DNA of 42,111 bases from Verrucomicrobiia bacterium (lineage in GTDB: Bacteria > Verrucomicrobiota > Verrucomicrobiia > Limisphaerales > DASXHY01). The position numbers were made by a program, and so were the translations under genes. The notes beneath the pieces were generated by a model. That model made no database searches. It was not told the DNA's origin and saw nothing but the letters and a program-made list of their open reading frames with translations. Positions 1-42,111 of the stretch are shown here, piece after piece. The stretch spans positions 104,255 to 146,365 of the forward strand of contig DASPIL010000040.1 of assembly GCA_035629175.1 (NCBI GenBank), given 5' to 3'. The stretch's first letter is position 1; each line of letters starts with the position of its first letter.

Positions 1-1156
1 TAGGGCCGACGTATCGTCCCTCCGCCATGATGACAGCACGCTTCACTCTGTTTTCGAGTTCGCGCACGTTGCCGGGCCAGAGATGACATTGAATGGCGCG
101 CAGGGCTTTGGCGCTGAAGTCCAGCGAGTTGCGGTTCTGTTGCTTGGCAAACTTTTGCAGGAATGCCTTGGCCAGCACGGGAATGTCATTAATGCGCTCA
201 CGCAGAGGGGGAAGTTTCACCGACACGACCGCGAGACGGTAAAACAAATCCTCACGGAACTTTCCCTCCAGCATCGCCTTTTTAAGATCCACATTGGTGG
301 CCGCCACAACGCGCGTATTCACGTGAATGGTGCTGCGCCCGCCAATCCGCTCGATCGATTGCTCCTGGACGAAACGAAGAAGCTTCACCTGCAGAGGCAA
401 CGGCAGTTCGCCCACTTCATCCAGAAACAGCGTTCCGCCGTCCGCATGCTCGATGCGCCCCTTGCGTTGGACGTGCGCGCCCGTGAAGGCCCCGCGTTCG
501 TGTCCGAACAATTCACTTTCCAGGAGGTTCTCAGGAATTGCACCGCAATTGATGGCGATGAATGGCCCGCCGCGGCGGCCGCTGCGCTGGTGAATTGCGC
601 GCGCAATCATTTCCTTGCCAGTACCGCTCTCACCCAGGATCAGCACGGGGACATCGGTCGTCGCAACCTTGCGAATGGAGGCAAACACGCTCTGCATCAC
701 GGAACTCGTCCCCAGCATGCCCTCAAATCCGTCCGTCGAAACTGCTGCTTGAACCTGGTGAAACTCACGTTCCAACTGGGTCAGGTGGAAGCAGCGTTTC
801 AGGAGCAGCTTGAGTTCATCCATGTCCACGGGTTTGCAAAGCAGGTCGTAGGCACCAGTCCCGATCGCGCGCAACGCGTTCTCCTTTTCGCTCTGACCCG
901 TGACAATGACCACCTTGGTGAATCGATCGATGGCCAGCAGATCAGAAAGCGTTTCCAATCCTTCGTCCGGATTTGCGGGGCGCGGCGGCAGGCCAAGGTC
1001 GAGCAGCACCACCATCGGGCTCGTCGCCCGAAACGCATCAATCGCGGTGGGACGGTCTTCCGCCAGGGTTACTTCATATTCATCCGCCAGCGCCCATTTC
1101 ATCTGGGTCCGAATGCTTTCGTCATCGTCAACTATCAGTAATTTCGGCTTCATCAT
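1..1156 (-). CDS. prsR: PrsR-like sigma-54-dependent response regulator (3' end cut by window edge)
   Basis: This is an NtrC-class activator that would switch on sigma-54 promoters when phosphorylated by the kinase encoded just upstream. About 385 residues are visible. They show a receiver domain with phosphoacceptor Asp near residue 53 (VVLLDLGLPP), a Walker A box GESGTGKE with Lys near 181, the sigma-54 contact loop GAFTGA near 221-226, a Walker B segment FLDEVGEL near 240-247 and PGNVREL near the edge. The C-terminal Fis-type DNA-binding helix lies outside the window. The receiver, with 'LDLGLPPRP' and 'NALRAIGTGAYD', resembles the PEP-CTERM-box regulator PrsR. The start ATG (1154-1156) overlaps the kinase stop, which indicates translational coupling. 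PrsR is an inference from similarity and from the nearby PEP-CTERM protein; a generic NtrC regulator is the alternative. Confidence 0.88.
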   Translation of the reverse strand, partial: MMKPKLLIVDDDESIRTQMKWALADEYEVTLAEDRPTAIDAFRATSPMVVLLDLGLPPRPANPDEGLETLSDLLAIDRFTKVVIVTGQSEKENALRAIGTGAYDLLCKPVDMDELKLLLKRCFHLTQLEREFHQVQAAVSTDGFEGMLGTSSVMQSVFASIRKVATTDVPVLILGESGTGKEMIARAIHQRSGRRGGPFIAINCGAIPENLLESELFGHERGAFTGAHVQRKGRIEHADGGTLFLDEVGELPLPLQVKLLRFVQEQSIERIGGRSTIHVNTRVVAATNVDLKKAMLEGKFREDLFYRLAVVSVKLPPLRERINDIPVLAKAFLQKFAKQQNRNSLDFSAKALRAIQCHLWPGNVRELENRVKRAVIMAEGRYVGP

Positions 1157-3264
1157 TGTGCGTTGCTGGGCAGGAGCACACGAAACGTGGTTCCCCTGCC
1201 TTCCGAGCTTTGAACTTCCATGCGGCCCTTGTGGGCCTCGACAATCATCCTGCTTTGAAACATCCCGATTCCAATCCCCCGCTTCTTCGTTGTTTGAAAC
1301 GGCCGGAACAGTGAGCGCTGCATGAATTCCTCACTCATTCCGCACCCATTATCGGTCACCGCGATCACGGCCCAACCATTTTGCTGGCGTGTTTCCACGC
1401 GAATCTCCCCGCCTGCCGCCAAAGCCTCCCTCGCGTTTAACAGCAGATTGAGAATCACCTTGTGGATCTGCTCCCGATCCAGAAGCGCAGGCTGAACGGA
1501 TCCAAGGTCAGTGACGACGCGGACACCGCTCGTATCGGTGGAAAATCCCTGCAGCGTCTGGGTGACAATCGCGTTCACCTCGCACGGGGCGGGATGAATT
1601 GCCAGCTGCTGGCGCAGCATGGTCAGGCGCTCGATCAGGCTGTTGATATGGGTGACAGTGTTGCCAATGCCGCGAAGCGCGTCTTCCCGAAACGCAGGAT
1701 CATGAAAATGAACAGGAAGATTCTTTAACATGAGGGACAACGTCGACGCCGTATTCTTCAGGTCATGGACGAAAAAGGCTGACATCGTTTGAAATGCCTC
1801 CATTTCGCGCGCCTGCATCAGCCGATGCGACAGCTGGATGTTACGCAAGCACGCCGCTGTCTGGTCTGCAATGCACTTCAAAAGATCCGTGTCCTGCACC
1901 GACCACGGAACCCCGCTCACGCGATCTCCAATGCTGATCAGGCCCAGGATGTCTCCCCCCGCAATCACAGGAACGCAAACCCGATGCCCTCCCTTCCGGA
2001 ATTCTCCTGGCGTAAGGCTGCGCAAGCTGACCGCCCAATTTTCGTTGGTCGAATCGATGTCCACCGGCTCGGGCCGATTCCTAAAAGCTTCCAGCACTGG
2101 ACCCGTGTCTCCGGCCTGCGGCGCCAGGCGACGCCCCTCTTCGGCCTGCAGGGAAGTGGACGATCCAAAAACCAGCACATCACGATCGCGGTCCACCAGC
2201 CAGATCGTCACTGAAAGCACCTGGAAAAGATCCGACGTGAACCGCACGACCACATTACACAGGTCATTTTCCTCCACGCGTGAAATGGTCGTCTCGGTGA
2301 AGCTTTTCCAGACGGTGCGGTAATCGTAAAGCGGACGTTGCAGATGGCGGCTTACGAAATGCCGCATTTTCTGACGCACCCTGTCAGACATGAGAACCAG
2401 GGCAAGCCCGACGATTCCCAGCAACACAAGCAGCGCCTTGACGGGAAAACCGGTATCGCCACCGATCTGTGCGACGAGTTTTGCCAGCAAACCGATTGTC
2501 AGCAAATAAACGCCTGCAACGACTATCGTGATCGAGTTGTAAAGAACCGCATGCGAAGGGTAGACGTCGATCTCTGTGCGCCCCGCGCGAATATAGGAAA
2601 CCGCGATCAGGATGCAGCCGATAATCAAACCTGCCGCCTCAATTCCCGAATACGAAAGCAAAACCGCCGAATAGAGCATCGCCTGGCTCGCAGTATAGAT
2701 CTTTGCGCCGAAGATCACGCACAGGCCGAGAACCACGAATTTGATACGCCACCTCAGCGTGCCGACAGCAGTGCGGAACGTCTTTTCGAGGTTCATCAAG
2801 ACAACGACCAGGGAAACGAGAAGCACGACGTGCAACGCGTTTCCCGAAAGCCCGCAACCGAGCCAATACGGCCGCCCATCCTCCGTCAGCTTCAGTTCGC
2901 GGATGAGATCGTCCCAGAATGCGGTTACCAGCACGACAGGAAGAAAGAACGCCAGCATCAAGGGCAAACGCCATCGCGTCAGAAAATCGCGATAGTTTCC
3001 ACGGGAATACGTGAGGCTGAAGCCGAGCCAAAGCCCGGGCAGAATGGCCTTGGAAGCAAAGGAAAGTTTGTGCCAGAAGAGGATTTCATCGGGCGCGGCC
3101 GACCGGTGGCTCAATCCAAAAAACAGGCTGTCACAGGCCAATCCAACCATCCCGCCGCAAAAGAGCCAGTTCGCCGGAGAGCGCCGCCCGCGAACAATGA
3201 CCGCCAAAGCGAGCAACCCGCTCACCAGAGCGCTCGCCAGGGATACCGTCGCGGTGCTAGTCAT
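1153..3264 (-). CDS. prsK: PrsK-like membrane sensor histidine kinase
   Basis: This membrane histidine kinase would phosphorylate the sigma-54 regulator encoded directly downstream. The first 300 or so residues are a run of hydrophobic helices with short loops. A GAF-like domain follows (about 320-480; 'RVCVPVIAGGDILGLISIGD'). The dimerisation box is FVHDLKN with His near residue 500, the N box is ILNLLLNAREAL, and the ATP-lid motifs are TDNGCGM and GIGIGMFQSR. Domain order, the VHDLKN phosphosite and the length (703 aa) fit the PEP-CTERM system kinase PrsK. Its stop codon (1153-1155) overlaps the regulator start, so the two genes form one unit. The signal sensed is unknown. The gene start is read from a 662-base region shared with a divergent gene. 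Confidence 0.88.
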   Translation of the reverse strand: MTSTATVSLASALVSGLLALAVIVRGRRSPANWLFCGGMVGLACDSLFFGLSHRSAAPDEILFWHKLSFASKAILPGLWLGFSLTYSRGNYRDFLTRWRLPLMLAFFLPVVLVTAFWDDLIRELKLTEDGRPYWLGCGLSGNALHVVLLVSLVVVLMNLEKTFRTAVGTLRWRIKFVVLGLCVIFGAKIYTASQAMLYSAVLLSYSGIEAAGLIIGCILIAVSYIRAGRTEIDVYPSHAVLYNSITIVVAGVYLLTIGLLAKLVAQIGGDTGFPVKALLVLLGIVGLALVLMSDRVRQKMRHFVSRHLQRPLYDYRTVWKSFTETTISRVEENDLCNVVVRFTSDLFQVLSVTIWLVDRDRDVLVFGSSTSLQAEEGRRLAPQAGDTGPVLEAFRNRPEPVDIDSTNENWAVSLRSLTPGEFRKGGHRVCVPVIAGGDILGLISIGDRVSGVPWSVQDTDLLKCIADQTAACLRNIQLSHRLMQAREMEAFQTMSAFFVHDLKNTASTLSLMLKNLPVHFHDPAFREDALRGIGNTVTHINSLIERLTMLRQQLAIHPAPCEVNAIVTQTLQGFSTDTSGVRVVTDLGSVQPALLDREQIHKVILNLLLNAREALAAGGEIRVETRQQNGWAVIAVTDNGCGMSEEFMQRSLFRPFQTTKKRGIGIGMFQSRMIVEAHKGRMEVQSSEGRGTTFRVLLPSNAQ

Positions 3265-3330
3265 CGTTGGTTTTTAGTCCCGCGTAAGAATGGGCGGGGC
3301 GAACCGCAAAAACCAGCACGAATTGGGCCG

Positions 3331-3708
3331 CTACCGACGCGTCCTCGGGCATTGTGTGTCGTCGCCAACCACCGCCTCATGAAGAAATAGACTGATCCAT
3401 TCGCGCGCTTCCAGGCGATCCGACCTCGAACCGCCCTCCAAATGCCATCCCCGGCGGCTTCGGATCAAGGCCGCGCTGCCAAAGGTGGCGATCAACCGTC
3501 CTGTGCGATGCGAATTGGATTGAACAAGGTGCCTAAGTCTCATGCGTGGAAGCCTACTCAGCGGGGTAGGACAACGGCGGACCAATGGCTGCCCATTCAA
3601 CGGGGAAATTCCGAGGCGAAAAATTGAATGCCGGTGCGGGTTGAGCCTGGCGTCCGGAACCACCGTGAAATCTGTTCCAAGCTCAAGAACCGCACCAGCA
3701 TTCTGCAA
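3331..3708 (-). other. Possible dispersed conserved intergenic element or doubtful small ORF
   Basis: This stretch fills much of the 662-base gap between the divergent kinases. It can be read on the minus strand as 125 Arg-rich codons (with RRCPTPLSRLP, HLVQSNSHRTGRLIATFGSA and SLFLHEAVVGDD). It has no clear ribosome-binding site and matches no family I know. From memory, peptides of this type recur among short hypothetical proteins of Verrucomicrobiota. That would fit a dispersed repeat or structured RNA element being mis-called as a gene, but I cannot verify it here. A hairpin with a 7-bp stem (two G-U pairs) and an AAA loop can be drawn at about 3474-3490. The rest of the gap (3265-3330, 3709-3926) shows only an A/T-rich patch at 3838-3865 that could hold a promoter for the plus-strand kinase. 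Confidence 0.3.
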
Positions 3709-3926
3709 CTCTGATCCTGTCTTAACCGAACCGAAGTTGTATGAGCAGGCGGCAACAATGTTGTTTCTCCTCGCCCCCCTGCCAACATCTCCCCATGCCG
3801 CCCGCTCGTGGCCTATATACGGGCCGGTTTCACGGAACTTTCAAAAAATCTTAAAAAAGTTTTAACCGCGCTGAAACTCCACAATCCCAAGATTGCCTGA
3901 ATCGAGGTCCCCGCTATCCTGCAATC

Positions 3927-6900
3927 GTGCGCGCGCTGAATCTCCGGAACGAGTTGTTCAGCCTCGTGGCGTGTTTGCCGGTCTTCAACGCATTCGCGCA
4001 GAGCGATGCTCCTCTGTTGACCCGCGTCTCTGAGCTGTCCGCCGCGGTTGCCCACGGACCCACAAACGCTCTTGCTATATCCCTGTCGGGAACCGTGCTT
4101 TGGGCTGATACGTCAAACACCCGTTTTGTGCTCCACGATTCCAGCGGTGCGCGCGAACTGGAATTGGAACACGAATACCCGCTGCACTCCGGGCAAGCGA
4201 TTCGGCTTCAGGGCCAAACTACCGTGTTGCGAACGCGATCCGGTTTTCGGTTCGGCACCGCCGGCCCGATCATCAACAATGACGGAGTTCACGCCGTTGT
4301 CGAAAAATCCGGCACGGTGTTCCTGCGATCGGGAATGCAGCCTATCCGCCTTGAATGGTTCAATGGGGTTGAAGGCGCTGACCTTCGGCTGGAATGGGCG
4401 GGACCGGGATTCGCTCGCGAGCCGCTTCCGTACGACGTTCTACACCATGCAATCGATCCGACGAATGCGATTGGCAGCAACACCCATGGCGTTCGCTACC
4501 AATGCTTCGAAGGCAACTGGGAATCGTTGCCTGATTTCGCTTCACTTCCCGCAATCGCTTCGGGCGTCGCGGACGGATTCGACATTAGTATCCGCACCCG
4601 CCACGAACATGCCGCAATCACGTTTTCTGGCTTTCTCCACGCGGCACAGGAGGGCGTCTACACGTTCTGGCTGCGATCCGACGATGGAAGCCGCCTTCGC
4701 GTCGGCGGTCCGACGGTGACGCTCACCCCAATCGGCGAAGCGACGTTTCCCATTCCCATCCAAATTATTCCGGGTCAGCCGGTTTCCGAGGACTGTATAT
4801 GGGCGCGGTCCACGGGGACCGTGGTTTTCGCGGCCGAACAGGGCACGGGCATGATCTTCGAATTGCAAGCGGGCACGGGACAAATGCGGGTGAACGTTGC
4901 CGATGCCAACGGACTTTCACCCGCAGCATTATTAAACCGCCGCGTCGAGGTGACAGGAGTCTGCCAACAAACGCACTCCGCGGACGAACAGGTTCTCGCG
5001 GGTGCCATGCTGGTTTCAAACGGACGATCCATTCGCATTGTTTCTCCAACGCAAACCGGCGCGAAGTTCGCAGCTGTGTCTCGCGAAGGGGAGTTACCCA
5101 TTCTCACCACGGCTGCTGAAGTGCATCGCCTGAAACGCGATGAGGCCCAGCGGGGCTATCCCGTTCACCTGCGCGGCGTTGTAACATCCGTGTTGCCCGA
5201 ACATCAGGCTTTCACATTGCAAGACGCGTCACGCGGTATTTACGTCGTCGACTTCTCCGACAGCCGGCCGTTCGCACCCGAGCTTAACGAATTCCTGGAG
5301 GTGGAAGGCGTTACGGACCCCAGCCTGTTCGCCCCGGTCGTGAACGCCCGACGCGTCCGAACGCTTGGCAGCGCGCTGACGCCGGAACCCGTGCGGCCTA
5401 ATTGGGATCAACTAATAAACGGCAGTCTGGACGCTCAGTTCGTCGAAATGCAGGGAATCGTGACGGAGGTGAAATCCAATGGCATTTCAATGAGAACCCA
5501 GGGCGGAATCGTGCATGTGGATCTGCGTCTCGCGAGCGATGACACCAACCATCTCAGCTCCTGCGAGAACGCACTCATCCGCCTTCGCGGCTGCCTGTTC
5601 GCATCGTGGGATTATGTCACGCATCAGGTGCGGCCAGGCGAGGTTCGGATTTACGCTGCAACCATAACCGTCGACGCTGCCGCGCCTGAGGACCTCTTTT
5701 CGATTCCCTCCAAAACTGCGCCCGAGCTTCGCCTCTTTGACCCTCAAGCCAGCGCGTTCCAGCGGGTCAAGGTCGGAGGACAAATCCTCTACGCCCGCGG
5801 CAACGAGGCGTACATCTCCAACGGAGGTTACGGAATCCGGCTCATCAGCCGATCGCCCGTAGCACATGCAGCGGGCGATCTTGTCGAGGCCGTTGGATTT
5901 CCCGATGTATCAGGTGCGGCGCCCCTGCTCCATGAGGCGTTCATCCGCAAGATCGGCACGGCGCCACTTGCCGCGCCGACGACCTTGCGTTCCGACAACG
6001 TCCTGCACGCCCAGCTTGATGCGACTCTCGTTCGACTTGAGGGAACTCTCGTGGATGTTCGAAAAACGCCTGAGGAGTGGCTGCTCGAAATGCAAAGTGG
6101 GATCCGCACTTTCCTCGCCCGAATCGCCAGCCAGGCAAAGTTGCCGTCGCTGGATCCAGGAAGCCGGCTGGCGCTGACAGGCGTGTACGTGGCACAGCGC
6201 GGAACCCGGGCGGGTGAACCGGCGATCTCGTCTTTTGAACTCCTGGTGATGGATGCCAATGCCATTGCCATCCTGGCGCGCCCTCCCTGGTGGACTTTGG
6301 AACGCTTGCTGATCATTGTTGGCGCGCTGCTGGCAGGACTGGCGGCAACGATGCTGTGGATCACTCAATTGCATCGCAAAGTCGAACAGCGCACCGTGCA
6401 GTTGGGCGCAGAAATCCAGGAGCGGCAGCGTGTCGAACATCAGCGCGAGATGGAACAGGAACGTTCACGCATCGCGCGCGACCTGCACGACGAACTGGGC
6501 TCCGGGATCACCGAAATCGGAATGCTCGCCGCCCGTTCACGCTCTGCGACGGCGCCTGAGGAACGCCGCGCAGCATACCTGGAACAGATGAGCGCGCGCG
6601 CACGGGAACTGGTCACGGCATTGGATGAAATCGTATGGGCGATGAATCCGAAGCATGATTCCCTCGTTTCGTTGATCAGCTACTTCTCGCTCTACGCCGA
6701 TCGTTTTTTGGGGCTCGCGGGGATTTCGTGGCGCCTTGATGATGGCGGCAGTCCAGGCGATCAGGTGGTCAGCTCCGGCGTGCGCCATCAATTGTTTCTT
6801 GCGTTCAAGGAAGCATTGAACAACGTGGTCCGCCACGCGGATGCATCTGAGGTGACAATCGCCATTCGGATCGTTGCTGGACGGCTGGAACTCCGAATCG

Positions 6901-7058
6901 CGGACAATGGCCACGGCATTCCCGCTGAGGGTCGCGCGGACGGAATGGACGGGGTGGCGAACATGAGCCATCGCATGCAGCGAATGGGTGGCTCATTCAG
7001 GATGGCGAGCACCAGTCCCGCAGGCACGGTGCTTGAATTCTCGCTGCCGACACTATGA
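3927..7058 (+). CDS. Exported PA14/OB-fold sensor histidine kinase (NarL-type, HisKA_3)
   Basis: This is a 1043-residue sensor kinase with a GTG start. It has a short signal sequence (about 1-25), a long periplasmic part, one transmembrane helix (about 790-812), a coiled linker, the HisKA_3 box ARDLHDELGSG with His near 854, and an ATPase domain (FKEALNNVVRHA near 960; ADNGHGIP near 993). The periplasmic part starts with an OB-fold-like stretch. PA14-type motifs then appear in permuted order: the usual C-terminal half (GMQPIRLEWFNG) near 130, then the N-terminal half (CFEGNWESLPDF, YTFWLRSDDGSRL) near 190-255. Several further OB-fold-like repeats follow. PA14 and OB folds suggest sugar or polymer binding. 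The stop overlaps the next gene by ATGA. The ligand is unknown, and galactan fragments are a guess from neighbouring genes. Confidence 0.9.
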   Translation: MRALNLRNELFSLVACLPVFNAFAQSDAPLLTRVSELSAAVAHGPTNALAISLSGTVLWADTSNTRFVLHDSSGARELELEHEYPLHSGQAIRLQGQTTVLRTRSGFRFGTAGPIINNDGVHAVVEKSGTVFLRSGMQPIRLEWFNGVEGADLRLEWAGPGFAREPLPYDVLHHAIDPTNAIGSNTHGVRYQCFEGNWESLPDFASLPAIASGVADGFDISIRTRHEHAAITFSGFLHAAQEGVYTFWLRSDDGSRLRVGGPTVTLTPIGEATFPIPIQIIPGQPVSEDCIWARSTGTVVFAAEQGTGMIFELQAGTGQMRVNVADANGLSPAALLNRRVEVTGVCQQTHSADEQVLAGAMLVSNGRSIRIVSPTQTGAKFAAVSREGELPILTTAAEVHRLKRDEAQRGYPVHLRGVVTSVLPEHQAFTLQDASRGIYVVDFSDSRPFAPELNEFLEVEGVTDPSLFAPVVNARRVRTLGSALTPEPVRPNWDQLINGSLDAQFVEMQGIVTEVKSNGISMRTQGGIVHVDLRLASDDTNHLSSCENALIRLRGCLFASWDYVTHQVRPGEVRIYAATITVDAAAPEDLFSIPSKTAPELRLFDPQASAFQRVKVGGQILYARGNEAYISNGGYGIRLISRSPVAHAAGDLVEAVGFPDVSGAAPLLHEAFIRKIGTAPLAAPTTLRSDNVLHAQLDATLVRLEGTLVDVRKTPEEWLLEMQSGIRTFLARIASQAKLPSLDPGSRLALTGVYVAQRGTRAGEPAISSFELLVMDANAIAILARPPWWTLERLLIIVGALLAGLAATMLWITQLHRKVEQRTVQLGAEIQERQRVEHQREMEQERSRIARDLHDELGSGITEIGMLAARSRSATAPEERRAAYLEQMSARARELVTALDEIVWAMNPKHDSLVSLISYFSLYADRFLGLAGISWRLDDGGSPGDQVVSSGVRHQLFLAFKEALNNVVRHADASEVTIAIRIVAGRLELRIADNGHGIPAEGRADGMDGVANMSHRMQRMGGSFRMASTSPAGTVLEFSLPTL

Positions 7059-7702
7059 AACCCGGAGTCACACGCATCGCGATCGTGGAGGACAACAGGA
7101 TTATTCGAGAGAGCCTCGCGGAATTTGTCCAGGGCGATCCCGAATGCCAATGCGTCTGCGTCTGCGCCACGGGCGAGGAAGCGCTGAAAACCATTCCAAA
7201 ACATCAACCCGACATGGTGCTGATGGACATTCAATTGCCGGGCATGTCTGGCATTGAATGTACCGCGCAGCTGAAGCAAATGCTGCCCGCGCTCCAAATC
7301 ATCATGGTAACGGTTTACGAAGACACCGATCGCATCTTCAAGGCTCTCCGCGCTGGCGCCTGTGGTTATCTTCTGAAACGCTGCAGTCCTGACGAGGTGG
7401 TGCAGGCCGTTCGGGAAGTCCGGCAGGGGGGCGCGCCGATGTCGCGGGAAATTGCGCGGAAGGTGATTTTCTCGTTTCAGGAACCGGTGGCCGCCGCGGC
7501 GGAAGTCGAGGAACTCTCGAAGCGCGAAACGCAGATTCTCGAGCTTCTAGCGCAGGGCTTTTCAAACAAGGAAATCGCTGAGCGCGTCGGCGTCAGCGAC
7601 GGAACGGTGCGCTGGCATCTGCGTCACATTTACCACAAGCTCCATGTTCGCTCGCGCACGGAGGCTGCGCTCAAGTTCCACTCGGCGCGTTCGGGCAACT
7701 GA
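7055..7702 (+). CDS. NarL/LuxR-family response regulator
   Basis: This is the partner of the preceding kinase, in ATGA overlap with it. The receiver domain carries the acidic pair E12-D13, phosphoacceptor D58 (VLMDIQLPG) and a conserved Lys near 110 (YLLKR). The C-terminal half is a LuxR-type helix-turn-helix (about 150-205; LSKRETQILELLAQG, SNKEIAERVGVSDGTVRWHL). At 215 aa the length is normal for the family. It should bind DNA when phosphorylated. The closest genes it could control are the PEP-CTERM, prepilin-like and galactanase genes on the same strand immediately downstream, which is inference from position. Confidence 0.95.
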   Translation: MKPGVTRIAIVEDNRIIRESLAEFVQGDPECQCVCVCATGEEALKTIPKHQPDMVLMDIQLPGMSGIECTAQLKQMLPALQIIMVTVYEDTDRIFKALRAGACGYLLKRCSPDEVVQAVREVRQGGAPMSREIARKVIFSFQEPVAAAAEVEELSKRETQILELLAQGFSNKEIAERVGVSDGTVRWHLRHIYHKLHVRSRTEAALKFHSARSGN

Positions 7703-7753
7703 GAACCACACATTTGTGAGGCTATGCGCCACGCGGCAGGCGGCGATAGTCTG

Positions 7754-8479
7754 ATGCCAATGAAACCTGCAACCGCCTCTTTGTCGGCAGCCGCGCTCGC
7801 CTGCTCCATCTCCCTCGCGTCCGCCGCCAGTTACCCGGACGCCACTGGTGATTTTACTGGGGGATCCGGCTTTCTGGACATGACTTCAGCAACCGTGAAC
7901 AACGATGCCAGCGTGCTGACGTTCACGATCAATCTCGCTTCCGATCCGTCGGTTTCTGGAAATGATTGGGCAACGCACCTCATCGGCTTCGATACGGCGG
8001 CGGCTGGAAGTGGCAACATCAGCGGCCCTGGCGGTTGGGGAAAAGACATCCAGATGAGCAGCGGCGGAATGAATTTTTTCATCGGGAACTGGTTGAACAA
8101 CGGCGGCGGCAATCCTGCCGGCGCGACACTCTACAGTTGGGATGGCGCGGCGTGGAATGCCGTCACGTCCACGGGCGGAGCAAACCCGTTCAACATCACT
8201 GCTGCCGTTGACACGACTGCTGTGACGATCTCGCTCGAATACGCAGCGCTCGGACTCAGCCCTGGCGACAGTTTCAATTTCGACATCTATTCCTCAACTT
8301 CAGGTGGCGACAACGTTCTCGACGCCTTGGGCAGCAACGCCCCGCTGTCATGGAACAGTGCTCCCTACGATTCGGGGTCGGGTGTCCTCCCCTACACCAT
8401 TGCGGCGATTCCTGAACCCGGCGCGTTGAGCCTTCTGTCCGCTGGCGCGCTGCTGTTCTTGCGTCGGCGCCTGAACTAA
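7754..8479 (+). CDS. PEP-CTERM sorting domain protein
   Basis: This is a secreted protein of about 241 residues that ends in a PEP-CTERM signal: IPEP, then a hydrophobic helix, then RRR and the terminus. Such tails are processed by an exosortase in the inner membrane and used for surface or EPS-associated sorting. The N-terminus has a signal peptide (to about residue 25, LASAASYPD). The middle is Gly/Asn/Ser-rich with predicted beta character and no recognised catalytic domain. I chose ATG 7754 because AGGCGG lies 10 bases upstream. ATG 7724 and ATG 7760 are in-frame alternatives. The gene begins within about 50 bases of the LuxR regulator and probably shares its transcript. No exosortase gene is in this window. 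Confidence 0.88.
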
Positions 8480-8483
8480 TCCT

Positions 8484-9254
8484 TTGAAGATCGTGAATCC
8501 ATTGCTCAACGGCGTGGTCCTGAAAAACCGCCTGGCCTTCACCCTGATTGAACTGCTGGTAGTGATTGCCATCATTGCGGTGCTCGCTGCAATGCTGTTG
8601 CCCTCACTCTCACGCGCGAAATTCAAGGCGAAGGAAATCAGCTGCACCTCGAATTATCGCCAATGGGGCATCGTCACGAGCATGTATGCGGGCGATGACA
8701 AGCAAGGCAGGTTCCCTTCGTACCCTGTGCCAGGGTCCGGCCGGAATGCATGGGACGTGTCGATCGACATGGCGCCAGGCCTGCAGCCCTATGGCCTGAC
8801 AGCCCCACTCTGGTTTTGTCCGACGCGGCCCGCGGAATTCGATGAAGCCAACCGCTGGTCCCAATCCACATTGAACCGGCCGATCACATCCATCAACGAC
8901 CTCAATCGATATCTTGCGTCCCGCTTCAACAACACGTTCGCCATCCTCAACCATGCCTGGTGGGTTCCGCGGAGGAGTGGCGGCGTGCTGTTTCCGGCTC
9001 CCGGGGCGAACGCGCGACTGACCAATGGCTGGCCAACCCGGATCGAGGATGCCAGCGCCGCGATTCAGCCGATCCTGACAGATTATTGCTTTGCACCCGG
9101 GGAACAGAAGGACACTGCGCGGGCCGGCGCCGGGCATTCGATTGGCAACAAGGTCTTGTCCGTCAACCTCGCTTTTGCCGACGGGCACGTGGAAACCCGG
9201 CCTTTCAAGCAGATCCAGTGGCAATACTACGGGAATACGACTGCGTTTTACTAA
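8484..9254 (+). CDS. Prepilin-like protein with N-terminal methylation motif
   Basis: This 256-residue protein has a type IV pilin/type II pseudopilin N-terminus: a short basic leader, then A18-F19 with Glu at +5 (FTLIELL), then a hydrophobic helix. A prepilin peptidase would cut before Phe19 and methylate it. The C-terminal segment AGHS...FADGHVE resembles the H-x-DG signature of the large Planctomycetes/Verrucomicrobia pilin-like families, but with longer spacing between His and DG than the usual nine residues. The body has no enzyme motif. The apparent start is TTG 8484, with GTG 8493 as an alternative, only four bases after the PEP-CTERM stop, so co-translation is likely. Its role (surface fibre, secretion or envelope) is not determined. 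Confidence 0.88.
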
Positions 9255-9271
9255 AGCCAAAAACCATACAT

Positions 9272-9288
9272 TTGGCAGGCTGGCAGCC
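9272..9288 (+). promoter_or_regulatory. Weak sigma-54-like promoter candidate
   Basis: TTGGCAGGCTGGCAGCC has the GG-N10-GC spacing of a sigma-54 promoter (GG at 9274-9275, GC at 9286-9287). It matches the -24 element well and the -12 element poorly. It lies 74 bases before the ATG at 9362 in a 107-base gap, the largest between 7055 and 14484. A sigma-54 activator is encoded at the left of the window. The GGCTGGCAGCC core can also fold on itself, so the match may be chance. Confidence 0.22.
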
Positions 9289-9361
9289 TATCCCAAAATA
9301 AGCGATAACGGCTCTCCATCGCACAATTCCAAACCATGTTTCGGGTTCGCATTTTAAATTT

Positions 9362-10636
9362 ATGAAAACCTTCTCGCAGGCAGTGTCGATTCTTGGCCTC
9401 GCCGCGGCTCTCGTGCTGCCGGCTTCCGCCGTGCAGGTGACGTTTCAGGTAAACATGGAAGTGCAGGCGGCTCTTGGCCTTTTCGATCCGGGCAACGATC
9501 TCGTCTACATTGGCGCCTCCTTCAACGGATGGAGTGAGACCGCGTCGCAACTGTTTCCCACAACGACCAATGCCCTCGTCTATGAAGGCACGTTCGAAGT
9601 GGGCGCAGCGGGATCTTTTCCAAACTACAAGTTCATCAAAAACCGCTTCGGGGGTGGCGTTCAATGGGAGAACAATGGCGTCGGAGAGGGCGGAGCCCAA
9701 AACAGATTTTTCGAAGTACCCGCCGCCGATTCCGTGCTGCCCGTTGCCTGGTTCAACAACATCACCAACGTCAACGTGAACCACCAACTGGTGACGTTCC
9801 AGGTCAACATGTCCGTCCAGATTGCGCAGGGCACCTTCGATCCCGATAACGGCACACTTTGGATTGCCGGCGATGCCATCAATGACTGGGATGTCGATAT
9901 TTCGCCGATATCGCTGACACGCAGCCTAAGCGATACGAACGTGTGGACCACGACGCTGGACGTCACAAACCTCGTGGGCAGCACCGTGTCGTACAAATAC
10001 ATTCTCAACAGCACTTGGGAGACGATCGACAATCGAACATTCATCATGCCGTCCACGGCAACGAATCTGCCCGTTGTTTTTTTCAACAACGTGACGAACA
10101 CCGCCTCGCCCATTCCACTCACGTTCAGCGTGAACCTGGGCGTGCAAATCGCCCGAGGCAATTTCAACCCGGAAAACGGTGATGTGGTCGAGGTGCGCGG
10201 GTCCTTCCTCATGGGCCCGGGAAGCACCTGGCTCGGCGGCTTCGTCCTGACCAACGATCCCGCGAACCCGCTGATTTACAGCGGCACCATTGTCGACACC
10301 AACGACGCTGTCGGAAGCCAGGTTCAGTATCAATTCGTCCTCAACAACGGCACAACCTGGGAAGCCACTGGCAATCGGATTGCCACCCTCTCGACCACGA
10401 ATGCGGTCGCATTCCCGACAGCCTTTTTCAGCAACATCCCGGACCTTGGTGCGGTAACGGTCGAGACCATCGCCGCATCCGAAGCTGCGTTGAGTTGGAC
10501 TGCAGGGCCGCGTGTACGTCTGCAAAGTTCGGGCGACCTCACCTCCTGGAACAACGTCGCCGACACTGAAGGCCAGGCCGCCGTAAACGTCAACCTGAAC
10601 GAGAATGCGCGGTACTTCCGCCTGGTAGGACCTTGA
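9362..10636 (+). CDS. Secreted protein with three starch-binding-like repeats
   Basis: This 424-residue exported protein has a signal peptide ending near ASA-VQ (22-24). Three tandem copies of a beta-sandwich-like unit begin near residues 25, 144 and 253. Each opens with V/L-TF-x-VN-x-x-VQ, has an acidic 'F(D/N)P(G/D/E)N' turn and a W/G-rich strand, and the first two end in FNN(I/V)TN. The pattern resembles CBM20/CBM48 or SusE/F-type starch-binding modules. A short C-terminal module with LQSSGDLTSWNNV and a final YFRLVGP follows. No catalytic residues are evident. The galactanase starts about ten bases after the stop, so this is probably a binding partner that captures polysaccharide for it. 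Binding to galactan is inferred from neighbours only. Confidence 0.82.
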   Translation: MKTFSQAVSILGLAAALVLPASAVQVTFQVNMEVQAALGLFDPGNDLVYIGASFNGWSETASQLFPTTTNALVYEGTFEVGAAGSFPNYKFIKNRFGGGVQWENNGVGEGGAQNRFFEVPAADSVLPVAWFNNITNVNVNHQLVTFQVNMSVQIAQGTFDPDNGTLWIAGDAINDWDVDISPISLTRSLSDTNVWTTTLDVTNLVGSTVSYKYILNSTWETIDNRTFIMPSTATNLPVVFFNNVTNTASPIPLTFSVNLGVQIARGNFNPENGDVVEVRGSFLMGPGSTWLGGFVLTNDPANPLIYSGTIVDTNDAVGSQVQYQFVLNNGTTWEATGNRIATLSTTNAVAFPTAFFSNIPDLGAVTVETIAASEAALSWTAGPRVRLQSSGDLTSWNNVADTEGQAAVNVNLNENARYFRLVGP

Positions 10637-10646
10637 GGGTTGCGTG

Positions 10647-11939
10647 ATGGCGTTTGTGCAAAGAATCGTTTGGTCGCTGTTGGTCGCGGGCATCGTGGTC
10701 GCAACCAGTCACGTTTCCGGTGCGGAGTTCATCGCCGGAGCTGACATGTCGCACCTCCCGTTTTTTGAGAGCCGAGGCGTCGTTTATCGTGACAATGGTC
10801 AGGCCCGCGATGCTCTGGATCTTCTCAAGGTTCGCGGCATCAACTGCGTCCGCCTCCGTCTGTTCACCAGCAGCGCAGCACAGGCGGCAAACAATCCCTA
10901 CAACTACATCAACAACCTGGATTACACGCTGCCCCTCGCGATTCGTGCGAAGAATGCCGGGTTCCAGATCCTTCTCGATTTTCATTACTCCGATACCTGG
11001 GCCGACCCCGGCCATCAGCAGAAACCAGCCGCGTGGAGCGGCCTTACCTTTTCTGAGCTTGTGCAGCAGATGCGCAGCTACAACAGCAACACAATTGCTG
11101 CATTTGATGCCGCGGGTGTGATGCCGGAATACGTCCAGGTCGGAAACGAAATCACGGGAGGCATGCTGTTCCCCGATGGCGCCAACACCAACAGCTCCCA
11201 ATGGAACAAACTTGCGCAGTTGATGTCGGCTGCAATCAACGGCATCAAGGACGCCGCGGGAACAAACATGCCGAAGATTGTGGTGCACATCGATCGGGGA
11301 GCGCGCTGGGACACGACACAATGGTTTTTCGACAACCTGGCCCAGCGCTCCGTGCCATTCGATATCATTGGCCAAAGTTATTATCCATGGTGGCACGGCA
11401 CACTGCCGGCATTTGAGAATTGCCTGACCAACACGGTCCGGCGTTTCAACAAGCCGGTTCTGATCGCGGAGACTGCGTTTCCCTGGACGAATTCCACAAA
11501 CATCTTCGGCATTCCTGCAACGACGAACGGCCAGGTGGAATTCGTTGCCGAACTGGCGAAGATCATCAAGCGCCTGCCTCCCGGCAAGGCCGCGGGCGTT
11601 GTTTGGTGGGGAACGGAATACCAGCAGGTGAACGGCGTTCCCACCGCGAGTTTCCAGTACAAATCGTTCTTCCGAACGGGAGGAAATATCCTTCCTGTAG
11701 CAGCCGTGTTTGGCCAGCTGGCTGCGCCCGCGCAACTTCAGGCGGCCGCCGATCCCGCGGGCTTGCGGCTTGAATGGCCCGTCGGGGGCGCAGGCATGGA
11801 ACTGAGGAGTGCCTCGGGTCTGGATGTCGCCGACAACTGGTCGCCTGTGACAAACCCGGTGCAGAGCGCCGGCGGAACGTTCAGCACCGTCGTGCCGCTC
11901 GAAAGCGGGCAGCGCTTTTTCAGACTGGAAAAGAATTGA
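10647..11939 (+). CDS. GH53 arabinogalactan endo-beta-1,4-galactanase
   Basis: This enzyme hydrolyses internal beta-1,4-galactosyl bonds in type I (arabino)galactan side chains of pectin. It is 430 residues with a signal peptide (to about 26). GH53 marks are GADMSHLPFFE near 31, INCVRLRLF near 65, the signature LLDFHYSDTWADPG near 109-122, the acid/base Glu168 in VGNEI and the nucleophile Glu275 in LIAETAFPW. A C-terminal module of about 70 residues ends in RFFRLEKN. I prefer ATG 10647, because GAGGG (10635-10639) sits seven bases upstream, over GTG 10644. The gene follows the repeat protein by ten bases and precedes the GH2 gene by one base. Confidence 0.94.
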   Translation: MAFVQRIVWSLLVAGIVVATSHVSGAEFIAGADMSHLPFFESRGVVYRDNGQARDALDLLKVRGINCVRLRLFTSSAAQAANNPYNYINNLDYTLPLAIRAKNAGFQILLDFHYSDTWADPGHQQKPAAWSGLTFSELVQQMRSYNSNTIAAFDAAGVMPEYVQVGNEITGGMLFPDGANTNSSQWNKLAQLMSAAINGIKDAAGTNMPKIVVHIDRGARWDTTQWFFDNLAQRSVPFDIIGQSYYPWWHGTLPAFENCLTNTVRRFNKPVLIAETAFPWTNSTNIFGIPATTNGQVEFVAELAKIIKRLPPGKAAGVVWWGTEYQQVNGVPTASFQYKSFFRTGGNILPVAAVFGQLAAPAQLQAAADPAGLRLEWPVGGAGMELRSASGLDVADNWSPVTNPVQSAGGTFSTVVPLESGQRFFRLEKN

Positions 11940-11940
11940 A

Positions 11941-14484
11941 ATGAATCTTCGTTTGCGCCCTGCCCGGACGCTCTTCGCAGCGTTGCTGTTCGCAGCTTCT
12001 GCATTCGCCGAACGCCAAACAATCTCCTTCAATCCAGACTGGAGGTTCACGCGCGGCGATGCTGCCGCGGCAGAGCGGCCCGATTATGAGGATCAGCAAT
12101 GGGAAAGGGTCACGCTGCCGCATACCGCACGAGTGGAAGCCCTGGTTGCAGGAAAGAACTCCCCGCAATGGCAGGGTCTCTGTTGGTATCGCAAGGCTTT
12201 CACATTGCCCACGTCTGCAGCGGGAAAGGAAGTCGTTCTTCATTTCGAAGGGGCGATGAACACCGCTGAGTTTTGGCTGAACGGAGAATTCCTCGGCAGG
12301 CACATGGGAGGATATCTTCCTTGCGTGCTCGACATTTCAGCCGCGGTGCTGCCGGGCAAAACCAACCTGATCGCCGTCCGCCTGGATAATCGTGACAATC
12401 CAATCACAGGACCCAAGCCGCTGCCGGAACTCGACTTCAACCTGTATGGCGGCCTTTACCGCGGCGCCCGCCTGATCATCAAGGACCGGCTGAACATCAG
12501 CGATCCCATCCTCGCCAACAAAGTTGCCAGTGGCGGTATTTTTGTGTCGTTCCCTGCAGTTTCCAAATCTCAAGCAACAGTCCGCGTTCAGACGCACCTG
12601 CACAACAAGCACCAGGAATCGCGAAGGTTCCAGCTGCGCACCACCTTGCTGGATTTCCAAAATCGCGAGGTGATTCCATCAGAGTCCACCGGCCAAACGT
12701 TGCAGCCGGGTGAGGATCGCGAGGTCGTTCATGAGCTTGTGGTCGCCAATCCCCGGCTCTGGTCGCCAGGCGCTCCGCATTTGTACAACGTGCGAAGTGA
12801 AGTGCTCGCGGGTGAACACGTCGTCGACTCGGAAACCACGCGCATTGGAATCCGCCGCATCGAAATGACAAAGGACGGCTTTTGGATCAATGGTGAGAAG
12901 ATGTTCCTGCGCGGCGTGAATCGACACCAGGAATATCCATACATCGGCAACGCACTTTCCGACGCGGCGCAATTTCGCGATGCACTCAAGATCAAGTCAG
13001 CCGGGTTCGATTACATCCGGCTCTCACATTACCCGCAGTCCCGAGCCTTCATGAACGCATGCGACGAACTGGGGCTCGTGGTGATGAACTGCCTTATGGG
13101 CTGGCAATTCTTCAATAGCGATCCCGCCTTTGCCGAACTCAAGCTCAAAGAGTGCCGGGAACTGATCCGGCGCGACAGGAATCATCCTTGTGTGATTCTT
13201 TGGGAAACATCGCTGAACGAAAGCGCGATGCCGCGCGAATTCATCGCGCAAGCACAGAAACTTTCGCATGAGGAATATCCCGGCGACCAGATGTTCACCT
13301 GCGGCTGGACCCGGGGTTTTGATGTCTTCATCCAGGCACGCCAGCACGGCGGCTGCAAACGCGTCAGGGACATTCCGTGCCTCGTCAGCGAGTATGGGGA
13401 TTGGGAATATTTCGCGCAGAACGCAGGGCTCGAGCAACACCGCTGGAAGGATCTTCAACCCGCCGAGCGCAACAGCCGGCAGTTCCGCGGCGATGGCGAA
13501 ATCCGCCTCCTTCAACAGGCACTGAATTTCCAGGAAGCCCACAATGACAACCTGAAAACCACCGCCTTCGCCGATGGCTTGTGGGTGATGTTCGATTACA
13601 ACCGCGGATATGCCGAAGACATCGAAGGATCGGGCGTGATGGACATCTTTCGCCTGCCGAAATTCAGTTACTGGTTTTATCGAAGCCAGCGGACGCCAGG
13701 CGAGCCGCTTTGGAATGGAGCTGTGGAACCGATGGTGTTTATTGCGAACCATTGGACGGCTGAATCACCGCTGGATGTGCGCGTGTTCAGCAATTGCAAA
13801 GAGGTCAGCCTTTTTTTGAACGGCTTACTGGTGGAACGCCGGCAACCTGACACCGATCGGTTTTCCACAAACCTCAAACATCCTCCTTTCACTTTCACCC
13901 TGAAGGAATACAAGCCCGGCCAACTGCGCGCCGTCGGACATATCGGAAGCAGGGATGTTGCAAGCGCTGAACGCCGAACCCCGGGCGCTGCCACGCGAAT
14001 CCAACTGCAGTTTGATCTTTCCGGGAAACCGTTCGCGGCCAGCGGGAAGGATGCGGTGTTCTGCCATGCTGAACTTCAGGACAAAGACGGAACAACGGTT
14101 TCGATTCAACCCGAAGTGGCGTATGGAACGATGGGACCTGTGGCGTTCATGGGCACCAACTCGCTGTTCGCGGAGGCAGGGATCGCGACAGGGCTCCTGC
14201 AAACCGAAACTGCCAATCCTGAATGCGCGGTGTACGCGCTCACGATTGTGCCTGGAGAAAACCAGTGGCGCGTGATCGGCGCCGGTGGAACTCCGGGTGA
14301 CCGGGCCGTTCCCTCGTTTGAACTCCGCTACACGACCGATGGCACCGTGCCAACAAGCTCCTCACGGAAATTCACCCAACCTGTCCGCCAGTCGGAGACG
14401 ATCCACGCCGGATTGTTTGTGAACGAAAAACTGGTCGTCGCCGTCAAGGCAGCTTCAAACAATGGTCCCATGAGCTCGAACTAA
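11941..14484 (+). CDS. GH2 family beta-galactosidase-like glycoside hydrolase
   Basis: This 847-residue exported enzyme has a signal peptide (to about 23) and the GH2 layout. It runs sugar-binding jelly roll (about 25-190; HFEGAMNTAEFWLNG), immunoglobulin-like domain (195-300), TIM barrel (300-590; RGVNRHQEYPYIG), then C-terminal beta domains with a DUF4982-like part (about 605-680; VSLFLNGLLVERRQ). The likely acid/base is Glu427 in SLNES and the nucleophile Glu484 in LVSEYGDW. In GH2 these act on terminal beta-linked sugars. Pairing with an endo-galactanase one base upstream points to release of galactose from galacto-oligosaccharides. Glucuronidase or mannosidase activity cannot be excluded from sequence alone. 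Confidence 0.92.
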   Translation: MNLRLRPARTLFAALLFAASAFAERQTISFNPDWRFTRGDAAAAERPDYEDQQWERVTLPHTARVEALVAGKNSPQWQGLCWYRKAFTLPTSAAGKEVVLHFEGAMNTAEFWLNGEFLGRHMGGYLPCVLDISAAVLPGKTNLIAVRLDNRDNPITGPKPLPELDFNLYGGLYRGARLIIKDRLNISDPILANKVASGGIFVSFPAVSKSQATVRVQTHLHNKHQESRRFQLRTTLLDFQNREVIPSESTGQTLQPGEDREVVHELVVANPRLWSPGAPHLYNVRSEVLAGEHVVDSETTRIGIRRIEMTKDGFWINGEKMFLRGVNRHQEYPYIGNALSDAAQFRDALKIKSAGFDYIRLSHYPQSRAFMNACDELGLVVMNCLMGWQFFNSDPAFAELKLKECRELIRRDRNHPCVILWETSLNESAMPREFIAQAQKLSHEEYPGDQMFTCGWTRGFDVFIQARQHGGCKRVRDIPCLVSEYGDWEYFAQNAGLEQHRWKDLQPAERNSRQFRGDGEIRLLQQALNFQEAHNDNLKTTAFADGLWVMFDYNRGYAEDIEGSGVMDIFRLPKFSYWFYRSQRTPGEPLWNGAVEPMVFIANHWTAESPLDVRVFSNCKEVSLFLNGLLVERRQPDTDRFSTNLKHPPFTFTLKEYKPGQLRAVGHIGSRDVASAERRTPGAATRIQLQFDLSGKPFAASGKDAVFCHAELQDKDGTTVSIQPEVAYGTMGPVAFMGTNSLFAEAGIATGLLQTETANPECAVYALTIVPGENQWRVIGAGGTPGDRAVPSFELRYTTDGTVPTSSSRKFTQPVRQSETIHAGLFVNEKLVVAVKAASNNGPMSSN

Positions 14485-14506
14485 GCCCGGGTGCAGCTAT
14501 GCCAGG

Positions 14507-17116
14507 TTAATGCCGCCTGAGGTGCAATCGATGGTCTACGCGACGGGTCTGATGGTACTCCAGAGGGGGAAGTTCCGTGAGCGTCGGAGATTGCGTTTCG
14601 TTCAATGTGGTTTTCGCCAGGCCCTGAAGAGCCTCCCATCGTGGCCATTCAAGACTCGGCGCATGCGTGATCTGTCGCAAGAGGCTGCGCCACTCAATGA
14701 TGATTCGGTCAATATCCCCCGCCCCTGTTCGATCAGTAACCCAGGCGTGTTTGCTCGCGGGATTGCGATGCACCGCAGCTACAACGGCTTCGGCTCCGGC
14801 GCCATATTTTGGCGGCATTCCGTTATCGAGATAACCCGGGATGCTCTGCAAACCGAACTTTTGATGGCACGCAATCGCGAGCCTGCCGCTCCAACGATTG
14901 TCGTCGCCACAAAACCGGAATCCTGCGTCCAGGTTCGCGAGGTCATAGATCAACTCCTCCAAGGGGTAACCCTCATCCTCAAGAGCCGCGGAGATGGCAA
15001 GACCGTCGCCCTGTGAGAAAAAACTGACAAGCCGGCCTCGAAGCGTTGGAACTCCAGCCGCATCGACAAGGTTCAAGCGGCGCCAGAGTAGCGCGGTGCC
15101 CGTCGCCGTCGATAACCGTTTGCAGACCGGCACCAGCGAGCATTCAGCGCAGTCATACGGCAACACTTCGCGCTCGCGCGGGCGCCACAACGCAACGCCA
15201 TGGCGATCGACAGGAACCCGCATCGTGAGATTCGCCAGGCTCACCAGCGTGATGATCTTGTGCCCCTGCTGTTCAAATCGCACCACGGGCGTCCTCAGTT
15301 GTTCCAGCTTCCGTGACAGCAACGGCACAATCTGCGTCTCCCAAAGTTCAGGTGTCGTCTGGCGTCCCTCCCAATTGGTCAGGCGCCGCACCCATTTCGC
15401 AATAATCAATCGATTGTCCTGCAACTGATCCGCAACCGTCGAAGCGCGGCCGTAGATCCTCAGTCCGTTCTCGTGGCCAATGGGTGTGAGAATTCCCGTT
15501 CCAATTTTCTCCAGCGCCGCAGACTCGCTCAAAACGGATCGCAACTTGACCGTCATTTCGTTCTGCTTCACCGCGTTCCCATCGCCTCCGCCGGTTTCCA
15601 ATCCTGATTGCATCGAAGGCTCTGGCATTGCGGGCGACGCAATGAAAACCTCCCGCAAAGACCTTTCGAGGGGTGCAGGAGTCGGCTCCCACTCACCGCG
15701 GCTGTTCACCATCTCGCGAACCAGCCGCCGCACGTGCCTCGCGCGCTCCGCATCGGTCTTCAACCCGCACGGCACAATTGGATGTTTGAGCGACTCTTCC
15801 ACGCCCAGAAAGATCGGCCTCACCGTGAACAGGCGCTCCTGCACCCTCACTGCCTCGGCAAAAGGATCCCGCTCATTCTGCGCGGCCACGGCCATCAGGT
15901 TCAGCAAGGCGCCCCAATCCACGGCACCTGTCCGCGACAAATGACACGCCCGCGCATCGAGCAGGCGCAGCTCGTTTGCCGATATGATCACGTACCCCGT
16001 CTCGTCCAGGCCGCGCCGCCCGGCGCGGCCAAACATCTGAAGAATCTCGTCCGAACGCAGCGGGTGTTCGATATTATCGCGTCGATACGAATCCGCCGCG
16101 AGTGCCACGCTCCGCAAGGAGAAGTTGATTCCCGCCGCAAGTCCCATGGTTGCCACCACGACGCGAAGCTGGCCTGCCTTGGCGAGAGGTTCGATCACAC
16201 CCGCGCGCGCCGCATAACTCAGCCCGCTGTGATGAAAGCAGACGCGGCTCTTCAAAAGCTTTGTCAGGTGATCCCCAACGATCAACTTCTGTTCGACACT
16301 CAGCTGCAACGGGTTCGGATTCGGCAGCTGCCGCGCGAGTTCGGCCGCCATCGATTCGGCTGATTGACGGCGCGGGGCGAACACCAGGACCGGCCCGAGG
16401 TCTTCCGCCAGCGCCTTCGCAAGCAATCGCGGCCAGTATCCCCTCACCTCGCTCGGGACATGGTAACTCAGCTGTTTGCCGTGAACTTCTTCAAGCGGAA
16501 CGGGACGATGCTCGTAACGCACCATGATCGCCTTGCGCCCGAGACGTTGCAGCCAGCGCGTGACGTCCTGTGGATTTTCCACGCTCCCACTCAGGAGCAA
16601 CAGCTGCGTCTGCGGCGGAGCCAGGGCCAGCGCCAGCTCATAATTCAGCCCGCGATCAGGGTCCCGAATCATCTGGTATTCATCCACAACCAGCAGCGCG
16701 GGACCGTCGCCGCGAATCAAACGGTTCTTCTGTGTTTCAAGAGTCGCAACGAGGATGGGTGCGTCCAGGTTTTCTGAGAGATCGCCCGTCGCAATACCCA
16801 CATCCCAGCCGCGCGCCCGCCACTCTGCAAGTTTGTCGTTGGCAAGGGCACGCGTGGGAACCGTGTAAATGGCCTGGCAGCGATTCTTCCCCTGGTTGGA
16901 CCAGAGTTCAAAGATCAACGTCTTTCCCGCACCCGTCGGAGCGTGGACGACCACGTCCTTGCCTTCGCGCAAAGCGGTGACCGCCTGCTGCTGCCAGAGA
17001 TCAGGGACTACCACCTGGTTGAGCACAGGCGAAAGCTGCGAATCAAGCGACTGCACGCCCACAACATACCGAACGCCGCGGAAACGGAAACGGGCAAAAC
17101 CGAGCGGTTCGACCAT
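14507..17116 (-). CDS. Ski2-like superfamily 2 DEAD/DEAH-box helicase
   Basis: This is an ATP-dependent nucleic-acid helicase of about 869 residues. Motif I is HAPTGAGKT (Lys near 65). Motif II is DEYQ instead of the usual DExH/DEAD (about 145-148). Motif III is SGS, and motif VI is QMFGRAGRRG (about 360-369). The arrangement, with MGLAAGIN before motif VI, is that of Ski2/Hel308-type enzymes. The C-terminal half is poorly conserved and contains a Cys cluster C-x2-C-x5-C (about 656, 659, 665) that could bind zinc or an iron-sulfur cluster with another ligand. ATG 17116 is preferred over GTG 17122, and neither has a good ribosome site. It is convergent with the GH2 gene. The substrate (DNA or RNA) is not determined. 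Confidence 0.88.
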   Translation of the reverse strand: MVEPLGFARFRFRGVRYVVGVQSLDSQLSPVLNQVVVPDLWQQQAVTALREGKDVVVHAPTGAGKTLIFELWSNQGKNRCQAIYTVPTRALANDKLAEWRARGWDVGIATGDLSENLDAPILVATLETQKNRLIRGDGPALLVVDEYQMIRDPDRGLNYELALALAPPQTQLLLLSGSVENPQDVTRWLQRLGRKAIMVRYEHRPVPLEEVHGKQLSYHVPSEVRGYWPRLLAKALAEDLGPVLVFAPRRQSAESMAAELARQLPNPNPLQLSVEQKLIVGDHLTKLLKSRVCFHHSGLSYAARAGVIEPLAKAGQLRVVVATMGLAAGINFSLRSVALAADSYRRDNIEHPLRSDEILQMFGRAGRRGLDETGYVIISANELRLLDARACHLSRTGAVDWGALLNLMAVAAQNERDPFAEAVRVQERLFTVRPIFLGVEESLKHPIVPCGLKTDAERARHVRRLVREMVNSRGEWEPTPAPLERSLREVFIASPAMPEPSMQSGLETGGGDGNAVKQNEMTVKLRSVLSESAALEKIGTGILTPIGHENGLRIYGRASTVADQLQDNRLIIAKWVRRLTNWEGRQTTPELWETQIVPLLSRKLEQLRTPVVRFEQQGHKIITLVSLANLTMRVPVDRHGVALWRPREREVLPYDCAECSLVPVCKRLSTATGTALLWRRLNLVDAAGVPTLRGRLVSFFSQGDGLAISAALEDEGYPLEELIYDLANLDAGFRFCGDDNRWSGRLAIACHQKFGLQSIPGYLDNGMPPKYGAGAEAVVAAVHRNPASKHAWVTDRTGAGDIDRIIIEWRSLLRQITHAPSLEWPRWEALQGLAKTTLNETQSPTLTELPPLEYHQTRRVDHRLHLRRH

Positions 17117-17272
17117 GAGCACGCCCGCTCGCTATGACCGAAGCCGCTGCACTCCGTCGAAAGCGTCTGCAACTCTCAATCCGTTGTCGCGTGTCACTCT
17201 GGCTCGAATTTGCTGTGGCCTGATCATCAACAGGTTTGACTTGATCTGAGCCCAACTTTAGATTGCTCGCGC

Positions 17273-18334
17273 ATGTTAGCTGCTGAATCCAACGTGGGGA
17301 CGGCGCCTGCTACCGAGGGTTTAAGCTCAGAAGCAGCGTTATCTTGGAAGCAGATCGTTGAACCCGTAGAACCGTTCCTCGAAGCCGTTCATCTTCGCCT
17401 TCGCAAGCAGGTCGATGAGTTCGATCCAGCAATCGCGCCTTATGCCGAGTATTCGCTGAATGGCAATGGAAAGAATCTTCGACCCGCGTTAGTCGCTCTT
17501 TCCGCCAATTCACTGGGAAAGATGTCTGATGCCCACGTGACGGTTGCGGTCATAATCGAGATGGTTCACCTCGCAACTCTCGTTCACGACGATGTGATGG
17601 ACGAGGGAGAGATTCGGCGGGGACGCCCCACCATGGCGGCAAATTGGGGTAATGAAATTGCGGTGTTGTTCGGCGACTGCCTTTTTGCGCAGGCCTTGAA
17701 GCTGGCGGCAAGTTTCCCAACTCCAGAAATCTGCCGCGCGGTCGCAATGGCCACCAACACCGTCTGCTCGGGCGAAATCCTTCAAACTCAGCAACGTCGC
17801 AACTTCCAATTTTCCAAAGGGGAATATTTCCGCGTGCTGGAAATGAAGACGGCCGAGTTGTTTTCCCTCTCCTGCGACCTCGCCGCTTTTCTCGCGGGCG
17901 CCACACCCAGCCAGCGCAATGCCTTGAGGCAGTTTGGAATGGTTTTTGGAACTGCCTACCAGGTTTACGATGATTGCGTCGATTTGTTTGGATCGGAAGC
18001 CGTTGCTGGCAAGTCCCTTGGAACCGACCTCGCAAAAGGAAAGCTGACGCTGCCGATGCTCCTGCTCTGGGAACGGGCGACCGATCCCGAGCGCCGCCAG
18101 CTCCAGGAACTGATTCGCGACTGGAAACCGAGCGGATTTGCTGTCGTAAGTGCCATGCTGGCCCGATACGATGCGCTCGCTCCTTCCGCGGAGACGATTC
18201 ACCAGTATCTTCTCAAAGCCCGGCAATTGCTCGGGACCTTGCCCGAATCCCATGGCCGCGCGTCCCTGCTCGGCCTGACCAGCTATTTGGATCGCCAAAC
18301 GGATGCGCTCACGGCGCCTGACATCGGTCTATGA
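17273..18334 (+). CDS. Long-chain polyprenyl diphosphate synthase
   Basis: This trans-prenyltransferase adds isopentenyl units to make the side chain of menaquinone or ubiquinone. It is 353 aa. It shows GKNLRPAL (about 66-73), the first Asp-rich motif DDVMD (106-110, in ATLVHDDVMDEG), GRPT, and the second Asp-rich motif DDCVD (233-237), followed by GKSLGTDLAKGKLTLP. The small residues A-T at the fifth and fourth positions before the first motif fit long products (C35-C50) rather than farnesyl or geranylgeranyl products. The chain length is an inference. The 3' end overlaps the sigma factor gene by ATGA, so the two are probably translated together. Confidence 0.93.
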   Translation: MLAAESNVGTAPATEGLSSEAALSWKQIVEPVEPFLEAVHLRLRKQVDEFDPAIAPYAEYSLNGNGKNLRPALVALSANSLGKMSDAHVTVAVIIEMVHLATLVHDDVMDEGEIRRGRPTMAANWGNEIAVLFGDCLFAQALKLAASFPTPEICRAVAMATNTVCSGEILQTQQRRNFQFSKGEYFRVLEMKTAELFSLSCDLAAFLAGATPSQRNALRQFGMVFGTAYQVYDDCVDLFGSEAVAGKSLGTDLAKGKLTLPMLLLWERATDPERRQLQELIRDWKPSGFAVVSAMLARYDALAPSAETIHQYLLKARQLLGTLPESHGRASLLGLTSYLDRQTDALTAPDIGL

Positions 18335-19008
18335 CGATTATGACCGATCCGGAAACCGGCAAAGCGCCGAAAGCCCACGCTCCGGAGCCGGCAATCCCCG
18401 CGGGTCCAGTCGCTGCCGAGGAATCATCAAGCGCACCTGCTTCGGATGAAATGCAGTTGGTCGCACGGGCGCGCAAGGGTGACATGGCTGCTTACGATGA
18501 CCTGGTCCAGCGTTACCAGCAGCGTATTTACGCCACCGTATATCACATGACGGGCAACCATGAAGATGCCAACGATCTCGCGCAGGAGGCGTTCATCAAA
18601 GCGTATCACGCGCTCAATTCTTTCAAAGGCGGTTCCAGCTTTTATACGTGGGTCTACCGGATCGCGGTGAACAAAACGATCAACTTCCTCAAGCAGCGGA
18701 AGAATCGCACCCACTTGAGCCTCAACGATTTGGACTTCAACGCGGAGAATGATCCCGACCTGGTTTCATTGATATCCGACAAAACGCCACGGCGTGAAGT
18801 GAACCTGACGGAATTGCAGGAAAAATTGAACGAGGCCATGCAACGCCTGTCAGAACATCATCGATTGGTAGTGACGTTGCACGATGTGCAGGGCCTGTCC
18901 CATGAAGAAATTGCGAAAATCATGGAATGCAATATTGGAACCGTCCGCTCACGGCTCTTTTATGCCCGCCAGCAGCTTCAGGGTTACCTGTCCGATTATT
19001 TGAAGTAG
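18331..19008 (+). CDS. ECF-type RNA polymerase sigma factor (RpoE-like)
   Basis: This 225-residue sigma-70-family factor has region 2 (about 45-115; QRYQQRIYATVYHMTGNHED, DLAQEAFIKAYHAL, FYTWVYRIAVNKTINFL) and region 4 (about 165-215; LSHEEIAKIMECNIGTVRSRL). The 40-residue Pro/Ala-rich N-terminal extension is longer than usual and low in complexity. It starts in ATGA overlap with the prenyl synthase and is followed after 33 bases by a small membrane protein that may act as its anti-sigma. It should direct RNA polymerase to stress or envelope promoters, though its targets are not visible here. Confidence 0.94.
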   Translation: MTIMTDPETGKAPKAHAPEPAIPAGPVAAEESSSAPASDEMQLVARARKGDMAAYDDLVQRYQQRIYATVYHMTGNHEDANDLAQEAFIKAYHALNSFKGGSSFYTWVYRIAVNKTINFLKQRKNRTHLSLNDLDFNAENDPDLVSLISDKTPRREVNLTELQEKLNEAMQRLSEHHRLVVTLHDVQGLSHEEIAKIMECNIGTVRSRLFYARQQLQGYLSDYLK

Positions 19009-19012
19009 CTAG

Positions 19013-19041
19013 TGAGCACATTGTTTTTTTGAGCACGTTGT
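19013..19041 (+). repeat. Imperfect 12-bp direct repeat before the start of the small membrane protein
   Basis: TGAGCACATTGT (19013-19024) and TGAGCACGTTGT (19030-19041) differ at one base and are separated by five T residues. The second copy abuts the ATG at 19042. This is a likely slippage product or a short regulatory site in the 33-base gap between the sigma factor and its neighbour. Confidence 0.45.
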
Positions 19042-19524
19042 ATGAACCCGGATTCACAAGACTTTAAGCAGTTGCGTCAGCTTCTCGCCCTCAAACGCCA
19101 CGAGCAGCCGCCCCCCGGATACTTTCACCATTTCTCCCGCGAAGTCATTGTGCGCATCAAAACCGGGGATTCGGGCGAAAAAGTTCCGTCGAGCTGGATC
19201 GAGCGCCTTTGGGCGATGTTGGAAGCCAAGCCGATCTTTGCGGGCGCACTCGGTGCCTCCGTATGCGCGGTTTTGATATCGGGGTTTGTGAATGCTGAGG
19301 AGACCGCCGGGGTTGCCACGGCAACCGGATTGCAGCCGCTTCCCAGCGGCGGTCATGGCGGCTTTACTCCCGGTGTCGCAATGGCTTCCGCCGATGCGCT
19401 TTCAGCAGACGAACCGACGCTGAATACCAGTCCTGCAGAGGCCAGCCTTGAAAGCCTTTTCGAATTCCGCCCGGGCCGCCTCAACGCCCTTCCCGCAAAC
19501 AACTGGGTGGTGCCGGCAAATTGA
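19042..19524 (+). CDS. Small membrane protein downstream of sigma factor (possible anti-sigma)
   Basis: This is a 160-residue protein of unknown function. The N-terminal 45 residues are soluble and charged (LRQLLALKRHEQPPPGYF). A single hydrophobic segment lies near 73-90 (AGALGASVCAVLISGF), and the C-terminal part is Ala/Ser/Gly-rich and probably extracytoplasmic. The layout fits an anti-sigma factor, with a cytoplasmic head and one membrane span, and the gene directly follows an ECF sigma gene. However, the zinc motif H-x3-C-x2-C of ZAS-type anti-sigmas is absent. The family is conserved beside sigma factors in related bacteria to my recollection, which is not proof. The 160 bases after its stop hold no gene, only a short direct repeat CCGGTCTA (19527-19534, 19540-19547). 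Confidence 0.72.
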   Translation: MNPDSQDFKQLRQLLALKRHEQPPPGYFHHFSREVIVRIKTGDSGEKVPSSWIERLWAMLEAKPIFAGALGASVCAVLISGFVNAEETAGVATATGLQPLPSGGHGGFTPGVAMASADALSADEPTLNTSPAEASLESLFEFRPGRLNALPANNWVVPAN

Positions 19525-19683
19525 ATCCGGTCTATGAAGCCGGTCTAGAGCATCACGCGGATCGCCGTCCCCTTATCAACGCGGAAGAGATCTTTGCAGT
19601 CTCGGCCTTATCCCGGGTCCCCCCTCATACGAGCCACACGAGCGGGCTCACGTGTGCAGCAGGACATCGCGGCGCCAGATCCC

Positions 19684-20895
19684 CTATTCTTCGCGCGAGA
19701 ATGCCAGGCCGAGCAGTTCTCCGCCAGTCACCTGCAACCGGCTGCCGTGAATCTCCGCAGACAATTGTTCAGTCTTGCCGTCAATCGTCACCGTGAACTG
19801 ATACGTCCCGCTCTGCTCCTTCCACTCGCCCTGGTTTGATTGGATATTCGGGGCAAGGGTGCCGGACCGGGCAAAAGGAATGCCCTTGAAGAATACCTGC
19901 TGCTCAGGCGTGACAATGAGAACTCCGCCCGACGCTGCCGCTGTCAAAAGCGCCTTGCGTTGCGCCATTTCTCTCGAGGACATCGTCGGCTTTTCGCGGC
20001 GAAACAGCCCCAGACTGCCGTTCACATCAAAAGTCCATCGTCCGAGGATCCGTTCCGTGTACTTTGTCGATGTTCCATTCGTAAGGAACCCGTGAAGATC
20101 CTTCAGGTTCGGCAAGATCGCCGATTCAATACTCTTAACAACCTCGCGGTTGTTCAAAATGGCCTGGACCTTCGGATATTTCAGCACCTCGGAAATAGAG
20201 GCGCCCTGCTCGCGCAACTGTGAGAACCCTTCGTCATTGGCGAGGTCCTGAAGCTCCGGCCGCTCCGCCAGACCAAGCAACCCGGGATAACGCTGAAGCC
20301 GCTGCTCCAACGCAGGTGTCTGGAAGAGCAGGCCCGCCACGTCGGCGGCATCATAATATTCAGCCGGCGTGTCATCGACGGATTTGGCGACTTTCGACAT
20401 TCCTGTCCCTTGCAGGTCTTTTCCGAGCCGATTCACCATGCGCACGCTCCGCGCATCGGAATCAGTCTGCGCCTGAAATGTCCAGTAGCTCAGCATGTAA
20501 ATCGCCTGCGAGACCAAAACCATGTATGCGATGGCATTCAAGGTGCCCAGGCACATTCCGAGCCTTGAATTCAACCGTTCCCAAAGTGCCAGCCGCAGAT
20601 CCCCCGCCTTGTATTTGTAATGAACTTCAACCTTCTTGTGGATGAACAGCCCCGCGACCTTCGAAAGGGTCAAGATAAGGACAAAGACCAACAGCGCAGG
20701 AACAAACCAAAGCAGGACGGGGTTCTTCATTCCTATCGCGCTGAACACCGGCTTGAGAAGATTTCCAATCGGTCCGGCGAGCAAAGTTCCGAGGACAATT
20801 CCCACAAACGACGCAGCCACGCGTATGGCACCTTGACGCAACCCGAGGCCAATCAACGAAGCCACCAGCAGCACGGCTAAAATCCAGATCGTCAT
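19684..20895 (-). CDS. CvpA-family membrane protein
   Basis: This 403-residue protein has about four transmembrane helices in the first 170 residues (LAVLLVASLIGLGLRQGAIR; GIVLGTLLAGPIGNLL; LWFVPALLVFVLILTLSKVAG; CLGTLNAIAYMVLVSQAIYM), matching the CvpA domain. That family was named for a factor needed for colicin V production and is linked to envelope stress. The C-terminal 230 residues are soluble, with no domain I recognise, and end in a beta-rich segment. CvpA proteins are usually near 160-200 aa, so this is an extended form. It lies 79 bases downstream of the hybrid kinase on the same strand and may be co-transcribed with it. Confidence 0.85.
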   Translation of the reverse strand: MTIWILAVLLVASLIGLGLRQGAIRVAASFVGIVLGTLLAGPIGNLLKPVFSAIGMKNPVLLWFVPALLVFVLILTLSKVAGLFIHKKVEVHYKYKAGDLRLALWERLNSRLGMCLGTLNAIAYMVLVSQAIYMLSYWTFQAQTDSDARSVRMVNRLGKDLQGTGMSKVAKSVDDTPAEYYDAADVAGLLFQTPALEQRLQRYPGLLGLAERPELQDLANDEGFSQLREQGASISEVLKYPKVQAILNNREVVKSIESAILPNLKDLHGFLTNGTSTKYTERILGRWTFDVNGSLGLFRREKPTMSSREMAQRKALLTAAASGGVLIVTPEQQVFFKGIPFARSGTLAPNIQSNQGEWKEQSGTYQFTVTIDGKTEQLSAEIHGSRLQVTGGELLGLAFSREE

Positions 20896-20974
20896 GCAGT
20901 CCAGTTAAATTCATTCGCCGCAAAGGGCAATTGGAAAATGCCGGCGTCCACGATCATTACGATCCGTCGTGCTG

Positions 20975-23515
20975 TCACTTGTCGCGGAACGGCAACAAGT
21001 GAACCTTCGTCTGGCTGAAAGCCTGGTCCAATGCCTGCGCCAGTGTCGCGGCCTGATCCAGCGCTCCGGCGCGCCCCAGCTCCTCCAGTTGCTGCGCCAG
21101 TTCCACGACCCGCTTCGCGCCAAGGTTCAAGCTCATGCTTTTCAACGCGTGGGCGTTGAACGCCAGCTTCACTGGATCCTTCAAGGAATCGTGGATCATC
21201 GCGATCCTTTGCGGCGCGCCTTCGAGGAATAAATCCACCAATTCGCGCACGATGCTGACGCCGTTTGACGGCGGCATTTCGCCTAGTTCATCGAGAATCG
21301 ATTCATCCAGGAATTCGTGGCGTGGTGCGACGGGTGCCCGAAGCAGGAAGGCGGTTTCGAACTTCCGTTTGCGCGCCGGCCCCCAGCGTTCCAAGGCATT
21401 CTGCAATTCCGCGATGCGGACAGGCTTGGTGATGTAGTCGTCCATTCCAGCCTCCAGGCACTTCTCGCGATCCCCGAGCAAAGCGTTTCCCGTCATGGCA
21501 ATGATGCAGGGCCTCTTCTCCTGCGGCCAGCGGCTGCAGATCTGCCGCGTTGCTTCAAGCCCATCCATTTCCGGCATTTGCACGTCCAGAAATATGATGT
21601 CATACGCCTTTCGTTCGAGCGCCTGCAGGACTTCGACGCCGTTGTTCGCAACGTCTGCGCGATATCCGAGCTTCTGCAGCACGCTAAGGCCGACCTTCTG
21701 ATTGATCGGGTTGTCATCGGCGAGAAGCAATCGCAGTGGCAGGCGCTGTGCAAAACCCGCATCCAGAACGGGAGCAGTCGGCGCCTTCTTTTCCCGCTGC
21801 AATTGGATGTTCAACGCGCGACAAATCGCATCGAGCAACTGGCTGGGCCTGATGGGCTTGTGAACGTAAACGGTAATGCCGGCCTTCATCGGCCGTTCGT
21901 CATCCCCACGCAACCGGACCCCGGATAACAAAATCATCGGCATCTCGTCCGACTCCGGCACTTGACGCATCTCCTCCGCGAGAACCAGTCCATCCTTGCC
22001 CGGAAGCTGCATGTCGATGATGGCAACGTCGAACGGTCCTTTCTCCCGCACCAGGGTCATCGCCGAATTGCTGTGCCCCGCCACCGAAACCGTCATTCCC
22101 CACTGCTCCGCCCGATGACGCATCAACCCGGCATTGGTGGAATTATCCTCGACGATCAACAATCGCTTGCCCACGAGTTGCGGTTGTTGCGACTGCCAGT
22201 GGGCGGGTGCGTTGGCCTGCGCGGCTCGTACCGCAATGGTGAAATGAAACGTGGCGCCACGCCCTTCAGCGCTTTCCACCCAGATCTTCCCACCCATCAA
22301 TTCCGACAGCCGCTTGCAAATCGCAAGGCCAAGGCCGGTCCCGCCGTAATGCCGCGTGGTCGATGCATCCACCTGCTGGAACGACTTGAACAACCGATCC
22401 TGCTTGTCGACTGCGATGCCGATGCCCGTGTCGTGAACGGAAAAATGCAGCAACCACTGCTCGGGATGGCGAAGGAATTCAGTGTCCTGTTTGTGATTCG
22501 GCTCGAGCACGCGGGTGCCGCGGGCGGTGGGACGGACCTGGATCACCACCTCGCCTTCATGCGTGAACTTCACTGCATTGCCAACCAGGTTGACAATGAT
22601 CTGCCGCAGGCGGGTGACATCGCCCACGAGGATCTTTGGGATCGCATCGTCGACGAGGTATGCGAGATCGAGATGCTTCTCCGCGGCCTTCGGTGCGAGC
22701 AGATCCAGCGCTTCCTCCACGCACGTGTGCAATTCGAAGGGATGATGTTCCAGTTCCAGTTTGCCCGATTCAATCTTGGAGAAGTCCAGGATGTCGTTGA
22801 TGATCGTCAACAAGGCGTCCGCACTGCTGCGCGTCGCCTCCACATACTCGCGCTGCTCATCCGTCAACTCCGTGTCCAGCAGCAATGCCGTCATTCCGAT
22901 AACGCCATTCATTGGCGTTCGGATTTCATGGCTCATGTTCGCGAGAAATTCCGACTTCGCGAGCGTGGCTTCCTCCAGTTTCTGGTTCAGTGAGATCAGC
23001 GCCCGGTTGCTTTCAATCCACTGCTGCTGGCTCTCGCGCAGCGCGCGATACGCCGCGTCCCGCTGCAACTGGTTCAAATACGCCTTGGAGTGGTAACGAA
23101 TCCGCGCAATCAACTCGATCCGATCGGGCAGTTTGATCAGGTAATCGTTGGCTCCGACTGCAAACGCATGGCTTTTTACGTGCGGGTTGTCGTTGCTCGA
23201 CAAGACGATGATCGGAGTCTCGCGCGTCGGCGGATTCGCCCGAAACTGGTTCACCAGCATCAATCCGTCCGCATCCGGCATCACGAGGTCGAGCAAGATA
23301 ACCGTGGGCTTCAACTGGTTCGCTGCCGCAAGTGCATCGCCGGCCTTCTGGCAAAAATGGAAATCGATGTCGGTCTGGTTGGCGAGTGCCAGCCGGATAT
23401 TTTCGCTCACCGAAGGCTGATGATCCACCAGCAGGACAACAATGTGATATTCGGGAGAAGGCAGCGAATGGCCGGAGAGCAGCGGCTGGGGGCAATTGAT
23501 GGGTTCGTCGGCCAT
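20975..23515 (-). CDS. Soluble hybrid histidine kinase (REC-HisKA-HATPase-REC-REC-Hpt)
   Basis: This is an 846-residue multi-step phosphorelay protein with no membrane segment. Domains in order are receiver 1 (Asp76 in ILLDLVMPD), a coiled linker, HisKA with His196 in [12 protein letters not shown], the ATPase domain (N box near 310, HDTGIGI near 361, GGTGLGLAI near 391), receiver 2 (Asp501 in IIDMQLPG), receiver 3 (Asp644 in [12 protein letters not shown]) and a histidine phosphotransfer domain with His789 ([14 protein letters not shown]). All phosphosites are intact. I start it at ATG 23515, which begins MADEPINC. A longer in-frame reading to 23602 adds 29 residues with no family similarity. 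No DNA-binding output is attached, so the final partner is elsewhere. The N-terminal receiver suggests it is itself controlled by another kinase. Confidence 0.92.
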
Positions 23516-23620
23516 GTGTCTGTGACGCTCCGAAACTAAAAGTTCACCGGCCGAACTCAAGACCGATCTGCTGCGGTGTTGTGCGGACGAACGTCCGTAC
23601 AAGCGACAGCATCGGCCTCA

Positions 23621-23654
23621 AAAGCAAAGGCGCTGAGCCTTCGCCCAGCGCCTT
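23621..23654 (-). terminator. Rho-independent terminator of the oxidoreductase gene
   Basis: On the minus strand a perfect 9-bp stem AAGGCGCTG/CAGCGCCTT (23627-23635 with 23646-23654) with a 10-base loop is followed by TTTGCTTTT. It lies 18 bases after the stop of the Gfo/Idh/MocA gene and before the start of the hybrid kinase, which separates the two transcripts. Confidence 0.75.
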
Positions 23655-23671
23655 GAAAATCCGCGAAACTC

Positions 23672-24955
23672 TTAACCTTTCGCTGCCTCCCCAGGAATCG
23701 GGAAAACCTCCTGCGGCGCGACCACCTTTCCGCTCTCAAAATCGGCAGCCGATGGCGAAAGAGAAAGATTGTACCATTGCGAACTCGTATTGCTGACGAG
23801 ATCGCTCCAGCGCACGAGCTGCCCTGTGTAGGCAGCGATGCGTCCCATCAAGGCAGTCAGCGTCGATTCCGCAACGTCACGCGTTTCGTTCAGCGGTTTG
23901 CCTTTCACAATACTGTCAAGCAGATCCACCTGTTCCTGGACCTGGCCGTTGTTGTGCGTCTTGAACTCAGGAATTTTCAACCCCCCGAGCTTCGCCGATT
24001 GCATGCGGCCGCCGCCATACGTCGCTCCTTCCGTGCCAATAAAGAATTCACCCACGGAATCGTAACATCCATTCACCTGGCGGCACATGCTGTGGATGTG
24101 GCAATCCTCGCCGTAATTATAATCCACGCTGAAGAAATCAAACTGGTTGCCCGTCTGCCGCCGCGCGCGCGAGCCGAATCCAACCGCGGAGACTGGCGTC
24201 CGCCCGATAAACCAGTTCGCCACGTCGAGGTTGTGAACGTGCTGCTCGACGATATGGTCACCCGAGGTTTCAACGAAGCTCGTCCAATTCCGAATCATAT
24301 AGCTCGCGTCAGTGTCATTTTCCTGGCGCCTGCGAAACCAGAGGCTGCCCATGCACCAGCTGACTGTCCCGCCCGTGATCCGGCCAATCGCGCCTTCGGC
24401 GATCGCACGCTGGTTCCGCATGTAATTTCCGCTGTGGCGCCGTTGCGTGCCCGCGACAACAGACAATCCCTTTTTTTGAGCTTCAGCGCCCAGCTCGATG
24501 ACCTTGCGCGCGCCAACGGGATCCACCGCCACGGGTTTCTCGATAAAAATGTGTTTTCCCGCTTTGACCGCGGCTTCGAAATGGACGGGTCGAAAATTCG
24601 GCGGTGTCGCGAGAACAACGATGTCCACGGGCTGCGAAACGAGATCGTGGTATGAGGCAGGTCCCGTGAAGACGCGTTCCGCGGCAACGTTGTACTTCTT
24701 GGCGGCGGCCTGTGCCCGGTCCGGCATGAAGTCCGCCAGCGCATAGATTTCAATTTCGTGGCCCAGTATCTTCCCGGCTTCGGTGATATCATTCATGGCG
24801 CCCGTGCCGCGTCCACCGCAGCCAATCACCCCGATTCGGAACTTCCGTGGCGCATTTTGAGCGCTGATATTGAATAGCGGAACGGTGGAAACGGCTGCGC
24901 TGGCGAGGGCCACGCTGTTGATAAATTTTCTGCGGGAGAGGTTGGACTCGTTCAT
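23672..24955 (-). CDS. Tat-exported Gfo/Idh/MocA family oxidoreductase
   Basis: This 427-residue NAD(P)-dependent oxidoreductase belongs to a family that acts on sugars, inositol and related polyols. The N-terminus has a twin-arginine signal, SRRKFINSVALASAA, so the folded protein is probably exported with its cofactor. The Rossmann fold begins with GVIGCGGRGTGAM (about 41-53), and the family signature EKPVAVDP lies near 139-146. The second half is the usual beta-sheet dimer and substrate domain. I start it at ATG 24955, giving MNESNLSRRKF. The reading upstream to 25012 adds a Pro-rich stretch without similarity. It is a single-gene transcript, divergent from the oxidase operon and closed by the terminator at 23621-23654. 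The substrate is unknown. Confidence 0.93.
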   Translation of the reverse strand: MNESNLSRRKFINSVALASAAVSTVPLFNISAQNAPRKFRIGVIGCGGRGTGAMNDITEAGKILGHEIEIYALADFMPDRAQAAAKKYNVAAERVFTGPASYHDLVSQPVDIVVLATPPNFRPVHFEAAVKAGKHIFIEKPVAVDPVGARKVIELGAEAQKKGLSVVAGTQRRHSGNYMRNQRAIAEGAIGRITGGTVSWCMGSLWFRRRQENDTDASYMIRNWTSFVETSGDHIVEQHVHNLDVANWFIGRTPVSAVGFGSRARRQTGNQFDFFSVDYNYGEDCHIHSMCRQVNGCYDSVGEFFIGTEGATYGGGRMQSAKLGGLKIPEFKTHNNGQVQEQVDLLDSIVKGKPLNETRDVAESTLTALMGRIAAYTGQLVRWSDLVSNTSSQWYNLSLSPSAADFESGKVVAPQEVFPIPGEAAKG

Positions 24956-25207
24956 AGGTTTCTGTTTTTTACCGGCGGTTGGAGCCGGATTCGGTGTTCT
25001 TGGATTCAGCAACAGACGCAGCGCGCGTTCGGCGGGTGACAGTCAACGGCTTTGCGCGGGTCCGGTGCAATCTCACGCGCCAAGGGAACACGAACAGCAC
25101 CAACGGCTCAAGCCCCATTCGCGCGATCAAGCCAGCGGCTTCCGCCGGCCTCACGGGCAATCAACCCACTTCCAACTTCAAGCACCACACGCAAGCCTCG
25201 GTCACCG

Positions 25208-26227
25208 ATGCGGAGCCGGCGCGCAACACGACCTCATCTGATTTCTCGCACATGGCGCGGATTCTCCTGCGTTGCCATGGGTTTATTCAGCGGATGCTCC
25301 GGCCCTCAGTCCGCGCTCGATCCCGCCGGCCCACAGGCGCAAAGCCTTGGCGCACTCTTTTGGTGGATGACCGCCGGCACCGCCATTATCTGGCTCGCCA
25401 TGATCGCGCTGACGATCTACGCGATCCGCGTCGAACCCGATCCCGCAAAGAATGCGGGGCGCAGTCGGATGTTGATCGTCGTTGGGGGAACGCTGATCCC
25501 AACTGTCGTGCTGGCTGTTTTACTTACTTACGGTCTTGCAATGCTGCCCGCGATGGTCGCACCCGCACCCGCTGGAAGTCTGCGAATCAGGGTCATTGGC
25601 GAACAGTGGTGGTGGCGGGTGCAGTATGAACGCGAGGGGCGTCTCGTCGAACTCGCCAATGAAATCCGGATTCCTGTCAACGAACCCGTGCAATTCGAAT
25701 TGATGAGTTCCAATGTGATCCACGCATTCTGGATTCCGTCCCTCGGGGGGAAGCGTGATATGATTCCAGGTCGCGTCATTCCGATCGCGCTGACGGCAAG
25801 CCGGACAGGATTGTTTCGCGGCGTTTGCGCCGAATATTGCGGCGCGTCGCACGCGTTGATGAGTTTCATCGTCGAAGTCATGGAAAAGCCGGCGTTCGAA
25901 AGCTGGCTTGAACAACAGGCCGCTGACGCAAGGATTCCTTCCAACGACGACGCGCTCCGCGGGCAACACCTGTTCGTCGAAAACGGTTGCGGCGCCTGCC
26001 ACACCGTTCGAGGAACCCCTGCTTCTGGAACGATGGGCCCGGAACTGACGCATGTCGGAAGCCGCTTCAGCCTCGGCGCAGGTGTGCTGACGAATGACCT
26101 TTCCGCGCTTGAAAAGTGGATCGCCAGCCCCGACCGCATCAAACCTGCCGCGCACATGCCCGCTTTCGGGATGCTCCCTCCCGCTGATCAGCGCGCGCTG
26201 GCCGCATACCTGAAAGGACTCGAATGA
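25208..26227 (+). CDS. coxB: caa3-type cytochrome c oxidase subunit II with fused cytochrome c
   Basis: This subunit takes electrons from cytochrome c into the CuA centre of the terminal oxidase. It is 339 residues. It has a lipoprotein-like signal ending near LFSGC30, SALDPAGPQA typical of caa3 CoxB, two transmembrane helices (about 47-72 and 88-112), then the periplasmic domain. The CuA ligands are visible as H172, C207, E209, C211, H215 and M218 (CAEYCGASHALM). A cytochrome c domain follows, with CGACH (261-265) and probable distal ligand M317. I start it at ATG 25208, since the preceding 52 in-frame codons are low-complexity and unlike the family. The 252-base gap before it, shared with the divergent oxidoreductase, should hold the operon promoter, but I cannot assign one. 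Confidence 0.94.
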   Translation: MRSRRATRPHLISRTWRGFSCVAMGLFSGCSGPQSALDPAGPQAQSLGALFWWMTAGTAIIWLAMIALTIYAIRVEPDPAKNAGRSRMLIVVGGTLIPTVVLAVLLTYGLAMLPAMVAPAPAGSLRIRVIGEQWWWRVQYEREGRLVELANEIRIPVNEPVQFELMSSNVIHAFWIPSLGGKRDMIPGRVIPIALTASRTGLFRGVCAEYCGASHALMSFIVEVMEKPAFESWLEQQAADARIPSNDDALRGQHLFVENGCGACHTVRGTPASGTMGPELTHVGSRFSLGAGVLTNDLSALEKWIASPDRIKPAAHMPAFGMLPPADQRALAAYLKGLE

Positions 26228-28788
26228 GCCGGCGGCGCGAAAACGAACCAGGTTCACCCGATCGCGATATCTCGCCCCTCACGGAGGCACCGCCAGCAGA
26301 GTTGCAAAAGGCGCAACAGAATCGACTCCGCGCAGTGTGGCAATCGCCGCGCGGATGGCGGTATTGGTCCGATGTCAACAACACGCAGGTCGGAGTTTGG
26401 TACACCGCGACGGCGTTCCTCTTCTTTCTCTTCGGCGGCGTCCTCGCACTGCTCATCCGAATACAACTTGCAGTTCCCGGAAACACATTCCTCTCGGCGG
26501 ACACCTACAACCAGGTCTTCACGGTGCACGGTTCCGTGATGATGTTCTTATTCGCGATTCCAATCTTTGAATCCATCGCCGTGATTTTCCTCCCGCAAAT
26601 GCTCGGCGCCCGCGACCTTCCATTTCCCCTGCTCTCCGCTTTTGGTTATTGGTGTTTTCTGCTCGGCGGAATTTTTCTTTGCGGCTCCATCTTCTTCGAT
26701 GCCGCGCCCAAAGGCGGCTGGTTCATGTATCCACCCCTCACGTCGCAATATCAACCTGGCTTGGGCGTTGATATCTGGCTGCTCGGCTTTTCATTCATCG
26801 AAATTGCTGCGATCGCCGCCGCGGTCGAACTGATCGTAGGCACCTTGAAATGCCGCCCGCCTGGAATGCGCATCAACCTCATCCCGCTCTACTGCTGGTA
26901 TGTACTCGTCGCAGCTGCAATGGTGCTGTTCGCGTTTCCACCGTTAATTGCAGGAAGCATGTTGATGGAGGTCGAACGCGCCTTCAACTGGCCGTTCTTT
27001 GATGCAGCACGCGGGGGAGACCCCCTGTTGTGGCAGCACCTGTTCTGGCTCTTCGGACACCCAGAAGTCTACATCATCTTCCTGCCAAGCATCGCGATTG
27101 TGGCAATGATCGTTCCCACCTTCGCGCGCCGCCCCATTGTTGGTTACAGTTGGATCGTCCTTGCCGCGATTGGCACGGGCTTTCTCAGCTTCGGGTTGTG
27201 GGTGCATCACATGTTCACCACCGGCCTGCCCGGGATCTCGCTGGGATTGTTTTCAGCCGCAAGTGAAGCTGTCGCCATCCCGACCGGCGTCCAGATCTTC
27301 TGTTTCATCGCAACACTTGCCGCTGGGAAGCTCGCGCGCTCAGTTCCGATGTTGTTTATCTTCGGCGGCATCGCGGTCTTCATCATCGGCGGCCTCACGG
27401 GAGTGATGGTCGCGCTCGCACCGTTCGATTTTCAGGCGCACGACACGTTCTTCGTTGTCGGGCACCTTCATTATGTCCTGATCGGTGGCGCACTGTTTCC
27501 CATCATAGCAGGCTGCTACTATTTCTTCCCTCTCATCAACGGAAAGAAACTCTCGGACAAACTCGGCAAAGCCGGCTTCTGGCTGATGTTCATTGGCTTC
27601 AACATCACGTTCCTGCCCATGCACATCACGGGATTGCGCGGCATGGCCCGGCGTGTTTTCACATATCCCGAAGGAATCGGCTTCGATGGATTGAACCTGG
27701 TGTCCACCATCGGGTCTTTCATCCTCGGCACGGGTATCGCCGTGGTTGCGTGGGATCTCATCCGGCCCAAACGCAAGCAGCCGTTTTCGGAACAGAATCC
27801 CTGGAAAGCGGGAACGCTGGAATGGCTCCCGCATATGCCTCCCGAATCGTGGGGCGTGCGGTCCATTCCTGAAATTGACAGCCGTTATCCCCTTTGGGAG
27901 CAGCCTAATTTCCAACGCGACGTCGATGAGGGAAGATTTTATCTGCCCGACGCAGAAGAAGGAAAACGCGAGACTCTCGTCACCTCTGTCATCGACGCCA
28001 CCCCGGTGCAATGCCTCCGCCTTCCGTTTCCCAGTTGGAAGGCGCTCGTCGCTGCGCTCACGATGGGAGGATTCTTCATCTTCGGCACCTATCATTGGTG
28101 GTGGCCTGCGTTGATCAGCGCCGTGGTGGCCACGTTCGCTGTCTGCTACTGGCTTTGGACGGGAACCGCTGTGATTCCCGAAAAGGAAAACAAAGACGTC
28201 GGACTCGGCCTCAAGCTGCCCTTGTACCTTTCGGGCCCCAAATCGGTGAGCTGGTGGGCGATGTTCATCACCATGCTTGCTGACTTCACCGCGTTCGTGA
28301 GCCTCGTGTTCGGTTACTTTTTCTATTGGACGATCCACGAGAATTTTCCGCCCGACTCCGCCAGGGGGCCAGGGTTGTTGTGGCCGTCCCTTTCAGCGGC
28401 TCTGCTTCTGGCTGCGTGGGGTGCGACGCTTTTGAGCAAGCGATGGAATCGTCTGGATCGCGCAATGCCTTTCTACGTGGGAATGGCATTGGCCGTGGTG
28501 CTCGCGGTGGCGGGCGCTGGCGCAATGATCGCGGGACCACTGCAAACGGGGCTTGATCCCAAAGCACACGCGTATTCCGCAATCGTCTGGCTGCTGGCCA
28601 TCTGGGCAGCGTTCCACGTTATCGTTGGGGCCGTCATGCTCCTTTACTGCATCGCGCGCCGAATGGCGCAACGCCTGACATCGAAACACGACATCGATAT
28701 CTGGAACGTCACGCTCTACTGGCACTTTGTGGCAGTCACAATTGTGATCACAGTTGCAGTCATCGGCGGATTTCCACTGGTCAAATGA
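26224..28788 (+). CDS. coxA: Cytochrome c oxidase subunit I-III fusion
   Basis: This 854-residue membrane protein joins the catalytic subunit I to a subunit III domain. Subunit I residues visible are heme a ligands H102 and H416, heme a3 ligand H414 (HDTFFVVGHLHY), CuB ligands H279, H328 and H329, cross-linked Tyr283 (GHPEVYI), D-channel Asp131 (GARDLPFP) and Glu281. The usual K-channel Lys (GVKVF) is Gln357 here (GVQIF). A cytoplasmic linker (about 530-600) leads into the subunit III part (about 660-854; SVSWWAMFITMLADFTAFVS). The enzyme reduces O2 to water and pumps protons. ATGA overlaps link it to both coxB and the next gene. CoxA-CoxC fusions are known in several phyla. Confidence 0.95.
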   Translation: MSRRRENEPGSPDRDISPLTEAPPAELQKAQQNRLRAVWQSPRGWRYWSDVNNTQVGVWYTATAFLFFLFGGVLALLIRIQLAVPGNTFLSADTYNQVFTVHGSVMMFLFAIPIFESIAVIFLPQMLGARDLPFPLLSAFGYWCFLLGGIFLCGSIFFDAAPKGGWFMYPPLTSQYQPGLGVDIWLLGFSFIEIAAIAAAVELIVGTLKCRPPGMRINLIPLYCWYVLVAAAMVLFAFPPLIAGSMLMEVERAFNWPFFDAARGGDPLLWQHLFWLFGHPEVYIIFLPSIAIVAMIVPTFARRPIVGYSWIVLAAIGTGFLSFGLWVHHMFTTGLPGISLGLFSAASEAVAIPTGVQIFCFIATLAAGKLARSVPMLFIFGGIAVFIIGGLTGVMVALAPFDFQAHDTFFVVGHLHYVLIGGALFPIIAGCYYFFPLINGKKLSDKLGKAGFWLMFIGFNITFLPMHITGLRGMARRVFTYPEGIGFDGLNLVSTIGSFILGTGIAVVAWDLIRPKRKQPFSEQNPWKAGTLEWLPHMPPESWGVRSIPEIDSRYPLWEQPNFQRDVDEGRFYLPDAEEGKRETLVTSVIDATPVQCLRLPFPSWKALVAALTMGGFFIFGTYHWWWPALISAVVATFAVCYWLWTGTAVIPEKENKDVGLGLKLPLYLSGPKSVSWWAMFITMLADFTAFVSLVFGYFFYWTIHENFPPDSARGPGLLWPSLSAALLLAAWGATLLSKRWNRLDRAMPFYVGMALAVVLAVAGAGAMIAGPLQTGLDPKAHAYSAIVWLLAIWAAFHVIVGAVMLLYCIARRMAQRLTSKHDIDIWNVTLYWHFVAVTIVITVAVIGGFPLVK

Positions 28789-29171
28789 AATCGAGCGATC
28801 CAGTCGCAGAGCCGCGTCAGAGCCTGTGGCTTCTGGTGATTTCGCCCATCATCTGGTCGGTGCATTTCCTTCTGTGTTACATAACCGCCGCAGTTTGGTG
28901 CGCAAAATATGCAGGGCCGGACAAATCACTGGGACCCGTTCGCACCGCGATATGCACCTACACAATACTGGCTGTCATAGGAATCGCATTCGTCGCCTTT
29001 CGCGGCTATCGCAAACATTCCCACGGAACCGCGGCCTTGCCGCACGACGACGACACGCCCGAGGATCGTCATCGGTTCCTCGGCTTTGCCACGTTGCTCC
29101 TGTCTGGCCTGAGTTTGATCGGAACCTTGTTTGAGGCGCTCGTGCTCGCCTTCTTTTGGAAATGTCACTAG
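28785..29171 (+). CDS. Small oxidase-associated membrane protein
   Basis: This 128-residue protein has three hydrophobic segments (about 13-38, 55-74 and 95-122) and a charged His/Asp loop (HGTAALPHDDDTPEDRH). The first segment contains H, C, W and C residues (WSVHFLLCYITAAVWC) that could contact a cofactor. I do not recognise a named family. Its position between the oxidase fusion gene and ctaG, with ATGA overlap upstream and three bases downstream, indicates a role in oxidase assembly or stability, possibly as a subunit-IV-like component. Confidence 0.82.
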   Translation: MKSSDPVAEPRQSLWLLVISPIIWSVHFLLCYITAAVWCAKYAGPDKSLGPVRTAICTYTILAVIGIAFVAFRGYRKHSHGTAALPHDDDTPEDRHRFLGFATLLLSGLSLIGTLFEALVLAFFWKCH

Positions 29172-29174
29172 GCC

Positions 29175-29801
29175 GTGAAAGTTAGTCTCGTCATCATCGG
29201 CGCCGCGGTTCTGCTCTTCGCATGGGCGGGACTCGGGCCATTCGCCGAACGCGCGTTCTTTGTCCACATGACAATGCACATGGCCGTCGTCGCAGTCGCG
29301 GCGCCGCTCATCGCATTGGGTATCGCGGACAGCCATTGGGATCCCGTGCGGCGCTGGCCCGGATTTTTTGCGCCAGTGCCTTTGTCGATTGCCGAGCTGA
29401 TCGCGGTTTGGGCCTGGCATACTCCCGGATTGCATCACCTCGCGCGCCATACTCTCGGCGGATTCGTTGCCGAACAGGCAATCTTCCTGATCGCAGGATT
29501 GCTGGTGTGGTTGTCGGCATTCGGCGGCGCGCGCGGGAATTTCAATCGCACGGGCGCCGGAATTATCGGCCTTCTCCTGACCTCGATGCATATGACCTTG
29601 CTCGGCGCACTGCTCGCCCTGACTCCGCGTGCACTCTACGAACATCATCAGGGTTTTCATTCCCTGACCGCGCTCGGGGACCAGCAACTCGGGGGCGCCA
29701 TCATGATTCTGATTGGAGGTGCGTCCTACCTCGCGGGCGGATTATGCCTGAGCCGGGGCTTGCTCCGGGAACGCGTGACGAAAACGGAATTCATCGCATG
29801 A
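29175..29801 (+). CDS. ctaG: Cytochrome c oxidase assembly protein CtaG (caa3 type)
   Basis: This 208-residue polytopic protein has a GTG start and about six hydrophobic segments. It shows the family pattern FFVHMTMHM near 34, AWHTPGLHH near 80-88 and SMHMTLLGALL near 137-147. The family is needed for making active caa3 oxidase, probably by copper delivery to the CuB site, and the conserved His/Met clusters fit that. It differs from the Cox11-type CtaG of proteobacteria. The stop overlaps the next gene by ATGA. Confidence 0.92.
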   Translation: MKVSLVIIGAAVLLFAWAGLGPFAERAFFVHMTMHMAVVAVAAPLIALGIADSHWDPVRRWPGFFAPVPLSIAELIAVWAWHTPGLHHLARHTLGGFVAEQAIFLIAGLLVWLSAFGGARGNFNRTGAGIIGLLLTSMHMTLLGALLALTPRALYEHHQGFHSLTALGDQQLGGAIMILIGGASYLAGGLCLSRGLLRERVTKTEFIA

Positions 29802-30967
29802 AGCGCGAAGTCGAAACACACGGTCGCGATGCACGCTCTGAAAAGCGACAAACCCGGCGCCGCTGGGTGATGCGCGGCGTGCTGATCGCAGCGTTGCTTG
29901 GCGCCGCCGGATTTCTTCTCGCCGCTTCCGGGATCATTCCGATCACGGCAAGTTCCCGTCATTGGGCGATCACGCGCTGGTTTCTGAACTTCTCCAAGGA
30001 GCGCTCCGTTGCGACGCATTCCATCGGAATCAAGGTTCCGCCTCTGAATGACGAATGGCGCATTCTGAAAGGCGCGGGTCATTTCGAAACTGGATGCCGC
30101 CCTTGCCATGGCAGTCCCGACGTTCCGCAGCCGCGCATCGCATTTGCAATGACTCCGAATCCGCCGCCGCTCTCCACGCATGGACAGGATTTTGAACCCG
30201 CCGAACTATTCTACATCGTGAAACACGGCATCAAGTTCACAGGCATGCCCGCATGGCCTTCACAAAACCGTGACGATGAAGTGTGGGACATGGTCGCATT
30301 TCTGCGGAAGCTTCCCGAACTCGACGGCGAGCAATACCGGCGTCTCGTGCATGGCACCGCCACACCTGATGACGACGCCCCGTTGCAGGAACTCCTGCCG
30401 TCCAGGGGCACCCGGAACGTGGTCAGCCAGAACTGTGCGCGTTGCCATGGGAGCGACGGCAATGGCCGTGGGAATGAAGCCTTCCCGGCACTCGCAGGAC
30501 AGAAGGAGCAATACCTTTATGCCTCGATGAAAGCCTATCTCGAAAAAAGGCGTCACAGCGGAATCATGGAGCCGATCGCTGCTGGACTTGACGATGCCGC
30601 AATGCGCGAAATCGCGCGCTACTACAGCGCCCTGCCGCGCCGTGCGTCCCCATCCACCAATGCCGCGGCCATTGCCCGCGGCGAAACAATTGCACTCCGT
30701 GGGATTCCCGCGCGCCGTGTCGCCGCCTGCGCGCAATGCCATGGACCGTCACCTGTCGAATCCAATCCATTCTATCCACGCCTTGCCGGGCAGTATGCCG
30801 GTTATCTCGAACTTCAACTCGGCCTTTTTCAAAAGCGTGCGCGCGGCGGGACACCTTACTCGCACGTAATGCATTACACCGCCGACACACTTTCAGCCGA
30901 AGAACGGCGGGACGTGGCGCTCTACTATTCGTCCCTCGAATACCAAACAACGGAGGATGAACCTTGA
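29798..30967 (+). CDS. Membrane-anchored triheme cytochrome c
   Basis: This 389-residue protein has one N-terminal transmembrane helix (about 25-50), so it is anchored and faces the periplasm. Three CxxCH heme sites are visible: CRPCH (100-104), CARCH (213-217) and CAQCH (311-315). The first lies in a single cytochrome c domain with probable distal Met150 (FTGMPAW). The other two lie in a diheme cytochrome c4-like pair (PALAGQKEQYLYASM; PRLAGQYAGYLELQL). It is likely an electron donor to the oxidase encoded upstream or a quinol-linked relay. I start it at ATG 29798, inside the ctaG stop, because the longer in-frame reading overlaps ctaG. Confidence 0.93.
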   Translation: MKREVETHGRDARSEKRQTRRRWVMRGVLIAALLGAAGFLLAASGIIPITASSRHWAITRWFLNFSKERSVATHSIGIKVPPLNDEWRILKGAGHFETGCRPCHGSPDVPQPRIAFAMTPNPPPLSTHGQDFEPAELFYIVKHGIKFTGMPAWPSQNRDDEVWDMVAFLRKLPELDGEQYRRLVHGTATPDDDAPLQELLPSRGTRNVVSQNCARCHGSDGNGRGNEAFPALAGQKEQYLYASMKAYLEKRRHSGIMEPIAAGLDDAAMREIARYYSALPRRASPSTNAAAIARGETIALRGIPARRVAACAQCHGPSPVESNPFYPRLAGQYAGYLELQLGLFQKRARGGTPYSHVMHYTADTLSAEERRDVALYYSSLEYQTTEDEP

Positions 30968-31983
30968 TGCTCTGGCTCCAGTTCCTCGCCTGCGCCGCAC
31001 TGATCACCTATACCGGTGCGAAGCTCTCACGCTACGCCGACAAGATCTCTGAGATCACCGGGCTGGGCCACACGTGGATCGGTGTCGTGCTGCTGGCGTC
31101 TGTGACGTCGCTTCCAGAACTGATCACGGGCACGACCGCGGTTGCGTTGCACCAACTGCCGGACATCGCCGCCGGCGATGTGCTGGGAAGCTGCATGATC
31201 AACATTGCAATCATCGCGGCGCTGGATTTCATCTATCGCAAGGAACCGATCCTTGCGTCCGGCGACCGCGCTCACATTCTCAACGCAGCCTTTGGCATTG
31301 CCCTCCTCGCCGTCGCTAATATCTCACTACTGCTCGGGAATCGCGTTCCATCAATCGGATGGATTGGCATCTACACACCCATCCTGCTCGCCGGATATCT
31401 CCTAGCCGTCCGGATGTTGTTTCGCATGGAGTCTGGCCGGGATTCGGAAACAGAATCCGGCGATGAAGCCGAAGCAACCCGCCGCGCGTCGCGAAAGCGG
31501 GTGTATCTTGGTTTCTCGATTCACGCCCTGATGATCATCGCCGCCGCCACATGGCTTCCAAAGGTCGGGGAACGGATCGCGGAGCAAACTGGCCTGGAGC
31601 AGAGTTTTGTAGGAACACTCTTCATTGCCTGGTCCACATCCCTTCCCGAATTCGTTGTAACCTTCACGGCGCTTCGTCACGGCGCTGTTCATCTCGCGCT
31701 CGGAAACCTGTTCGGCAGCAATACATTCAACCTGGCAATTCTCGCGATCGAGGACATTGCCTACACCAAAGGACCGCTCCTCGAAGCCGTGTCACGAAGC
31801 CATTCTGTCAGTTCCAACGCCGCCATTCTCATGACCGCGATCGCCGTGGTTGGACTGGTGACCCGCAGCAAATCACAGAAGCTTGGTTTCGGCCTCGCTT
31901 CCATCATGTTGTTCATCGTTTACGCCAGCGGAACCGCCATCAGCTACATGATGGGTCTAGGCAGCGCGGAGGAGTCACAATGA
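30967..31983 (+). CDS. Ca2+/cation antiporter (CaCA family, YrbG-like)
   Basis: This 338-residue membrane protein has two inverted repeats of about five helices each. The two alpha-repeat signatures are visible: GVVLLASVTSLPELITG with GDVLGSCMIN near 40-80, and GTLFIAWSTSLPEFVVTF with GNLFGSNTFN near 215-255. The acidic Glu in each SLPE is the expected ion-binding residue. A charged cytoplasmic loop (about 155-180) separates the halves. It should exchange Na+ or H+ for Ca2+ across the inner membrane. The start ATG shares one base with the cytochrome stop (TGATG), and the stop overlaps the GH13 gene, so it belongs to the oxidase operon. Confidence 0.92.
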   Translation: MLWLQFLACAALITYTGAKLSRYADKISEITGLGHTWIGVVLLASVTSLPELITGTTAVALHQLPDIAAGDVLGSCMINIAIIAALDFIYRKEPILASGDRAHILNAAFGIALLAVANISLLLGNRVPSIGWIGIYTPILLAGYLLAVRMLFRMESGRDSETESGDEAEATRRASRKRVYLGFSIHALMIIAAATWLPKVGERIAEQTGLEQSFVGTLFIAWSTSLPEFVVTFTALRHGAVHLALGNLFGSNTFNLAILAIEDIAYTKGPLLEAVSRSHSVSSNAAILMTAIAVVGLVTRSKSQKLGFGLASIMLFIVYASGTAISYMMGLGSAEESQ

Positions 31984-33617
31984 ACTGCCGCTGGTACCAG
32001 GAAGCCGTAATCTACAGCCTCGACGTCGATACGTTCAAGGATTCCAACGGCGATGGCATTGGCGATTTCGAAGGGCTTCGCCAAAGCTGCCGCTATCTCG
32101 CAGCCCTGGGAGTGAACTGCTTGTGGCTTCTGCCGTTCTATCCCTCGCCGAACCGTGACAATGGATACGACGTAACCGATTACTACAGCGTTGACCCACG
32201 CCTGGGCACCATGGGCGACTTCGTGCAATTCACGGATGAGGCGCAAAAACACAAGATGCGCGTAATGGTCGATCTTGTGCTCAATCACACCTCGCGCGAA
32301 CACCCCTGGTTCAAGGAAGCCTGCCGCAGCCGAACATCCCCCTTTCACAAATACTACGTGTGGCGCTACGAAAAACCGCCGGACACCGCGCACGAAGCCA
32401 TCTTTCCGCCTGAGCAAAAGGGCATCTGGACTTACGAAAAACAGGTCAAGGCCTGGTACCTGCATCGGTTCTATTCACATCAGCCCGACCTCAACATCGA
32501 CCATCCCCCAGTGCGCGAGGAGATGAAGAAGATCATGGCGTTCTGGCTCAAGCTCGGAGTCGCGGGATTCCGGGTCGATGCTGTCCCATTCCTGGTGGAG
32601 CTTCACGGTATGCGCGACGGCAAGCCGCACCAGGCGCTCAACTATGACTTCCTCGAGGAATTCCGGACCTTTCTGACATGGGTCAAGGGCGACGCCATCA
32701 TGCTGGCCGAGGCGAATGTGGGGCGGCTGGATCAGCTTGAATATTACGGCGATAACAATCGCATGCACATGGTGTTCAACTTCCTCGTAAACCAGGCGCT
32801 GTTCCTCTCGCTGGCCCAGGAATCAGCACAGCCGCTCGCTGCAAGCCTGGCGGAAATGCCGCCCATTCCAGAGCAGTGCCAGTGGGGCATGTTCCTGCGC
32901 AATCACGACGAGCTTTCCCTGGATCGCCTTTCCGAAGAGCAGCGCGAGATCTGCTTTTCCCGCTTCGCCCCGCAGAAACGCATGAGGATTTTCGCGCGCG
33001 GCATTCGCCGCCGCCTCGCTCCGATGTTGCGGGGTGACCGTCGCCGTCTTCTCCTCGCCTACAGCCTCCTCTTCTCCCTGCCCGGCACTCCCGTTCTCTG
33101 GTACGGCGAGGAACTGGGGATGGGCGACGACCTGCGACAGCCCGGCCGGTTCAGCGTCCGCAACCCGATGCAGTGGTCCTCCGAAACCAATGGCGGATTC
33201 TCCAGCGCGCCGAAAAACAAACTGCTTCGACCTGTCGTGGACACGGGAAACTTTTCGTATCGGCACGTGAATGTGGAAAGCGCACAACGCGATCCCGGCT
33301 CGCTGCTGAATGCAGTTGAACAGATGATCCGCGTGCGACAGCAATATCCGCAATTTGGTTGCGGAACCTTTCGCCTGCTTCCCACAAATCGGCCGCGACA
33401 AATCCTGGCGCATGGATGCGGCGGCGACGAAAACCTCATGGTGGCCATTCATAACTTCACGGGCACCGCACAAAAGGTTGCGCTGCGAATGGATCACGTC
33501 ACACGAGGCATTGCTTCCGATGCCCTCCGCGGCGAGGAACATTCCATCACCCAAGGCCGCTGCGATTTCAAAATGGAACCGTTTGGTTATCGCTGGGTGA
33601 GAATCAGAAGAATGTGA
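31980..33617 (+). CDS. GH13 alpha-amylase family protein (trehalose synthase-like)
   Basis: This is a 545-residue cytoplasmic enzyme with no signal peptide. The GH13 barrel is complete: NGYDVTDYYSVDPRLGT near 61-77, DLVLNHTSREHPWF near 98, the nucleophile Asp200 (GFRVDAVPF), the acid/base Glu244 (IMLAEANV) and the transition-state Asp310 (FLRNHDEL). The pattern is that of trehalose synthase (maltose to trehalose isomerisation) and related oligo-alpha-glucosidases. The C-terminal maltokinase domain found in some trehalose synthases is absent. The start at ATG 31980 overlaps the antiporter stop by ATGA. The exact reaction cannot be fixed from motifs. Confidence 0.92.
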   Translation: MNCRWYQEAVIYSLDVDTFKDSNGDGIGDFEGLRQSCRYLAALGVNCLWLLPFYPSPNRDNGYDVTDYYSVDPRLGTMGDFVQFTDEAQKHKMRVMVDLVLNHTSREHPWFKEACRSRTSPFHKYYVWRYEKPPDTAHEAIFPPEQKGIWTYEKQVKAWYLHRFYSHQPDLNIDHPPVREEMKKIMAFWLKLGVAGFRVDAVPFLVELHGMRDGKPHQALNYDFLEEFRTFLTWVKGDAIMLAEANVGRLDQLEYYGDNNRMHMVFNFLVNQALFLSLAQESAQPLAASLAEMPPIPEQCQWGMFLRNHDELSLDRLSEEQREICFSRFAPQKRMRIFARGIRRRLAPMLRGDRRRLLLAYSLLFSLPGTPVLWYGEELGMGDDLRQPGRFSVRNPMQWSSETNGGFSSAPKNKLLRPVVDTGNFSYRHVNVESAQRDPGSLLNAVEQMIRVRQQYPQFGCGTFRLLPTNRPRQILAHGCGGDENLMVAIHNFTGTAQKVALRMDHVTRGIASDALRGEEHSITQGRCDFKMEPFGYRWVRIRRM

Positions 33618-33678
33618 GAAACCAAAATCACGACCGCTCATGCGGGCAGCATGAACGATCCAAGCCATCTTCAGCTTT

Positions 33679-34671
33679 ATGAAACGAATTGTTGTCATCA
33701 CAGGCGCTTCGGCAGGAATCGGACGCGCGACCGCTCGAGCCTTCGCTCAGGACGGGGCCGACCTTGCCCTTCTTGCGCGAGGCACTGACGGGCTCGATGC
33801 AGCGCAAAAGGAAGTTGAGGCAATGGGACGCCGCTGCATCATCATTCCTCTCGACGTGGCAGACGCATCGGCCATGGAAACCGCGGCGGAACAAACTGAG
33901 CGCGAGCTTGGACCGATCGACGTGTGGGTGAACAACGCAATGGTATCCGTCTTTTCGCCCGTCAAGGAAACGCCGCCCGAGGAATTCAAACGCGTCACCG
34001 ACGTCACATATCTCGGTTATGTGTATGGCACGCTTGCGGCCCTCAAACGAATGTTGCCGCGCGACAGGGGCGTCATCGTGCAGGTGGGTTCTGCTCTGGC
34101 GTACCGGGGCATTCCATTGCAGGCCGCGTATTGCGGTGCAAAGCACGCGATCGAGGGTTTCTGCGATTCGTTGCGAACGGAACTGATTCACGATCGCAGC
34201 CGCGTGAAGGTGACCCTGGTGCAGATGCCCGCTGTCAACACGCCCCAATTCGGATGGGTGAAGAGCCGCCTTCCCAATCGCGCGCAACCCGTTCCGCCCA
34301 TCTTTCAACCGGAAATTGCCGCAGATGCAATCCTCCACGCATCCAGGCATCCGAAGCGCGAATACATTCTTGGCTGGCCATCATTGAAAGCGATCTGGGG
34401 GAACAAAGTGGCGACGGATTACGCAGACCGCGTCCTGGCGAAAAAGGGAATTGCTTCCCAACAAACCGATCAGCCCGAAGATCCGGATCGTCCTCACAAC
34501 CTCTGGGATCCCGTGGCGGGCGATCATGGCGCGCACGGGCGTTTCGATGCGCGCGCCTCCCGCTGGAGTTTTCAATGGTGGCTTTCGAAACATCGTTATC
34601 CTGTTCTCGGAGGTCTCCTCGCGGCGCTCGTTGCAACCGCGCTAGTGAAGACCCACCGCGGGAATCGATGA
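33679..34671 (+). CDS. SDR family oxidoreductase with C-terminal membrane helix
   Basis: This 330-residue short-chain dehydrogenase/reductase has the nucleotide motif TGASAGIG (8-15), WVNNA (83-87) and the catalytic set Ser138, Tyr151 and Lys155 (YCGAKHA). The last 30 or so residues form a hydrophobic helix (about 306-322; VLGGLLAALVATALV), which is extra to the SDR core and would anchor the enzyme to the membrane. A Pro/Asp/His-rich linker (about 260-295) joins the two. It lies 61 bases after the GH13 gene, so it may be the last gene of the oxidase operon. A small hairpin TCATGC/GCATGA without a T-run lies in the gap. The substrate is unknown. Confidence 0.92.
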   Translation: MKRIVVITGASAGIGRATARAFAQDGADLALLARGTDGLDAAQKEVEAMGRRCIIIPLDVADASAMETAAEQTERELGPIDVWVNNAMVSVFSPVKETPPEEFKRVTDVTYLGYVYGTLAALKRMLPRDRGVIVQVGSALAYRGIPLQAAYCGAKHAIEGFCDSLRTELIHDRSRVKVTLVQMPAVNTPQFGWVKSRLPNRAQPVPPIFQPEIAADAILHASRHPKREYILGWPSLKAIWGNKVATDYADRVLAKKGIASQQTDQPEDPDRPHNLWDPVAGDHGAHGRFDARASRWSFQWWLSKHRYPVLGGLLAALVATALVKTHRGNR

Positions 34672-34709
34672 GCAGCGGAAACGGGCGGGAGCGAACGGGA
34701 AGTCGGAGT

Positions 34710-34797
34710 TGGTACCGGTGGTCGGACTCGAACCGACACGACTTTTTAGGGTCCCAGGATTTTAAGTCCTGTGCGTCTGCCATTTCGCCACACCGGC
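34710..34797 (-). tRNA. tRNA-Leu (anticodon UAA)
   Basis: On the minus strand this 88-base sequence, including an encoded CCA, folds as a class II tRNA. It has acceptor GCCGGTG/CACCGGT, a D arm with GCG/CGC, anticodon stem CAGGA/TCCTG with loop CTTAAAA (anticodon TAA), a long variable arm with GAC/GTC, and T arm GTCGG/CCGAC with loop TTCGAGT. The discriminator is A73, as expected for leucine. The first acceptor pair is G1-U72, a wobble, where tRNA-Leu normally has G-C. It stands alone between two plus-strand genes. Confidence 0.96.
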
Positions 34798-35016
34798 GTG
34801 AACGATGTCACTGTAATGCGCCCAAAGTTTCCGGCAAATGCTATCACATCGTCGAGCAGGAAATCGGCAAGTGAACCAGCGCTGCTGTGGGCGCAGGGAC
34901 TTTGCCCTTTGGTTGAAAGGGCTCGATTCTGTATTGTTTCGGAACGGGTAATAACCGCGCGCCAACTCACAATGAAACCATGGACCCACAATTCCAGGAA
35001 CTCCTGCGATCCACGC

Positions 35017-35256
35017 TCGATCCCGAAATCTCCCGCTGTGCAGGATGGCGAGCGTTTCTTTGTCGACCGGCTCTGGCCGCGCGGAAAGAAAAAGGCGGCG
35101 CTGGCTCTCACCGACTGGCTCAAGGAGGCGGCGCCCAGCCACGATCTGCGCAAGTGGTTCGGCCACGATTCGAACCGTTGGCAGAAATTCCGCCAGGAGG
35201 CGATTTATGCAGGAAGTCCTTACAAAACGCGGCAGACACGACACACAACCAGTTCC
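35017..35256 (+). pseudogene. Remnant of a DUF488 (YeaO-like) gene
   Basis: In one frame the stretch 35038-35202 encodes a clear DUF488 segment (DGERFFVDRLWPRG, then DWLKEAAPSHDLRKWFGHD and RWQKFRQ). The family's N-terminal strand is missing or diverged, and no ribosome site or sensible start precedes it. Soon after RWQKFRQ the similarity stops. About 30 bases on, another frame (35232-35255) reads ADTTHNQF, resembling the conserved C-terminal 'DTxHNxA' of the family. This fits an internal deletion of roughly 30-40 codons with a frameshift. The intact family is about 115-125 residues. The esterase start lies at the end of the remnant. The rest of the 34798-35256 gap shows no gene. Confidence 0.72.
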
Positions 35257-37074
35257 ATGACTCACCGATCCTTCGATTCGCTCACCGTTCGATCCATTGT
35301 AGTTGCCGCGATCTTCATTCTCATGCCTGGCCTTGCTCGCGCGCAAACTGCCCTCACCCTTGTGACAAACCAGGGCGCTCGGCTGATTTTCAAGGCGCAG
35401 CCGCGGGACGGCGCCTATCCAGGCGATCACAAAATCACTGTCATTCTGCCGCCCGGATATGAGTCGTCTTCAAGAAGGTATCCCGTGCTGTATTCCTTCG
35501 ACACGCTCGACCTCAGCCGGGAACGCGACGCACTGATACGCGAACGATTCATCGAGCCGATCATCCTCGTGGCTGTCGATAACCGCACACCCCGTTCACG
35601 ACGATACGATTTAACTCCGACGCAAATACCCGGAATATCGGAGCCAACCGGAGGACTCTCCAACTTCATGAAGGTCCTGATTCACGATATCAAACCGCAC
35701 ATCGATGCCCACTTTCGCACCTTGCCCGATGCTTCCAACACCGGCGTCACGGGTTTTTCATTGGGTGGCTTGGCGTCGTTTCTGATTGGAACGCAGCATC
35801 CGGAAATCTTTGGCCGAATCGGTGCGATGGAACCGGCTGTCTGGTGGGGAGGCTCGTGGGCTTCTGTCGAAAACTTTCGGGACCGTCCGTTCAAAGCCCA
35901 AAAGCCGCGGATATGGATCATGGGATCAGAGTTGGACTCGGCAAATGCTTGGAAGGCTATTCGACTGACCGCCGCGACCTTTTTGCAAAAGGGCTGGGTT
36001 GAAGGCGACGAGCTTGTATTTTACCAGGTTCACAACATGACGCATGGATGGGCGTCCTGCGCGACGCAAATCCGTGACATGCTGTATTTTCTCTTCAGGA
36101 CCAAAAAACCAGAACTCGTCGACGCACGTTTGAACATTACCCACGGCGATCAAAACAAACCTTTGCGGCTTTGGGAAACCGGCGAATACGCGAACCTCTG
36201 CCTGGACCTCTTCTATCGCGGCGGATTCCGCGCCACCGCCATTGCACCCGCGTTAATTTCGAGTGATCCGAAAATTGTGGCCGTTGGCAATCCTGCATTG
36301 GGCCAACTGTGGCCGCAGGGAAATGGCTGGGCGACAGTCTCCAGCAAATACAAAGGGGTAAGGTCATCCCTCGATGTGGAAGGTTTCGAATGGAGAGATC
36401 ATCCGCGTTTTCCGATTGTATCGAATGATACTGACGTGCGGGTCGACGGGGATCTCGCCGAATGGACGAAGCTTCCGTTCTCCTCGACCCGGGGGCGCGA
36501 TCACTCCGCATCGACGAACGGTTTCGAGTTCAGTGTCTCGATGAATGCGTCAAACCTCTACGTCGCGGTTCAAGTCAAGGACACCTTCCTCAGCTTTCAG
36601 CCGACCCTCGGTGAGAAATTCCATCAGGATGGCCTGGAAATCACGGTCGATCCCCGTCCTGATCCCGTCCGGTCCATGGGCAGGGGCTACGAGAAATACT
36701 TCGACTTCATCTGCATCCGGCTGGCGCCGAGCGAAACCACCGCCGAGGTAATCCTCTCGCGCTACGACCAGTTCCTGCCGCCCGTGCCGGTTGGCGTTGA
36801 TGTGGCGATCGGGAAACGCGAAGCAGGTTATTCGGTCGAGATCTCGATGCCCCTGCGTTTGTTGCAATCCATTTATCGGGACGCTCCAAAAGGATTTCAT
36901 TGGAACGGGTACAAACCGGGGTCGGATGAATCGCAATCGGCGGACTGGGAGCGGTTCCGTTTGAACATCGGCCAATACGACAAGGACAGGGAGGGCAAGA
37001 TTCAGGAGATTTGGTGGCAGCCGCCATGGGACGGACCCAACAACTTTCCGGGCTCCGGCACTTTCACCCGCTGA
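35257..37074 (+). CDS. Secreted esterase (alpha/beta hydrolase) with C-terminal CBM9-like domain
   Basis: This 605-residue exported protein has a signal peptide (to about 30, GLARAQ). Residues 40-300 form an esterase-D type alpha/beta hydrolase: TVILPPGYES, PVLYSFDTLD, the nucleophile elbow GFSLGG with Ser168, IMGSELDSANAW and a possible catalytic His in HNMTHGW. After a beta-rich linker, residues about 395-600 resemble a CBM9/DOMON carbohydrate-binding domain (VRVDGDLAEWTKLPF; NLYVAVQVKD; QDGLEITVDPRPDP; GYSVEISMPL). This suggests removal of acyl or feruloyl groups from polysaccharide. ATG 35257 is the first start with a signal peptide; the in-frame codons before it come from the DUF488 remnant and a tRNA. 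The 277 bases after it hold no convincing gene. Confidence 0.88.
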   Translation: MTHRSFDSLTVRSIVVAAIFILMPGLARAQTALTLVTNQGARLIFKAQPRDGAYPGDHKITVILPPGYESSSRRYPVLYSFDTLDLSRERDALIRERFIEPIILVAVDNRTPRSRRYDLTPTQIPGISEPTGGLSNFMKVLIHDIKPHIDAHFRTLPDASNTGVTGFSLGGLASFLIGTQHPEIFGRIGAMEPAVWWGGSWASVENFRDRPFKAQKPRIWIMGSELDSANAWKAIRLTAATFLQKGWVEGDELVFYQVHNMTHGWASCATQIRDMLYFLFRTKKPELVDARLNITHGDQNKPLRLWETGEYANLCLDLFYRGGFRATAIAPALISSDPKIVAVGNPALGQLWPQGNGWATVSSKYKGVRSSLDVEGFEWRDHPRFPIVSNDTDVRVDGDLAEWTKLPFSSTRGRDHSASTNGFEFSVSMNASNLYVAVQVKDTFLSFQPTLGEKFHQDGLEITVDPRPDPVRSMGRGYEKYFDFICIRLAPSETTAEVILSRYDQFLPPVPVGVDVAIGKREAGYSVEISMPLRLLQSIYRDAPKGFHWNGYKPGSDESQSADWERFRLNIGQYDKDREGKIQEIWWQPPWDGPNNFPGSGTFTR

Positions 37075-37351
37075 TATTCACCAAATCATGCGCGTTCGTT
37101 GGCGACCTCGCGCGCTGACTCGCACTAACGGCGCATCCATGCGTGGAGTCCTCATTGACTCAGAGCTCCCCGACGACGTCATCGTTCATTTACTTCATCT
37201 TGCGGTTCCGTTTCCTCATCCCCGCGTGATGACCAGCCGGGACAACTCCTGTGTCCCCGTTGATTCGCCGCTACAGGACTTCACGGCGCTTATCAGTATG
37301 TAGAAAAAACTCTCCGATTCTTTGTCACCTCAGCGCGTGATCTGACCACTT

Positions 37352-38995
37352 ATGCGCGATATGATGACCACCACGATGTCCCCGCGGGCCAACAATGATG
37401 CAGACCTGGTTTCCGAAAGCCTGGCGGGGAATCGCGACGCCTTCGGACAGATTGTTTCGCGATATCAGTCGCTCATTTGCTCGCTCGCATACAGCGCCAC
37501 TGGAAGCCTCGGCGCCAGCGAGGACCTCGCCCAAGAAACCTTCATCACCGCATGGAACCGGCTGCGGCACCTGCGCGAAAAAGACAAGCTGCGCGCGTGG
37601 CTGTGCGGGATTGCTCGGAATCGGATCAAAAATAGCCTGCGACGCGAAGGCCGCGACCCTGTCCGCACTGCCGAAACCCTGGACGCCCTCTTCGAGTCGG
37701 CTTCGCCGGATCCACTGCCGCACGAACAAGCAATTGGAAAAGAGGAGGAAGCGATTCTCTGGCGCTCGCTCGCACACATTCCCGAAACCTATCGCGAACC
37801 GCTCGTCCTGTTCTATCGCGAACATCAATCCATCGAAACCGTCGCGCACTCTTTGGATTTGAGCGAAGACACGGTCAAACAACGGTTATCCCGCGGACGA
37901 AATTTATTGCACGAGCAAGTGCTTGCCTTCGTCGAACGCGCACTGGAGCGGAGCAATCCCGGCAGGACATTTACAGTTGGGGTGCTGGCCGCCTTGCCGG
38001 CGCTGACGTTATCCGCGCAAGCAGCCACGATCGGTGCCATCGCAGCCAAAGGAACAGGCACCGCCAAGACCGCGGGAGCACTCGGAGTTGGGGCGGTTTT
38101 TCTCGGGCCCGTGCTCGCAATTTTTGGAAACTACCTCGGCTATCGTTTAAGCCTCGACGGCGCCACTTCCGATCCGGAGCGCGCCTTCATCCGTAGGTTC
38201 TATCAATGGCTCCTGGGTTGCATCGTCGGTTTCATGCTCTTGTACCTGGCACTCTTCGCCGCAAGGACTCTGATCTCAGAGTTCAATCCACGGCTGTTCG
38301 TCCTGCTGTTGATCGGAATCGCAACATCGCAAGCGATCGGCCTCATCGCGTTGTGTTGCTGGGGCGCATGGCGCGAACGCTGCATTGCCGATGCGATAAA
38401 ATCGGAGGCTCCGCCAGCGGCGCGGATCAAGCCAGCCTGGGAATATCGCAGCTCACTAACGCTGTTTGGCTGGCCCCTCGTGCATATTCGCATCGGTGGC
38501 GATCTCGCTGAGCGCCGCACGCCGGTCAAAGCATGGATTGCCGCGGGCGACATCGCGATCGGCCTGGCATTCGCGTTCGGCGGTGTTGCGATGGCTCCGA
38601 TCAGTGTCGGCGGGCTTGCGATCGGGCTTCTTTCCTGGGGCGGATTCGCAGTGGGGATGGCTGCGTGGGGCGGCTTGGCACTCGGTGGGTTTGCGATGGG
38701 TGGATTGGCCTTGGGATGGCAGGCGTTTGGTGGATGTGCCATCGCATGGCAGGCCGCGGTGGGCGGCGCGGCGGTGGCGAAGGATTTTGCGCTCGGTGGG
38801 TTTGCCCATGCCGCGGAAGCTAACAATCAAATTGCTGCGGGGGTCATCGAACCGATGCCCTTCTTCAGTTCCGGCGGCTTCATTTTTCATCACATGATCT
38901 GGCTGAACTTGATCTGGGTGATCCCGACGGCGCTCTGGTGGTGGTTGCTGCGAATTGGCAACCGCCGAAACGCCAGCAGCCAGTGCATCCGGTGA
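37352..38995 (+). CDS. ECF sigma factor fused to a multi-span membrane region with decapeptide GG repeats
   Basis: This 547-residue protein starts with a full ECF sigma factor: region 2 at about 25-98 (QIVSRYQSLICSLAY, SEDLAQETFITAWNRL, LRAWLCGIARNRI) and region 4 at about 133-190 (YREPLVLFYREHQS, DLSEDTVKQRLSRGRN). From about 205 to 545 it is hydrophobic, with several probable transmembrane helices (208-222, 245-262, 288-305, 315-337, 515-535). Between about 410 and 483 lies a tandem repeat of ten residues, GG-x-A-hydrophobic-x5, with GG pairs at 410, 420, 430, 440, 450 and 460. The layout implies a sigma factor held at the membrane and released or altered by a signal. No anti-sigma gene is adjacent. 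The function of the repeats is unknown. Confidence 0.88.
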   Translation: MRDMMTTTMSPRANNDADLVSESLAGNRDAFGQIVSRYQSLICSLAYSATGSLGASEDLAQETFITAWNRLRHLREKDKLRAWLCGIARNRIKNSLRREGRDPVRTAETLDALFESASPDPLPHEQAIGKEEEAILWRSLAHIPETYREPLVLFYREHQSIETVAHSLDLSEDTVKQRLSRGRNLLHEQVLAFVERALERSNPGRTFTVGVLAALPALTLSAQAATIGAIAAKGTGTAKTAGALGVGAVFLGPVLAIFGNYLGYRLSLDGATSDPERAFIRRFYQWLLGCIVGFMLLYLALFAARTLISEFNPRLFVLLLIGIATSQAIGLIALCCWGAWRERCIADAIKSEAPPAARIKPAWEYRSSLTLFGWPLVHIRIGGDLAERRTPVKAWIAAGDIAIGLAFAFGGVAMAPISVGGLAIGLLSWGGFAVGMAAWGGLALGGFAMGGLALGWQAFGGCAIAWQAAVGGAAVAKDFALGGFAHAAEANNQIAAGVIEPMPFFSSGGFIFHHMIWLNLIWVIPTALWWWLLRIGNRRNASSQCIR

Positions 38996-39006
38996 AATAC
39001 CGGGAG

Positions 39007-39043
39007 CCAACAATCCATTTCAGAACCTTTCAACGATTGTTGG
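39007..39043. repeat. Perfect inverted repeat between convergent genes
   Basis: CCAACAATC (39007-39015) and GATTGTTGG (39035-39043) form a perfect 9-bp stem with a 19-base loop in the 56-base gap between the sigma-fusion gene and the ATP-grasp gene. Neither strand has a T-run after the stem, so it is not a textbook terminator. It may still stop transcription from both sides. Confidence 0.5.
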
Positions 39044-39051
39044 AAAAAGTA

Positions 39052-40176
39052 TTAATCTGCTTTGGGCCGCGCCATGTTGTTGCTTTCGCCGGCCGCTGCT
39101 CTTCTGGAAAAGAATGGAAATCTTAAAGCCGGCCACCGCGTCTTCGGTCTCGTCGGCGGCGTTTTCCACGACGGCACAGGATGATCCGCAATAGGCAAAC
39201 ATCCAGAGCATGAAATGGAATTTTCGGCGCTAAGGTATGCTGCCAGTTCCGATGGCATATCCACGGCCGCAGCCCGAAAATAGGAAGCCACGACAATTGC
39301 AATCGTCCGGTGAACCGCTTCATTGCGATAAACCAGATCGCGCTTGGAAAAGTGGATGGAAGGGTACGGGTTGGCTTCCCAGATGATCGGCATGCCCCGA
39401 TGATCGAGGGAATAATCGAATGCGACAAAGTCCAGACCGAGCGCGCGTTTTGCCTTCTGAAATGCCGGGTGAAGACCGCACGGCGCATTGATGTAATTCA
39501 ATTCCTCGGACCTGGTGATGTCGTTGACCACCCGATTACGACCGCGCGTTATCCATCCATGAGACACCTGAAGGTGATGCGCCACGCCGAAATCACCGGC
39601 CACTACGTAGCGGTATTTGCGATAGAGTTTGTCTGTTGGGCTCGACGAATCGATTAACTCGACGGCAACGGGCCGCGTGAATTCCCGCAGCGGAATCTTG
39701 CGCGCCTCGTCAGGAGTATCAGCACGCACCATCTGCTTCCCATGGCCAAAATCCTCTCGAACGAAGAAAGGAAATTGCAATCCGAAGAAAGATTCATGAA
39801 AAGCTTGAGGGTCGGTGATCCGAAACGTTTTCGGAGTACGCAATCCCGTTTCCCTAATCAGCTCCGAACCCTGCAACTTGGCGGCCCGGCTTAATCGATC
39901 CACCCGATTGATAATCGGAATCCCAGCTTGATCACATCGCGCTCCCAATTCGACTGCATGGCGGTACGTTCTTCCGGACCACGCCTCAACGGGATCCTGC
40001 AACCATGGAATTAATAGTCGGTATTGGTTGGATGCGCGAAGACGGCAGGGCAATTTTGCGGTTTCGAATCGGGAACGATGCTCCGGCAGATTTTCCGCAA
40101 TCCAGTCCAATATTACATCATAGAAACCACGATAACGCCGGGCGTGATAAACAATCAGAAATTCGCAGGCCTTCAT
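39052..40176 (-). CDS. ATP-grasp fold protein (RimK/glutathione-synthase-like)
   Basis: This 374-residue cytoplasmic protein has the layout of an ATP-grasp ligase. It has an N-terminal pre-ATP region (to about 90; GIPIINRVDRLSRAAKLQG), a lysine-bearing strand (KTFRITDP, FPFFVREDFGHGKQMV near 135-150), an EL segment (RPVAVELIDSS near 168), and a magnesium-binding end with ALGLDFVAFDYSLD near 250 and IIWEANPYPSIHF near 268-280. Such enzymes join an acid to an amine or thiol using ATP. The last 60 residues are Arg/Pro-rich with no family similarity. It is the last gene of a three-gene operon with ATGA overlap. The substrate is unknown. Confidence 0.78.
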   Translation of the reverse strand: MKACEFLIVYHARRYRGFYDVILDWIAENLPEHRSRFETAKLPCRLRASNQYRLLIPWLQDPVEAWSGRTYRHAVELGARCDQAGIPIINRVDRLSRAAKLQGSELIRETGLRTPKTFRITDPQAFHESFFGLQFPFFVREDFGHGKQMVRADTPDEARKIPLREFTRPVAVELIDSSSPTDKLYRKYRYVVAGDFGVAHHLQVSHGWITRGRNRVVNDITRSEELNYINAPCGLHPAFQKAKRALGLDFVAFDYSLDHRGMPIIWEANPYPSIHFSKRDLVYRNEAVHRTIAIVVASYFRAAAVDMPSELAAYLSAENSISCSGCLPIADHPVPSWKTPPTRPKTRWPALRFPFFSRRAAAGESNNMARPKAD

Positions 40177-41153
40177 GGCATGTTGACCACTCGTCCTTCA
40201 GGGGAACCGTCTTCAAGCCGGGAGGCGAAGTATCTTCTCAGATAACGGTGCATTGCTGGCTTGTCCGTTGCCCACCGCCAGGCCCCATCTTTCCCCAGAG
40301 CAATATCCCTCTGCGGATCAAATTGGTGCTCCCGAAGGCCCCGATGTCTTTCTTGAGGCATGCGATCGCTCAACTCTCCATGCCAGAGATGAAGGACAGT
40401 GCCCGATATACAGGAAACCCTTTCCTGCACGTCGTTGTGAAAACGCAGCGCCCAGTCCTGATAATATTCGCGCTGGCGGGCATTCAGATGATGGAGTTCA
40501 ACCACGATCTCGGGCCGGTTAAACGCTGCGCAAACGAGGGCCGTATCGCCTCCGCCAATGATCGACGCGTCATACCATCCATGCCGTTCAAGCACCTCCC
40601 GGCGCGCGACCCACGCCATTCCGCTGGCCGGAGTTCCAGCCGCACGACGCATTACAGCTCGCATGAACCCTTCAAAGGATCCGCGTTCTGCCAAAGCAGC
40701 TCCCATCGCAGGTTGCGCGACCCATTCCGGATTCACTTCAAATCGTGATACTCGTGCTTCACGAGATGCGTGAACCACCCGGTTGAACGGTTGCAACAAA
40801 GGGACCCGCTGCAATTCCTTTACGGCGCGCTCGATCCATCCAGGATCGTGGAAGAGCAAATCGCAATCGACCCACGCCACGTACCGGCAGGATTCAGGCA
40901 AACGAGACAATCCGTGGTTAAGCAAACGTTCCTTCTGCCACATCACGTCACCATCGGAACATTGAATCAGGATGTCCGCGTCCCCTTCCTTCAGAACAAA
41001 CTCGCCTTCCTTTGCCAGCTCGACAGTGAGAAGCGGAGCGCCGATATGCTTTCGGAAATGTCGATAGTTGGCGAGGCGCCGTTCGTACCTGACAAAGTTG
41101 AAATACGTTGTGATGACCCACAACTCCGAGGAGGAACTGGCAGGCACGTTCAT
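40173..41153 (-). CDS. Glycosyltransferase-like protein (GT-A fold, DxD motif)
   Basis: This 326-residue soluble protein has no membrane segment. The N-terminus (LWVITTYFNFVRYERRLANY) and the segment YVAWVDCDLLFHDP near 90-103 carry the DxD-type acidic motif (DCD) of nucleotide-sugar transferases. GMAWVARREVLERHGWYDASIIGGGD near 177-202 resembles the acceptor-side loop with W and GGGD of GT-A enzymes. The C-terminal third is charged, with no domain I recognise. It overlaps both neighbours by ATGA, so it should act in the same pathway as the methyltransferase and the ATP-grasp protein. Sugar donor and acceptor are unknown. Confidence 0.78.
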   Translation of the reverse strand: MNVPASSSSELWVITTYFNFVRYERRLANYRHFRKHIGAPLLTVELAKEGEFVLKEGDADILIQCSDGDVMWQKERLLNHGLSRLPESCRYVAWVDCDLLFHDPGWIERAVKELQRVPLLQPFNRVVHASREARVSRFEVNPEWVAQPAMGAALAERGSFEGFMRAVMRRAAGTPASGMAWVARREVLERHGWYDASIIGGGDTALVCAAFNRPEIVVELHHLNARQREYYQDWALRFHNDVQERVSCISGTVLHLWHGELSDRMPQERHRGLREHQFDPQRDIALGKDGAWRWATDKPAMHRYLRRYFASRLEDGSPEGRVVNMP

Positions 41154-41815
41154 GGGAACAGCGTTTCCGCGGTCGGCTGCTTGCGCACCATGGTTAACCC
41201 ATCGCCATACGGAACGTCGAAAACCTGATACCGCACATCGCGTTTCAGCTCGTCCATAAGGTCGCGAACCCTGTGTTCGTAAGATTTGTCCGGTCCGTAG
41301 ATGCGTGAAGCGCGGACGACAATGCTATCGTGAAAAAATATTACTCCGCGTGCAGTAACCAGAGGTGCGAACGCTTCAAAATCGAACTTCGCCTGTTCAT
41401 AGGAATGATAACCATCAATAAACACCACGCCGATCTCACCGAGGGCGCGATATCCCGGTTGATTCACGAACTGCTGAGTGGTGGCACAGTGGTGTTCAAT
41501 ATTTGTAACTCCAAACTTTGCGAAGTGTGCCTGCACGGCGGCCGGTTCCCGCCAAAAGCCATCCACGAGCGCGGGGTCGATGAATTGCACGGTGCCATCT
41601 CCGTCGTCCGACAGCGCTCGTCCGATCATCAAGGGCGCGAATCCGCGGTAAGATCCAATTACGACGGCTGTGGCAGGCTTGACGATCCGCGTTATCCCGT
41701 AATACAGCCACCCCAATCCCAGGTTCGCGGTTTCCCGCCTTTGGCCATGCCCCATCTGGGTCATGACTTCGTGTTCCAGGATATTTCTTACCCAGGTATC
41801 AAATGGTGCCCTCAT
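41150..41815 (-). CDS. Class I SAM-dependent methyltransferase (Methyltransf_24-like)
   Basis: This 221-residue protein has a Rossmann-like SAM domain. VVIGSYRGFAPLMIGRAL near 51-68 is the glycine-rich loop, VQFIDPALVDGFW near 75 carries the acidic ribose-binding position, and VVFIDGYHSYEQAKFDFEAF near 130-149 followed by GVIFFHDS is the conserved metal/catalytic region of this group and of cephalosporin-hydroxylase-like methyltransferases. It is the first gene of the operon. The 176-base leader (41816-41991) holds a hairpin at 41846-41871, stem CCCGC-T-GGC/GCC-T-GCGGG without a T-run. No ribosome site is obvious. The substrate may be a glycan or peptide, not determined. Confidence 0.84.
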   Translation of the reverse strand: MRAPFDTWVRNILEHEVMTQMGHGQRRETANLGLGWLYYGITRIVKPATAVVIGSYRGFAPLMIGRALSDDGDGTVQFIDPALVDGFWREPAAVQAHFAKFGVTNIEHHCATTQQFVNQPGYRALGEIGVVFIDGYHSYEQAKFDFEAFAPLVTARGVIFFHDSIVVRASRIYGPDKSYEHRVRDLMDELKRDVRYQVFDVPYGDGLTMVRKQPTAETLFP

Positions 41816-41955
41816 AAAACGCGGAGGGTTTTACTGGCAGAATCCCCCGCTGGCAATGAAAAGCCTGCGGGAGCTCCGATGATTCGCGCGCCTCGACTGC
41901 ATGCCACTGCGTGATTACCCATCCGCCAGCTTGACTTCGAATTCAGTGTCGGTAA

Positions 41956-41985
41956 GAACGCGCAATGGGAGAACGCGCAATGGGG
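41956..41985. repeat. 15-bp tandem duplication
   Basis: GAACGCGCAATGGGA (41956-41970) is repeated directly as GAACGCGCAATGGGG (41971-41985), with only the last base different. It lies just after the stop of the truncated right-edge gene and outside any gene. Replication slippage is the simple explanation. Confidence 0.7.
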
Positions 41986-41991
41986 TCGCAT

Positions 41992-42111
41992 CTAAAACGT
42001 TGACAATTGCTTCTGAAGCTTCGCAACAAACCTCTGGCGCTCCGGGTCAGTCGCCAATAAAACTCCAAATCGCTTCACACCTTGTGCAGCCGCTTGATAC
42101 TTCACACCGAC
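41992..42111 (-). CDS. C-terminal end of an unidentified gene (cut by window edge)
   Basis: Thirty-nine codons and a TAG stop (41992-41994) are open to the window edge on the minus strand, in the same direction as the methyltransferase operon. The visible peptide (AAAQGVKRFGVLLATDPERQ, ending KQLSTF) is plausible coding sequence with normal base use for this region. It is too short to name a family. It lies 176 bases upstream of the methyltransferase gene and may belong to the same locus. Confidence 0.5.
   Translation of the reverse strand, partial: VGVKYQAAAQGVKRFGVLLATDPERQRFVAKLQKQLSTF

Follow-up and report, generated by a model that had tools for sequence, protein, structure and literature searches.

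The open reading frame at positions 37352-38995 (plus strand) of the window, that is, of the whole stretch of 42,111 nucleotides that was analysed, encodes a protein of 547 amino acids, or of 544 amino acids from the likely start codon at 37361; residues are numbered here from ATG 37352. The N-terminal part of this protein is a complete ECF sigma factor (sigma-70 group 4): sigma-70 region 2 (residues 35-101, positions 37454-37654; PF04542, E 3.5e-17) and region 4 type 2 (residues 135-184, 37754-37903; PF08281, E 1.6e-9) were found above the Pfam cut-off and TIGR02937 (E 4.8e-25) above its own, and Pfam returned no match for region 3. ATG 37361 (MMTTTM...) matches the start of most close homologues, which begin with MMTT or MITT at the same place. 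Since ATG 37352 falls within the -10-like part of a conserved promoter-like element, the gene probably extends from 37361 to 38995. In the tail, neither a FecR-like nor a zinc-binding anti-sigma domain was found with Pfam at E values up to 1, and the translation contains no HxxxCxxC motif. A neighbouring gene is shared by close relatives only and no gene family is common to the neighbourhoods of the sigma genes across the homologues, so there is no conserved anti-sigma partner. Upstream in the window, a truncated DUF488-like segment and a putative esterase carrying a CBM9-like domain lie in a single open frame (34771-37074), in which the likely start of the esterase is internal; a tRNA-Leu gene on the minus strand (34710-34797) overlaps the first bases of the frame.

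Region 4 is followed by several hydrophobic segments, as judged from hydropathy and charge averaged over 28 homologues (approximately residues 206-228, 241-262, 282-304 and 313-338; 37967-38365), from which we infer about four true membrane spans. This region of about four helices is common to sister sigma factors that lack the repeat described below. K/R-rich stretches at about residues 262-281 and 334-362 suggest that the C-terminal module begins on the cytoplasmic side, and in proteins in which the same module stands behind a cytoplasmic kinase its start must likewise be cytoplasmic. Between residues 406 and 454, approximately, the homologues carry on average fewer than 0.05 charged residues per window of 19 residues, a near absence of charge which makes a membrane or a tightly packed setting likely. 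The averaged profiles also show a last hydrophobic segment (residues 512-534, 38885-38953), and the K/R-rich C-terminus behind it suggests either that the module crosses the membrane or that this last segment does not span it.

The most conspicuous feature of the tail is a strictly spaced repeat. GG pairs occur in the translation at residues 382, 410, 420, 430, 440, 445, 450, 460, 471, 482 and 508. The sequence-only reading had reported such pairs every ten residues from 410 to 460, and this was confirmed: none of 100,000 composition-preserving shuffles of residues 383-490 yielded six GG pairs in step at a spacing of exactly ten, the best reaching five in step (3 times in 100,000). The decapeptide GG-x-A-hydrophobic-x5 proposed on that occasion holds as a register, but the basic unit is the pentad x-h-A-h-G, two of which make up the ten residues; in every second pentad the first residue is mostly G, and this produces the ten-residue period. 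Self-similarity peaks at lags of 5, 10, 15 and 20 residues and is highest at 10, and there are 5 glycine pairs at a lag of four residues, 11 at five and 15 at ten. The array comprises about 19 pentads over residues 394-488 (38531-38815, including the GG pairs at 410-483) and reads WIAAG DIAIG .. AFAFG GVAMA PISVG GLAIG LLSWG GFAVG MAAWG GLALG GFAMG GLALG WQAFG GCAIA ..; the array seen initially is thus real, but it starts earlier, at about residue 394, and contains an additional GG at 445 that had been missed. Position 3 is A, S or G in 85-89% and position 5 is G, A or S in 82-92% of the pentads, and large hydrophobic residues occupy positions 2 and 4 in about 70-80%; the counts come from a simple greedy cutting script, which handled a few of the sigma sequences poorly.

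Proteins with the same layout, i.e. sigma regions 2 and 4, about four hydrophobic helices and the repeat, are found in at least two orders of Verrucomicrobiota (38 distinct proteins), and the named records are all from Verrucomicrobia, including subdivision 3, with one exception labelled 'uncultured bacterium'. Across 28 divergent sigma fusions the register is nearly fixed with few gaps in the repeat, so that the ten-residue period is kept in the homologues rather than lost, as the sequence-only reading had considered it might be. G is invariant at 410, 420, 425, 445, 450 and 455. The array is framed by an N-terminal signature (W-EYRSxxxLxGxPLVHI...PVKAWIAxGD, residues 363-400, 38438-38551) and a C-terminal cap (residues 480-505, 38789-38866) in which A480 and N491 are invariant and A...FF follows; P375, W395 and A397 are likewise present in all 28 sequences, and Y365 in 26 of them. 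In its main outline, a complete sigma factor joined to a repeat, the initial description stands, with the repeat now seen to be conserved and to lie beside hydrophobic helices.

Eleven sister sigma entries belong to the same tethered family and lack the repeat; several of them carry other membrane tails and some are fragments. On an unrooted tree of 46 sequences, presence or absence of the repeat requires only 3 changes (none of 500 label shuffles was as low), and this marks the tail as an ancient module that can be replaced; the simplest reading of the tree would be one gain, then losses or replacements. The sigma family was detected at E below 1e-60 in 21 of 188 genomes of the class, and the module was matched in 22 of 194 genomes of the phylum and, by profile, in 11 of 58 relatives. 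The host genome contains a second repeat-bearing sigma factor (G000:C25:12988-14619; L002, L105), which is 50% identical and has its own promoter dyad. The tails of two sister sigma factors (L011 and L132) resemble by eye the extracytoplasmic domain of FtsH, and Pfam named none for L011. Another sigma gene with a perfect dyad (L014/L100; G043:C35:73330-73590) has an open frame of only 89 amino acids and is possibly broken or affected by an assembly frameshift.

The module is not restricted to sigma factors. It occurs in sigma fusions, kinases and zinc-ribbon proteins, all of which share the N-terminal motif YRSxxxLxGxPLxHI. It stands behind zinc-ribbon and Ser/Thr kinase domains at eight loci (L042, L044, L048, L058, L067, L078, L079 and L081) and in small zinc-ribbon proteins from records labelled delta-proteobacteria, Chloroflexi and Gammaproteobacteria (L043, L047 and L049); an Omnitrophota record (L046) carries it without a zinc ribbon. 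The records of kinase and standalone modules are mostly metagenome-assembled and their phylum labels are provisional. Outside the sigma fusions the module opens with YRS/YKSxxxxFGWPLVHI...RVAKGIIAIGD and, in kinase and standalone members, often closes with DPxAxxFF. In a variant form Q replaces the second G (L043, L046 and L049), and in two of these loci (L043:3758-4390 and L046:3974-4321) Gln recurs every ten residues (IGQFAIG), with some eleven-residue units. Searches of Pfam, NCBIfam and PDB sequences with the module gave nothing significant and no family; a GLTT repeat (E 0.008, below the cut-off) and a phage tail fibre (E 0.19) were taken as composition matches. Plasmids and phages searched with the standalone members gave zero matches, and a literature text search for the repeat strings found none. 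The occurrence of the module on kinases as well as on sigma factors supports a role in sensing or localisation. The repeat that had been suspected of being a sensor is real, conserved and also fused to kinases, and sensing would be its predicted function.

With regard to the fold, the periodic signal in hydropathy, volume and conservation over residues 397-466 lies at 2.5 and 5 residues and is almost nil at 3.6. This speaks against a glycine zipper or an amphipathic helix and favours a conformation that is extended and repeating. The glycine-zipper helix bundle offered by the sequence-only reading is contradicted by this absence of a 3.6- or 4-residue period and by the glycine pair counts at lags 4, 5 and 10. 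For the beta solenoid named as the other option, a solenoid-like fold would fit the pentad and decad period, but AlphaFold2 produced no usable model, with a pLDDT of 22-27 over the repeat when the full protein was modelled with 10 sequences. One standalone relative, modelled from its single sequence, was returned as a long helix with low confidence (mean pLDDT 57). Pentapeptide-repeat proteins, which form a right-handed quadrilateral beta-helix with the consensus A(D/N)LXX, are likewise built of tandem five-residue units, but the unit here is x-h-A-h-G and far more hydrophobic, and matches to that Pfam family were absent at E up to 1 or 5 in the scanned proteins.

A conserved dyad, TGTCACC-N16-[CG]CAC, is found shortly upstream of the start codons of nearly all 49 homologous sigma genes. 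In the window, the predicted autoregulatory ECF promoter (37323-37349, plus strand) consists of TGTCACC at 37323-37329 (-35-like), 16 nucleotides and CCAC at 37346-37349 (-10-like), and ends 11 bases before ATG 37361, so that the message would be nearly leaderless. The strict dyad is present in 26 of the 49 genes, whereas shuffled upstream regions averaged 0.06 and never exceeded 1, and most of the other genes have TGTCACC with a variant second part; five other ECF genes, a small control, all lack the dyad. When up to one mismatch to a relaxed pattern is allowed, the dyad precedes only the 37352-38995 gene and its paralogue in the 5.4-Mb host genome; matches with three mismatches were at control level and were discarded. 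Across 58 relatives the dyad is rare and several of the matches again precede sigma genes. A scan for housekeeping promoters near the 37352-38995 gene found none. The confinement of the dyad to the gene and its paralogue suggests that the sigma factor probably activates itself through TGTCACC-N16-CCAC, a reading to which the conservation of the element lends good support; the dyad would be recognised by its own sigma factor, although another sigma factor could read it instead. At one locus (L033:1832-2608), a TPR-like, probably exported protein is encoded just upstream of the sigma gene behind a convincing dyad, TGTCACCT-N15-CCACCTATG, and is a candidate second target.

The evidence leaves us evenly balanced on a reading in which the protein is an ECF sigma factor that is tethered to the membrane and activates itself, with the exchangeable C-terminal module acting as sensor or clamp. 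The sigma part would be tethered by the roughly four hydrophobic helices common to the larger sigma family, and the module would form a compact, non-helical, solenoid-like pentad repeat with N- and C-terminal caps in or on the membrane. As long as no signal arrives, the tail would hold the sigma part at the membrane; once the module senses a change, the sigma part would be freed by proteolysis or a conformational change, and would then act on its own TGTCACC-N16-CCAC promoter and amplify the response. Such a protein would be a one-protein switch without an evident separate anti-sigma factor. The presence of the module behind Ser/Thr kinases and zinc ribbons indicates that it pairs with signalling outputs. 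Against a switch speak the lack of a recognised anti-sigma domain in the tail and the helical single-sequence model; moreover, the basic circuit can do without the repeat, as is shown by sister sigma factors that possess the dyad and the helices and lack it. More tentatively, the repeat may represent an unnamed, widespread sensory module of Gly-Ala pentads, a membrane-embedded non-helical repeat plugged into ECF sigma, Ser/Thr kinase and zinc-ribbon outputs, the sigma form of which would be a one-gene, self-amplifying transmembrane circuit without a separate anti-sigma factor; this is possible, on balance doubtful.

Other explanations of the repeat were weighed against these readings. The very hydrophobic and nearly charge-free stretch from residue 406 to about 454, together with the helical model of the standalone relative and the fact that sister proteins manage with other membrane tails, would be compatible with a mere membrane anchor of closely packed, Gly/Ala-rich helices that senses nothing, control being exerted by the helices beside the sigma part. 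Such helices should not lack a 3.6-residue period and keep sharp periods of 2.5, 5 and 10 residues across families; moreover, small zinc-ribbon proteins carry the module without any other obvious membrane helix, and fixed caps and a near-constant register exceed the needs of an anchor, so that we consider this rather unlikely. Somewhat less probable still is a self-associating module in which a flat G/A/S face stacks between molecules and clusters sigma factors or kinases at the membrane, with the assembly state setting activity. The predominance of small residues at pentad positions 3 and 5 (82-92%) and of mostly large hydrophobic ones at 2 and 4 is what such a face calls for, and the Gln in every tenth position of the L043 and L046 variants suggests ladder-like stacking, but such a pattern would also allow stacking inside a single chain. 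Finally, residues 383-490 have a simple composition, with 29 Ala and 24 Gly among the 108 residues, and the GG spacing could be a functionally meaningless by-product of low-complexity, Gly/Ala-rich sequence. This we regard as very improbable, since the shuffles never matched the GG run, the six glycines invariant in 28 divergent homologues contradict it, and the module is joined to kinases too.

Among known systems, IutY (ECF243) and ECF48, ECF52 and ECF53 are ECF sigma factors with a fused membrane anti-sigma tail, and release by proteolysis was shown for IutY and proposed for ECF48/52/53 (PMC8999054). The present protein would operate in a similar way to them, and together with ECF41 they set a precedent for regulatory tails fused to ECF sigma factors. 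They share with the present protein an ECF sigma factor and a membrane-spanning C-terminal extension in one chain, the spans being predicted here from hydropathy; their tails, however, are a fused anti-sigma factor or zinc-finger domain, whereas the tail described here consists of about four helices and the pentad repeat, with neither domain recognised. ECF41 has a fused C-terminal SnoaL-like domain and the promoter TGTCACA-N16-CGTC (PMC3426412), and is similar in its fused C-terminal regulator, the lack of an anti-sigma gene, a TGTCAC-type -35 and very few detectable targets. It differs in that its domain is soluble and SnoaL-like and its -10 is CGTC, compared to no SnoaL match (Pfam, E up to 1), a -10-like CCAC and a -35-like TGTCACC here. 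As the defining domain was recognised for neither group, we assign the protein to neither and describe it as an ECF sigma factor whose membrane tail belongs to the same chain. In planctomycetes, WD40 repeats are found on Ser/Thr kinases and on ECF sigma factors (PMC8567305), again a repeat module on ECF sigma factors in a lineage with expanded Ser/Thr kinases, but WD40 is an unrelated, well-known repeat family. ECF sigma factors without an apparent nearby anti-sigma gene are a recognised open question (PMC8103513). The sigma family described here offers a compact case, in which one protein combines the sigma factor with a membrane tether and a C-terminal module that can be replaced, and for which a target promoter is predicted; it is a plausible self-contained membrane sensor. 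Since the module is without a match in the searched family libraries but turns up on both sigma factors and kinases, knowledge of its structure or ligand would help to understand many signalling proteins that lack annotation.

Follow-up and report, generated by a model that had tools for sequence, protein, structure and literature searches.

Near the right end of the stretch of DNA that we analyzed (the window, 42,111 nucleotides from a member of the Verrucomicrobiia) are three minus-strand genes for a putative methyltransferase, glycosyltransferase, and ATP-grasp ligase. What might such a combination of enzymes make, and do they act on the same molecule? We suggest, tentatively, that the operon is an isolated tailoring module that decorates a cell-surface glycan, and we would give this reading a little less than an even chance.

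The operon itself is genuine, and its set of parts is uncommon. Three minus-strand open reading frames, which we call gene 1 (41150..41815, 221 amino acids), gene 2 (40173..41153, 326 amino acids), and gene 3 (39052..40176, 374 amino acids), are linked via two ATGA overlaps. According to the ORF calls, the stop codon of gene 1 overlaps the start codon of gene 2 (41150..41153, minus strand) and the stop codon of gene 2 overlaps the start codon of gene 3 (40173..40176, minus strand), just as the first-pass annotation described. These overlaps suggest translational coupling and nothing beyond it, so the accompanying claim that the three proteins are made in equal amounts is not established. Codon usage backs all three frames across most of their length. 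The exception is the final ~60 codons of gene 3 (39052-39240), where the codon score is like that of a non-coding frame.

Three enzymes and their families

Gene 1 was annotated as a methyltransferase, and this assignment is sound. Besides the ORF and its codon signal, Pfam identifies a class I SAM-dependent methyltransferase, with scores above the cut-offs for both Methyltransf_24 (63.7 bits, cut-off 26.3) and Methyltransf_3 (28.3 bits, cut-off 22). By sequence, the nearest solved structures are O-methyltransferases (best E 2.3e-4). Searches for gene 1 in 97 relatives gave generic matches only, the best of which, apart from gene 1 itself, scored 38.9 bits. We also found one weak match in plasmids (27% identity) and no relatives in viral contigs.

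For gene 2, the proposed class of glycosyltransferase is backed by a predicted fold, though not by a curated sequence model: against PF00535 (Glycos_transf_2), gene 2 scores just 15.5 bits, while the cut-off is 23.3. A structure model built from an alignment of 22 sequences has a pLDDT of 87.8, and the closest solved fold is 6p61_B (Z 14.9, rmsd 2.7 over 175 residues). Many further GT-A enzymes match the model at Z 12.5-14.2. In the alignment, D96xD98 and H255..H258G are invariant across all 22 sequences, so that the model and the alignment together give gene 2 both a GT-A fold and an acidic DxD motif. A search of the PDB with the gene 2 profile gave no match. Judging by the model, gene 2 is a member of an uncatalogued family of GT-A glycosyltransferases, which we refer to as HLWHG-type.

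Members of this family occur in phages and prophages. Besides five loci in Rhodothermia, Bauldia, and Sphingomonas, we found relatives of gene 2 in 4 plasmid records, one phage, 23 viral contigs, and 5 other genomes among 387 of the phylum. In one bacterial genome (G286), the relative is directly 3' of an endolysin gene, within a prophage-like stretch that includes tail genes, and it overlaps a Methyltransf_24 gene that is itself just distantly similar to gene 1. At two other loci (L022 and L048), a sulfotransferase is the fusion partner or the neighbor of the gene 2 relative. The families near the viral relatives include epimerases, methyltransferases, and glycosyltransferases (61 ORFs from 15 viral loci). 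These neighbors were listed for 16 loci among the 23 viral ones; the others (L032, L036, L037, L038, L044, L045, and L050) are near-copies and were omitted. We then scanned 61 of the 86 listed ORFs. We chose to drop the other 25. Most of these encode the longest proteins, seemed spurious, or lay at the greatest distance, and one was a second copy of the glycosyltransferase; the 25 also include all five neighbors from L047, which is a near-copy of L043.

Gene 3 was annotated as an ATP-grasp enzyme. Its similarity to RimK-like proteins stands, but the similarity is remote and falls below the curated cut-offs. Gene 3 matches TIGR00768 with E = 1e-6 and 28.4 bits (cut-off 143.4) and TIGR02144 with 21.6 bits (cut-off 275.6). 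The TIGR00768 model matches one of seven members of the gene 3 family at E up to 1, and at E up to 10, no Pfam family matches gene 3, the TupA-like ATP-grasp family included. If we compare a profile of the seven family members to E. coli RimK with hhalign, the alignment is weak but collinear over 191 columns (E 0.0011, probability 20.7). A control comparison to NfsA gave E 0.35, and LysX (3vpd) gave E 0.21. Four residues of gene 3 are the same in all seven aligned members: R140, D254, E267, and N269. We presume that the last three are the metal-binding positions of ATP-grasp enzymes. R140 aligns to the PxVxK lysine of RimK, and the arginine is kept in all seven members. (A structure model of gene 3 from its sequence only had a pLDDT of 33.5.) Given the remote alignment to RimK and the invariant positions, it is likely, rather than proven, that gene 3 is an ATP-grasp protein. 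We infer that it would be active as a ligase even though arginine replaces the lysine of RimK.

Gene 3 has relatives along its entire or almost entire length at one further place in the source genome and in three other genomes (among 320 of the order), and two more were found on plasmids by using the second ligase from the source genome as the query. With gene 3 itself as the query, there was no match in plasmids, phages, or the PDB, and a scan of the contigs of its own genome gave 29 pattern matches, none of which was a relative. Viral contigs contained no relatives of gene 3, of a two-sequence gene 3 profile, or of the second ligase. We did not count as relatives the hits in G528, G637, G631, G619, G627, and G636 (24-38 bits, in ORFs of about 490-536 amino acids); those in G290, G307, and G334 (21-29 bits); or those on contig C36 of G000 (23 bits), in G607 (21.5 bits, with stops), and in G176 (52 residues).

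The contig end and the genes nearby

Do the neighboring genes reveal a pathway? The operon sits at the right end of the window, and the right edge of the window is the exact end of its contig (C40) in an assembly of 5.4 Mb and 108 contigs. On one side of the operon are ordinary chromosomal genes and on the other side is a dispersed repeat. The ten genes of the window to the left of the operon that we scanned do not include a polymerase, a flippase, an exporter, or a nucleotide-sugar gene, and no precursor or exporter adjoins the trio. The first-pass annotation likewise saw no polymerase, transporter, or precursor peptide in the window.

We considered a small ORF that shares an ATGA with gene 1 (41812-41991, 59 amino acids) as a candidate precursor peptide, and we rejected it. 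Its codon usage is non-coding (a score of -0.15, where gene segments average 0.12 and off-frames -0.13), and a search of NCBIfam gave no match. In the sequence beside the trio, up to the contig end, there is no precursor gene of the kind that would mark a graspetide cluster or another RiPP cluster.

The first-pass annotation also noted another minus-strand gene that ends 176 bases upstream of the operon. There is indeed an open end of 39 codons with a stop at 41992, but it is within the dispersed repeat (whose end spans 41972..42111, unstranded), which we identified from DNA matches in the same genome and which lies outside the operon and is cut by the contig end. A search of the genome with the last 160 bases of the window gave 29 matches at E up to 10. 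These include copies on contigs C32 (100% identity over 140 bases), C83 (99% over 138), C15 (100% over 112), and C73 (99% over 74); overall, these copies have 98.6-100% identity over 74-140 bases. The terminal ~30 bases of the repeat, which end in GCGACCCCATT, recur as inverted pairs on C73 (three pairs), C32, C61, and C19. A repeat with inverted terminal pairs resembles a short mobile repeat and may be MITE-like. The aligned copies in C15 and C83 extend deeper into the same element, whose right flank is present on three contigs (C40, C32, and C83) and whose left flank is present on one (C15). Farther on in C15, by eye, are genes for an amidase, citrate synthase, and succinyl-CoA ligase. Because the stop of the supposed upstream gene falls inside the repeat, there is no support for this lead to another pathway gene, and we ruled out the fragment as a member of the pathway.

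Relatives of the three genes and a second ligase locus

If the three genes work together, then we might expect to find them together in other genomes, and the first-pass annotation proposed a search for the conserved set. Within the data that we searched, the trio is unique to the source genome. None of 38 loci with a gene 2 relative contains a gene 3 relative, and none of the 6 other loci from the gene 3 family contains a gene 2 relative (in both cases, the lengths of the flanks vary and several stop at contig ends). Five other genomes of the phylum carry a gene 2 relative, and not one of them is among the gene 3 matches from 387 genomes of the phylum or among those from a draw of 288 genomes, which may lack some of the five. 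The DNA of the operon had no match in plasmids. And among the papers listed in literature searches, there was none on a methyltransferase-glycosyltransferase-ATP-grasp trio of this kind. So the case for a shared function rests on a single operon.

The first-pass annotation had stated that finding the homologs scattered and never together would refute its idea. For the trio, this is largely what we found; a weaker and more general association, of the ligase with a different glycosyltransferase, survives in two genomes. First, at a second locus in the source genome (L082), the stop of the ligase (9740) and the ATG of a classical GT2 (9734) are 5 bases apart, and this GT2 scores 59.9 bits against PF00535. 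Second, in a genome from another family of the order (G595, locus L084), a shortened GT2 lies 35 bases past the ligase and, judging by eye, is similar to the GT2 of L082. In G596, the GT2 side of the ligase is lost at the contig end, and in G043 and Deinococcus, no glycosyltransferase adjoins the ligase. On a Paracoccus plasmid, an oligosaccharide flippase precedes the ligase by six bases, within a polysaccharide cluster that also holds an O-antigen ligase and several glycosyltransferases. Overall, among the five ligase loci with a visible neighbor, a glycosyltransferase adjoins the ligase at two, and a third is within a polysaccharide cluster.

The second ligase locus of the source genome (L082) is on contig C88. 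Divergent from the ligase and the GT2 are an ORF of 54 amino acids and a gene that matches the aKG-HExxH peptide beta-hydroxylases (TIGR04267, 94.7 bits, cut-off 40). G596 has the same arrangement, with an ORF of 57 amino acids and a TIGR04267 score of 115.7 bits. Both small peptides contain MK...LD-SKL-GF and repeats of the GAK type, and they align with a score of 70, while the maximum in 2000 shuffles was 47. This pair ranks first of the 7410 pairs of small ORFs from the two loci, and the second-best pair scores 54. Neither peptide has a match in NCBIfam. HExxH genes are scarce: the source genome has one, G595's family (49 genomes) has one that exceeds the cut-off, and both adjoin a ligase of the gene 3 family. 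The available text of PMC12636437 describes HExxH enzymes that hydroxylate RiPP precursors. In the literature on ATP-grasp enzymes with HExxH and a precursor peptide, our search found microviridin only, and a search for HExxH RiPPs in Verrucomicrobi- found none. Given the precursor-like peptide and the hydroxylase, the C88 locus looks like a candidate for an undescribed peptide-modification cluster.

Because the second ligase locus resembles such a cluster, the main rival to a glycan is a peptide substrate. The three enzymes would then modify a genetically encoded, RiPP-like peptide: the ligase would join an amino acid or amine to it, the glycosyltransferase would add a sugar, the methyltransferase would cap it, and the precursor would be encoded elsewhere or lost past the contig end. 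The peptides at C88 and G596 argue for this idea, but they are at loci whose ligase is, in the case of C88, just about 21% identical to gene 3; the only HExxH gene of the source genome is there and not at the trio; and the one small ORF that adjoins the trio appears to be non-coding. We consider a peptide substrate to be unlikely, though a real contender. A broader proposal is that the arginine-type ligase family is partnered by glycosyltransferases and that the substrates of such pairs include glycans as well as genetically encoded peptides, with C88 as the first of a class of hydroxylated, glycosylated, and ligated peptides and the trio as a methylating sister module. This is speculative and, in our view, rather unlikely to be correct.

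Possible products and known systems

We think it is improbable that the product of the operon is a small metabolite, soluble or secreted, with no relation to polymers, such as a methylated and glycosylated amide. The absence of polymer machinery from the ten scanned genes would fit with this, as would the absence of an obvious membrane part from all three enzymes (judging the translations by eye). On the other hand, neither a synthase for a small-molecule scaffold nor an exporter is visible, and the nearest contexts for the families of genes 2 and 3 are phage, capsule-type, and peptide loci. More improbable still is a recently acquired or decaying island in which mobile DNA assembled genes that were not selected for a joint function. 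In favor of such an island are the location between ordinary genes and a dispersed repeat, the presence of the gene 2 family in phages and prophages, the absence of the trio from the other genomes sampled, and the loss of coding signal at the end of gene 3. Against it, each of the three frames is open and has coding-type codon usage for much of its extent, and both stop-start overlaps are intact.

This leaves the decoration of a cell-surface glycan as our preferred reading. It draws on the two overlaps, the GT-A fold of gene 2, the location of ligases from the gene 3 family beside a GT2 or a flippase, the location of gene 2 relatives beside glycan-type genes, and the precedent of Cj1438 (see below). 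Against it, the trio occurs just once in the data that we searched, the ten genes to its left include no polymer genes, and the C88 ligase locus points to a peptide. Of the products that were suggested originally, a modified glycan or glycopeptide remains the best class; we infer that the enzymes act on a single molecule, which would be a glycan, and in a particular order. The gene 3 protein would spend ATP to activate a carboxylate, either on a sugar acid within the chain or on a small acid, and would form an amide with an amine. The gene 2 protein would attach a sugar to the amidated residue or to a neighboring one, and the gene 1 protein would cap a hydroxyl with a methyl group from S-adenosylmethionine. 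The ATGA overlaps would couple the translation of the three enzymes.

How does the trio compare to known systems? Gene 3 is like the alpha-L-glutamate ligases RimK and LysX in its weak and collinear alignment, which includes the C-terminal E-x-N, and it differs in scoring far below the curated cut-offs and in having an invariant arginine instead of the lysine of PxVxK. Graspetide and other ATP-grasp RiPP clusters, as described in the available text of PMC8939145, combine an ATP-grasp ligase with a methyltransferase in a small operon, as the trio probably does. Unlike those clusters, the trio has no adjoining precursor, and "glycosyl" occurs 0 times in the main text of PMC8939145 as available.

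The closest precedent may be Cj1438 from Campylobacter jejuni HS:2, in which a GT2 domain is fused to a TupA-like ATP-grasp domain for the amidation of the capsule. According to the available text of PMC11800379, the ATP-grasp domain amidates glucuronic acid, the amide is required before the next sugar is added, and the glycosyltransferase then uses the sugar acid that the ligase amidated. As in Cj1438, the glycosyltransferase of the trio has a likely ATP-grasp ligase as its direct physical partner, and our best reading is that the trio may work in a similar way. There are several differences: the trio consists of separate overlapping genes rather than one polypeptide, and it adds a methyltransferase; gene 3 is remotely RimK-like, with no match to TupA-like or any other ATP-grasp families in Pfam; and gene 2 is below the Pfam cut-off for GT2. 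If this reading is right, it points to two uncatalogued families, namely the HLWHG-type glycosyltransferases, which are widespread in phages, and the arginine-type RimK-like ligases, while the C88 locus is a compact candidate for a new peptide-modification pathway. If the trio does work like Cj1438, then a second and unrelated-looking type of ATP-grasp enzyme would join the known couplings of ligases with glycosyltransferases.

The end of gene 3, a marginal domain and a repeat in the window

Within positions 39020-39240 of the window, the codon-usage signal leaves the frame of gene 3, the RimK-like ATP-grasp protein, for another frame near 39230. Therefore, the last ~60 residues as called may not be the true C-terminus, which may differ because of a frameshift or an overlapping ORF. 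Elsewhere in the window, a 403-aa protein (19687-20895) matches the Colicin_V production (CvpA-like) domain of Pfam, barely at threshold (29.4 bits vs. a cut-off of 29.3).

The right edge of the window (41972-42111) is a MITE-like dispersed repeat with the terminal sequence GCGACCCCATT. Further copies (loci L114, L115, L116, L117, L118, and L119) lie at several contig ends and within contig C73, and identity among copies reaches up to 100%. Adjoining one copy is an ORF (L119 868-1800) that, read by eye, looks transposase-like.

Relatives of the glycosyltransferase

The uncatalogued glycosyltransferase family of gene 2 is common across viral contigs from IMG/VR (L028-L050) and is also found in phage XaC1 (L051). 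Some of these viral loci have genes for sulfotransferases, epimerases, radical SAM proteins, or other glycosyltransferases close by, and a single viral contig (L048) carries two copies (7998-8888 and 10740-11633). Genome G286 has relatives in prophage-like stretches (L026 6459-8540 and L025); one has an endolysin gene on one side and a Methyltransf_24 gene on the other, with tail genes nearby. Bauldia has two tandem copies (L006 8085-10053), and in genome G352 a Sulfotransfer_4 domain is fused to the glycosyltransferase (L022 4273-6174).

A candidate peptide-modification cluster

The ligase family of gene 3 has a second locus in the same genome (L082, G000:C88:14000-29665, at 8916-12069), and genome G596 has a similar one (L083, contig C58, at 3-2193). 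Both combine a small precursor-like peptide with GAK-type repeats, an aKG-HExxH peptide hydroxylase, and an ATP-grasp ligase; at L082, a GT2 gene adjoins the set. These gene sets are candidates for a peptide-modification cluster that has so far not been described.
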